A DNA stretch of 64,000 nucleotides, taken from positions 3,596,001 through 3,660,000 of the forward strand of contig NC_060252.1 of assembly GCF_921293095.1 (NCBI RefSeq), written 5' to 3'. Position numbers and translations under genes: made by a program. This stretch comes from Ischnura elegans. Its lineage: Eukaryota; Arthropoda; Insecta; Odonata; Coenagrionidae. Below, piece after piece: positions 1-64,000 of this stretch. The notes below the pieces were generated by a model that saw only the letters and a list, made by a program, of their open reading frames with translations, did not search any database and was not told the origin of the DNA. Every line of letters starts with the position of its first letter. The first letter of the stretch is position 1.

Positions 1-2444
1 TATGAGGTTAACCTGGATGTTTTCACTTTCTGTCACTTGAAATAGGCAACTTTATTCAACTCTATCGTCATTTTTTGGTTCCCTTCATTATAAAATTAGA
101 TATTAGCACTCAAATATGAGGTTAACCTGGATGTTTTCACTTTCTGTCCCTTGAAATAGGCAACTTTATTCAACTCTATCGTCATTTTTTGGTTCCGTTC
201 ATTATAAAATTAGATATTAGCACTCGAATATGAGGTTAACCTGGATGTTTTCACTTTCTGTCACTTGAAATAGGCAACTTTATTCAACTCTATCGTCATT
301 TTTTGTTTCCCTTCATTATAAAATTAGATATTAGCACTCGAATATGAGGTTAACCTGGATGTTTTCACTTTCTGTCACTTGAAATAGGCAACTTTATTCA
401 ACTCTATCGTCATTTTTTGGTTCCGTTCATTATAAAGTTAGATATTAGCACTCAAATATGAGGTTAACCTGGATGTTTTCACTTTCTGTCACTTGAAATA
501 GGCAACTTTATTCAACTCTATCGTCATTTTTTGGTTCCGTTCATTATAAAGTTAGATATTAGCACTCAAATATGAGGTTAACCTGGATGTTTTCACTTTC
601 TGTCACTTGAAATAGGCAACTTTATTCAACTCTATCGTCATTTTTTGGTTCCGTTCATTATAAAGTTAGATATTAGCACTCAAATATGAGGTTAACCTGG
701 ATGTTTTCACTTTCTGTCACTTGAAATAGGCAACTTTATTCAACTCTATCGTCATTTTTTGGTTCCCTTCATTATAAAATTAGATATTAGCACTCGAATA
801 TGAGGTTAACCTGGATGTTTTCACTTTCTGTCACTTGAAATAGGCAACTTTATTCAACTCTATCGTCATTTTTTGGTTCCGTTCATTATAAAATTAGATA
901 TTAGCACTCGAATATGAGGTTAACCTGGATGTTTTCACTTTCTGTCACTTGAAATAGGCAACTTTATTCAACTCTATCGTCATTTTTTGGTTCCGTTCAT
1001 TATAAAGTTAGATATTAGCACTCAAATATGAGGTTAACCTGGATGTTTTCACTTTCTGTCACTTGAAATAGGCAACTTTATTCAACTCTATCGTCATTTT
1101 TTGGTTCCGTTCATTATAAAGTTAGATATTAGCACTCAAATATGAGGTTAACCTGGATGTTTTCACTTTCTGTCACTTGAAATAGGCAACTTTATTCAAC
1201 TCTATCGTCATTTTTTGGTTCCGTTCATTATAAAGTTAGATATTAGCACTCAAATATGAGGTTAACCTGGATGTTTTCACTTTCTGTCACTTGAAATAGG
1301 CAACTTAATTCAACTCTATCGTCATTTTTTGGTTCCCTTCATTATAAAATTAGATATTAGCACTCGAATATGAGGTTAACCTGGATGTTTTCACTTTCTG
1401 TCACTTGAAATAGGCAACTTTATTCAACTCTATCGTCATTTTTTGGTTCCGTTCATTATAAAATTAGATATTAGCACTCGAATATGAGGTTAACCTGGAT
1501 GTTTTCACTTTCTGTCACTTGAAATAGGCAACTTTATTCAACTCTATCGTCTTTTTTTGGTTCCGTTCATTATAAAGTTAGATATTAGCACTCAAATATG
1601 AGGTTAACCTGGATGTTTTCACTTTCTGTCACTTGAAATAGGCAACTTTATTCAACTCTATCGTCATTTTTTGGTTCCCTTCATTATAAAATTAGATATT
1701 AGCACTCGAATATGAGGTTAACCTGGATGTTTTCACTTTCTGTCACTTGAAATAGGCAACTTTATTCAAATCTATCGTCTTTTTTTGGTTCCGTTCATTA
1801 TAAAGTTAGATATTAGCACTCAAATATGAGGTTAACCTGGATGTTTTCACTTTCTGTCACTTGAAATAGGCAACTTTATTCAACTCTATCGTCATTTTTT
1901 GGTTCCGTTCATTATAAAGTTAGATATTAGCACTCAAATATGAGGTTAACCTGGATGTTTTCACTTTCTGTCACTTGAAATAGGCAACTTTATTCAACTC
2001 TATCGTCATTTTTTGGTTCCCTTCATTATAAAATTAGATATTAGCAGTGAAATATGAGGTTAACCTGGATGTTTTCACTTTCTATCACTGGAAATAGGCA
2101 ACTTTATTCAACTCTATCGTCATTTTTTGGTTCCGTTCATTATAAAATTAGATATTAGCACTCGAATATGAGGTTAACCTGGATGTTTTCACTTTCTGTC
2201 ACTTGAAATAGGCAACTTTATTCAACTCTATCGTCTTTTTTTGGTTCCGTTCATTATAAAGTTAGATATTAGCACTCAAATATGAGATTAACCTGGATGT
2301 TTTCACTTTCTGTCACTTGAAATAGGCAACTTTATTCAACTCTATCGTCATTTTTTGGTTCCGTTCATTATAAAGTTAGATATTAGCACTGAAATATGAG
2401 GTTAACCTGGTTGTTTTCACTTTCTGTCAATTGGAAATGTCAAA
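1..2444. repeat. 114-bp tandem satellite, about 21.4 copies, with higher-order structure
   Basis: The unit starting TATGAGGTTAACCTGG recurs exactly every 114 bases (1, 115, 229, 343 and so on), with almost no indels. The array enters from beyond the left edge and decays after about 2444, where the last partial unit diverges. Three linked variable sites (CCG/CCC before TTCATTATAAA, AAATT/AAGTT, CTCAA/CTCGA) define monomer types. Copies 4-8 and 9-13 both read A-A-A-B-C, a 570-bp higher-order repeat, and the pattern then becomes irregular. No coding potential is visible. The role is unknown; centromeric, heterochromatic or dispersed satellite are all possible. Confidence 0.97.
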
Positions 2445-2680
2445 TATATTTAACCATATAACAATTGTTAAACTCCTTCGTGTTTTTTTCACTTGTAATT
2501 AATCCGTGCTCCATTTGTTACAACAATTTCTTCTGTCTTTCGTCCAATTTAACGTTTACACTTGCTTTTTGAATCGTACGTTTATATTTCACGGTATATG
2601 ATTATCGTCTGCAACGGGCGGTGTTGCCAAATTTAGGTTAGCTTTCATGTTATCTCTTTCTACATTAAGAACGACTCGGT

Positions 2681-3345
2681 AACGCGGGTTATAAATCGTA
2701 GTGGGAACGCTAGTTTCCGGATCACGGCGAGTAGACTTATTGGTGAGGGGGGGAGAAATTCGCGGCGAAGCGGGGTTGCGCCGCTACCCCGGCCACCGTG
2801 GCGTGGCAATCGCGTGACGTCAGGATAACAGCCAATCGGAATTGACTGCCAATGTCGTCTGCATATATTGCTGTATTTACGTATTACTTATTATTTTTTC
2901 TTATTTCCTTTAACCAGCGCGAATTTAGGGACAGGATTTTGTAGGGATCTTATAAGGATAGGGGTATTACTGCTTCAAATAAGTAAAAAATCCGGTTACG
3001 CTTCAAAAGCCTTTATTTTGAGCTGGTGTCTGTACATGAAAAATCGTTATTACAACAGAAATTATTCTTTAACAAGCAGGACAGGAGTCCACAAAATTCA
3101 CACGTAAAGCGGATAAGGATTAGTTTGTAAGAATTAATTGGAACGAAACTCCCACGTACCACTCGTACGTTCTACCAGTCTAAACTAACATTGTAAAAAG
3201 TTAGGAAAGCTCAAATCAATAAACATGGGTGAGCAATTCTAGTGAGCAATTGACGAACGTATTTCGTCTAACAACCACGAGATCAGGCAATTATTGAAGG
3301 CAGGAAAAACGTTGCGAGTACATATTTTTTTTAATAAGAGCGGGG
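2681..3345 (-). mobile_element. Interrupted remnant of a PIF/Harbinger element
   Basis: Positions 2681-2722 and about 3239-3345 match, in reverse complement, the right-hand part of the complete Harbinger element at 24283-25292: the GTAACGCGGGTTA subterminal block and the segment containing AACGTTGCGAGTACA. Between the blocks lie about 515 bases (2723-3238) absent from the complete copy, probably a later insertion. No TIR of this copy is visible, so it is a fragment. Confidence 0.7.
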
Positions 3346-3995
3346 ATTCCAGCATTAAATAAATCATAAATACTCTACACAGGATTCTCCACTCCCTTGG
3401 TTCCTGTGATTCCCACCGGTCGCATCAAATAGCGGCGCTGATGTAGCCAGCCCCGGTTGTTCCCAAGCGGCACGCCCACAAGAGGCACGCTACGCGGCGA
3501 ATTTGAATCCACGTTTCCCAACGCAGTGCTGTGAAGGGCAAAATTTGCTGGCGGAGCGGGAGCTCTCGTGGCGTCGAAGCAACGCGGAGCTGTGAAGGCA
3601 CCCTAATATGGCCGCGAGAGGCACGCTTTGTGGCGAATTTGAATCCATGTCTCAATCGTTCATTGCTAAAAAATAAAGTTCGTGTGAACTGCCCACGAAA
3701 ATATAACTATCACCGTGAGTTTAAGTAGTTTCCTGGTGGCGAATATGTACGTAATCACATATTCGGTACGCTTATTCACGTTGAGAGAAGGGAAGAATAA
3801 GTGGGTAAGGAAACGCTGTTAACTTTCCCTAGCCTGAATTAAGTTTGAGGGCCCATAGATATCAACCATGTCTTTAAACTTCCGGCACCTATGTTTTAGA
3901 GAATTAAAAATGATTCCTGCGCAGCTCATAAAGAAGAGCACTCGTTGACATCATTAGCAGACCACCTAGGCACACATGGGGACGGGTCAGATCCG
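3346..3995. other. Non-coding stretch with a short direct repeat and TIR-like motifs
   Basis: No gene seen. Two direct repeats begin GAGGCACGCT at 3482 and 3618 (offset 136) and share about 38 bases. The motif CTGTGAAGG(C/G)(A/C), also found at 24063, 32449, 34914 and 35031, occurs near 3541 and 3593. This suggests remains of an unclassified small DNA transposon. Confidence 0.5.
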
Positions 3996-3999
3996 GTAT

Positions 4000-5809
4000 T
4001 AGGACCATAGCAAGAATTTTTATCATACAGACTGTCCCAAGGGTCGTGTGTCATTTTTGACCTGTAATTTTAATAACTTTGCATGGAGCAATATTCATGA
4101 AAATTGTCACACTTATGGGGAAAGGTCCTAAGTTTTGTTGAGTGTAAGCAAAATTTTACAATTTTGACCTCACAAAGTAGGTCCAAACCAAAAATTTGAA
4201 TTTGCCTTATGGGGTTTCAATGTTAAAAAAATCGAGATAGACAAAAGTGTGAATTTCATTGACCGATTTGTCAATTCTTAGGTTTTCGGACACGAGAAAA
4301 CCGAAAATAACACTTTTATTTACGAATATTCAACCGTTGACCCAGTAAGGTCACCGTCAAGGTCATAAGGGTGCGAAAAATCCACAGAGAAAAAATCATT
4401 CGCCTTGACCGGGATTCGTGATTTTTTCTCTGTGGATTTTTCGCACAATGTGCATTGCGGGTGACTCCCGTAAAAGTTATCACCGTGGCTAGTCCCGGTA
4501 TACTTAAATTCGTCATAAGGGTGGCAAAAGGAATAGCATACCAACAAAGGTGTCGATCCATGGGTTTTGTAGGGTGCCCAAGTCATTGTTATTGTCCAAA
4601 TACCCGTATTATTCACTAATTGACCTCCGAGGGTCACCACGGGGGTCAAAGGTCATAGAGTTAAAAGTCGGGCAATCATAAAAACCAAGGGGTCAAACCA
4701 TAGGTTTTGAAGGGTGCCAAAGTCGGTTAGGGTGTTCGTAGATCCGTATTGTTGATTTTTTGACCTCCGAAGGTCACAATTGGGGTCAAAGGTCATAGAG
4801 TCAAACGTCGAGCCATCACGACGAACAACCTTTGGTTGGGGACATTAGTTTTCCTATTATTTAAAAACATACCTCTATGACCTCTGACCCCATTGTGACC
4901 CTCGCTGGTAATAAAAAGTCGACAATATGGATTTAAAAACAGCAAAACTGACTTGGGCACCCTTTAAAACACATTGTTACACTCTTTTGCTGTCATGGTG
5001 GGCCGATATAACTCTATGACCCTTGACCCCCATTATGACCTTCGGAGGTCAAAATATCAACAATACGGATGTACGAACAGCCTAACCGACTTTGGCACCC
5101 TTCAAAACCTATGGTTTGACACCTTGGTTGTCATGATGGCTCGACGTTTGAGTCTATGACCTTTGACCCCAATTGTGAACTTCGGAGGTCAAAAAATCAA
5201 CAATACGGATCTACGAACACCCTAACCGACTTTGGCACCCTTCAAAACCTATGGTTTGACCCCTTGGTTTTTATGATTGCCCGACTTTTAACTCTATGAC
5301 CTTTGACCCCCGTGGTGACCCTCGGAGGTCAATTAGTGAATAATACGGGTATTTGGACAATAACAATGACTTGGGCACCCTACAAAACCCATGGATCGAC
5401 ACCTTTGTTGGTATGCTATTCCTTTTGCCACCCTTATGACCTTGACGGTGGCCTTACTGGGTCAACGGTTGAATATTCGTGAATAAAAGTGTTATTTTCG
5501 GTTTTCTCGTGTCCGAAAACCTAAGAATTGACATATTGGTCAATGAATTTCACACTTTTGTCTATCTCGATTTTTTTGACATTGAAACCCCATAAGGCAA
5601 ATTCAAATGTTTGGTTTGGACCCACTTTGTGAGGTCAAAAGGTCAAAATTGTAAAATTTTGCTTACACTCAACAAAACTTAGGACCTTTCCCCATAAGTG
5701 TGACAATTTTCATGAATATTGCTCCATGCAAAGTTATTAAAATTACAGGTCAAAAATGAAACACGACCCTTGGGACAGTCTGTATGATAAAAATTCTTGC
5801 TATGGTCCT
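4000..5809. mobile_element. Foldback (long inverted repeat) element with GTAT target duplication
   Basis: The outer sequence AGGACCATAGCAAGAATTTT at 4001 is mirrored at 5790-5809, and the two arms match almost base for base over about 680 bases. The flanks are GTAT at 3996-3999 and 5810-5813, a likely 4-bp target duplication. Toward the middle the arms contain a tandem unit of about 141 bp with the sequence GACCTCCGAAGGTCA or close variants. The left arm holds 150 extra bases between two 12-bp direct repeats GTCATAAGGGTG (4362 and 4512), so the right arm probably lost that piece by recombination. It encodes no transposase. It split a THAP-like exon. Confidence 0.9.
4371..4446. repeat. Perfect 28-bp hairpin inside the foldback left arm
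   Basis: GTGCGAAAAATCCACAGAGA and the following eight bases are mirrored exactly after a 20-base loop, giving a 76-base stem-loop. It lies wholly within the segment missing from the right arm, so it has no partner there. Confidence 0.85.
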
Positions 5810-5813
5810 GTAT

Positions 5814-5891
5814 CCCCAACCGCTTATTTTCCCTCAGCTCCCAATCGTAGCCGGAGATGCATCCGGGCACAAAACACCGAGATTTACCCAT
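5814..5891 (-). pseudogene. THAP-type zinc-finger exon start, cut by the foldback element
   Basis: The minus-strand ATG at 5891 opens a frame starting MGKSRCFVPGCISGYDW. This is the usual opening of a THAP C2CH DNA-binding domain (Met, a few residues, Cys-x4-Cys, then Gly-Tyr). After about 26 codons it runs into the foldback element at 5809. On the far side (below 3996) the frame continues some 30 codons without the expected FxxPKDP block and stops. THAP domains are common at the start of P-element-like transposases and host transcription regulators. Here it looks like a dead fragment. Confidence 0.45.
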
Positions 5892-6151
5892 GATATTTCG
5901 TAAATATCTTACTGGTGGAGAAGTACTAAAAAAACACCAAAATCGGTGAAATTCTCGGCTCACAGAGGATGATAACAGCCGATCACTCATAAGCCGCCAC
6001 TGACAACAAGGCAAATGAATGGAATAGTAGTGTCGGTCGCGCCACGAGTGGCAAAAGTTGGAGTTTGAATTAATGCGCGGGACCCGTGTTCAAATTATGA
6101 CTGCTACTGCCACCTAGTGGGGCCTCCTTAGTAATGTAAACTCTAACTCTA

Positions 6152-6390
6152 CCAGTGAGAAATGGGTGGTGGAATCCACGTGGAACCCACGTGGAAATTA
6201 CGGTGGAGATTAGGTGGAAATGTAACGTGGATACCACGTGTTTTTGGAATCAACGTGAAATCCACGTGGAAATTTGGTGGAATCAACGTGGAACCCACGT
6301 GGAAAGTTGGTGGAATCAACGTGGAATCCACATGGAAATTTGGTGGAATCAACGTGGAACCCACGTGGAAATTTGGTGGAAAAATTAAAA
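6152..6390. repeat. 33-bp CACGTGG minisatellite at the left transposon end
   Basis: After the terminal CCAGTGAGAAATGGG, a 33-base unit (AACGTGGAACCCACGTGG plus AAATTTGGTGGAATC) repeats about four times, preceded by partial units. Because 33 is a multiple of three, five overlapping frames stay open on both strands and yield 11-residue peptide repeats. These are artefacts of the repeat. The same sequence begins the element at 16754. Confidence 0.9.
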
Positions 6391-6524
6391 TAGCCGTAGG
6401 TGCTCCCCCAAAACAATTAAACCCTCGACCACTATGTACCTGTTGCATTGGATTGTACGTATTGGTACTGTGTACCATGCAAATATGCCAAATACACAGG
6501 AGCTAATTATAGCTAATGTCCTTC

Positions 6525-6556
6525 CTTATACCATTCCAAAGTTGGAATGGTATAAG
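6525..6556. repeat. 15-bp perfect palindrome
   Basis: CTTATACCATTCCAA, two bases, then its exact reverse complement. It lies between the minisatellite and the 3' end of the DUF4806 gene. Function unknown. Confidence 0.8.
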
Positions 6557-6738
6557 CTAGAGAATACATAGAGAATGGTCAGGAAGTTAAGAATTCTAAC
6601 CAAACAATTTTTAGATAGCTCTTATTGGTGATTTTACCCATGTGTATTGCCATGATTTGGTTCATCTAATCAATTTTTAAATAAGTTTTAATGTAAATAA
6701 TAAGTTTAAATTTAAATGTTTCAAAAATGAGAAAACAC

Positions 6739-6744
6739 TTTATT
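6739..6744 (-). promoter_or_regulatory. Poly(A) signal of the DUF4806 gene
   Basis: AATAAA on the minus strand, about 50 bases past the stop codon at 6793-6795, correctly placed for the last exon of the gene. Confidence 0.6.
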
Positions 6745-6792
6745 AGTAAAGTATTTTAAAAGTTTCAATCTAAAAAAATTTAATATAACAAT

Positions 6793-8669
6793 TTAAAGTC
6801 TTCCATTCAATTCAATATCATCATAATCATCTTCGTCATCATATTCATCATCTTCATCGTCGTCACCTTCCTGCTTCCTTTTCTTAGCGTATTTCAGCCA
6901 ATTTTTAATGGCTGACTCAGCCACAACCAGATCACTTTCAGGGTGTTTCAACAGAATTGCACCTGAAAAGAAAACCTTTTTTTACTTAGACCATAAAAAC
7001 TGAAGTGAATAACGGAGGAGAATATATATGTTGAGTCACTTAAAGCTTGCAGCATATATCAAGAATTGTTGTCCCTTTAAATTCTAAATTTATTGGTGAA
7101 TATTGTAAGAATGCCATTGAATTATGTATAAGGAAAAGAGTATGCTGGTTAAATATCATTAAATTTGATTATCATGGTGGCATCCTGATGATATGCAAAG
7201 GGTAAGATATTCTCTGAAGGATGATGAAAAATAATCTTATTGTTACGATTTAAAAATGATAATCAAATAAACTGAAGCTCACTATAGCATACATTAAATA
7301 TTTATATCAACAGATATTTACCCAATAATGAGCAAGCTATTTAACTTAATCTCTTTCATCTTTAGCTACTCACCAAGAATTACTTCTTTTAAGCGAAGTT
7401 TATTAAATGCCTCTTTTGGAGGTTTGCCATTATAATTGAATTCTACTGCAAGTTTATTTGTCATAATTTTTCCCATCATTACAGATATAGATTTTGCATC
7501 ATTTTGCAGTACATAGCAGCTTAGGTAGTCCATCTAATAATAGAAATATATATGTATATATATATATCAGAGTATACCTTCTCATATCACCAAATTTGTA
7601 AAATTAAAATTTGAAATTGAATAAAAAAGCAGAATATCATCAGCAACATGTGTTAAGTTTTAACTTTCAGTCGTTTGGTCTATGAAATTAAATCATGTAA
7701 TACATAACATTTATACATACAGTAGCAGCAAAGTTTGACTTATTGTCCAGGAATCTTTCCATTTTCTCCAGTTTGACGTGAGATGTCACTGGAAAGGGTG
7801 GCAGGTTAGGAGGTCTTTCGACTCTCTTCAATGCAGGAGTTAATGTTCTATTTGTCTGGGCCTGATTCATTACCAGGATGTCCATTTTGCTGTTTAGCAA
7901 ACTAATAATTTTTCTCTGGCTTCTTAGTTCCCTGAGAACAACATCCAAAGTACCTAAAACATAAAATTGAAATATTATTCATTAATTACATGTGGAAAGT
8001 AGCATTCGTTTAATTAAAAAAGCAAATGTTAAGATTACCTTGCAAATCATCAACATTTTGTAGGGGTTGGCCAGTATCATTTCTGCCAATTTCTTGTGCA
8101 GCTACGTCTTCACCAGAGAAAGGCTGAAAATTACTGCTTCTTATTTTCTGCCTTTTTGCATTAACTGGCTCATCATTTTCCATCGATTCGCCCTTTTTTT
8201 CATTACTACACCCAATTCCTGTCTTTTGAATTGTGCTTTCAGCCTTCCTCCTTCCACTAGCAGTTGAAGTTGACGGCTGGTTATTATCAGCCTTCTTATG
8301 ATATTTGGGAACTGCTATTTCCTTGTCAAAAAAATGTGGCGGTGGATTCACTTTCTTTGAATTATGACTATATTCATCCTCAGCAGAGGATGATTCATCA
8401 TATCTCCTCTTTCTTTGTCTCCTCCTCTTGCCACATTCGTCACTCTCAAGGTTTGACGTCTCTTCAGCAAGCCTTGCCCCTTGCCTTGCTTCTAGATATG
8501 AGGCTGCAATTAAAATCCAGACATTAAAAGATAAGAAAATACAAACAGGATTTAAAGAAATAACTCAACCTTAGCCTTGACTTACCATAATACCGTTTCA
8601 AAATTGCTGAGTGAAGAGTCCAGTCACTCTGCGGACCAGTCTCCTTCCTTGCCATTTTTGTTACAAGAT
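6793..8669 (-). pseudogene. DUF4806 protein gene, downstream part (five exon pieces)
   Basis: The coding blocks, in transcription order, are 8669-8586 (rest of a split exon), 8503-8039, 7953-7721, 7533-7374 and 6962-6793 (stop TAA). All have GT/AG junctions and compatible frames. The first part continues the N-terminal piece at 12670-12817. The middle is a charged, low-complexity linker with KRRRQRKRR. The last three exons read RPPNLPPFPVTS, KMERFLDNKSNFAAT, then EFNYNGKPPKEAFNKL and SAIKNWLKYAKKR, the pattern I know from the DUF4806 domain. The protein ends in an acidic Asp/Glu tail. The family has no firmly established function and often occurs in transposon-linked proteins. Two 2-kb insertions split the upstream exon, so the copy is probably inactive unless they are spliced out. 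Confidence 0.75.
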
Positions 8670-8672
8670 TTG

Positions 8673-10648
8673 GGCTGCTATTCTGGATGGAATAGCATTA
8701 TGCTATTCTCCGATATTGCAACCGATGTTGCTATAATATAGCGTATTGCAACGCCTATGCTATTTGGTATTCAGAACGGTTGCAATTCGTGTTTTTACTA
8801 CACCGGAAGACGTAATTCTCAGAATAGCATAGGCCCGTAGCAATTCACTATTCTGAACGGCGAATTGCAACCGGTAGGCTTGCTATAATATTACGCGGTC
8901 TTCGAGGCCGACCTATTCGGTATTGCAACCCAGAAAACGTGCGCATTGCGATGTCGAATTGTTTTTCTGAGGTTAAAGTAACATAATCAAGTATTGAAAA
9001 ATGGAATAATAGCCAAAAATAAAATGATATCAGCTTTATTTTAATTAAATAATAGAAGCATAAGTGATGAATATTTAACTAGTTAAGTGAATTGGTTAGA
9101 AATTAACATTCGAGCTTAATATATGAAGCACAAGCTTGCTTCAACGAGAATTACTACGATTAGACCAAATTTTCCGTGTTTTATTCATATTTACAACTCA
9201 TAATTTTATTTCATCACTTGACTTGCTACTAAAAATATCCTCAATATAGGCTATGAGGTCGATTCTTGAAAATTTTCAAGATTGTGTTAACAGACTAACT
9301 CGCCAAATATAATAACAGTTATAGCTTTCAATGAAAACCATATATTACCATAATAATACCATATACTTTGATCAGCCGTTCATTTCCTCAATTGGACAGT
9401 ATATACAAATACATGCAACGAGTCGAAATTGTTTTCCCCACTATTCGCTACCTTCTACAATTAAAACTTAAAATTTACTAAATTATAACGGGCAGTCGAC
9501 TTGAAATACTTGCTTGAAAACAAAGGATTTCTCCGAACACCAATAAAGTTTCCGAACAAATATGATTCACCACAAACGTTTAATGGAATATTCATGTACA
9601 TCATAAACGCAATATATATCATGTGGAATTCAATACAAATTGTTTCCTCTATAGCCAAGCAAGTTATTCACACAATTAATTTTCAGTATATCGGCACAGT
9701 TCAGGGTCTATAAAAAATTTCAATGAGCACATTAAAATCAGCTGATACGAAAACAATGATAACTGACACAACAGCACTTTCCACACGATTCACTATTGCT
9801 AGATTCACTTTTTCACAGCTGTTCCATCATCCTCAAATTCACCATCACCTCCCTCTGCTTTTTCCAAATCTGCAGCTGAAATATCGATACTATTCCATCG
9901 TAATACATGAAAGCACAGCTGTGACGTTGCCACCTACTTCAGTTCCTAAACAGAGATTGAATACTGAAATTAGGGAGTCATATAATATAAAGTTGGTATT
10001 AAAAACGAAAGCTTCTAGTCCATACAATAAAGCTATATCGTCACGATCAAAGCAATAAAAGTTGGTACATATTTATTTTGACATGCAACGAACAGACAGA
10101 CTTCGAAGCCTAAGACAATTACGAAGAAAATCCAACATATTTAGCTTTCAATGATTATTTCGCATAACATATATCTCACGATAAAGGACCGATCGGATAT
10201 AGGTAAATGATTCAATATATATGCCCGATAAATCATCATTATAACAGTAAAATTATGACCTAACCCACCTGTCTGAAGCCATTGTGATATCAAAACAACA
10301 ACAATCAGCTGATTTCATAAACAATATTTTCAAAGCGTATTATATAAATCCACGGTTTAATATAATTTTTAAATGCAAATGAAGCAATTATTTTTAATTG
10401 CAAGTCAATATTCCATAAAATACAGAAAAATATATAAAATATCTTCTCCCTCATTGGTTGCGCAAACTGTTCAGAAAATTTTTCATACGGGAAGGGGCGG
10501 AGCTTCCAAATAGCTCACGCAAGAAATAGCATGCTGCTATTCCGAACAAAATTATTACTACACGTCATTCTGAATACGGGGTCGTTGCAATAATGACCCG
10601 CAGAATAGCATATGCTATTTTTTGCAACGCTTATCCAGAATAGCAGCC
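8673..10648. mobile_element. Non-autonomous DNA transposon, copy 1 of a tandem pair
   Basis: The TIRs read GGCTGCTATTCTGGAT at both ends, followed by AATAGCAT/ATGCTATT palindromes. TTG precedes copy 1 (8670-8672) and follows copy 2 (12667-12669), and CAG lies between the copies (10649-10651). Length is 1976 bp. The 3-bp duplication fits PIF/Harbinger or a CACTA relative, but no transposase is seen. Internal open frames are short and differ between the copies. Confidence 0.85.
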
Positions 10649-10651
10649 CAG

Positions 10652-12666
10652 GGCTGCTATTATGGACGGAATAGCATCATGCTATTCTTCGATATTGCAA
10701 CCGATGTTGCTATAATATAGCGTATTGCGACGCCTATGCTATTTGGTATTACGAACGGTTGCAATTCGTGTTTTTACTACACCGGAAGACGTAATTCTCA
10801 GAATAGCATAGGCCCGTTGCTATTTACTATTATGAACGGCGAATTGCAACCGGTAGGCTTGCTATAATATTACGCGGTCTTCGATGCCGAGCAATTCGGT
10901 ATTGCAACCAGAAAACGTGCGCATTGCGATGTCGAATTGTTTTTCTGAGGTTAAAGTAACCTAATCAAGCATTGAAAAATGGAATAATAGCCAAAAATAA
11001 AATGATATCAGCTTTATTTTAATTAAATAATAGTAGCACAAGTGATGAATATTTAACTATAGTTAAGTGATTTGGTTAGGAATTAACATTCGAGCTTAAT
11101 ATATGAAGCACAAGCTTGCTTCATCGACAGTACGAAAACAATAACAATTAATGCAAAGAATTACTACCATTAGCCCAAATTTTACGTGTTTTATTCATAT
11201 TTACAATTCATAATTTTATTTCATCACTTGACTTGCTACTAAAAATATCCTCAATGTAGGCTATCAGGTCGATTCTTGAAAAATTTCAAGCTTGTGTTAA
11301 CACACTAACTCGCCAAATATATTAATAGTTATAGCTTTCAATGAAAACCATATATTACCATAATAATACCATATACTTTGATCAGCCGTTCATTTCCTCA
11401 ATTGGACAGTATATACAAATACATGCAACGAGTCGAAATTGTTTTCCCCACTATTCGCTGCCTTCTACAATTAAAACTAAAAATTTATTAAATTATAAAC
11501 ACGGGCAGTCGACTTGAATTACTTGCTTGAAAACAAAGGATTTCTCCGAACACCAATAAAGTTTCCGAACAAATATGATTCACCACAAACGTTTAATGGA
11601 ATATCCATGCACTACATCATTAATGCAATATATATCATGTGGAATTGAATACAAATTGTTTCCTCTATAGACAAGTAAGTTATTCACACAATTAAGTTTC
11701 AGTTTATCGGCACAGTTCAGGGTCTATCAAAAATTTCAGTGAGCACATAATAAAATCAGCTGATACGAAAACAATGGTAACTGACACAACAGCACTTTCC
11801 ACACGATTCACTATTGCTAGATTCACTTTTTCACAGCTGTTCCATCCATCCTCAAATTCACCATCACCTCCCTCTGCTTTTTCCAAATATGCAGCTGAAA
11901 TATCGATACTATTCCATCATAATACATGAAAGCACAGCTGTGACGTTGCCACCTACTTCATTTCCTAAACAGAGAATGAACACTGAAATTAGGGAGTCAT
12001 ATAATATATAGATAACATTAGAAACGAAAGCTTCTAGTTCATACAGTAAAACGATATCGTCACGAGCAATACAATAAAAGTTGATACATATTAATTCTGA
12101 TATGCAACAAACAGACTTCGAAGCCTAACACATTTACGAAGAAAATCAAACATATTTAGCTTTCAATGATTATTTCGCATAGCATATATCTCACGGTAAA
12201 GGACCGATCGGATATAGGTAAATCATTGAATATTTATGTCCGATAAATCATCATTATAACAACGAAATTATGACCTAACCCACCTGTCTGAAGCCATTGG
12301 GAAATTATCACAACCACAACAAACAGCTGATTTCTTAAATGAGATTTTCAAAGCGTATTATATATTTCCAAGGTTTAATATAATTTTTAAATGTAAATAA
12401 AGCAATTATTTATAATTTCAAGTCAATATTCCGTAAAATACAGAAAAATATATAAAATATCTTCTCCCTCATTGGTTACGCAAACTGTTCAGAAAGTTTT
12501 TCATACGGGAAGAGGCGGAGCTTCCAAATAGCTCGCGCAAGAAATAGCATGCTGCTATTCCGAACAAAATTATTACTACGCTTCATTCATAATACGGGGC
12601 CGTTGCTATAATGACCCGCAGAATAGCGTATGCTATTTTTTGCAACGCTTATCCATAATAGCAGCC
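10652..12666. mobile_element. Non-autonomous DNA transposon, copy 2 of a tandem pair
   Basis: This is a 2015-bp direct copy of 8673-10648, highly similar throughout, with terminal GGCTGCTATTATGGA and its inverse. A 60-codon minus frame at 11704-11886 is not preserved as such in copy 1, so I do not call a gene. It ends inside the DUF4806 exon at the TTG duplication. Confidence 0.85.
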
Positions 12667-12669
12667 TTG

Positions 12670-12817
12670 GAGGAGTACTTTGTGGAGGCCAGTATATTTG
12701 TATTTTCTCTTTTGCTGAAGGTCGTCCATCTTTTTCAGAAAAATTAATCCACTTAGTTGGTGCAGCAAAAAACTCTACACCATCAACATCCTCACCTTGA
12801 AACTTCACCACCACAAA
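12670..12817 (-). pseudogene. DUF4806 protein gene, N-terminal exon
   Basis: The exon starts after the acceptor TTTTTTTCAG at 12818 and reads FVVVKFQGEDVDGVEFFAAP, then a KWIN and a YWPP motif. This is the usual beginning of DUF4806 proteins (a short beta-rich block ending in WPP). It breaks at the TTG duplication. Removing the two insertions restores an open frame into 8669, which reads PPNLVTKMARKETG. The start codon is not certain. A donor-like GAG|GTAAAC follows the transposase stop at about 12924, so an upstream exon may be shared with the transposase transcript. Confidence 0.7.
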
Positions 12818-12948
12818 CTGAAAAAAGGTGATAGTGACATAAGTAATAATTAGATTAATAGATAATTTAAATTTGTTGGCATTCATACATTTATGAATTA
12901 CTGCTGCAAATATGATACATGTTAGTTTACCTCAAAATGAAATAAATG

Positions 12949-15273
12949 TCAGAAAGAATGAAGAAGAGGAATGCAAAGGAATCCGTCATCATCATCAGGT
13001 AGTAAAACACATTTGGATTGGACGTCATTGAAGTCAAAGTGCAATGTTCTGCCATCAAGTCTGTTAACTTTAAGTATGCCCAACTTAGATGAGTTTAAAG
13101 GATAATGATAGAAATCATCCTGCCAAAGAAACTTGTTTCCAACAAGTATCACTTTTCCTTCCTGACTATGCACAATATTTTTAATGATAATAATATCACC
13201 GGACTTTGTTCTGCAGCATGAATCATACTTTCTTTTTGTATTGTAAGTTATCCTATGATATTTTAACTTTTTGTACTGGATTCCTGGCACATCTTCAAAG
13301 GGATTTTTAAGTTTATGGATTAATTTAACATCATTTTGTGGCTCACTCAGAATCTTTTTCCTATCATCTCTTTGAAGTTCCCTGAATGCTAGCTGTTGCA
13401 GTGGTTTGTGGCCAGATCGGAGAGATTCTTTCAATGATTTCAATTTATTTTCAAATTTAAATGTTGAAAATTCCTCCAAAGCGCCATGTTCACGACATTC
13501 ATTTCCTAAATGCTTTAGTGAATGGACATTATACGAGATGAAACGTTTGCCATAGGTTGATGCACAATGCTTAATAAATGCCTCCAACAATTCTTCTGCC
13601 TTCTCAATGTTCTCATTTTGCTGGACATGATAAGGGCTTGCTAGAATGAAAATGGCACAATGGAGAAGTAAAAACTGCTTGTAAATGTTCACATTAAATG
13701 CTCTATGTTTGAAAACTAACATGCCATCATAACAGAGAAGGCGTCTCCACTCTGTTCCCTTATAAAGTTTCCACTCCTGAAGGTTTCTTGGGGGTCTATT
13801 AAATTCACATGGAAAGCATGACTTGATTGACACAAGTTTGTCAGAAATTTCAGAGAATGCATTTCTATTTAGTTTCCATGGACCTGGCCACAAAATCCAT
13901 GCCCCTACAAGCCTCTTGAAAACTCCCCCGTACACTAAATGGAAGCTATCCAATCGGAACTGAGAAACCATACCAGTTCCAATTTGTTCCAATGGAGTTC
14001 TCCATTCACCATTATCATGATCATCAATATCTGCACCAGGGGCATGAAGATGGTGTTCTAGTTGGTCTCTTCTTTGAAAAGATTCATCTGTGCGAAGAGG
14101 ACAATTAAGCTCTGCATATGTCACTCGGTCCTCCACCCACTCACCAATCACAGTACACTTTTCACATGCAGCATATCCAGTGTGACCTTTGCATTGTTTA
14201 ACGAAAGCTCTGGCCGGAGCATCAAGAATATAGTGACGAATGCGAAAAGGAAAAATCCTTCCATCATATTCATAACCTCCTTCCATGAGCTCCCCAGCCT
14301 CTTTCACAAAATCATTCAGGAACATATTTAAATTTTCAGGCTTACCTTTACCACAAAAAACTGTGATTGGAAAAGGCACCTGATATTTACCAGCAAGACA
14401 CCCCAAAATAGGCCAAAACTCGGTTCTAGAGCTGGTGTGAAGAGGGAGTCCATCTATATTTATATCTATTATAATTTCCTGGTGTGAATGCAGGTATTTC
14501 CAAGTCAAAATTTTATTTAAACTTTCACGAATTCCTCTGTACCACAATTTGCCATTTCCTATGCTTTTGATTGGGATGCTCTTTGGTGTGTTGAAAAGAG
14601 TTTTATAGCTAGAAGGCAGAATAGGATACAAAGGCTTAAGATAAAACAACAGTTCATCAATTTTCCTCATAGGAACTCCCGATGACCCCCACTTTCTCAA
14701 AGATTCTAGTAGATATTTTACTTTGTCATCTTCATCATGAAATATCCCTGCTTCATCCATATTACCATTACTACCATCCTTTTTAAAACTCTGGTCAGGC
14801 ATATTTATGCCAGAAAATTGTGATTCAGGCAAATGACTATAACCACCTGAAGTTGAAGAGCTGTGGTGAGACTCAATGTTATCAAAACTATTTTCACTGC
14901 TGATTTGTGGGTTCAACTGCTCACTTTCACCTGAGGTAAGGGGATCAAATTCGGCACTATTAGCACTTCCACTGTCGCTTTGAATTTCTGATTCCAGGTG
15001 GGATGAAAAACTCCTCTCTTCATTGATAAATTCTTCCCTCTCATTTCTTCTTAGTTCTTGAACCCATCTTTGCACTTTGCTTGCTGCAGCAACTAGCCTA
15101 GATTTTTCACTAGATATTTTTTCTGCTCGCCGTTTTAGCGCTCGCTCGAAACCCTCGAATATACAAGAAAGAACAATATTTTTAGATAATACTGATAAAA
15201 TGATTGAAGAGAGAATGGTACTGATAGTCAAGCACTTCATGCTCTCCTCAAAATGCACAAATGGTGAAGACAA
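12949..15273 (-). CDS. Tnp2/CACTA-like transposase, intact 774-residue ORF
   Basis: A single uninterrupted minus-strand frame. The first 45 residues are hydrophobic and probably not native, so the real start may be near residue 45 or in an upstream exon. A basic segment (RALKRRAEK) and a Ser/Glu-rich linker follow to about 175. The conserved core includes DINIDGLPL with FWPILG (about 266-294), GKGKPENLNMFLNDFV (about 305), ILDAPARAFVKQCKGHTGY with two Cys pairs (about 348-372), CPLRTDESF, and MVSQFRLDSFHLV (about 430). YNVHSLKHL to KFENKLKSLKESLR (about 592-635) resembles DUF4218 of plant CACTA Tnp2 proteins. Its likely role is cutting and joining element ends in the nucleus; the DDE assignment is inference. 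No frameshift or stop is present, so it may be young or maintained. Its neighbour is the DUF4806 gene, same strand. Confidence 0.7.
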   Translation of the reverse strand: MSSPFVHFEESMKCLTISTILSSIILSVLSKNIVLSCIFEGFERALKRRAEKISSEKSRLVAAASKVQRWVQELRRNEREEFINEERSFSSHLESEIQSDSGSANSAEFDPLTSGESEQLNPQISSENSFDNIESHHSSSTSGGYSHLPESQFSGINMPDQSFKKDGSNGNMDEAGIFHDEDDKVKYLLESLRKWGSSGVPMRKIDELLFYLKPLYPILPSSYKTLFNTPKSIPIKSIGNGKLWYRGIRESLNKILTWKYLHSHQEIIIDINIDGLPLHTSSRTEFWPILGCLAGKYQVPFPITVFCGKGKPENLNMFLNDFVKEAGELMEGGYEYDGRIFPFRIRHYILDAPARAFVKQCKGHTGYAACEKCTVIGEWVEDRVTYAELNCPLRTDESFQRRDQLEHHLHAPGADIDDHDNGEWRTPLEQIGTGMVSQFRLDSFHLVYGGVFKRLVGAWILWPGPWKLNRNAFSEISDKLVSIKSCFPCEFNRPPRNLQEWKLYKGTEWRRLLCYDGMLVFKHRAFNVNIYKQFLLLHCAIFILASPYHVQQNENIEKAEELLEAFIKHCASTYGKRFISYNVHSLKHLGNECREHGALEEFSTFKFENKLKSLKESLRSGHKPLQQLAFRELQRDDRKKILSEPQNDVKLIHKLKNPFEDVPGIQYKKLKYHRITYNTKRKYDSCCRTKSGDIIIIKNIVHSQEGKVILVGNKFLWQDDFYHYPLNSSKLGILKVNRLDGRTLHFDFNDVQSKCVLLPDDDDGFLCIPLLHSF

Positions 15274-16753
15274 ACAACACTTTTCTTTATCTTAAAAAAA
15301 TGGGCAGAGGAACAAGAAAACACATGGAAAGACGAAACTTAGCGGTCACATTAAAAGTCATTAGTAATTTTTCAAGTCATTTGTCTGTATATACCCAACA
15401 GTAAGTTATAATTAATAGCCACCGTAGAAAATCATGATGTAGATGTAGATTGATGGGAATAAAACAGATCATCTCTTGCTCACTTAATTAACTTTGAAAA
15501 TTGTATAATTGTCTGTTCTTTATAAGAAAATAATTTAGGTACTCCAAAAAACATAATGGTATTATGATTTCATTATTTAATACTCACAGGTTTAGCGTTT
15601 TCCATCCTTCCCCTAAGGCAAAACGATGACTTCGGATTCTGGATTTATTAGCTATCAGACTTTATTAGCTAAATGATCGTCCACACGTTCTGAGAAAATT
15701 ATTAGCGTTGATCTGGTTAATCCAAACACTGCTGTAGGGCAATTCAGTTATAACTGTTGACGTGGTTGCTAAGGTGAAAAATATTGCATTGTTGCTATTC
15801 GCTTAGCCATTTCGAATATCGCGCCCGTGGTCGCGCCGCGAGTTTTGTGAACTACGACGACCGTTGTCAACGAAAAGTTTCCCCGCGTAAACAGCAGACC
15901 ACAGCAGGCGACGGAATAATATATATTATAATAACATACTGTAATATATGTTATGTATTTACATTGCCGTGCGAACAGTAATGTTCATTATCGTTGTGGA
16001 CGTAGTTTAATTTCGTTCAAGTAGTGTTTATGCATATTTAACTGCATATATCACGTAATTTACATCGTTCTTGTCTAGCATATAATTCTCAGGTTCTCTT
16101 TTCGGAATGTACCTTTTCGAGTTGGAGGTAATGTTATCTGTCTGTGTGCAAATGTTTTTTTTTTTTCATATTTGTCGTTATCATCCGCTTAATATATTAT
16201 CTCTCGAGTAAGCTACATATTTTCTACCATTTATCTAATTGGATACTACTTGGGCTGAAAATGTGTTGACGTATATTGTTTTTAAACCATGTTTACAAGA
16301 CGTTTTCCCGTCATCTGCTTCACTAATTGTAGATGTTGCTGAGCGTAGATATTTTAATATATAAATGTATTAAAAATAGCTACACTTGAATGAGAGTGAG
16401 AGTTTAGTGGTGTTATTCAGGGCAATCCTACCTCGGACGTATGAAATATTGAATTGTCCTAAATTCGTATTACGTAAATTGATTTTAAGTATGTTTTATT
16501 AGTCATAGGATAGTCGTAATAATTTCACAAATGTCGTGTTAAAAACTCTATTATAAATTCATCGATTGTTTTGCTCCGGTATAATCCAAATAATAAGATA
16601 TCATTGCCATAATCATGGTATAATGTAAAGCATATATATACTATAGATGAATATTAGTGTAGATTCAAATGGCGAGTTCGGAGCAGGTTTCAAGAACTTA
16701 GGATACAGTATACTAATGTCACTTCTAATACAGAGGAGGCAAACAACTTGTAG
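15274..16753. other. No gene; possible 5' region of the transposase gene
   Basis: No protein frame with family resemblance was found. A more GC-rich patch at about 15790-15920 could be a promoter of the minus-strand genes. The rest is AT-rich with short A/T runs. Confidence 0.4.
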
Positions 16754-17246
16754 CCCAGTGAGAAATGGGTGGTGGAATCCACGTGGAACCCACGTGGAAA
16801 ATTAACGTGGATACCACGTGTTTTTGGTCGTGGAATCAACGTGGAACCCACGTGGAAATTTGGTGGAAAAATTAAAACAGCAGTTGGTGCTGTCCTAAAA
16901 CCATTAAAACCTCAACCACTCTATATCTAAACCTTCTATATACCTATGTGTCTACGATTTTTCATGTGCTCTCATGGCTGCCTTTCCACGAATTATATAA
17001 AAATAGAATGTGCGATTCATTTTCACATAACTAGCGTGGTTTCAGGATGATAAATGACGCAATGTCACCAGAGAGTTAAGTTCCACAAATTAGAAATTCT
17101 GTTTAACATTTTATGATAATCACCACAAATCCACTTGAAATCAACGTGGATTCCACGTGGGTCCAACCACTCAATATCCACCACCACCAAATATCCACCA
17201 CTCAACGTGGATTCCACGTGGATTCCACCACCCATTTCTCACTGGG
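16754..17246. mobile_element. MITE-like derivative of the CCAGTGAG element
   Basis: It begins CCCAGTGAGAAATGGGTGGTGG and ends with the inverse. About 200 bases from the left end match 6152-6460, including the AATTAAAACAGC region that follows the minisatellite. The right 120 bases carry mirrored CACGTGG sites. Length is about 493 bp with no coding. The flanks read GTA-G and GTA-T, so the exact target duplication (TA or GTA) is unclear. Its right edge abuts the Harbinger copy that starts at 17247. Confidence 0.8.
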
Positions 17247-19813
17247 TATGAAATAAATGTTGATCAAAGGCAATAATCTAGCTACTTGAACCTACATTTT
17301 CATCACACGCTATTTCGTTACTCAACTATTTACCTCCCCCAAACTTCTGTTCCTGGCAGGGTATTCGGACAAACTTCCCGTTGGAACGCTGGTCAGGTTA
17401 CCCATCATCCCCTAACCGCTAGACCAGTGGCGGCTCGTGAGTCAAATGCTAGGGGGGGCGCACTCCACCGGGGGGTCATAATTTTTTAATATTTCGTGTA
17501 TTTTATTAAGTTTTTACGGCAATATAGGATTTAAATTCTGTGATGCCATACGTTCCGTTTTTTTCAACAAAAATACCTAGTTTTCCTAATAAAGCTTGAT
17601 TAATAAATACTAAATGCAGTAGACTCTCGGTCATACGGATCGGCTTAGTCCGGACTCTCGATGATACTGATCAATGATCTTGAAGAATAAAAATATATTT
17701 GCTGCTATATTTTGCAAATACAAACGAAAATACGTAACTTTAGGTTTTAGCGTCTACATTCTTCGTGCGGATATGCCCGCAATACACTTCTGTTGTTCGT
17801 TTTGCAATCATAATGCGTCATTTGTCAAATCTATACAACATTTGCAATGATTTAGGTAGCAATGACACTTGTAACACCTGAGGAGGGAGGAGAGTGTCAC
17901 TGACTTCCACTAGGCAACAAACACTACTAGAATGCGCGCGCTTTGCTATTGCAGATGTAAATTTTGATGGCGGTGTTCGCGTTGCTTCTTGAATACAGTA
18001 TGATTTAAAATCAACAATTAGACATTTTTCACACATTTTTAACAAAATATGAAATACTCACAGGCCTTTAGTTATATTGCAAAAGTCCTTCCTTCTTTCA
18101 TTTTGTCCAGCAAAGTGATCAATTACACGTTCGTTGAAATCAGCGCTGGACAACAATTTCTTTCTGATTGAACACATGGCAAGGGCACTAGTCTATAAAT
18201 AAACAAGGGACGACACAAAATAGGCCGACGAAAAATACGACCAAAGAGAACAAGGTGCCTGGACACAGAATTGGGACAATTTTTCCCTATATTTCCCTTA
18301 AAAAAACGAGCACTGTTGATTAATTAAAATTGTCTTCTTGAATGTACACACAGCACTAAGAAACTTCTTAATCGGCAATTACGCACAATTAACTCCTCGA
18401 AAATTATGTCTGAACTCATTTCACTCCGTTCTTTCCGAGAGTCTTGCCGTTACTATAAGGACGACTCAAGTGAGATAGAAGTCGTGGTCCACTAATGCTG
18501 ATTCAGCTGAGGGACGAATTTAAGGTCAGCAAAGGCATTCAAGCAAACAAAGGACGTCACGGACCATCTCCTTGAGTCTAAGATTCATATGTGGTAAACA
18601 CACGAGACGCCAACGGGTCGCATTTGGATTAACCGTGTCTTCGAAATCATTGCCATGATATAATAGAAAATAAGTTCTAGATCGTAAAAGAAGACGACTC
18701 GACTGAGCCACAGATGGGAGCTGTAAGGATTTCCGCACTGATATGAACTCTTCGAGGCCACTTAAATCAGACATAAGTGGGCATTTTCCGTCAGACAGCT
18801 ACCGCTCTGCCGCTGAGGAATTAGGTGAACATGAACTAATACAACAAGGACGGCTAGAAAAATGATGAACCTACACACAAAAGGTGCATTGTACGCGGCA
18901 TTTCATGACATTAATTGAATGACTCTATTTAAAGTCGCGCTTAACGATTTAAATTATATTTAATCCTTCACCCTATCACGCACTCAACTATTTCTTAAAT
19001 TATAAATCAGTGGGGAATGTTAACTGATTTTTCCTAATACTGCAGGTCTTTTGATAAATTTATCTGAAAAATAGGTACCGCATATCTAATCATCGGGAAG
19101 ATATGAATAAATTGTTAAGGCCTAAATATTATAATATTAGTTTCCCCAAGGTTCTTGAAATTCGTAATCATAACATAACTGTGTCAAATACTCGAGAATA
19201 GTTTTCCTACATCAATACGGCCTTTAACTGGTTGGATTTTATGTGTTCCGGAATTCAAACACCAAAAAACGCAAGCATAATGGGATAATTTATTTACTGT
19301 AGCAATACCTACCAGTAATTAAAAATTAAAATCGTATAACTACACCCAGTACAGTGACCATTCTGATTCCGTACGCCCCTTTTCTGTGGCAGCACCAAGT
19401 AGACGCCAGATTATACGCCCGCCGGCCTGCGCAGCGATGTCAGCTCACTCGTCGCTCTGCGCATTTTCGGACGACGTCCCAAGACTTCCATAAGACACAA
19501 CGTTAGACGCGTCATAGCACCAGCGGCCCCCACCACTACCACTCTCCATATAACTGCATGGGGATGGATTGGGACGTTCTGGCCAGCGCCCCACGGCTAC
19601 AAATACGAACTTCTCGCGCTATTTCTTTTCGTGTTTTTCCAACACTTTCGATGTATGGGACTGAAAAAACGCTTTGATTAATCAGATGTATAATTATAAA
19701 TTAATGGATATATTTTTTTTTTTACTTTTTCAAATATTTGGGAGGGGCGGCGTCCGAGAGTCCTTATGGGCAAACCGCCACTGCGCTAGACCCTTCGTAG
19801 TGGAAACAAGGCA
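17247..19813 (-). mobile_element. Truncated Harbinger copy split by a hAT element
   Basis: 17247-17424 plus 19792-19813 match, in reverse complement, the left end of the complete Harbinger element at 24283. The TIR CGTAGTGGAAACAAGGCA ends at 19813 and is followed by TTA (19814-19816). The other end is cut at the CCAGTGAG element. The interruption is the hAT element at 17425-19783. Confidence 0.85.
17425..19783. mobile_element. hAT (Buster-like) element with perfect 8-bp duplication
   Basis: The TIRs start CAGTGGCGG. The flanks are CGCTAGAC at 17417-17424 and 19784-19791, an identical 8-bp duplication with a central TA, as in Buster-type hAT elements. Length is 2359 bp. I see no hAT transposase. 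The interior has a GC-rich promoter-like patch (about 19370-19600). It also has a minus-strand reading frame from an ATG near 18180 ending at a good donor (CTG|TGAG or G|GTGAG-like) near 18060. Captured host sequence is possible but unproven. Confidence 0.92.
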
Positions 19814-20234
19814 TTAGGAAATGAAGACCGATGCATATACGATTCTTTCGCGCCGTTGCAATCTTGATACAATAATTGATATTTCATAAATAACTCTAAT
19901 ATATATAAGATATATGGCAACGATTGAAGACATTATTGAGCAGGTAATGGAAGGACGTGATGGGAAAGTTTTTTCTGATGTTCTATTTACCAAATGATAT
20001 CGGATATTCTATACTATACCAGTTTTACGCATTTCTTTATTTACAGGTTAACCCATAACCATGTATCCTTACATTATACTTCACAGATGATGGAAAATAA
20101 CAAACATGTACAAAATTTTAGCCAATTAAATCATTGGATAAAGGATTTCACAATAAAATTCGCCAGAAATAACCATAACATTTAGATGAGGACATGGAGA
20201 TATCAATACTTGTGCCGAATCAAGCCGAAATCTA

Positions 20235-20870
20235 AGCCTTTTATAGTTAAATTATAACGGCAATATGTACTGTCTTTAATGCGTGAATATTCTTGAATGT
20301 TTTGACATATTCTCTCGAAGAATCTAGTTCCTTAAAGATTTCACGGACTGTTATGAGTTAAAGTTTTAGTTTTATCTCATCATAGCTGGGAGTTGAAGAC
20401 ATAATTTGCTCTATGGTAATTAAAAACATGCAGGTGAGGATTTATATAGCTATGACGGGATACATCAAAAGTTACTAATAAAGGAGATAGGAACAATCTA
20501 AATATTAATTGATAATTTTGTAGAGGGATACGCCTTTTTTTGGAGGATCCTTGGTCGTGCAAGAGTTTTCAAATTAACTAGGGAAAGAATATATGAAGTG
20601 TTGTAATCAGACAAAGAGATTAATAAATCGTAATTATTTAATTTGAAAAATTTATTTTGGACACGTTCAATCCGGATTGAGTCGATATTATAATAAAGTG
20701 ACCAGTTAGCAACATATTCCAATTTGGAACGTAGCAAGGAGACATATCTACTGTCTTTACCGCATGAATATTGCTAAACTTCTGACAGATTCCCATAAAG
20801 AAACCTACATTCTTCAACGTTTTACCGACAGTTCGGTCTAGCTTCAGTTTTAGCATATGAAAACATTAAT
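20235..20870 (-). pseudogene. Two degraded fragments of a non-LTR retrotransposon RT C-terminus
   Basis: On the minus strand, 20870-20500 reads, with a frame change, KTLKNVGFFMG, then LLRSKLEYVANWSLYY, then RIERVQNKFFKLNNY. This is the post-palm region of jockey/CR1-type reverse transcriptases (the LVRxxLEYASxVWxP and IExVQRxF motifs). A second partial copy of the first block lies at about 20400-20235 in the same orientation. It is too decayed to be active. Confidence 0.7.
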
Positions 20871-21014
20871 ATTCTTTTGCTTCTTAATTTCCAGGATTTC
20901 AATTTTCTGACGCAGTGTCGTCGTCAGTTGTTATCTGACACAATTCCACAACGAGGGCAGCACTGAGTTACGATGGTAACTTTTAGACGTGTAAACGTGC
21001 AGGTGCAGTAGTCG

Positions 21015-21288
21015 CGTTGGTAGCAGGGCTTTGGCACAGGGCGGGCGAACTGTTGACAGCGTGCGACACAACAGTCTGACGGGCGTTTTCCTGAACTAAC
21101 GCTATCGTTTCGTAAGATTATTTTTGATTAACAAATATTATTGCGTAAAAAATTATTTCATAACTTGTGTAATATCACTCAGTTGGTATCTTTAATAATA
21201 AATAGGAAATATGAGTGCTTCCTCTGTCTCACCCATTGACCAATCATGAATCGGCCAATGAAATTTCGTCTCCTCATTTCGAAAGCAC
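21015..21288 (-). repeat. Repeat module (S plus end of A), truncated copy
   Basis: Matches 36325-36598 in reverse complement, covering CGGGCGAACTGTTGACAGCG through the GTGCTTCCTCTGTCTCACCC block. See the module cluster at 35035-37012. Confidence 0.8.
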
Positions 21289-21600
21289 AGTCGTGACCAG
21301 CCCCATGACACTTCCTATCCCACTCCATTGGGAACCCATGGTCTTTTATTGAAGTCGTTTCCTCAACCTGCCGCACGTTTGCCGGGGCGGCGCCACGTAT
21401 TCTGGAGGGCAAGAATTAGCGGGTAAGTTAATTTCCGTATTGTTGAGCGCATACTGCAGGTGAGTGGAAATAGTCATTTTTGTAATTAATTAAGATTTAG
21501 TTTTCATTTATTTTCAAATGTTAGTCTTCTGCATTATTTCCTTATTGTTCTTCATTAATATTTCGTGGATATATATCGCGGATTTACTGAAAAATGGAAA

Positions 21601-21702
21601 ATGCCGTGGACGTGTGTGGTACCGCGTCGCACCACTGGTTATGGCCACAAGACTTCGGGGATTTCGCTTTTTAGAGTCCCCAAGGACCCTGAGAAGCGAT
21701 GA
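21601..21702 (+). pseudogene. THAP-like zinc-finger exon, damaged
   Basis: The frame from ATG 21601 reads MPWTCVVPRRTTGYGHK then GISLFRVPKDPEKR and a stop. Spacing and the FRVPKDP block are those of a THAP domain N-terminus. The second zinc-binding Cys (residue 10) is Arg, and a TGA follows directly. It lies 68 bases before the terminal exon candidate at 21770. Likely a transposon or gene relic. Confidence 0.55.
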
Positions 21703-21744
21703 AATAGCTGTACGATTCCTTTTTTTGGTGTGCTAAAGCTCCAA

Positions 21745-22480
21745 AATTTATACATATTTTAAATTACAGGTTCTGCTGTTCCAGTGGTCAATGTCATTCA
21801 CAGTGGAGGAATGAAGTAACACTAAGAAAATGCAAGTTGTGCGACGGCTTTTATAAACTATTCATCATTCTCTCCTACTAAATTGAATCTCTTAGAATGA
21901 TTAGTAATTAGAAATAGAAATTAGTAATAGAAAGAATTAATAGAAATGTTAAATTGTGAGTACTTAAAATTTATTTTTCATGACATTACCTTGCATTGAT
22001 TGTATAAATAATCTCAGTTTCAATAGCATTGTGTAATCATTCTGGAAATGTAGATTTGATGTGTGTGTACATTATATAAGTTGGAAAAATGTGAATCGTT
22101 TTCATTCTTAATACCTATTTCGATGATTTCTTTTAATGCAGCTGTTATCGATGGTGCGTGCAACTCTCATGAAAAGTACATTTACCGCGTATTAGCAGTA
22201 TTAGCCTGTGGTTTCTGTCGTACTACTCATCTTATTTTTGGGCGAGGGATAATATTTCAGATTTGCCAGCACCTGCAAGTGATCAGACATCCGCAAATCC
22301 CTCGGATTATATCCATTGCACTGTTTTCGTGGAAGTTTATTCGGAAATTATTTGCAAAATCTCTTTCGTTCTTATCTTTCATATGGTATTTTACTTCCTT
22401 AAATCTCAAATTATCCTTTGATGAGTAGGCAAGCATCGTTATAAAATAGCCTTTAATGGTAATAATGGTACTTCCGGAAA
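21745..22480 (+). repeat. Left half of an inverted duplication, with a terminal-exon candidate
   Basis: Matches 26860-27560 in inverted orientation, including intron end, short exon, stop and what looks like a 3' UTR. The exon candidate 21770-21819 follows TTTTAAATTACAG and reads SAVPVVNVIHSGGMK-stop. Its partner at 27467-27513 reads SYTRVVNVIGGKGT-stop. Frames in the shared sequence downstream differ between copies, so that part is non-coding. Confidence 0.6.
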
Positions 22481-23225
22481 TTATTAACCCTGTTCAACGA
22501 TTAAATATGCCTATTCTATACCCGCAAAACGTCCCTAGGATAGAATAATTTTTTTAGGTTTGCTGTGCCCTGCCATTATTATTATCACTTGATCGAGACT
22601 CAGGAGATTAAAAACATTAACATACGTCACTTCATAAGAAGTATTTCACTTCGGCCTTGGTAAGAAGCCGTTTGCGTTTCTGATATTATATTTGTTTATA
22701 GTGTTTGAAAGCAAGGAATATCATCTATATTCTTATAAGGCCGTGGAAACATGCCGATGGGCTCAGAGGCAATGGTGCGTACGTAGCTTCTATGACAACT
22801 TATATTAACGTTTACCACAAGATAGCTACAAATAATTATTTCCTTAAAAATACCTTTCCTCACTACATAAGGTTTTAACTGCTGACAATCTTTCGTTATG
22901 GCTGTAACAGATTTTACAAAGGTATCGAAGCAGACGAAGCTGAAATCCAACGCCTTCCATTTGATTAATACTCAAGTATGAGAACGATTTCTAGGTATTT
23001 TTCGCTATAAGATGTTAAGTGCATATGAACTTGTTAACTAGTAACCACTGTCGATGTGTTTATATTCATTTTTGCCATAAATTAGTTCATAATTACTGAA
23101 GCATCGTATACAGATACGTAGGAAACTTGCCCTTCAGGATAGGTGGCGCCCCTTCCGGCCTCAATGGGAAACGGCTTCATTAAATGACCATGCCTGAACG
23201 GAGAGTGTCCAGACCTTCTTATATT
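22481..23225. other. No gene recognised
   Basis: AT-rich sequence. An 84-codon minus frame (22696-22950) has no family resemblance that I can see. Confidence 0.4.
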
Positions 23226-24059
23226 CTAAGACCGTGGTCGTGACACACAATGTTAAAAAGTGTAGACAGCGTAGCGTAGCGGACGACGCGGCTGGGGCCA
23301 CTACAGCGCATTCTGCGGGCGTTTTCCGTAAACTAGCACCCTCCCCTACCGTACTCCCTCCCCTCCAGTCCCCATTCCACTTTTATTCTTGCTTTGCGTG
23401 TTGCATGCGGTAGGGATACTATGCGGGATATCATTTAAATAAAATCACAACATGTGCAAAGCAAATGCCCATTTATTTCATAAAAGTTCACATAAAAGTC
23501 ACTCACCTGCCAAATACAATGAATTGAATTAGTATATAAATAAACACTATACACAGGATGGCGAAAGCCTGACAAGAATCTCTCTATGCCTCACTTGTGT
23601 ACGCATAAGTCCTCGTACCCACACACACAGCGAACTATAATTCCTCAGTGTCATCACAAATTACGGGATAAGAACACCACAAAGAAAATTCCTTTACCAG
23701 TGGCCACTTCACTGCACTGAATATGAGATTGTTGAAAAACAAAAATTCGTAAGCAAAATCAAGATCACAGATACAAGCGTTAATGGGCTGAATATACGTG
23801 ACTTTTTCGAAAATATAACGTTGTCAACCACTTCACACACCACACGCAGGCTTGAAAACTTGATGAAGAGAGAATTAAGTTAAAATAGAATCAACAACTA
23901 TATACAAACAACGCCTAAAACCGTACATCGCGAGAACACAAGATCTAACCGGTCCACAGTAAGTAGATGTTTTCCTAACGATCAAAACTTTCGAAATGAG
24001 GAGACGAAATTTCATTGGCCGATTCATGATTGGTCAATGGGTGAGACAGAGGAAGCACT
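23226..24059 (+). repeat. Repeat module L-A, full-length copy
   Basis: Runs from TCGTGACACACAATG to AGACAGAGGAAGCAC. The same 0.83-kb sequence occurs at 35576-36395 at roughly 95% or better by eye, and parts of it occur inverted at 35219-35575 and 36596-37012. Contains AATAAA-type signals but no convincing frame. Confidence 0.85.
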
Positions 24060-24282
24060 AAGGGTGCCTTCATAGCTCGGCGTTGCGTACTTGGGGCAAG
24101 GGGGCGACAGAACTGCGATATATCGTATAGAAAACCTCTTTCGATTCGATTTTTCCGGAGCCCCAGTGGTCCAACGGCCTACCCAACATAGAGGCGCTGG
24201 TGTAGCCTGTTTTTCTGAGCAGTAATGAACTGGGGGCTGCCATATTGAATCTCGATGTAAACAAACGTGATATTGAGGCTTA

Positions 24283-25292
24283 TGCCTTGTTTCCACTACG
24301 AAGGGTCTACAGCGGTTAGGGGATGATGGGTAACCTGACCAGCGTTCCAACGGGAAGTTTGTCCGAATACCCTGCCGGGAACAGAAGTTTGGGGGAGGTA
24401 AATAGTTGAGTAACGAAATAGCGTGTGATGAAAATGTAGGTTCAAGTAGCTAGATTGTTGCATTTGATCAACATTTATTTAATGCTGTGGCGAAATTGGA
24501 TCCGCCTCCGGAACAAATAGAAGAAGAAATGCGACGGAGGAGGAACCTGAGGGCCTATATTATAAATAGGTTACGAAGAAAACCCCGGCATTACATTAGA
24601 AGAAGTTGACGGTTTGTTAGCAGTCAGGGGTTTTGGGATGGAGATGTTCCCAAATGACCCGATGCTTTTCAAAAAACATATCGTATTCAGCGGGATACAT
24701 TTCAAATGCTGTGCAATAGAATAAGGACTAGCATCGTTAAAATAAGTACGCGCACGCGAGAAGCTATTCTCGTCCCTAAAGGATAGCGATTGCACTGTAC
24801 TACCTAAAGTTTGGGTCAGATCTTGCAGTGGTGGAGGTATTCTGCGATGTCAACATAGGCCGCTTTTATACCCGAGCAGCTAAGTCTGCCCACACCTGTT
24901 TGTGGCCTTTAAATGTACCCCGAAACCTCCGTTGGATATTTTCCTCTTCATAAATCGAGAGCAAGATCTCCGTCTCGTCGTCTAAAAAATTCTTTCTCTC
25001 AGGATTGGCCATCCCCGCTCTTATTTAAAAAAATGTGTACTCGCAACGTTTTTCCTGCCTTCAATAATTGCCTGATCTCGTGGTTGTTAGACGAAATACG
25101 TTCGTCAATTGCTCACTAGATCAGGAAACTAGCGTTCCCACTACGATTTCTAACCCGCGTTACCTGCTAACCCGCGTCAGCCAACCCGGGTTACAATTCT
25201 GACCGGGGTTGGCGCTAACTGCCGTTTCCACAACGATATGTAACCCGGGTCAGCGCTAACCCGCGTAAGAAGGGCGTAGTGGAAACAAGGCA
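24283..25292 (+). mobile_element. Complete PIF/Harbinger element, 1010 bp, with transposase relic
   Basis: The TIRs are TGCCTTGTTTCCACTACG at the left and its exact inverse at the right, with TTA duplicated at 24280-24282 and 25293-25295. TTA is the standard TWA target of PIF/Harbinger. From about 24700 the plus strand reads DTFQMLCNRIRTSIVK and REAILVPK. After a one-base shift it continues IAIALYYLKFGSDLAVV and VFCDVNIGRF. This resembles the N-terminal helical part of HARBI1-type nucleases. The catalytic core is absent, so it is a deletion derivative. The right end has repeated TAACCCGCGT blocks. Confidence 0.9.
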
Positions 25293-25295
25293 TTA

Positions 25296-26859
25296 TTGAT
25301 AGTCATTAGTGTTAACTGCAGACTTTTTTTTATTGCTTACAGTGTCCCTTACGATTTTGGAATGTGCTCGATGAAGGATACGAGTCTCAATGATCTTGGT
25401 TATTGCTAAATTGCGTGGGTCTGAAATGTATTTGGTGATGAAAATGTGAGTAATTATGTTTCCTTCATTATTCCATTTTGATTTCAACCTGTGATTAGCT
25501 AACCTTTTCTCATGTTTTCAAAATTTTATGGTGTCTTGTATTCCTTATATTTCAATATGTTTTTCATTGTACTTGCAGTTTTTCTAGTGTTCAAACTACT
25601 CATTTATCGCTAGTGCTATGCTTTCGTTTGTTTAATGCTAATCATTTTGTTGGTTATGTATGTAATTTGCTATTTCAACTCTGTCCTTTCAACTGTTTTA
25701 TTGTCATTAATTGAGCATTATTCATTAAGTGTTCTACGATGTTTACATTTCTTAAAACTTTAATCTCTTTCATTTGGAAGTAAGAACTTAATTTCTACTA
25801 CATTGGTATAAAATATTCTTCACTTTTCTCGTTTTCTACTTTTGGAATACTTTCTTTCGTATAAGTGATGGATATTAACTTATAAGAACCTTTCAGCTAT
25901 TGCAAGATACATCTACCTCAAGGAAAATTGGGTCACCCTCTTTGTCTGTGGAGTGTTTACTTAAGTAATGGAATCTTTCTCCTATTACGCAAAGGCTGCT
26001 CATCTCATGTTGTCATTGATATTTGTTGCTTGTGCATCTCATGTGCTTGTAGAATGGTTAACTTCCTCAGATTTCATCTCTAGTATGTCATATTGAAATT
26101 GTTATTGTTGTATTTCTTTTGCCAGTTATTGTATCAATAAATACTAATGTCCACTGAAGTAAGTTTCCGAGATCATTATTCTTACCAACCACCAGATCGC
26201 CAGTTGACTTTGTACATTAATCTTGTATTATGGTTACTGCTTTAGTAACCTGGGGAAGTTCTTCAGGAAGATTTTCCTACATTCACTGCTTTTAAGTTTC
26301 TCGCAATTGCAGTATCATTATTAGGCCTGAATAGCACGCTCTATCGTGACGCGTAAAAAAAATTGAAACACGCGCCGAGATGTGCATTCAAACTTCGCGG
26401 CAGCATTGGACCACTGGCATAGATGGCACTGATGTATCAAAACCTATACGCATTATCCTTATGGGTATGTCGCCCCCTTGCTCGGGGGCGGAGCTAACTC
26501 ATCGCAGCCAGAGTCCTCTGGATGGCAGTTCTCTACACTACTCCCTCATTGGGTCGAGTCGTTCCATACACTTCCACTATGGGAATTGAGACGTCCGCCA
26601 TTTTAGTTCTTCCGTCTCTATAGAGTCTTATGGGGGAAAGTGATATAATGCCAGTTTTTTCATAAATACGCGATTCCTGTCGCATTTTCGGTAATTATAA
26701 AATATTCAGTCTTGAGGTACTAGGAACACTTTACTATCAATTTGTAAATTTTAAATTGTGAAAAATAAAAAATATTCGCGCTTCAGTTAAGTTTTGATTC
26801 TTTTCACAGGACGTTTTTCTAGATATGAAACTCTCATATTTATGTCTGAAACAGGGTAA
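25296..26859. other. No gene; one promoter-like patch
   Basis: AT-rich. About 26505-26570 (CAGAGTCCTCTGGATGGC onward) resembles the inverse of 32370-32440, so the two may be related promoter or 5' flank sequences. Confidence 0.35.
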
Positions 26860-27560
26860 ATTATTTCCAAAACTACTATTACTGCTCTCAGGGCTACTAT
26901 ATAGCGATTTTTTCTCGTCAAAGGAATAATTTCAGATTTTGAAAAGTCCAATATCAGCTGAGAGAGAATTGTTATCTTCTGATCGGAAGAGATGTCGCAT
27001 GTAATATCCGAGTAAACTTCCATGAAAACAGCGCAATGGATATTATACGAGGAATTTGAGGACAAGTCTGGTCAATTTTTAGTGCCGACAAATCGGAAAT
27101 ATTATCCTACCTCAAAGTTAGACAAGAAAAACTACAGAAGTCACAAGCTGACATGCAAATTTTGTACTTTTCACGAGAGTTGCAGATCATAAAAGATATC
27201 ATCAAAGGAGGTATATAAAGGAAAAAATCACATTTTTCCAAAGTATATAATGTACACACATCAGAAATGTTACATTTTAAGATTTCCAGAATGATTTAAC
27301 AATTTCATTGAAACTAAGATTATTTACATAATGCAAAATAAACAAAATAAATAAATCTGAAGTGCACATGATGTAACATTTCTATTAAAATGGATTCAAA
27401 TTAGTAGGAGAGAATGATGTACAGGTGATGACAGCTGCCACACATCTTGCATTATTCTCAATTTTGCTACGTTCCTTTACCACCAATGACATTGACTACT
27501 CGAGTATATGAACCTGTAATTAAAAATATAAATAAAATTTCGTTAATTACACCAAAAGCA
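26860..27560 (-). repeat. Right half of the inverted duplication, with terminal-exon candidate
   Basis: The minus-strand exon candidate 27513-27467 follows TTTTTAATTACAG and reads SYTRVVNVIGGKGT-stop. The sequence beyond the stop matches 21820-22480. Upstream minus-strand exons may exist at 30575-30672 and near 32186-32129, but I cannot prove a continuous frame. Confidence 0.55.
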
Positions 27561-27846
27561 TTAATTCACAAGTAATTTTAATGAACAGCATCTCAGTGAT
27601 ACATCAAATTCTCACAATCAACAGTCATGATAAAGTTCTATAATGTGTAGATGTTTATTAAACATGCAATCACTTGTTTCTATATCATATTTCATGGTTT
27701 GAGCAATAGGAAATTAATAAATTAAATTTCAATTGGCAGACAACTTTCGGGAAATTAATTCTATTACCAAGATGGCAATCTTCCTGTCAGCATACAAAAT
27801 TATAAAAAGGAATAATATGACATTAACATTCCACAACACTGTTACT

Positions 27847-28117
27847 CAGTGGCATATCTACGGGGGAGGAAGGGAAAGATCCCTCCCCAAAGCCTCAGAG
27901 AAATAAAAAAAATATTTATAATTATTTTATATATTGAACTGCATCGACTAAAATTTAAATCTTTAGTGCCAAAATGATTTCAAATGTATTTCCAGGAATG
28001 TTATTCTTCAAAAATTTTCTTGGACTGATTCGTTGTCTGATGGGGGGGGGGGGGGGGGGGGGGTGCCACCCCAGGCCATCCTATCCTTCCCAAAGCATAT
28101 TCCTAGTTACGCCATTG
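27847..28117. mobile_element. Small hAT-type MITE
   Basis: The ends are CAGTGGCATATCTACGG and the inverse of CAATGGCGTAACTAGG. The flanks CTGTTACT (27839-27846) and CCATTACT (28118-28125) form an 8-bp duplication with two mismatches. Length is 271 bp. It contains a run of 22 G (28042-28063), likely unstable and error-prone. Confidence 0.75.
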
Positions 28118-28125
28118 CCATTACT

Positions 28126-28914
28126 CCTTGACACAAATATTTCAACATTTATCAGATCATCTAAAAATATTATCAAATTGAAGACATACAGTCATATTAA
28201 ACTACTCCATTGCCTAATCTCGACCATCGTATGCTCTCCCCCTTTAAAAAATATTTACATTTTAAAACATTCCAAACAGCGGAATAGGTTCATAGATTTC
28301 ACATTTAATAGGTATTCTCAAACGTATCCCATATTTTAACCCCAGAATACTGTTTAGCAAAGAATTCATGTCAATGGTGAAGGTACCCCCCAATTAATGA
28401 CCCTCATTATAACGATGAACACCATTTACCTATCTCCATTAACACCATCATGGAATGTGTCATACAGTTTCCTCCGGTATTACATCCATTATAATAACAT
28501 TCAGACCAGGATTAAGTAGTCAATAGTTATGGAAAAAAATTGACTGTATAAGAGGAATCTCAGAATAGTAGTGAATTTATGCACAGCAAGACCAAACTTG
28601 CTTATCAAAAGAGACACTAGTAATTATGAAGAACAGATTTCAACCCCAGAAAACTGTTCAGTGAAGGGTTCAAGTCAATGTTCATGGTACCCTCAAATCA
28701 ATGAGATGAACAACATTTACACTCTCCATTAACACCGTCATGGAATATATATTCCTTTAAGTACAACATATAATGTAGTAATTTGCCAAAAGGATTAAGC
28801 AATCCACACTTCTGGAAAGAAACTAACTTAAAAAGGGGAATCTTTGAATTGCAGTGCATTTATGCACAAAAAAACTAAACTTACCCATCAAAAGAAGTAT
28901 TCTCAATTATGAAG
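28126..28914. other. No gene recognised
   Basis: Contains an approximate duplication: AACCCCAGAATACTGTTTAGC near 28338 resembles AACCCCAGAAAACTGTTCAG near 28641, each followed by related 250-base stretches. Confidence 0.4.
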
Positions 28915-29760
28915 AAGAGACTTGGCACTAGAAAAAGCTTTGAAAGCAACTGAAGCTATACCAAGAAGGGCAAGTATCGAAGGAAAAATAAATATATTGG
29001 CCTATGCTGCTGATGTAGCCTTAAAAGCCTATAGTAAAAGTAACCTCAAATCAGTAGCCCAAGTAGAATAGTAATAAAAGTAGGATTACAGGTAATTGAA
29101 GATAAAACTAAATATATGAAAATTGGAAGAGTGGCAGAGCCTAACATTTCTCTGCTGGTATTTGGTAGTCACCATTAACTGCCAAAATGAAATAGATGAA
29201 GAGATACAAATGGGGATAAATTAAGCTAATAGATGCTACAGGAGCCTATCAAAATCATCATAGATTCAACTTCTCAATATACCAACTCCAGGTATATATC
29301 AACTCAAGATAGATAAAAATTAGAATGTATACTATCATAATACAGCAAGTGCTCTTAAATGAGGCTGAGGTAAAGACCCTAACAAAGCAGCCTTAGAAGA
29401 AGTAAATAACTGTTGGAAATTAAATATCGAGAAGGATATATGGTCCAACGTTTGACGAAGGGGTTTGGAGAATACTGAAAAACATAGAGCAGGAAACTTC
29501 ATAAAACAAGATATTGTCACTGTGATCAGAAGTAGGAGAATTGCATGGCTTGGTCATGTAAGAAGAAGTGAGGAGTGTGGAGAGGTCAACCAGAGGGAAG
29601 ACACCCACAAGAAAGACCAAGACTAAGATGCAATGACCCAGTGTTTGAGGGCATGGGATGAGTTGGGGAAAAGGTTGACATTATGGAGGACAGAGGAGTC
29701 TGAAGAGACAACTTGTTGGTGAGGCCAAATATCGACTTGCATTTGAGTATGGAATCATAT
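28915..29760 (+). pseudogene. Dead RTE-like LINE fragment
   Basis: The plus strand reads LEKALKATEAIPRRASIEGK, then NILAYAADVALKAYSKSNLK. This is the RT palm region with the catalytic YADD changed to YAAD. Next come GLQVIEDKTKYMKIGR, scattered stops, and a tail resembling RRIAWLGHVRR and a GRHPQERPRLR block as in the C-terminal end of RTE-type polyproteins. Many frameshifts. Confidence 0.75.
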
Positions 29761-32128
29761 TACTTGCAATATTTAATTTGATTCAACATGTTTTTGGCTT
29801 GAATTCCCCCCTCTCTAAGAACGACTGTTGCACTTATTTGTAATTTGATTTCAGCATTAATCTCATGAACATAATAACATTTCATACATACTAATTTCCT
29901 CTGCAAAAATAAGGGGGTACTTCGTAACTGGAACTTTAAAACTTGACTGAAGGATAAAAAGCAGTGGCTTCATAGTATGTGGTTTACTATATCATTGATT
30001 AAAAAATTCAGCTATGTTGCAATGACCTATTGCAAAATTATTTTAACCATATGCTGAAGTAGAAAATTGAAAGTAAGAATTACAACTCTACAGCATGCTT
30101 AAAACACTCTGTTGTACTTCAACCATACAGTATAGTAGGCCCTTATAATGTATTCTACTGAAGACAAAATGATTCTTTGGTGTTCTATACAACAAATACG
30201 AGAACTAAACAAGAAACCCAAAAATTACATTTAAATATGAATTATCTTCTGCATGTTTATCGATGAAGCCATAATATCTTTGGAAAAGAATGATGCCAAT
30301 CTTAAAATGATAAAAATTCAGCCAATCAGTGATGTATAAAAAAAGTAAAGCTTATACTACAATTAAAGTTAAGTTCGAACTCAAAGAGAACCAATGTGTC
30401 TAATATTTATATGCCACTTTCATTATGAGGTTTTTGGCTTTTACTTTGCAGTGCACCATTTTCCTGTAGGAACTCTAATGAATTACCTTCAACAAATATA
30501 TTCAAAGCTACAGACACTAACCTCAACCCTTAAGAAACAAATAAATAGCAATGTGGTACCCTATTCATACATACTGGTGAGAAAGGGTAGTTGAACGCTC
30601 AATGTCAGGGTATTTCGTGTAAAATGTAGAACTTGCCCAATCAGTAATTTTAGCATCGTGCACTAGTTCTTCCTATGTTGCTCCCTCGCCAAATGACACC
30701 CTTGGAACCTGCTTGAACAGCAGCAGCAACATGCAAGTGATAATGCAAATCAAATTTATTAATTTATTCCAATGGTAAACATTACTAATCACTAGAATAT
30801 AGAATCAACGCAAAAGGAAATGGCAGAAAGTCCCCCTACGGCTTAGGATAAACACCATAAATGGATTTAGGAGTACAATATCCTAGGTTTATCGCAACAT
30901 ATCACTAAGAAATGCATTTAAAGAAGTTTTTATTGCAACAGAAATCATGATATCTCCAAGATATCATTAAAACCGTATTATTTTCACACAATACCACATC
31001 AGGTCTTGAATAAGTTATATCTACACATTAACAATAAGCTTCCACTCCACTCTTAATAATCACTATTTATATAAGATTTATAAAAGCACAATTAAACGCA
31101 CAGGCTTAATAAAAGTAAATATAAAAGTAAAACAATAAGTTCTAGAGAAATGTACATGAATAATATACACACTGAAAATAACGCATTGAAATTGAAATGG
31201 TGTACGAAGAAATAATCAAAAACTCCTAGTTATCCATAGGCATATTTTTTTAATAACTCTCAATAATTAGGCATGAATGGTACCGTCCTCTTTGATAATC
31301 ACTGAAGCCATTTCAGAAAAACCTAATTAATTATATATTTCCATATTTTACAATTAGTTACTAAGCTCGAATACGTACCACAAGTAAATATTCGGCCAAA
31401 GATGTTGAAACTTCAAGTACACAGGAGCAGACAGCAGTATAAGCACTGGGCCACGACAAAAGTACGGTGTTGATGTATTTTTCCGTTTTAACCAGCCCTA
31501 GGAATGTAATCCTCTTCAAACAAAACTGGAATTAAAAATTCGGAATGAGTCAAGGAAAAGATTAGTCGCAAAAGCGACTCGTCGAGATTTTAATTGCATC
31601 CTAAAATTAAGCATTCACACTACTTCGAAATATAATAGTCATTCTTCTCATGAACAACACACAAATAAAGCAATGAAAAGCGGAGTTTCGTCCACTAATA
31701 TGTATCCGGATATGCAGATTCTAGTCAAAAACGTAATTGTCTTTATTGTTGTAAATGACCGTAATATTACTTCATACCGGCATTGACAAAAACAAATACT
31801 TTTATTGAATACAAAACTAGCAGCACTAATAGTTATTGTTACACTTTCTGGTACGTAGTAAAGAACTAAGTCAATCATCTCTGCAACCCAGACTAAATAT
31901 TATATTTTAGTCACAAAATTTCACATATTCCATTGATGAATAGAAAACATACAAGCACAAAAACACTCGTCAAGAACCTCGCCGGATTATCTGAACCGGA
32001 ATACATATTTTTTTAAATTACTACTTATACACAGTTCAAACCTAATAATTGGAATATGTGGATCAGCACTATTAAAAATTTAAGGTAATAGTATTAAAGG
32101 AACCATTATGTGTAGAAAAACTTACCTC
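29761..32128. other. No firm gene outside the 30575 exon candidate
   Basis: AT-rich DNA, presumably intergenic or intronic. No TIRs or family matches seen. Confidence 0.35.
30575..30672 (-). other. Possible internal exon of an unidentified minus-strand gene
   Basis: Between an acceptor-like ACATAG and a donor CA|GTATGT the minus strand reads EELVHDAKITDWASS then FYTKYPDIERSTTLSH. Composition looks protein-like, but the acceptor lacks a pyrimidine tract and I recognise no family. With the alternative upstream acceptor (TTCAAGCAG) a TAG falls in frame. Confidence 0.25.
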
Positions 32129-32186
32129 ACGTAGGCGGGAAGACGTTGTTTGGTGTCACTTGTCCCTTCGGCATATTTGAAGCCAT
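32129..32186 (-). other. Possible 5' exon of an unidentified minus-strand gene
   Basis: An ATG at 32186 opens MASNMPKGQVTPNNVFPPT, and an excellent donor GAG|GTAAGT follows at 32129. In that frame a TGA directly precedes the donor, so either a donor five bases earlier (TAC|GTGAGG) or another frame (GFKYAEGTSDTKQRLPAYV) would be used. Unresolved. Confidence 0.2.
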
Positions 32187-34796
32187 TTCGCTCTTCTCTC
32201 AATATTTTGATGGAAAATAAAATTTTTAAACACGTCCTTGGTGCTAATGTAGCAATTAGGAGCCGAACTACAACTTATTGTGCCGTATTTCTGCTACAAA
32301 TAACGGAAAATCTTGCCGAGCAACTGCCGGCCACATTCACTTTCATAACGTAAACAACGAGTGCAGAGAACAAAGATGGTAGGATGCGACGACTCAACTT
32401 TGTAGTGTATTATCAACAATCCAGAGGACTCTGATCGCAGCAAGTTGGAGCCCTTCACAGCTCTGCGTTGCAAAAACAAATGAAAGGCAAAAAGCGTCGG
32501 CTCCTAAAAATCGGCCTGTGAGCATATCATCTTAGGATTTCGAACCAAACGCACAATACATACGTTGTTTTCTGCATGTTAACACAATTTCATTTCTTAA
32601 AATATTCTTCTTAACTATAAATAGCATTTGAAGTTAATATGGCGACCATAAAGTCGATAATAATGCATGTAGTGATGGCCCTTGCCTATGCATTATTATG
32701 ACCTTTAAATTTTATTTCCTAACTCGGAATATTCGACAAATAGCTAATTACATACACTCAATGAACATGAGTAACGTGGAATCTTATCAGGAATATTTAT
32801 TAATGATATCTATTGTTCAAACAGATTGTCCTAGTCATGTTATCTAAATAGCTCTAACTGAGTAGATCATGAGGGCACAATAGGGTTGTTCACCATATTT
32901 TTTTTATTTAAGAAATCGAAAGATCGTGCTTCAGAAGGAGCAATGACAATAATATTATGCTATTTTCTTCATTTTACATGTTTAGAGAAGGCTTTAAACA
33001 GTGACAAATTTTACGTTACGCCAAAAAGCCCTACTTCCATCTTGAATTGGTGTGTGACGTCACAAGCCTGTAGATGCCCTACTGCAGTGTTTGAAGTGGC
33101 TCAGCAGGGTTATTCTACTTTTTTTTAAAGATCTCCAGCGTCTGCCGCCAGATCAGTGTTTAAAGAAAATCCAAATTTATCCTTTAATAAGAGTAATAAT
33201 AAGCAAAATTACCCTTACTTGTACATATTTATTGCTCATCATATCACAAATGGCACTACAACGCACACATTTCACGAGCTGTCTTTTTGATACGTATAAT
33301 CAGTATATTCCAAATCAACTGATTCAATAAAAAACTTGGCTCACAATAAATATAAAACACTATTATGTAACACTAATAAAACATGACAATCGGTTTTCCA
33401 ATCACTCTGCACACACAAAAGAATTTGCACTCCTTGAAGTTCGTAAGGATTGTCCACACCTCACTTACCACTCATCACTAACGACTTAGAATCAGTTTAC
33501 GTTATTTTACATTGACATTACGAAGACAATGAAATGAATAGGCTGAAACAAATTATTAAACTAGCTAAATCAGTTACTGTAACATCAAAAAACTTCGAAT
33601 TTCACTTTCACTATTACCGTAACCAAAATATGACCAAAACAAACAACAGCGCAACGAATTTCGTGAAATGTAAACACTGACGAATGCTCCAAATGAATTG
33701 GCAATAGGTAATAAAATCAAACAGAACTTAGAGGCGAACAAACGAATGAAAATTAATATACGTTCGATGTATCCTCTAAGTACAACTAGCTCAAATATGA
33801 AACATATCCTTCGCAATAGTTAGATACCTTAGATCGAAATGTATAGGGTTGATTGAACCAGCATGGAAAAAATAAATAATTTCGTCGAAGATGTTACATT
33901 CACAACTCACTTCACTTGTCGCTTCACTCTTTACTTCATCGTCTATATGCAATCAATTCACTCAGGGGTACATTAAGGGCACAAATTTTGTTCACTTGCA
34001 CTAGCGGCAAAATGAAAGTTCACTGCACGTAGGTAGTTTCCTTGCAAATGCAGCTATACAAAACTTTCAATTCCTGTCAACAATTACATTACATACGTTG
34101 CCTGCCTAACTTGAATAATGGATTTTATGTCGCCTTGATCCATCCGGAAGCTTCATGCACAACATAGGCCATTTCAAAATAAGGAATAACCTTGGCAAAT
34201 GTCCAGTCGGCATGCAGAGTGCTCAGCTTGGCATCGAGCGATCGAGGGTACAGGCCAGCCGTACAGGCTTGTTTCGTCATCACCTCTATTTCAAGATGGC
34301 CGACCGTTTTTGGCGGCGTTTAAAATTGTTCGAATTTTGATTGCTAATAATTCCATCATTACTTTTTCAACGCATCTGTCATTCATCCCAATCAAAATTA
34401 AATTACATCAGAAGTGATATACATTCGTTTTTTTAGACCGTTCTGATAGGCTTGAACAACCCTATTATTGGATATAAAATGGAGTTTTAACTACCTTAGC
34501 TACCAAAAAGCACCTCTCACGCTGTATTTAGCTTTTGATACCATTTACGGGTATTAGTTACGCTAATCTATGCTCCTCAGTGATTGTAATCTAATTTAGG
34601 GTTAACATTTGTCTTATGTTTAGGAAAGATACGAAATATCTAAGCTGAACACTTCAATTTAATAGTAAATAATGAAATAAATAGCATTTGCCACTCCCAT
34701 TAGAGCTAATCTTGCATATTTGTATACCCAGAAACAAACACCAATTCGAAATCGTCGGCGTACTGCCGCCTTGACGCAGAGAAAATCCGACAGGTT
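32187..34796. other. No gene; promoter-like patch near 34200-34330
   Basis: About 34288-34305 contains TTTCAAGATGGCCGAC, a match to the YY1-type promoter element CAAGATGGC. A short frame begins there but shows no family. Otherwise AT-rich and featureless. Confidence 0.35.
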
Positions 34797-35032
34797 CAGT
34801 TTTTCTGCGACGACGCAGCGAGCTGGAGACGTGACGTCATCAATTCTCAAAGACGGACTCTGATTGGCTCGCTAGCCGCGGCGTCAACGCAACGCCGAAC
34901 TGTGAAGGCCCCCTCAGTTTTTCTGCGACGACGCAGCGAGCTGGAGACGTGACGTCATCAATTCTCAAAGACGGGCTCTGATTGGCTCGCTAGCCGCGGC
35001 GTCAACGCAACGCCTAACTGTGAAGGCCCCCA
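34797..35032. repeat. Tandem duplication, 2 x 118 bp
   Basis: CAGTTTTTCTGCGACGACGC recurs at 34915. Each unit ends in CTGTGAAGGCCCCC, which is the inverse of the motif GGG(T/G)GCCTTCACAGCTCGGCG seen at 24063 and in variant form near 3593 and 32449. Differs by very few bases, so it is recent. Confidence 0.9.
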
Positions 35033-35034
35033 TA

Positions 35035-37012
35035 TTTCATATTTATTATTAAAGATACCAACTGAGTGACATTATACAAGTTATGAAATAATTTTTTACG
35101 CAATAATATTTATTAATCAAAAATTATCTTACGAAATGATAGCGTTAGTTCAGGAAGACGCCCGTCAGACTGTTTTGTCGCACGCTGTCAACAGTTCGCC
35201 CGCCCTGTGCCAAAGCCCGGTTCGAAAGTTTTGATCGTTAGGAAAACATCTACTTACTGTGGACCGGTTAGATCTTGTGTTCTCGCGATGTACGGTTTTA
35301 GGCGTTGTTTGTATATAGTTGTTGATTCTATTTTAACTTAATTCTCTCTACATCAAGTTTTCAAGCCTGCGTGTGGTGTGTGAAGTGGTTGACAACGTTA
35401 TATTTTCGAAAAAGTCACGTATATTCAGCCCATTAACGCTTGTATAGTGATCTTGATTTTGCTTACGAATTTTTGTTTTTCAACAATCTCATATTCAGTG
35501 CAGTGAAGTGGCCACTGGTAAAGGAATTTTCTTTGTGGTGTTCTTATCCCGTAATTTGTGATGACACCACAGTCGTGACACACAATGTTAAAAAGTGTAG
35601 ACAGCGTAGCGTAGCGGACGACGCGGCTGGAGCCACTACAGCGCATTCTGCGGGCGTTTTCCGTAAACTAGCACCCTCCCCTACCGTACCCCCTCCCCTC
35701 CAGTCCCCATTCCACTTTTATTCTTGCTTTGCGTGTTGCATACGGTAGGGATACTATGCGGGATATCATTTAAATAAAATCACAACATGTGCAAAGCAAA
35801 TGCCCATTTATTTTATAAAAGTTCACATAAAAAGTCACTCACCTGCCAAATACAATGATTTGAATTAGTAAATAAATAAACACTATACACAGGATGGCGA
35901 AAGCCTGACAAGAATCTCTCCATGCCTCACTTGTGTACGCATAAGTCCTCGTACCCACACACACGGCGAACTATAATTCCTCAGTGTCATCACAAATTAC
36001 GGGATAAGAACACCACAAAGAAAATTCCTTTACCAGTGGCCACTTCACTGCACTGAATATGAGATTGTTGAAAAACAGAAATTGGTAAGCAAAATCAAGA
36101 TCACTATACAAGCGTTAATGGGCTGAATATACGTGACTTTTCGAAAATATAACGTTGTCAACCACTTCACACACCACACGCAGGCTTGAAAACTTGATGT
36201 AGAGAGAATTAAGTTAAAATAGAATCAACAACTACATACAAACAACGCCTAAAACCGTACATCGCGATAACACAAGATCTAACCGGTCCACAGTAAGTAG
36301 ATGTTTTCCTAACGATCAAAACTTTCGAAATGAGGAGACGAAATTTCATTGGCCGATTCATGATTGGTCGATGGGTGAGACAGAGGAAGCACACATATTT
36401 CATATTTCCTATTTATTATTAAAGATACCAACTGAGTTACATTACACCAGTTATGAAATAATTTTTTACGCAATAATATTTATTAATCAAAACTATCTTG
36501 TTAAACGATAGCGTTAGTTCAAGAAAACGCCCGTCAAGCTGTTGTGTCGCACGCTGTCAACAGTTCGCCCGCCTTGTGCCTAAGCCCTGGATGACACTGA
36601 GGAATTATAGTTCGCTGTGTGTGTGGGTACGAGGACTTATGCGTACACAAGTGAGGCATAGAGAGATTCTTGTCAGGCTTTCGCCATCCTGTGTATAGTG
36701 TTTATTTATATACTAATTCAATTCATTGTATTTGGCAGGTGAGTGACTTTTATGTGAACTTTTATGAAATAAATGGGCATTTGCTTTGCACATGTTGTGA
36801 TTTTATTTAAATGATATCCCGCATAGTATCCCTACCGCATGCAACACGCAAAGCAAGAATAAAAGTGGAATGGGGACTGGAGGGGAGGGAGTACGGTAGG
36901 GTAGGGTGCTAGTTTACGGAAAACGCCCGCAGAATGCGCTGTAGTGGCCCCAGCCGCGTCGTCCGCTACGCTACGCTGTCTACACTTTTTAACATTGTGT
37001 GTCACGACTGTA
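35035..37012. repeat. Palindromic cluster of repeat modules S, A and L
   Basis: Order: S (35035-35218), A inverted (35219-35575), L (35576-35985), A (35986-36395), S (36405-36598), L inverted (36596-37012). A and inverted A form about 357-bp arms around L, and L and inverted L form a second overlapping palindrome. L-A also exists at 23226-24059 and S at 21015. No transposase and no simple TIR is seen. It abuts the 5' flank of the arginyl-tRNA synthetase gene. Confidence 0.85.
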
Positions 37013-37237
37013 GTCACAACTGGGTAGTTGGTAGTCGCGATCAACGTCGGTACGATCGTGGTGTAAACGGGGCAGGTTGCACTGGTGCGGTTGAGAGATG
37101 TATATAGAGATCATCATCACCTAGTGTTTGTGCATGCCCTATCCGTTGACATTTATTTATCTCACAGGCTGTGCTATTTTGTAAACTTTTTAATTGAATT
37201 CAATTTACTAACTGTTGCCGGAGAATAAAATATTTCA
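37013..37237 (+). promoter_or_regulatory. Promoter and 5' leader of the arginyl-tRNA synthetase gene
   Basis: The only non-repeated DNA between the module cluster and the start codon. It includes GTATATAGAG at about 37100. The region just before is unusually rich in CpG (CCGCGTCGTCCGCTACGC), but that part belongs to module L. The transcription start cannot be fixed by eye. Confidence 0.4.
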
Positions 37238-37282
37238 ATGGCAGATATAGTGGAGGAGTACACACGGAAAGCAGACGCCGCC
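37238..37282 (+). CDS. RARS1: Arginyl-tRNA synthetase, cytoplasmic, exon 1
   Basis: ATG 37238 to donor GCC|GTATGT, 15 codons (MADIVEEYTRKADAA), phase 0. An in-frame TAA lies 12 bases upstream (37226-37228), which supports this start. Together with exon 2 it forms the N-terminal helical extension that in animals anchors the enzyme in the multi-synthetase complex. The enzyme charges tRNA-Arg with arginine in the cytosol using ATP. Confidence 0.85.
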
Positions 37283-37363
37283 GTATGTATTTTCTTGCTA
37301 AAAAAACTGGTGGATTACTGATTCAAATATTGAAAATGTTAAAACATTTAAATTAATTTTCAG

Positions 37364-37507
37364 GAACTTGAGATTATAAATCTAATGATTGAGGTGGAGA
37401 ACCTGAAGAACAAAGTTCATAATAGTTCCTCGGGGGATGGAGATGTCCTGAAAGCCCTGAAGTCGAAGAACGACCGGCTTAAATACAGATTAGAAATTTT
37501 GAAAAGG
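37364..37507 (+). CDS. RARS1: Arginyl-tRNA synthetase exon 2 (leucine-zipper extension)
   Basis: Acceptor TTTTCAG|GAA, donor AAGG|GTAAGT, 48 codons. The sequence ELEIINLMIEVENLKNKV, then LKYRLEILKR, is a heptad-type coiled coil. In vertebrates this extension binds AIMP1 and other synthetases of the multi-synthetase complex. Its presence suggests the long, complex-bound form. Confidence 0.9.
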
Positions 37508-37600
37508 GTAAGTGTTTTTACTTAATCTCCTGTTTGGACTTTTATTAGAGATTATACCTTTTTACCGTTTTAATTATCTCCTTATGTAATCAACGTACAG

Positions 37601-37831
37601 GCGGTAGATTCTGAGGAAAACTGCAGCAGTAAACGTAAGCAAGTGGATGTATCGGATTGTCCTCTTGAAAAGGATTCTAGAAATATGCAGAGTATCCAAG
37701 AAATCCTCACTGAAGTGTTTGGAGTTGCTGTTAGTCAGTCTTACCCTGATGTTAACGATGTACCTGTCTTAGTGCTACCGTCCACGAAATTTGGTGACTA
37801 CCAGTTCAATTCGGCTATGCTAATTTCTCAG
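37601..37831 (+). CDS. RARS1: Arginyl-tRNA synthetase exon 3 (start of N-terminal tRNA-binding domain)
   Basis: Acceptor GTACAG|GCG, donor CTCAG|GTGAGC, 77 codons, phase 0 at both ends. IQEILTEVFGVAVSQSYPDV and KFGDYQFNSAMLISQ match the ArgRS N-terminal (Arg_tRNA_synt_N) domain, which recognises the D-loop of tRNA-Arg. Confidence 0.92.
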
Positions 37832-38347
37832 GTGAGCTATGGTTTTGAGGTGCCAGGTATCTCTAACGGCATTTTCACTCAGTACATTAACCCCTGCGAG
37901 TTTGTTTTTATGTCCGAACGCGTGAATGAACGCCGAAGTGTAGCCATCCAACTTGTGCTAACATGAACATGAAATAGAACCTATTCTAATGTGGTTCATT
38001 CATGCAGTCATAAGTTTCCCATTCCGGCACGCTAAAATCGCTCGTTCTTCTAATGCGTGTAGTGTGTAACGAGGCCTCAAGTCACGTAGGTTAGTATGAG
38101 ACATCAATGAATCAAAAGCTTCTTTTCGTGTGACAGTGGCTCTCCTACCATAAGTTGTTTTTTTTAAATAATAGATTATGTAGATTGTGAATAACTTAAA
38201 ATGACTGGCTGTGATACATAATGGAAGTTTTTGCTTTATCCTACTGTATCCGAGTTTTAATAAACATGTACTTGTATGGCATGATTATAGTCTATTCGCC
38301 GGGAAAACACTAAATCATTGGATACACATGCTTGGATTGGATTTTAG

Positions 38348-38616
38348 GCGTTGGCTGCGAAGGGTGTCAAAGTTCCCCCGAGGCTAGTTGCCAGCAGTGT
38401 GGTCGAGAAGTTGCCGCAGGTGCCATTGATCGAGAAGGCAGAAGTGGCCGGTGCTGGCTTTGTGAACGTGAGGATAAGCAGGCAGTATGGGCGCAGCATC
38501 CTTGAGGACGTTCTCCTCCGAGGTGTTCAGCCGCCGCGTGTGCACCAGCGACTTAGGGTGGTCGTTGATTTCTCGTCTCCAAACATCGCCAAAGAGATGC
38601 ATGTTGGTCACTTAAG
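38348..38616 (+). CDS. RARS1: Arginyl-tRNA synthetase exon 4 (HIGH motif)
   Basis: Acceptor TTTTAG|GCG, donor TTAAG|GTGAGC, 269 bases ending in phase 2. It reads VEKAEVAGAGFVNVRIS-like sequence, then VVVDFSSPNIAKEMHVGHLR. HVGH is the class I HIGH signature that binds ATP, and the preceding SPNIAKEMH is typical of ArgRS. The frame joins exactly to exon 5. Confidence 0.95.
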
Positions 38617-39207
38617 GTGAGCGACAACAAAAGGTGGGAAAATATCTACATTTTTTCATTGTTTCATTTCAAGTTTGGATCATATTTCTTTATATCATTG
38701 CACAGTTAAAAAAACCCTCTTTTACTTTTGAGGGGGTTAAGGGAAAAAAGTTGCAGGAAAGTGTAGGCTCAACTTATAGAAAATAATCCCATAAATTATA
38801 GCTAAATGTTCTATTTTACAAGCAAATGTTTTAGGTGAGAAGTAAGTATAAAACATTCAATTATGACAACAAAAAATTCTTTATTAGTGCCAAACTTGTT
38901 TGGTTGGCATTGGAAATTGTTAATGCTACCTCCCTAGGGGCCTAACCGAAAACGTCTCATTAATAATAATAATAATAATAATTTATTCGCTGAAGGCAAT
39001 ACAATTGCATAGCTTCGTCAATGTCAATGAGGTCCTGGATCAAGCCATCTTCAACTGGCTTTCTCAGACACGGGAGGTAGGATGATCCCTATTTCAGGGC
39101 TCATCTTGCAGGAGCAAGCAAGAATTGAGGCCCTGACATTGGGAATACATTGCTTCACTGCAGCCAATGGTTAGCTTCACAAATTTAAAAGACCTAAAAT
39201 AAGTGGA

Positions 39208-39960
39208 CTAAATGTTTATTGTTTAAAATATCTTTAAAGATAGTAGGCACACATTTGAAGACTTTTATTCACATTTAAAAATATTTGTGGAATACATGCA
39301 CTATACAAGGAATGGGTGTATATTGATTTTTGGTGCTTATTTTCAGCTGATATCTGCCCATTACCCTAATATTTACCACAAAGTTAAAACGTGACGTCAT
39401 TAAAATGTTGTGGGGGAGGAGGCCTACTCATCGGCAGTAGTCTATCTGGAGGGCGGTGGAAATGGCGATGCTATTACTATGTGCTAGAGATGGGTCAGTT
39501 CTGGTTTTCAGTTCTCCGTACTGCCGGTTCTTTGCTACGGAACCAGTATCGAGAACCGATTGCATACAGTCGGTTCTTCGGAATTCTAGCCCAACGGCAC
39601 GACAGGAGGGAATTTGAAAAGCACATACCAATTTTTTTTAATGAGAATAAAAGTCTTTAAATGTGTGCCTACTATCTTTAAAGATATTTTGAACAATAAA
39701 CATTTATATAAATAAGGTTTTCTACGGCTATTTATGGGAATATAAATGGTTTAGAGGAAATTTCGATACCCATGAACACCTATGCTACCTTGAACGCATC
39801 CCTATCATCCCAATGTTAAAATGCTCTCTTATAACGCAAATTGGTATAGTGCAAAGACCCCATGGAATGCATCCCTTGCGCTATACAAGGAATGGGTGTA
39901 TATTGATTTTTTGGTGCTTATTTTCAGCTGATATCTACCCATTACCCTAATATTTACCAG
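39208..39960. repeat. Unclassified repeat with inverted and direct copies
   Basis: ATCTTTAAAGATAGTAGGCACACAT at 39230 recurs inverted near 39660. The block CTATACAAGGAATGGGTGTA at 39301 recurs in direct orientation at 39881 for about 77 bases. Between them, GCTAGAGATGGGTCAGTTCT (39482) looks like a solo hAT-type TIR similar to 50169. Confidence 0.6.
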
Positions 39961-40300
39961 AGCCTTCTTTAATTCCTTCTCTGTCTCAGTTACGATAGCT
40001 CTGCCATTACCAATCATATCAAGCTAATTTTTTTCTCCATGGATATTCAGTCTGATACCTTTTCTTTGATTTTATTGAATGCTTCGTAATATGAATGTTG
40101 AAGATTATGGGTGACAAGCCACAACCGTATCTCAATTCTTTCCTTATTATTTCTTGTTCACAGTTAGGTCTTGATCTTATCACCACTGCATGGTTTTTGT
40201 ATGAACAATGGATTGATGTTTCTCCTGTCATTTTAAGGAACTCGAATTTGTTTCAATTGAATTCCTACGCATTGAATTGTAATGCACATCGTCAAACCCC
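39829..40300 (-). pseudogene. LINE reverse transcriptase relic in intron 4
   Basis: The minus strand reads AVVIRSRPNCEQEIIRKELR then YGCGLSPIIFNIHI, the RQGCxLSPxLFN motif of RTE/I-type reverse transcriptases. After a frame change come MIGNGRAIVTETEKELKKAL, the region just past the catalytic YADD. Inactive. Confidence 0.7.
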
Positions 40301-42189
40301 TTCTCTCAGTGAATGTAAATAAGATTTTTTCTATTAATATAATCCAACTACGTACACTTTTTATTGATGTAACATTTACTTGCCCTTAAATTATTTTTTG
40401 TGTGTGTCATAAGCACTTGGACTGTGGCTGTTTACATACCGATTCACCAAATATATGTGCAATATTTTTCTCCCACCAATAGCTTAAATGTAGAATGTAA
40501 TGTACCGGAAGTATCTCATAGTTTTGATTTTCGATAGTTTATCTGTGTACTTGACTTATTTTTTTCATGTTGATAGCTTTGGTCCTCAGTTGAATTGTGA
40601 TTGTGCACCCCTCTATGACTCATAGTTTCCAGTTTCATAATTCCCTTATCACTGTTATTTATTCGCCGTAATAATAATACCGTACATATTTCCTGGTGTA
40701 AGCCACACACCCTTGTGTGCCCCCCCCCCCCATTTTGGGCTGGCTCGTGAGGAAAAAAAATCATTTTGGCAGACGTTGTATTTCTGGCATGTAATACATG
40801 TAAAGCTTGAAGACGAACTTAAAGCTTTACATGTATTGTATGTGTGTAGTATGGTTATAATCAATAATTACGATTAATCAAAGTGTGATAGGCATTGTTT
40901 ATATTAATCTTTATTCTTCATCAATAATATTACAAACTGATCAACAATCGTTGCTCTCAACAATCAAATCCAATATCCTCCTGGAATACATAGATGCAAA
41001 TGGCGCAAAGCAGTTATTTGTGTTTTTGACAGTTTCACCAATTTTAAAAATCTGAAAAAATTAGAATTATACTTGAATGTTGAGGTAATAACATACATTT
41101 TTTTGGCGTGTCTATTGTTTCCTAACATTTTTAATTTAATTTTTAAATTTTCAAACTTATGCAAAAGTTTAGCTTTCGGTCAAAAATTTTTGAAAAAAAT
41201 CAGGATGGTGGAACTTAATTGTATTTACATTTTAAAATTAAGATCAAGATTTTACAAAAATAAAAACTGGAGATATGGTTAAAAAACTAAAAATCGTGTT
41301 TCAATTTTTTTTGGGTTAATTTCCATTGTTAGGGCCTGAAACTTTGGGGAAAAACATAATTTTTGATGCACTATTTTAAGTATATATTTTTTATCTTTCA
41401 AAACCTCTGGGGGCACTTTTCACCATATTAACCGGCTAGACCCTTTGGAGGATCCTGCAAGCCCCCCCTTTTCTCACCGTCATTTCTGGAAAAAGGTGCA
41501 TGGCTTCTGCGAGTAAATACAGTATTTTCATGAACGGTTAGTCTGAAGTGTTCTCCCATTACAGTTAGAACAAAGCAAAATATAGTGGAAAATGTTTTGC
41601 TATTACAGTCTAAGCAAAGTATCACCCAAAAACTTATTATGCAACACATTTTTGCCTATTAAATTACAAACAACTTATTTCTTAAGTACATTTGTTATAC
41701 AGTAGAACCTCATTTATGAAACTTTTAGCGGAGAACTGAAAAAAGTTTCATATGTGAGGTTTTACGGTAAGGAAGCGTGAAACTCTTTTCAATTGGATCT
41801 GCTATGTTTCCAGGATTCAATTACTCATTTGGAGGCAAAAAATTGAAGCCTAATAATCTTATTTACTCAGAAGATACATCATAAATGATATATTACCTAA
41901 ATAGGAACATAAACTTGCATTTCTGTACAATATTTCCCTTGAATTGAATGTCTTCGACTAATTCTAAGCATTTCTGGATTCAAGCCTCAGGGCTATTTCA
42001 CTGGGAAAATTTTGCAATGGAGATTCTAAATGACAACAGCCGACCCAATTTTTGAAAGCAGTTGGCTCATTAACAGCAGTTCTCAGGCAATACATTTTAT
42101 CGCCCGGGGACAAACCAAGGGTGGAGATTGATGAAATGAGATATGTACCCGAGGAGAGTCATCCAAATTGAACCCATTATTAGGTTTCA

Positions 42190-42360
42190 CGAACGCATCG
42201 CACAGGTTCAAGGTGCACCCTGTAGGTTCAAGTCCTGGCAGTGGCAGACACTTTTCAGAGATGACCCGCTATACTGTGGTGTGAGGGGCTCTTCCAGTGC
42301 AACATTGTCTGGCAGTTGGGATATTTAGCCATGGTCCCATTGGTGCCTATCTAGAGATTT
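42190..42360 (+). repeat. tRNA-derived SINE-like sequence, plus copy
   Basis: GGTTCAAGTCC (42225-42235) is a perfect RNA polymerase III B box, followed by TGGCAGTGGCAGACACTTTTCAGAG. The same tail follows the inverted copies at 42760 and 55135. Confidence 0.6.
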
Positions 42361-42639
42361 TTCTAGGCCCTTAAGCTAATTTTGTTCATTCATTACTTGC
42401 AGTTATAAGGGCAGTTGCACAGTTTATTAAATTGCTCACTTAAAAAAAGTGATCTCAACATCGGAAAAGTCTTAATCTCGGAATATGTCTTGTCTGCTAC
42501 AGTGTGTTCTGGATTATCTATGATAGGGTACATATTTGGAGGAGGTAACTGACATCTGAGGTCATTTGTGCATGAGGTAAGGGTCAGGAGAGAATGGTTG
42601 ATCAATAGAAGCCCAGCGTTGGGATTATCCAGCTCATAA

Positions 42640-42830
42640 TGAAAAGCGTCATGGCTAAACATCCCATCTGCTGGACATAGTGTTGCACTGGAATTGCCCT
42701 CTACACACGACACTCAAACAGGGTTAGGGACATCTCTGAAAAGTTTCTGTCACTGCCAAGACTTGAACCTGGGCCCACAGGGTGTGAAGCTAACATCCTA
42801 GCCCCCACACCAGTCGTTCAATATTGCCAA
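42640..42830 (-). repeat. tRNA-derived SINE-like sequence, minus copy
   Basis: On the minus strand, GGGGGCTAGGATGTTAGCTTC (A-box-like) precedes GGTTCAAGTC (42760-42769), spaced as in a tRNA gene head. The body continues with AGTGACAGAAACTTTTCAGAG and ATCCCATCTGCTGGACA-related sequence, also seen near 55040. Confidence 0.6.
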
Positions 42831-43567
42831 TTAATGTGTATAAATATGTCTATATGTAACGTGAGCATCTGTGGTGTTTCTTGTGAGTACATAAGATTAG
42901 TAGGCTTCATTCTCTTGCCTCCAAATGAATAATTGCAACTTGGAAACAAAGCAGACCTGATTGAAAAGGGTTTCATACTCCCTAATGTAAAACCTCACCT
43001 ATGAAACTTCCTCACTCATGAAGCTTTTCATGGCAGTCCACTGAAAGTTTCATAAGTGAGGTTCTACTGTAGTTGAATAGGGGTGGCCTGGTATCTCCTG
43101 GAAACAGTGTCACATACTTACCGAATTGAAACAGAAGTAGATGCTCTGGAATCTCATGAATCATATACAAATCCAAAGTGTTCACTCGGCAGTGATGATG
43201 GGGAACCTCTGCCCCTCTCGCGCCTTTGCCCCATCCAAGAGCTCAGACCCACAACAAAAGCAGCACTTGTGCTGGCTGTTGCTTCCCAAGAGACACCGTC
43301 TCATCCAGTCATCTGCAGTGGCTTCCTCTCTCTCTCTCTCTCCCTCACTCTTCATGCTTCATGCATGTCTCTCTTATGGATCCATGGTTTCCTTATTTCA
43401 TTATTACATTGGGTGTGTGAAGATTCTTGCTACTCCTTTTATCTTTAAGGTTCTTTCTATAAATGATAATTCCAACATCAGGTGAGAAAAATGTTTGTGT
43501 ATTTGGTAGTAAAGAACAAAATTCGGCCTTTTTATCCTTGATTAACAGTGTGCGTCCTCTTTGTCAG

Positions 43568-43751
43568 GTCTACTATTATAGGGGAGAGCATATCGCGGCT
43601 CCTCGAGTTCCTGGGCCATGATGTGGTTCGCATCAACCACGTGGGCGATTGGGGAACGCAGTTTGGCATGCTCATTGCGCACCTACAGGACAAGTTCCCC
43701 GACTACCTCCATGTCTCTCCTCCAATTGCAGACTTGCAAGCCCTCTACAAG
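43568..43751 (+). CDS. RARS1: Arginyl-tRNA synthetase exon 5 (catalytic domain)
   Basis: Acceptor TTGTCAG|GTC, donor ACAAG|GTATGC, 184 bases. It reads [20 protein letters not shown], then [19 protein letters not shown] and FPDYL, the Rossmann-fold segment after HIGH. The five exons total 873 bases, exactly 291 codons, of a protein usually near 660 residues. The remaining exons (expected to start with a KRF/FK-rich helix and to include the KMSKS-equivalent) were not found up to 64000, so intron 5 exceeds 20 kb or the gene is broken. Confidence 0.95.
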
Positions 43752-46075
43752 GTATGCTCCACTTACATCCTCATCCCATTCATCATTATACTAAGCATTT
43801 GTTCTCTCTTCTCCGAGAATATTTGTACACACACTTGTAGTGCCCCGTGAGTGGAATGAATCTCAAATCAAGGGATTGAAAATATCCGGTGCAACATAGA
43901 ATTAATAGCAGCTATCTTGTGGGAGTAGGGATGGTTTGACACTGCGGGGAAAAGTACATCCTTAAAGGTACTTATCTGGTGAATTAAGAAGTCATGTTTA
44001 CCAAGGAAAATCGGTAGGTCTAGGAAATGGATTGAGTCACCTGCCTTTAACTGAATTAAGTTTCAATCAGGAATTTGTGTAATTTAATCAATATGTTTGA
44101 ATTTCAGCTATAATGAATACCTTGTCCTAAAATTATAGTTAAGAGAAAATAGCTATTAGCCAAAAAAAGTCTGCAAAAGAGCATCCATCCCTAACTAGTT
44201 TCCCAAAGCAGAGCCCAAACATTGGTGCAAATTTCCCTTCCTTGGTTCCTTCTCTTATAGCGTAGGTAATTCCTTCCAAAGGACAAGTACCGTGCATGTT
44301 TTTATTCCCCAACTTCCCTACGTAAAATGATTTGTTAACTCCAAAGACAAAGTGCTTACTCAAGGTAAAAGTGGTGTCTATGCTCGGAAATGTTATGAGT
44401 GCATTGGGGTGCAAATTTAAAACTCCTGTCGACAAACATAAAGGGAGTGCAAGATTGAGAGACTCTAAGTCACTTTCTTCCTAACACATCATTGAATCTG
44501 GCCATACCTGTAATTTTAACATAAAATTTTTACAATATGCACTTCACAAAAGTGTTAAACTCAGTGTGGCATGGGAATTGGGCATGAGTTTTGAGTCCCT
44601 GGAATTATGCAAGAATTCGTCATGAATTTTTGCTCCAACGGAGAATTTCACAATCTTTTATTGCGGATCCATTTCTCATTTAATTTTTCTAGTTCAACAC
44701 CCATTTTCTGGCCTGAAATGTATTTGTCGTAATTTCAAGTGCAGTTGGGTAGAATTTGTACAGCCACATCGAGACGTGGAATGTCAGACAAGAGAACAGA
44801 ACCAAAATGCCTGGCACTCTTGACTCTAGTAAGATTCAAAAACACGAAGAATAGAATGCCAGGTGACGTCAGTGAGGTGTACTTATGAGGTGATTGGCTG
44901 GACTCTATGTAAACTGGATGTTTTAGAAATTCTTGAAATCACTAAATGCTCTCTTGCTCCCAGTGCCACAATTTTAAAACACAGGACTCAATTTAAATGT
45001 TCCCAATTGTTGTCAACTGCTTTAAAATGTAAAATCTGACTTCCTCCTTGCCAATCCTCATCCCTATTAACCAACGTCATTCCCTCCTCCACTCTTCCCT
45101 AACTTATACACACATAATTCAAAATTTGTAAGAAAGCATTCGTATTTGCACAACGTGGATAATTAAGTGCAGCAGACTCCCGATCATCCCGTACGTGCGG
45201 TTTGTACGTGCTGTTGTGGGTTATCCGTGCATGAGGTCATACTCCTTCGATGTTTTCCGTGGTCTTTGTAAAAAAATGAAATTGGACGCAAAAGCAGTCT
45301 TAGGATATTTGCATTTTAATGCATGGCTACACCAGGCCTATTATTATCATTGGAATTCCCATCGTAAATGGAATTATTTTATTTATTTGCTGACAAGGAA
45401 TGTTTCAAGTTGACTTTGCATTGCAGACGACGATCAATGGCGGGAAAAAAAACTTGAGAGTAATTTTTGAAAATTCTTGCATGGTACAGGAATCATAAAT
45501 GAGGGAAAATGTTATCTGTGATCATTGTATGTATAAGTCATATCTCAAACGTAAAATTGATGCCCTGAACTCTCATACGTTTGAATACGGCCCACAGGAA
45601 CCAGATTTTTTGTCACCCTCAGGCATGTGTACGCCGTGACTATTCAAGGTCAATATGGAGAGGAAGGGAATATGCAGTAGAAAAGAAGGCAGCGAGGGAA
45701 GTGGAAGTAGAGACAAAGCATGAGTCATAGCCAGGCACTTGCTTGCGTAGACAGTTTGCCTTATGCCCTGGTTTCTATATAACTGCTACTGGTAAAAGCC
45801 ATAACTGCTACTGGCCGATGGGGTGATTGCACTCCAGTTGGCATCACGCGAGTACCATATCCTTGTTCTCCAAGCATCGTGGTGTGCAATCGCACTTGGT
45901 GATGACGGATCTACATCCGGGGCAACCTGTGCGAGAAGCGAGTACATATGCGGCGTGGTGCCTGACAGTGTAGTTTCTGATGTCGTGCTGTGCTCTTGTA
46001 GCATTCGTGCTAACCACATTTTTGAATCTGTGATCTTGCAGCCATGGACGCGGCGTGGTTTTCGGAAGCCAAGTA
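43752..46075. other. RARS1: No gene recognised (synthetase intron 5, first part)
   Basis: Several short open frames have no family resemblance. GCAGCAGACTCCCGATCATCC at 45168 resembles a solo Tc/pogo-type TIR. No partner found. Confidence 0.4.
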
Positions 46076-48040
46076 CAGTGAAACCTCTATGTAGTGAACC
46101 TCTTTACATCGTAAACCTCCATACTTCGTACCAACCCTCTGGTCCCGTCAGATTTACATGTAAATTTATAGGCAAACCTCTATATAGTGAACCTCTTTAT
46201 CTCGTAAAACCTCCATATATCGTACCAACAAGACAGCCCCAAGATGGCCTAACTACCTCCGCAAATCGTACCGAGACAACTATAGAGACCATTAATGCAG
46301 CCGCGATTACCTACAAGGAAAGACATTTTCAGCGATAAATGTTTCACGCTTATTTTTTCTTATACACCTTTAATAATTTTGACGTTAACCATTAGTTAGG
46401 GCATCCAACTATCCAAATCATATTAAGTGACGGTAAATGAAGACAGAACACATCGTTTTCTCTCGAATCATGGTCAAAATCGCGCGATAGCACTCATTTT
46501 CTTTTACTGGTGGCTTTATTTTCTTGAAAGTGCCTACATACTATGTTCAGTTAATAAAAGAGGCGACCAGCGCAGCCTATAATCACTTGCTGACGGAAAT
46601 ATTTCAACTAACTTCACTCCCATCCATGGAGACAGAATTACTCGACCGCATTGCTACTTCCGCTTCTAAAATGAAAATATTTCATGAATTTCCCGTGACT
46701 TGAAATAAATCAAGTACAGTTTCGCAATTATTTCATTCCCATATTTCCCGGTGTAGCACTTTCTTACTACCGCCTTGGTAATTTTTTCGATGCTTTCGTA
46801 AACGATCGTAGTTTACAATTTATTGCGCTTAGCGACAGTCATATGTCTTGTCTGCGTATTTATGCCGCGAAATCTGACTCTTCCATCGGGAGACCGGGAC
46901 GTCAATTTCTAGCAATACTGAACGAACATCAATCCATGCACGACAGTGTTAGGTGAAGGAGACAGCTAAGTAGCTGATACGCGGTAGGGCAATGAAATTT
47001 TTTGCCGTCGCCGCCGCATTCTGAAGTAGTTCGCCCAGCATTCTCACCAGGAAATCACGTCCTTTCGCAGACCTAGCATTTCTGTGTGCCCTCGACAGAG
47101 TTTTTCTTCGGAACGCTACGTGCATTGTATTTTGGAGAAAGGGAATTCAACAAAATTTTCCAAAGTTACGCTCAATGTTTTGTCTATTTTTTGCAGTAGT
47201 CACGTGTTTATTAATTTTTTTAAATCCTTAACAAGTCACATGTTATAAGAATGATAAATCAATTCTAAAAGATATAAAAAGGATTATTTTCAATTATTTG
47301 CCATAAAATATGAAAAAATATGAAAATTACTTAATTAATCATAGGCTGATGATTGATTCGAGAAATAGAAGAAGGCGACTGCTTGACATTACCGTATAAT
47401 TAGCAATTTTCCTAGCCATCAATGAGGACAGTCAGAAGGCAGTGACCTTTGGAATACCATCTTTCACCCTCCTATCTATTTTAAACAACCGAGGAAAAAC
47501 AGAAGAAACTGTATATCTAGGCTGCACAAATAAAAAAAAACTCAGGCAGTTAAATACGAGGATGAAGAAATTATGCTTAGAAATACAAAACTATTGTTCT
47601 TTCCTCCGAACACTATTAGTAAATTACAATCCTTAGACCAGGGAATTATTTCGTAGGTCAAAAGGCATAAACGAAAACAGCTAGTGATTTATTTATAGTG
47701 AAAATGACAATAAAAATTGCTTGTGGAATTGAAAACATTATTTCGAAAGAGTTTGAAAAAAAATTTAAGCAAACCCATTAACTAATTTATTTTCTAAAAA
47801 GGACTCTTGAACAATTTACTTTTACCTTTGTGTAATATTTAATTGTAAATATATGTTCACTTTTGCATACCTATATGTTTAAATATATTAATATAATGGC
47901 TTAAAAGACAGTAGCACCTTTCATTTCCCAAGGATATGAAAAAATGGTGCCTACCACTAAAACCTCTCTATAGTGAACCTCAATACATCAAATTGCCCAA
48001 ATTTTGGTCCCCTCCATTACGATGTAAAGAGGTTTTACTG
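46076..48040. mobile_element. Pogo-like element P1, 1965 bp
   Basis: The left TIR is CAGTGAAACCTCTATGTAG, and the right TIR, inverted, reads CAGTAAAACCTCTTTACATC. Both are flanked by TA (46074-46075 and 48041-48042). The interior is homologous, in opposite orientation, to 56656-60116. No transposase frame is seen. Confidence 0.85.
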
Positions 48041-48141
48041 TACTACTTATTACATGGAGCGGTGGGAATACGAGTGCGTTCATGTTATTGCAACAAAGAA
48101 GATCACAGTCACGAAAAGAAAGCTCTAAATGTAAAGTACAA

Positions 48142-49179
48142 TTAAATTTCATTGGTAACATACTCCCTGCCATTATCACACCTGAAACGACTTAACTTTG
48201 TACAAAAATGAGATGTTGCCATTTTCTCATAAATCTTCAGATAATGAAAGGCTTCTGACTTTGTTTTCAAGAAATACACAGCAGTAAAATGGGTATAATT
48301 ATCCACGAGTGTCATTATATACTTCATCCCATCATATGACATTGGAGATACTGGTCCAACCAGATCACTATGCACAAGTTCCAATGGACGTTTTGCTCTG
48401 AGTCTTCCGTGCATGTGTGGTAGTTTTGTTTGTTTTCCAGTCACGCAATGCTCGCATATACTCTTGAACTTATCTTCTTTAATTCCATCCACCAGTGTGG
48501 TTAATTTCTTTAAACCATCTTTGGAAATGTGTCCTAGTCTTTGGTGCCATAAATGTTCTGCTTCCATTGAAAGGCAAGCTGTGTGTGCTCTCCGAAAAAT
48601 AATTTTGTACAATTTTCCACAGCGCCTGGCAACTGCTACTGTTCGACCACCTTTCAAAATTTTTCCTATTCCATCTGCAAACAGCACACCATAACCATGA
48701 GAATCCAATTTTTGAACTGATAGGAGATTCATCTCAAGATCAGGTACCCTTAACACGTTTGCAATGTGTAACTTAACCCATTTTCCGTTATTAAAAATAA
48801 CACCATCTATATCCCCTTTTTCTTTGGCAGTCATCAGCTGTCCAGTTTTAGCAACTTTAATGTTGATGGGTATCTTCAATGGAGTAACATTGCTGAGAGG
48901 AGTTAGTTCCCCAACTAAATGCTCAGTAGCTGCAGAGTCTAAAGTAAAACTTATTTCACCTTCAGACTGTGAGCTTGTTCCCATAGCAGTTGATTCCTCC
49001 TCCATTGTCATCTTCTTGTCTTCTATCTCCGCATGTGCTGCAAAGCTGATTCCATAGTCGTCTGCTGAAGATTCTTCATCGTCGTTGGCTGCATGAGCGT
49101 GCCCACTTTTATTTTTACCCTTCCAGCATTCAGCCCTTAAATGACCTTGTTTACCACAGTTGTGACAGCGAATATGAAA
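48142..49179 (-). pseudogene. Copia pol fragment: zinc knuckle, protease, integrase (truncated)
   Basis: Continues the gag frame past a stop at 49180. It holds CHNCGKQGHLRAEC (zinc knuckle, about 49162-49121), the protease block FTLDSAATEHLV (usual DSG changed to DSA), the GAG-pre-integrase motifs LWHQRLGHIS and CEHCVTGKQ, and the integrase core start HSDLVGPV with CDNGREYVTNE. It stops inside the integrase at 48142. The rest of integrase, reverse transcriptase and RNase H are gone. Confidence 0.9.
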
Positions 49180-49938
49180 TTAATTTTCATTCTTTACCTC
49201 GGCTAAGTCATTCTTCCGTGTATTCCGATAGTTGTTCTTTACTCGTTTGGACTGTGTAGCGAATGCCATCGTAGATGGAACCTCAGAATTCATATCCTGC
49301 TCTCCGTCAGCCAAAAACGATCGCTTGGATTCCTCATCAAGTAATCTGTTCTTCACAAAAGCTAAGGTTAGTCTATCAGTAGACATTGTCTCTACGGCTG
49401 TGACGACCACGTTATATTCTTGCGGCAAGGTAGGCAATAAATGACAAATTATATCCGGCTCACTCACATTGGAGCCCGTTGACTTCAGTTGACGAATCAG
49501 TCGATCGAAATGAAGAAAATGATTTTCTAGATTTTCTTTCTTCGGTTTATGTTGACAAGCCGGAGATAAAAGCTGTCTTCTAATTTGTAACTGAGTTGCT
49601 AAACCTTTCCTTTCAAAAGTGTCTTTCAGCTCCTTCCATACGCTGTATGCTGATATTTTTCCTTTTGCGTACTCCAAATGACTGTTCGCAAGCTTCCGAA
49701 TTATTAGTCCTTGGCATCTTTTGTCTTGATTCCGCAATTTAGCGTTCGCTTCTTCTCGAGCTGTACGTTCCGACGCTGCTTCATTTAGGATCAGTCCTGG
49801 ATAAACTGGTTCTTCCTCGGTGAGTGTCAAGAGATCTAATTCATCCAATAACGTTTCCATACGAAATTTCCAGTCCTCGTATTCTTTCCCGTCGAACAAA
49901 GGAACTTTGAATCTGTCGTCTTGATATTCCGCCGCCAT
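49180..49938 (-). pseudogene. Copia gag (252 codons), ended by premature stop
   Basis: Begins MAAEYQDDRFKVPLFDGKEY and carries the copia-type capsid region (UBN2-like), with RQLLSPACQHKPKKENLENH and YNVVVTAVETMS. A TAA at 49180-49182 interrupts what was one gag-pol frame immediately before the zinc knuckle. The element cannot move by itself. Confidence 0.9.
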
Positions 49939-50050
49939 CCTTCAGCGTAAATTTTTCCAACAGAATTTCAATGTTAACTATTGTGGAACTTCGTTGTTAA
50001 ATGTATCTCGCAAAAATGATGATTATGATTCTAATTGAAGCTTAATGACT

Positions 50051-50064
50051 GGGTGCCCATAACC
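50051..50064 (-). other. Copia primer-binding site
   Basis: Directly after the LTR end (CA), the minus strand reads GGTTATGGGCACCC. Drosophila copia has GGTTATGGGCCC at the same place, an internal initiator-Met tRNA site. This copy has an A for C. Confidence 0.75.
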
Positions 50065-51868
50065 TGATATTTTAGAGGTACAAAGGTTCAGAGAAATAAG
50101 AAAGCCGTGCATTCCAGTCAGACAACAATACCCAGACTGCCTGATACACACGTATCGAACCTTTTTATTAGAGATGGGTCGAATAGCAGATTTCTCGAAT
50201 TCGAATATTAAATCATTGCTTGAATATTGGAATACCTCGAATACTAAATGATGAATGCTGGAATGTTTGACTCGGTTGCCTATGCAGCAGGCAACACAAG
50301 ATTTTGGGGAGTAATTTTGATTTCCTTTAAATGATTTGAACAGGAATTTAGCTGATTAAAGAATATTTTTATTTTATGGAAACAATTGGGCATATAATTA
50401 ATTCAACTAACATCGCTTTACCCCCACTCCTGCTGCCAAGTGCTAGCTGACAATCTGAGGCATTTTGCAACATACAAGCTCTTTTCCACCGGATTTTCTT
50501 CAATTATTTTCAGTCCATCTTAGGGAGTTCTCACGAGATAAGAAGATGAATTGGAATTGCTATCAGGGAGAAACCAAATATTCTGAGAAAATATCCCTTT
50601 GTCTGGGACTGTTACAATAAAGATTTATAGCACCACTCATAAATTGTAACTTGATATATGTTTTCGGAAAAAAATACCGCATCAACTTCCGAGAAGCTCT
50701 GCTGCTCATATCGAGTTTCGCCAGAATGCTAAGTCTCCGTCGTATTTTGGCATATATTTCTTTGCGTAAAATGCTTAAATAAACTCAGAAATACGTCGTG
50801 TTTGGTCTTATTCTTTTTGAAATTACGAGCGCATTACTAATATTTCAATTCAATAAAGGTGTAACATCAATTGACGAAAGTCATTCTTAGACACCTTTTG
50901 TTCTAATAGATGACTCATGCAGCGGTTGACCTCCACAGAAATGGGGAACTTCGAAGCTGGTAGGAAAAAAAAGGTCAGTGGGGGAGAAAAGGGAGGGCCC
51001 GAAACACGTTTCTATTGTTCTCGTTTAACTTGGTATTTTTTCGAAGCTAAAGTCTTCGTAATATGATCCCTGCGCGAGCTGTGACCTTTTTTTATTTCGA
51101 AGAAGAGGAAAGCCTCAGAGCTAGTGCTGAATGGAGAGGGATACCGGATCTTGGGAAATGCGCTTATGTAAGTATCCCACGGTATTCTCTCACAGCAGTT
51201 GACCTCCAGAAATGGGGAACTTCGAAGCAGGTAGCCAGAAAAAGGTCAGTGGGTGAGAAAAGGGGGGAGGGCGTGAAACACGTTTTTATTGTTCTCGTAA
51301 CTCGATATTTTTTTCGAAGCAGGGGTCTTCGTAATGCGATCCCTGCGCGAGCTGGGACCTTTTGTTTGATTTCGGAGAAGAGGAAAGCGTCAGAGTGGGT
51401 GAGGCGAGTGCTGAATGGAGGGGGATAGCGGATAGTGGGAAATGCCCTAAGGTTGCTATCCCACGGCACTGAGGTTCTCCTGGTGGGGGGAATCGGGGAT
51501 TTTCGGATTTTTTCACCCGACCATTTTCGGTTCCCCTCGTCAAACTCTTTTCACCGCTAAAATCCACGAATTTGATGCAATTCGTCAACTTGCGTAAAAC
51601 GGCGCTGCGAGCACTAAATGACTACAGTTCTCTACATTTTTCCGAGTCAACTACCAACGACGTGCGTGCGACAGTGTATGACGCGAAATTCAAAGTATTC
51701 GAGGTATTCGAGGCGGTTTTTTTCGCATAACTATTCGAAACCTCGAATATCGAGTACTTTCTAGTATTCGAGGTATTCGAGTATTTGCGGATACTATTCC
51801 CACATCTCTACTTTTTATTTATATTGCAAACGTCCAAACAAACAGATAGAATTGCATACATTCCAACA
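50065..51868 (-). mobile_element. Copia 5' LTR (about 154 bp) split by a hAT element
   Basis: On the minus strand the LTR begins TGTTGGAATGTATGC at 51868 and ends AAAATATCA at 50065, giving TG...CA termini. The hAT insertion at 50169-51810 and one 8-bp duplication removed, the LTR is 154 bp. It includes TATAAATA, a TATA box, right next to the insertion point. The 3' LTR was not found. Confidence 0.8.
50169..51810. mobile_element. hAT element, 1642 bp, with perfect 8-bp duplication
   Basis: The TIRs read TAGAGATGGGTCGAATAG and the inverse of TAGAGATGTGGGAATAG. CTTTTTAT is duplicated exactly at 50161-50168 and 51811-51818. The subterminal regions are rich in CGAATA(C/T). The interior has a 273-bp tandem duplication (GTTGACCTCC at 50925 and 51198). 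No transposase. Confidence 0.93.
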
Positions 51869-52707
51869 GAATCTAGGTCCCTGTGACGTCACGTGGAGTG
51901 GAATCGCATGGGCGCCAATCTGGCCTTTTTCAAATGAGGATAAAATTTGACCCTTGCCATTCGTCTAAACCCTTATTTCAAAAACCAAATAATTTGTGTA
52001 TTATGAATACACTAATGGTGGGTAACGAATCGCAATCAATGCCTTTCGTTTTCTTTGATGAAGGATACTACCCTTTTGGGAGTATGCCGTTCTTAATTTT
52101 TCTAAAATATATTACGTAGTAATAAATGACTATTCAAGTTGTTCTCAAGGCAAACACACAACAAATTAAATCCGGTATTTATTGGAAGTATCACCCATTT
52201 TGTTCTTTAAATGTTAAGAATTTTATAGATGTTATAAATAATTACAGTGAAACAGCGGTAAATTTTTTGTGCCCCTAGCAGGCATTATGCATATAATGTA
52301 TTTTGTTATTTGGAACGAATGGAACCAAATTTGACGCGTTTATGTCTGAAGTGCAACATTCCAGTGTGAATATCTTTTGGCAGCCCCTTAAAGTATTTGG
52401 GGACAGAATATCTAAGCATGGTGTTTTACCACAAGCAGAAATACAAAGGGGCTAGATTAAAACAACGAAATGCAAGTGCAGTTACATCTACGTTTGTCTG
52501 TAGCATATTTTTGACTAATTTTGTTGACTATTTTTTTAAAGCAACCAGAAAACTTCAGTTTGAAGGTTTCGAAGTTTGTAGTACGAAAATCTGTCAATTC
52601 ATGCTGACAAATACAACTGATAATATAGGAAGGAGCACAGATGATGACAGAAGTGATGTAGTAAAATTCCCCCTGGCAAGAAAAATTTATTACAGGAGAA
52701 ATTGCTA
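51869..52707. other. No gene recognised
   Basis: AT-rich DNA between the copia LTR and the next pogo-like element. Open frames near 52397-52732 overlap on both strands and match no family I know. Confidence 0.4.
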
Positions 52708-52709
52708 TA

Positions 52710-55700
52710 CAGTAAAACTTTGATTTGAACATGCTCTTTGATTTTACATCAAGTCTCGTTTTTACGCAGAGATACTCAAGTCCGGCCGGAAAGCATAGGG
52801 AATTGCAATGGTGAAACTTTTGAATTTACATCTTTTCTTGATTTTACGCAGTTTTTCGATTTTGCGCAGCATTACCCAAGCCCCAAAGAGGCCGCTAATC
52901 TTGATTTTACGCAGTTGTCTTTCGACTTGTTTTGAAAATCCCGACTGGAGCAATATGAAGTTAGGTTATTTATTCGTTTCAATGAGTTGCAAAAAGCAAA
53001 TGCATGGCGGTACATTTCTTGCGGAATTCGTCCAACTCTAACCACGTTTATGCAGTGGATGGCATTAATGTAAAGGCAACAGACGAAGTGAAGTACCTGG
53101 GAGTTACGATAACCTCGAACCTCACGTGGGGAACACATATAAAGAATACTTGCGGCACAGCCCTGAAGAAATTAGGATTCGTCAAGCGTATTGTGGGAAG
53201 ATTTTCGAATGAGAAAGTAAAGGAAAGGTGCTATTTCGCTCTCGTCCGACCGCACCTTGAATATGCAGCGAGCATATGGGATCCGGTGCAGAAAGACTTA
53301 TTCCGCGAACTGAATAAAATTCAAAGGAAGGCTGCGCGTTTCGTCAAAAACTGCTACGGGCGTACAGACAGTGTTACCCAGATGTTAAGCGAATTAGGCT
53401 GGGAGCCGTTGGAGACTCGGAGGCTGCGCGCTAGGCTTAGATTGCTTGAACAATTGAGAATGGATATCTTTAAGAGCGACACAGAGAACATAATATTAGA
53501 GCCACACTATATTTCCAGGTCCGATAGAAGCGATAAATTAAGAGAGATGTTTTGCCGAACGGATAGATATGCGAATTCGTTTTTCCCCCGAACCATAGAG
53601 TACTTTAACGTTGCAAAACGCTAGTCCCAACTTCGTTTGAGCACTTAATTTTTTTTTTAAAGCTGTAAACGGCTGGTGTCCTAACACCCCCTGCCACACG
53701 CCTTTTAGGCGGCTTGCGGGGTATTATGTAGATGTAGAAAAATGAATACAGGAATGGTTGAAATGACGTCGCGCTGTTGAGCGTGAAATTAAAAACATCG
53801 CGAATCTAATTATTGCTTCCCCCTGCGCCCTCTCAGTAATATTTCAGGCTCCTTTACGAACGGGAATATCGCTCTTAGTTCAAATTTGCCGTAGAAGGAT
53901 ATCTTAACCTAAAACATACCGCAATCGCCGTGTATGCGTAACTACTTTTGATTGAGACAGATGATCGCCGGAGATATTAACATTATCACCTTTCGTTTAT
54001 TATTCGACTTATTGATCGACGCTGTTTATAATATATTTACTGTAATTGCAGTAAATGGTCGTTAATCTGTAATTATGAACTACGGAATATCTATCCCTAA
54101 CGGAAGGTTTTCTAGAATTTTGCCAACGCTTTTCCATCGACCCAGCGAAATATAACGGCGAAATGAACCGTTAAAAATTCTCTCGTGCCAACATTTTGGC
54201 TTCCAAGGTGATCCAAAAAAGATAGTCGTACTTCTAGTATGGACGCAAGTCGATAGTGATTCAACACGATGGTAAAAGCAGCATGCGTTGTTTCCTTCCG
54301 CGGGCTAACCCCACATCTGCGGGACGACTGGAGGGAGGGAAAGTTGCTTGCGCGGCGCACTTATCAGAACTGACTGAACTTGTATCTCAATGTCAGTGGG
54401 TTTAAATGAAACATGATTGGAACTTGAATAGCTATTAGCTTAACTCCACTAGGTGGCAAGCGTTTCTTTTTAAAGGAATGGGAGTTAATGCCCTCAGAGA
54501 ATAACTCGCGTCGTCAATCGTCATGTAAACATTGAAGTCAAATTCAAGACGTGAGTGATAAGGCAGTCCCTTTAAACTCAGGAATGGCTTAGCACCATTA
54601 AATCGAAATACAAAAAGTGTCCGGTGTTGTTATCAGATATGGAAAAGCAAAACATTACGTGAAGATGAGTCACACGGCTTGTGAGTCGAAGGTCCCGGCG
54701 CTGAATTCGCGGAAGAATGCCGACAGAGAAGCTATTCCAGGTAGATTCAATCAACTAATGCTAAAATTTCATGGAAAAAATGCTTTTCTAATGCGTAAAA
54801 ATTATAATAAGGGAAAATTGTTCCGGATTATTAATAATTTTTTTATTCATCACTGGCGGCAGTTGCGCGGTTGTTTAAGTAGCTCACTAAAAACAATGAT
54901 CTAAACACCGGAGAAGTCTAAATTTCTGAATATCCTGGGTCCTGTGTGCTCCGTATTATCTATGGTATGCTATGTTATTGTAATTGTAGGTATGCTATGC
55001 TATTGTAATGTTAGGCTCCAAAGGGACCAGGACGTAATGTCCCATCTGCTGGACAGAGTGGTGCACTGGAAGTGGCCTCCACATTACATTCAAGTAGGGA
55101 TAGGGCCATCTCTGATAAGTTTCTGCTACTGCCAGGACTTGAACCCAGGCCCACGGGGTGTAAAGCCTAGCCTTTGTGATGTATTAGCGAAATTTTGCTC
55201 CCTGTTAATGGGGTTACTTTGGATGACTATCCTCAGATATCTCATTTCTTCAATCTCCAATCTTTATTTGTCTGCAGGTAGTTAAATGGATTTCCTGAAA
55301 ACTGCTTTTAATGAGAATATTTTCGAAAGTTAGCTTCTCTGCGAGCATTTAGTTTCACCATTCCGAAATTTCTCCTGGGTAACAGAAGTAATCTTAGTGC
55401 CAGAAATGCTAGCAATTCCACCATGTTGTTTAACCATGGGAAACATTTTCAGGAATGCAAGGTTGTTTCTCTTTGGGTAACACGACATCTGTGGTGTTGC
55501 TTGTGAGTTAATAAGATTATTAGGCTTCATTTTCTTGCCTCCAAAGAGTAATTGAATCCGGGAAACATATATCTGATGCGATTGAAAAGATTTCATGCTC
55601 TTCTACCATAAAACCTCACATATGAGACTTTTTCTGGTTCCAGTTCTGGCTTAAATCACAACTATACAAAAGCATTCTAAAAATAATGAGCAAGTTCTAT

Positions 55701-55794
55701 CCTGAAAACTATACTCCTCCTCAATACCAACTCTTGATTTTACACAGTGCCCATATTTCGGTCCCTCCAACTGCGTAAAATCAAAGTTTTACTG
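52710..55794. mobile_element. Pogo-like element, 3085 bp, with a LINE inserted
   Basis: CAGTAAAACTTTGATTT at 52710 and the inverse at 55794 are flanked by TA (52708-52709 and 55795-55796). TTGATTTTACGCAG blocks recur near both ends. It holds a LINE 3' end (52960-53745). It also holds sequence homologous to the right half of the 41700 element (54850-55640), including a minus SINE-like B box at 55135-55145. Confidence 0.85.
52960..53745 (+). pseudogene. 5'-truncated CR1/jockey-like LINE, RT C-terminus and 3' tail
   Basis: An open frame of 206 codons from 53004 reads VKYLGVTITSNLTWGTHI, LVRPHLEYAASIWDPV, KIQRKAARFVKNCYG and MLSELGWEPLETRR, the thumb region of CR1/jockey-type reverse transcriptase. 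It stops at 53622-53624. The 3' UTR ends GGCTTGCGGGGTATTATGTAGATGTAGA, a hairpin plus ATGTAG-type tail. The intact frame and tail suggest a recent insertion. The catalytic part is missing (5' truncation). Confidence 0.88.
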
Positions 55795-55939
55795 TAAGTG
55801 GTCATAATTTGAGCCAAAGAGGAAAATTTGTACACCTTTCCATTACATCGTCACTCAGAAACCTGGTGTGAAGGATTACATTGCATCACTAGGTAAGGAT
55901 ATTGAGCCTCTTGATTATAAGTCTCAGATTTTTGATTAG

Positions 55940-56655
55940 TGAAATTATTTTGCCCAGGACAAACACTAAGAAGTAAAACACTTCAAGCAATAAGACAGAA
56001 GTATAAAAGGGATGGCTGGACGGAGCTACAAAATGTTGATTTGATGGAATTATAAGCCTTCCATGATCTTCTGGCTTATTCTGCGATTTTCAGATCTAAT
56101 GATGAAGACATTTGCAGAATATTTGCCACAGATGGCACTGTGAGGGAAATTTTCTGATAGTAATGTCAGGACTGTAGTTTAATTCTTACAAGTCTCCATT
56201 TTGATATCCCTGCTGATTGAATGACGGATGCAAAACACAGTATCTCCAATTTCTGACTTATTTTACTTCCTGGTAAAAAACTCCCAATGCTGCTATTGGT
56301 GTGAAATGGTGACTTGCATTGATGAAATGTTAATTGCCTTTCAGGTGCCGATTCCTTTTCAAAATGTATATTCGTAGCATGATCTCCAGGCATGGTTTGA
56401 AAATGATGTGTTTGACTGATGCCGAAAACAATTATCTGTTTAACGCATATTTGTACGCAGGAAAGACACAAATGGGATCGGTTTGTGAGACAAGAACAAA
56501 ACGCTATCAAAAACCATCCAAGCCAGTTCTTCGTCTCTTTGAGCCAATCGTGAGATCCAATGGGAACATCACAGCTTTTAAATTTGTAGAAAATTGGTTC
56601 ACATCCATTAAACTTGTAGAAAATTTAAAAGAAAAAGGATTGATGTACGGTGGTA
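55940..56655 (+). pseudogene. piggyBac-like transposase pseudogene, 5' part
   Basis: With several frame changes and stops the plus strand reads ALQNVDLMEL-type sequence, HFDIPADxMTD, DEMLIAF followed by CRFLFKMYIRS, then KMMCLTDAENNYLFNAYLYA and AFKFVENWFTSIKLVENLKE, then KGLMYGGT. These follow the order of DDE_Tnp_1_7 domain blocks (the DEQL/F-rGR block, the MCDAxxxYxxxAxxYxG block, DNWFTS, KGLTxxGT). It breaks exactly at the TA where element P2 is inserted. Confidence 0.8.
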
Positions 56656-59600
56656 CAGTAAAACCTCTTTACATCGTAATGGAGGGGACCAAAATTTGGG
56701 CAATTTGATGTATAGAGGTTCATAATAGAGAGGTTTTAGTGGTAGGCACCATATTTTCATATCCGTGGGAAATGAAAGGTGCTACTATCTTTTAAGCCAT
56801 TATATTAATAATTTATTTAAATATATGTGCATGCATAAGTGAACATATATATTTACAGTTTAATGATTACACAAAGGTAAAAGTAACTTTTTCAAGAGGC
56901 CTTTTTAGAAAATAAATTAGTTAATGGGTTTGCTTAAAATTTTTTTCAAACTTTCTAAATAATGTTTTCAATTCCATGAGCACTTTTTAATGTCATTTTC
57001 ATATAAATAAATCACTAGCTGTTTTCGTTAAGCCGTTTGACCTAAGAAATAATTCCCTGGTCTAATGGTTGTAATTTACTAATAGTTTTCGGAGGAAAGT
57101 ACAATAGTTTTATATTTCTAAACATACCTAATTTCTTCATCCTCGTATTTCACTGCCTGAGATTTTAATTTGTGCAGCCTAGATATAGATTTTCTTCTGT
57201 TTTTCCTCGGTTATTTAAAATAGAAGTTGGGGTGAATGATGTAACAGGCATCCCCCGAGTTACGTAAGAGATGCGTTCCGGCAGACTCTGCGTAAGTAGA
57301 AATTTACGGAAGTCGAACCTTTGCGTTAGTGCTTCAGAGATTGCGATCAGCGCAGTGAAATTCTCAGCGGAGAAATATGCGGTAAATTGTCGGTGAAGTT
57401 TCATTCAATTCACTGCGATATTCATGAACTCTACCGCATATTCTTACGTTATTAGATACGAAATCGATAATTATTAATATAGTCTGAGAGTTGTATCTCG
57501 AGCATTGCCAATCAAAATGCGTAATATTATTCCCAGAGTTGACCGATCGTGTGGATTCGGGAAAGTACGGTATCTCAACGCTACATTAATAAACTGAATA
57601 CTTAAATTGATTCATTATGTTATACTGCGATCTAAGGGCCCAAAGAATGCATCGTCTACCTACCTATAATCATTATATCGTCTGCCTTTTATGTATTACG
57701 TTGATCTATGAATCTGGTGGTTTCACTGTCACAGTTAATACACGTAGGAGGTGTGTCTAGGATTACGAGCAAATAACATACAAAAAAATACCAGTAAATT
57801 ACTATATTCTTAGATACATTCACACCCACATACACTCAATCTTTCATGCACGGAAACATACTTTCATTCTCTCATATCTCAATAAAATAAAGTGAAAATA
57901 TCATCTTTTGAATATTTACTTCGCTGGAAACATCGAGGAGTATTTCCAAAGCACAGAGCTAATTAAAAGTGAGCTATTATTCAGCCAACTCCGCCATTAA
58001 CGTGCAACAAAGTTAGTGGGGAAAAGCTTTCTATGACGCAATATTCATTTACAGTTGCGCACAATATGAGAGAACGAGGAAATGCAGCTTTATAAAATTT
58101 TCCGCCAGAAACATGTAAACAATAACGCAATTAATATCGTGTGTCAACTTTTTCTTAACTTTTTCGCAGCGTTCATTGCCAACACTCAAAATTTCAATGC
58201 CGTTACGTGGGTACTAAACAATTTTTTTTTCGCAATAAAGATTTCTGCTTGAACTTCATTTTCTTTTAATTCCACAGATGGAAATGTCCAAACTTGGGAT
58301 ACAATTTTTAAATAGTCGAAATTCGGAGTTAGGGTGTGCATGCTGTATAACAAGTTGTATCGTACAGGAATGAGCGCAACCACATCCATCGCTAGAACTG
58401 CTAATTTTCACGTTGATTGCTGACTTGGGATTTATAAGCGATTTTTCTACAGAAATTAATGAAAATTCCTTCGAGAAATGACAAAAATGGGTCACTTTGT
58501 TATTTTTAGCACGTAAAAAACTCAATAACTATTCAATATTTTTTCTACCATAGGTTGTACGAGCGAATATCTACTTCTTCGCGCTCGCATTCAAAAATTA
58601 ACGTAATCATTTGAAATACGGTTATCGCTAACGTAAGTACGGATTTACGTAAGTCGAGGCATACGTAACACGGGGGATGCCTGTATTCCAAAGGTCACTG
58701 CTACATCTTTCTTCTGTCTGCCCTCATTGATGGCTAGGAAAATTGCTAATTATGTGTCAAGCAGTCGCCTTCTTTTATTTCTCGAATCCATCATCAGCCT
58801 ATGATTAATTAAGTAATTTTAATATTTTTCATATTTTATGGCAAATAATTGAAAATACTTCTTGTAATATATTTTAGAAAATTGATTTATCATTCTTATA
58901 ACACACGACTTGTTAAAGATTATAAAAATATAAATAAACACGTGACTACTGCAAAAAATTGAGCGTAATTTTGAAAATTTTGTTGAATTACCTCTCTCCA
59001 AAATGCAATGCACGTAGCGTTGCGAAGAAAATCTCTGTCGGGGGCACACAAAAATGCTAGGTCTGCGAAAGGACGTGATTTCCCGGTGAGAATGCTGGGC
59101 GAATTACTTCAGAATGCGGCGGCGTCGGTAAAAAATTTCATTGCCCTACCGCGTATCAGCTACTTAGCTGTCTCCTTCACCTAACATTGTCGCGCATGGA
59201 TTGATGTATGCTAAGTATTGCTAGAAATTGACGTCCTGGACTCCCGATGGAAGAGTCAGATTTCGCGGCATAAATACGGAGACAAGACATATGACTGTCG
59301 CTAAGCGCAATAAATTGTAAACTTCGATCGTTCACGAAAGCATCGAAAAAATTACCAAGGCAGCAGTAAGAAAGTGCTACATCGGGAAACATGGGAATAA
59401 AATAATTGCAAAACTGTATTTGATTTATTTCAAGCTGCGGAAAATTCATGAAATATTTTCATTTTAGAAGCGGAAGTAGCAATGCGGTCGAGTAATTCTG
59501 TCTCCATGGATGGGAGTGAAGTTAGTTGAAATATTTCCGCCAGCAAGTGATTATAGGCTGCGCTGGTTGCCTCTTTTATTAACTGAACATAGTATGTAGG

Positions 59601-60116
59601 CACTTTCTAGAAAATAAAGCCATAAGTAAAAGAAAGCGAGTGCTATCGTGCGATTTTGACCATGAGTCAAAAGAAAATGATGTATTGTGTATTCATTTAC
59701 TGTCACTTAATATGATTAGGATAGTTGGATGCCTTTTTCTTATTTACTGTTAGGTATGCTCTCATATGGAACAAAATGGCCCTAACTAATGGTTAACGTG
59801 AAAATTATTGAAGGTGTATAAGAAAAAAATAAGCGTGAAACATTTATCGCTGAAAATGTCATTCCATGTAGGCAATCGCGGCTGCATTAATGGTCTCTAT
59901 AGTTGTCTCGGTACGATTTGCGGAGGTAGTTAGGCCATCTCGGGGCTGTCTTGTTGGTACGATATATGGAGGTTTTACGAGATAAAGAGGTTCACTGTAT
60001 AGAGGTTTGCCTATAAATTTACATGTAAATCTAACAGGACCAGAGGGTTGGTTCGAAGTATGGAGGTTTACGACGTAAAGAGGTTCACTACATATAGGTT
60101 TTACTGTATAATCATA
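56656..60116. mobile_element. Pogo-like element P2, 3461 bp, inside the piggyBac pseudogene
   Basis: CAGTAAAACCTCTTTACATC at 56656 and its counterpart (GGTTTTACTG) at 60116 are flanked by TA (56654-56655 and 60117-60118). It is the inverted relative of P1 (46076-48040) but longer, because it contains the element at 57245-58683. No transposase seen. Confidence 0.88.
57245..58683. mobile_element. Nested TA-flanked element, 1439 bp, inside P2
   Basis: CAGGCATCCCCCGAGTTACG and the inverse CGTAACACGGGGGATGCCTG bound the insert. TA lies at 58684-58685 and one base before the left end. P1 lacks this piece and reads straight through (GGTGAAAGATGG joining TATTCCAAAG on the inverse strand). Non-coding; ends resemble Tc1/mariner-type MITEs. 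Confidence 0.88.
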
Positions 60117-60118
60117 AA

Positions 60119-60505
60119 AAAATGAATGGAAATACCTAATGATATTGTGCTATGTAAAGGGTTCACTATAGGGCTATTCACTTTACAGATTCCTCAGCCA
60201 ACATGACCCAAATAATATAATTTCCCATGTCCCCAAAATAAATAAGACTGAACTTGCTTAGTTTCATTAATGCAATACTGGTACTGGGAGTCAGGGAAAC
60301 CAGAGGTAGTTGCATTTACAAATGTGACTAAGGGTGACATGGATACTTTAGACTAATGTGCTGTAGCTACCCATCTGGCCAAAGGATAAGGAGATTGCCA
60401 ATGGCAGTAATTTTCAGCATATTAGATATTTCCTTTGTCAAGTCTAATGTGCTTCAGCAGTCTGCGAAAGATAAGAAAGATATTACACGATTTATTTTCT
60501 TTTAA
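60119..60505 (+). pseudogene. piggyBac-like transposase pseudogene, 3' part
   Basis: Resumes after P2 with MEIPNDIVLCKGFT, then ESGKPEVVAFTNVTKGDMDT followed by LD, stop, and then FSILDISFVKSN and DITRFIFF with a TAA at 60503-60505. PEVVAFxNxTKGxMDTLD corresponds to the KPExIxFYNxTKGGVDxxD block with the last catalytic Asp of piggyBac transposases. Confidence 0.8.
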
Positions 60506-61212
60506 TCGATAGCTGCAGATCATGTTTGATCTCATGCATTAGTAGAATGTCAATTCTTAGGCTGACGAGACAGGTAATTATTGCCTAAATTCTTCATCTA
60601 CCATTGGAAGAGGCTGAAGAAGTTGAAAGGTTTGAAAAGCAGACAACATGTAGACTATACCTGCTGTACAAAAAAACAGAAAACCTCTTTCTTATGTTGC
60701 CGATGCAAAAAGCCTGTATGTGGGCTATTCTGAAAAAAATGTAATTTTGATCGCCTGCTGAGTGCGCCAAGAAAAGGAATAAGCGGGATGAATTTCACGC
60801 CTTCCAACATTAGCATTTAAGGTCTTACTTTTAAATCTAGGGAAATATTGATACTTAAATACGATAATAATAACTCAAGTGTTTTTGGCATCACTTTTTT
60901 GATCCTATTTCAAGTAATTTTTACTGAAAAATTGGTTTGTATTGGGGATGCATTGCATTAAATATAAGTTTAAGAATAGTTAAGCAGTTAAAGAAAAATT
61001 AAACTAAGCAATAATAATGACGTTGCAAATTTTATGAATTTTTGTTTTACTGCAGTCTCCAAGACAGGTAGTGTATCACTCTGTTGTCACGTCACTAGTG
61101 TATCATGCCACTGTTTAAAGGTTATCTCTGTTATTTTATATTCTAGAAGCTTGTTTAAAGCTTCTTTGGTCCAACACTAGACTTTACTGAGAATAGCCCC
61201 TAGGGAGCAGCA
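60506..61212. other. No gene recognised
   Basis: AT-rich flank after the transposase relic. Possibly the 3' non-coding part of the same old piggyBac element. Confidence 0.4.
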
Positions 61213-61216
61213 TTAA

Positions 61217-61497
61217 CCCTTTCGTGCGGAGGGCCAATATATTGGCTCTTACATAGTCCGTCCTGTGATTTGCAAATTATTTATTAAATTTATAAATTAT
61301 TTCGTTTTAATTATTTTATTAATAATATTTTGTCAAAAGTAACTAGTTTAACCTCATCTATTAAAAAAAAAGCTTACAGATGTGTAATAAAATAGCTTTG
61401 TATGTATTGTTTTTTTCCTAGTTGCTACAGTTTTTGGAAATACCCTTCTCATTTCTCATCAGTACCCCAGGAAGAAGGATATTTAGCACTAAGAGGG
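61217..61497. mobile_element. piggyBac-type MITE, 281 bp, TTAA target
   Basis: TTAA (61213-61216), CCCTTTCGTGC at the left, GCACTAAGAGGG at the right and TTAA (61498-61501). The TIRs are inverted with two mismatches. No coding. Confidence 0.75.
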
Positions 61498-61768
61498 TTA
61501 ATATTTCATGACTTGTGGCACGCTAGTTATGAGTCGGTTCGGAAAAGTGCAATGCGTAAATTTGCCTCGGTCCACCCTACACATTTGGGTTTATTCTCTT
61601 GAGTCAAGCATCATCTGTTATAAAAACAGTTTTTGTTTTGTTATCAGGCACAAGAACAAATAAAGCTATGGTTTACCAACTTGTCAACATACCACATATA
61701 ATTGACCATGAGAAAAACATGGGTTTTCTAGATTTGGACCACAAATATTTCATGCAGATTGCATTTAA

Positions 61769-63474
61769 CCCTTTCGCGCCGGACCTTGGTTCAGGGAAAT
61801 TATTCCTCAATACGAGTCTCTTGAAAGTTTTCTTTACTCCCTTGTACGAAGCGTTTTTGCGTTTGCGTTTTTCCCTCCCTAACTATTTTTGGACCCAACT
61901 TAGAGGGCGCCGATCCCTTTCCTCGGCCTCTGTCCCAGACCCTAGAAGGATTAAAAGCCCCTTCCTAGCACGAGTTCGCGGTCAACTGGCTAAAATGTTA
62001 ATGCAAAATATATGAAAATATTTGTTGCTCTCACCGATTTTTTTACATTCACAATGAATTTTGTGTTTTTCTCTGAGCGTGCAGAAATTTTAAACGAAGT
62101 TCTAACGTTGATTTAGACAGATTTAATGTATTTACTAGTTGTTCTATAACTCCGTTGAGATTAACGTTAGAATTTTGTTTGAAATTTCCATGTGGTCAGC
62201 AAAAAAAGATGAATGCATTTCTAGCATTGAATTTCAAAAGTAAGCAATAAATATTTTTTTGGAAAACACACTGCAAATAGTAGTCGTTGACCGCGTGGAG
62301 AGATAATAAATATATGACATTTGGTTATCATTGACAGCATGGATGTCTTGAGTAAGGCGAATACAGGACATTAAGGTCCTCAGAAATTCGTCAGTGTGGG
62401 GAGTCGGAGTTTCGAGGCCGCGCTGAGCCGAGCCGGGCCGCGAAACGCGATCGAAAATTGGAATTTTTTCTCAGGGTCGCAAACTTTTTCCACAGATTTT
62501 TGCAGAATACTTTAAAATTATGTTTACTTAATAACCTGACAAAAATTAAGATATGCATTTTTCTAAAACCAGAGATAATGACTACTTTATGTTAACTTTT
62601 GCCTAACAAAATGTCCGCCATTTTATGACCTAATGACCAATACTGCTTTCAAAATATCTTCGATATAGAACCTTAGGGAATCCAGAAAAGTGTTTTTTGC
62701 TTGAGAAAGGCAAATTTGAGGAATTTAGGTGCAAACAACTTCAACCATCACACGCAATCGATATTACCGGGGTCCGCCGCGTGGAGCCGGACCGCGACGC
62801 GCGGTCGAAAATTCGAATTTTCTCTCAGGGCCGCAAACTTTTTCCCAAACCTTTTGCAGACAAACGTTTAAATATGTTTTCTTAGTATCATTGCGAAGTA
62901 TCTCGACATACATATTTCTTATAAAAAAGATAATGACTGCTTTAAGTGAAATGTTGCTTGAAAAAAGCTTCCGCCATTTTGATACATTACAGCACACAAA
63001 TATCAACAAAAATGTCTGAAACTTATGCAAAGTACAGGCAAGAAACTATAATGACAGATGAACATGTTAAAAATTTCATGAAAATCCATCCACTGCTCTA
63101 CCATCTGCGTAACATTTTACATTTTCGAAGAAAAATGATAAATGGCAAGTTTTTCGAAATTTCGTCATGTTTAAGCCTCCGTAACTCCATAACGGCTGAG
63201 ACTTAATAAAAATGACTTGCTATTTCAAAATCAGCAACTATTTCCCCGTATTTGTGCCAAATTTCAATTGTCTACCTCAAAAAAAGTCATTTCGGACTTT
63301 CGTCCGGCGTTTTTCGATTTCCGACCACTGTGCGACGGTCACTTTTTCGGCCTGTGCCGCACAGGCGCGGCATTCGTTGGTTAGGGTAAGAACATTCAGG
63401 ACGCACTGGTGTGGCATTCGTTGTTTAGGGAAGAAAATCCTCGCCGCACATGTGAGGCATTCGGCGCGAAAGGG
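61769..63474. mobile_element. piggyBac-type non-autonomous element, 1706 bp, TTAA target
   Basis: TTAA (61765-61768), then CCCTTTCGCGCCGGACC, ending GGCGCGAAAGGG with TTAA (63475-63478). Inside, a segment near 62440-62500 (CGATCGAAAATTGGAATTTT with CAGGGTCGCAAACTTTTTCC) is repeated at about 62800-62860. Subterminal GGCATTCGTTG blocks repeat near the right end. No transposase. Confidence 0.88.
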
Positions 63475-63517
63475 TTAACATATGGAAAACTTTGCAAAAC
63501 TGATAATTTTTAACTTA

Positions 63518-64000
63518 CCGTATAAGCGCGTGTAAGAGGCGCACCTTTTTTCCCAGAAATTGCAGCCGAAAATGAGGGTGCGCCTCTTACACAAACTTCT
63601 TTTCTTCCCCCCTCCCCTTCACTGGTCGCAAGTCTAAGGGGAACCGAGTGGCCTTGGTTTTCAGTGTGAGTCATCTGTAATCCTAGGTCAAAAACATGCG
63701 GCCGGCAGGGGAGTTTCTCCCTTAGTGACGTATTTTTAAAATGCTCCTGTTTGCTTTTCTTGTAAGCATCGCGCCGTCACGTCGGTACCCCAGAGGAGAA
63801 CATGGAAAAGATCGCGCGGGGTTTTTCGCTCCGGAGGGCGCGCTAAATTTACTGCCACGAGTGGGCATCCCGCGGCATTTATACTGCATAGTGTAATCGC
63901 TTATCAAACGTATAGAAACGCGTCGTTTTGAAGGACATACCTGGTTAATAGTCAATATCTGTCTTGCCGAGTAATTTCCATCACGCTGAGGACCTGATTC
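63518..64000. mobile_element. Pogo/Tigger-like element, left end only
   Basis: After TA, CCGTATAAGCGCGTGTAAGA and GGCGCACC followed by TTTTTTCCC form a start typical of Tigger-type elements. The motif GTAAGAGGCGCACC is mirrored near 63582-63595. The right end lies outside the window. Confidence 0.55.

Follow-up and report, generated by a model that had tools for sequence, protein, structure and literature searches.

A two-gene CACTA-type transposon of the damselfly Ischnura elegans with a putative BEN-domain end-binding partner

The window analyzed here, a 64,000-nucleotide stretch of the Ischnura elegans genome (contig NC_060252.1, positions 3,596,001 to 3,660,000), contains a transposon that we interpret, with a probability of about 70%, as a two-gene animal CACTA-type (TRC) cut-and-paste element with a BEN-domain protein as end-binding partner. 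The first gene would encode a DDE transposase that recognizes the terminal CCCAGTGAGAA. The second gene, which encodes DUF4806, would specify a BEN-domain protein whose dimers bind 10-bp subterminal dyads (TCCA-CG-TGGA in this element). Once bound, this protein would bring the two ends together, and it would probably also control the element's own promoter, the role of TNPA in maize Spm/En. A first exon, MENAKP, would be joined in phase either to the transposase ORF or, skipping that ORF, to the exons of DUF4806. The two proteins would also act in trans, both on copies with internal deletions and on a large family of MITEs that have the same ends. Binding by DUF4806, its dimerization, synapsis, the need for it in transposition, the MENAKP exon in DUF4806 mRNA, and trans-mobilization are the steps that we infer. 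New are the identification of the partner and its predicted fold, the finding that it is conserved, and the rule for the dyads. The first-pass annotation of this DNA had proposed an end-binding role for the DUF4806 protein, and the evidence below supports that proposal: full copies with different ends were not found, nor were DUF4806 genes consistently found without such a transposase.

Structure of the element

The element consists of ~7.1 kb of transposon plus a 4.0-kb nested insert, with the gene order running from high to low coordinates (Table 1). The transposase ORF, previously described as an unbroken 774 residues on the minus strand, is open for 774 codons (12949-15273, TTG start). Exon 1 was placed ahead of it because the NCBI model of this transposase (P0004, LOC124162203, 740 aa) starts with MENAKP and continues with GFERALKRR. 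Three further copies of the ORF were found in the 1.72-Gb genome that was searched: copies A (on C5), B (C19), and C (C4), with 0, 1, and 1 amino acid differences from the window copy (W). The MENAKP exon was found in A, B, C, W, and the related element E, and not in D.

Table 1. Features of the transposon in the 64-kb window
Feature	Position	Strand	Basis or remarks
Whole CACTA/TRC-type transposon	6152..17246	-	B and C match 17246 to 6152 except for the nested insert; ends CCCAGTGAG, 2-bp TSD
5' end block, a complete 493-bp MITE with both TIRs and CCACGTGG sites	16754..17246	.
Transposase exon 1 (MENAKP), followed by GTGAGT, phase 0	15588..15605	-	P0004 N terminus
Transposase exon 2 with D240, D317, and E574 (P0004 numbering)	12949..15153	-	Open ORF
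DUF4806 exon 1, first part (FVVVKF...WPPQSTPP), cut by nested insert	12667..12817	-	Translation, acceptor CAG/TTTGTG
Nested ~2-kb TIR element 2	10651..12666	.	Absent in A, B, and C
Nested ~2-kb TIR element 1 (GGGCTGCTATTCTGGAT)	8672..10649	.	92% repeat of element 2; absent in A, B, and C
DUF4806 exon 1, second part	8586..8670	-
DUF4806 exon 2, basic and acidic stretches	8039..8503	-
DUF4806 exon 3, BEN-like domain (predicted) begins	7721..7953	-	DUF4806 match at 287-356 of spliced copy-C protein
DUF4806 exon 4, BEN-like domain (predicted)	7374..7533	-
DUF4806 exon 5 with stop and acidic tail	6793..6962	-
3' end, TIR CCAGTGAGAAATGGG and array of CCACGTGG/TCCACGTGGA sites	6152..6441	.

In an alignment of 50 proteins, selected from 120 listed, D240 was present in 48, and D317 and E574 were present in all 50. 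The sole Pfam match of the window transposase was DUF4218 at an E value of 0.077, and P0004 had none at E ≤ 0.01. Transposase_21 was matched by 6 of the 50 aligned proteins (best E value, 5.8e-4) and DUF4218 by 18 (E ≤ 0.01). A PDB sequence search with the transposase profile gave no convincing match.

The DUF4806 gene had been placed on the same strand about 130 bp past the transposase stop, and its first detected exon does start there, at 12817. The five-exon product described for it is open in copy C, over 420 codons, and matches PF16064/DUF4806 (E value, 5.2e-6; 27.1 bits; cut-off, 25); in copy B, a run of Ts is one base shorter. In the window, however, the second gene is broken because two ~2-kb TIR elements interrupt exon 1. 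These tandem elements (8672-12666), which are 92% alike and have the TIR GGGCTGCTATT, lie inside DUF4806 coding sequence. The acceptor of DUF4806 exon 1 is also phase 0, and therefore the MENAKP exon could serve both genes; judging by the splice phases, it may be shared by transposase and DUF4806 transcripts.

Association of the transposase with DUF4806

The transposase/DUF4806 pair is old and has been kept across diverged families. With tblastn, DUF4806 exons were found downstream of the transposase, on the same strand, at loci D, E, F, G, and H. For eight further loci, which were distinct matches with 33-45% identity, downstream stretches of 3.5 to 3.65 kb were read with an exon profile built from damselfly, ant, thrips, and beetle sequences, with five shuffled sets as the control. 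The profile gave 14 exon matches at an E value of 0.0043 or better, compared with 0.018 for the best shuffled match, and all were on the transposase strand. They fell in I, J, M, N, O, P, and Q; a single exon supports each of N and O, and G, to which I is close, was part of the profile. In the downstream stretch of locus K, the profile search found no DUF4806 exon. DUF4806 was present at 17 of 18 transposase loci whose selection did not depend on it (A, B, C, W, D to H, the eight further loci, and a P-family copy on C1) and at 20 of 21 once C3, C12, and L054, which were noticed via DUF4806 matches, were added; these counts cover the named loci among 58 transposase matches listed.

The reverse search, with the spliced copy-C DUF4806 protein as the query, gave 46 exon matches in 14 genome loci. 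At twelve of these loci, a listed transposase lay on the same strand, no more than 10 kb upstream of DUF4806. The remaining two loci were L053, a deletion derivative with a transposase remnant, and L054, with a decayed transposase upstream. The expected co-occurrence of the two genes was borne out, with 13 of 14 DUF4806 loci downstream of such a transposase and the remaining one a deletion derivative. As in Spm, a second element-encoded protein is linked to the transposase.

An ant gene model (P0078, Camponotus) contains both proteins in one (DUF4806 E value, 3.4e-8; 34.1 bits; cut-off, 25). DUF4806 was below the cut-off in ant P0069 (Temnothorax; 3.3e-4, 21.4 bits) and subthreshold in thrips P0090 and P0094 (0.094 and 0.054), and scans of the long proteins P0079, P0053, P0040, and P0085 gave no DUF4806 match. 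The spread of DUF4806 beyond I. elegans was judged from few proteins because the protein searches with DUF4806 gave two and three proteins at E ≤ 0.001.

Predicted fold of DUF4806

The predicted structure of the DUF4806 domain has the BEN fold. This predicted fold is common to DUF4806 and the BEN proteins BEND6, Insensitive, Bsg25A/Elba1, BANP, and BEND3, which have no sequence-level match to DUF4806. Those proteins are host regulators, whereas DUF4806 here is part of a transposon gene. PDB sequence searches with the DUF4806 profile gave no convincing match. An excerpt of one study (PMC11075544) terms DUF4806 (PF16064) a BEN subtype, citing Pan et al. 2023, and proposes a possible chromatin role for DUF4806 genes. 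In excerpts of the literature naming DUF4806, the text on it made no transposon link, and no report linking BEN or DUF4806 to CACTA transposons was seen among the papers listed by literature searches.

Element ends and a MITE family

The inverted-repeat ends reported for this element are real and are the same in B and C, but the number of termini is different. The window contains three CCAGTGAG termini (6152, 16755, and 17238-17245 on the minus strand) rather than two, because 16754-17246 is itself a complete MITE, with TIR arms at 16754-16798 and 17202-17246 that are 96% complementary. The CCAGTGAG count is weak on its own, as 5 of 100 shuffles reached three. The ends continue beyond CCAGTGAG as a 44- to 45-nt inverted repeat, and B, C, and L053 all end at the outer CCAGTGAG terminus. 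The plant CACTA core was absent from the TIR, which starts with CCCAGTGAG. CCC starts were found in all four families considered below, as the TIRs of W and G start with CCCAGTGAG, that of F with CCCAGGGAG, and that of P with CCCAAGCAG.

CACGTGG sites had been described as dense at both ends, and they are. The window contains 26 matches compared with 3.1 expected, a number that none of 100 shuffles reached, and 22 of the 26 are within 6176-6368 and 16779-17221. The CCACGTGG site occurs 10 times inside the two end blocks and once outside.

A search of the genome for the exact 22-bp terminus gave 687 matches on one strand and 695 on the other; the reversed control gave 0. Among 100 matches listed, there were 41 inverted pairs spanning 448-589 bp, 2 pairs at 1.9-2.1 kb, and 14 termini without a partner. 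A perfect 2-bp duplication of varied sequence was present in 19 of the 20 pairs sampled from these 43 (18 on C1 and 2 on C2), the exception being the 1.9-kb L052. The block at 16754-17246 was 90-96% identical, end to end, to the 6 MITEs compared with it out of the 20 sampled.

It is possible to assign DUF4806 a different role, that of a BEN-type regulator (repression, chromatin, or target choice) outside the end-joining complex. The portions of two studies on BEN proteins (PMC6911014 and PMC6317261) describe transcription or boundary factors, the chromatin role suggested for DUF4806 genes (excerpt of PMC11075544) points in the same direction, and one dyad array is at the promoter end. However, the arrays are at both ends, and they are retained in MITEs of 448-515 bp, which are too short for either gene. 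Sites that movement requires in cis would be expected to persist in such gene-less MITEs. We consider a purely regulatory role rather unlikely.

Subterminal dyads in related families

The end arrays are dyads whose sequence differs between families. In the W family, the dyads are TCCACGTGGA, 10 bp with the form TCCA-CG-TGGA. Family F (47% transposase identity), with the TIR CCCAGGGAGAACACC, has nine AAGACGTCTT sites, all within ~710 bp of the ends, and family G (43%), with the TIR CCCAGTGAGAAATGG, has four TCGACGTCGA sites within ~155 bp of the ends. In the deep family P (34%), two copies delimit a 5.2-kb element with the TIR CCCAAGCAG. Its ends have six AATG-NN-CATT dyads with four different centers, and AATGNNCATT is a candidate dyad for the P-family DUF4806 protein.

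The best 4-2-4 dyad counts at the ends of these four families (the nested elements at J/K and H were left out) were 4 for W, 8 for F, 4 for G, and 6 for P, which 0 of 200 dinucleotide shuffles reached; the idea of a strict palindrome preceded family P, and the free-center 4-2-4 form was worded after P had been seen. In internal segments of the same elements, the best count was 2 or fewer. Spacings other than 2 bp were also above shuffles in W, F, and G, and in P the 2-bp spacing alone was at 0/200, with a spacing of 1 at 1/200. Looking for DUF4806 genes without CACGTGG arrays, as was suggested earlier, is too narrow because related families have other dyads: the W family does have CACGTGG, but that motif is family specific.

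CACGTG is the canonical E-box, and the CACGTGG arrays, dense beside both ends, could be sites at which host bHLH factors drive or silence the element, with DUF4806 not binding them. However, the same gene pair is found elsewhere with non-CACGTG dyads (AAGACGTCTT, TCGACGTCGA, and AATG-NN-CATT), and W and G share the terminal CCCAGTGAGAAATGG while differing in their dyads. Host E-box factors are thus an improbable explanation for the arrays.

According to a portion of PMC6911014, the site of Insensitive is TCCAATTGGA (TCCA-AT-TGGA), which differs from TCCACGTGGA (TCCA-CG-TGGA) in the two central bases. Dyads were also seen in other, nested elements. The H region on C17 (12878-18329 of the joined, transposase-oriented stretch) contains a nested element with the TIR CCCAGTGAAAATTTTGTATAC and dense TTGTATACAA dyads, and in J and K (L026 and L027) the transposase is followed by another nested TIR element, CCCTATTGGAAATTTC, with the dyad TCTTATAAGA (TCTT-AT-AAGA).

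Copies and movement

The element has moved recently. Without the 4-kb nested insert, B and C are 99.1-99.5% identical to the window from 17246 to 6152, and the flanks beyond differ. The TSDs of the long copies are TA in W (where the right end is one base short), AA in B, TA in C, and TA in the older copy D; those in other families are TT and CA in P and AC in F (by eye). In plant CACTA elements the TSD is 3 bp, compared with 2 bp here. No 2-bp TSD was found at the ends of G, and copy A had the right end but its left terminus was not found. In L053 (C7:84149400-84155000), a deletion joins transposase residue 107 to DUF4806 exon 2, while both ends are kept with the TSD AT; in its internal deletion it resembles defective Spm elements. 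The MITE block at 16754-17246 and its junction are common to the window, B, C, and L053, which indicates that the composite moves as a unit. Ends of full copies elsewhere were predicted to match those of the window, and they did, with 2-bp TSDs in W, B, and C and in the deletion derivative.

An alternative in which the ends at 6152 and 17246 would be MITE fragments with no relation to each other, flanking two host or decayed genes by chance, is very hard to believe. It is true that 16754-17246 is a complete MITE and that copy A, without it, had no left terminus that could be found, but the same composite recurs at other sites in B, C, and L053, each time between different flanks and with a 2-bp TSD, which argues strongly against accidental flanking.

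Relationship to known transposons

By anatomy, the element belongs with the animal TRC elements. As described in a portion of DeMarco et al. 2006 (PMC1636069), these elements (SmTRC1 and others from Aedes and Tribolium) have a TIR with a CCC start (Aedes, CCCAGTCAAC), a 2-bp TSD, a Transposase_21-related transposase, and splice variants that make further proteins. The element in the window shares the CCC start and the 2-bp TSD, and it may also share the type of transposase and the making of a further protein by splicing. The further proteins were reported there as not detectably conserved, in contrast to the conserved DUF4806 partner of predicted BEN fold and the dyad arrays found here.

Maize En/Spm (TNPD and TNPA) and soybean Tgmt* also have two products, in their case a tnp2-type transposase and a protein that recognizes subterminal repeats, and they resemble the element here in their nonautonomous deletion derivatives and in subterminal motifs that vary between families (PMC2613891, in part). 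The same portion of that study gives the plant TIR core as CACTA, compared with CCC here. Nothing seen here makes maize TNPA a BEN protein.

Implications for host genes and other features of the window

DUF4806 is known from insects, Hydra, and zebrafish, but no role has been established for it. With a linked transposase, a predicted fold, and a 10-bp candidate target for each family, it becomes a directly testable DNA-binding partner. The second protein of animal CACTA elements would thereby have a name, where in 2006 no conserved partner was reported, and BEN-type regulators would have a possible path into host genomes. Where insect annotations list expanded families of DUF4806 genes, these may in fact be transposons.

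One host gene may have captured the domain. At C13:9265000-9284400 (L017 and L018), two predicted NCBI isoforms of LOC124170148 (P0001 and P0002) run from a host exon into the DUF4806 exons of element E, skipping the transposase. The last host exon (residues 187-231) is 3.1 kb upstream of the left TIR of element E. The isoforms have a ZAD zinc finger according to precomputed Pfam assignments, its exons lying outside the stretch examined at element E. LOC124170148 is a possible domestication of DUF4806, given that the isoforms are predictions, and they suggest a route by which the domain could enter host genes.

More generally, and tentatively, DUF4806 might be the TNPA-like partner of animal CACTA elements, with end binding as the ancestral or major job of this BEN branch. 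Host BEN regulators such as Insensitive and chimeric host genes such as LOC124170148 would then be descendants or captures of a transposon protein with a TCCA-CG-TGGA-like site.

Two other repeats were noted in the window. Positions 1-2459 are a satellite array with a 114-bp period and mostly about 96-98% self-identity, and positions 4001-5809 form a large inverted repeat with arms that are ~81% alike and an inner part that is 98% alike.
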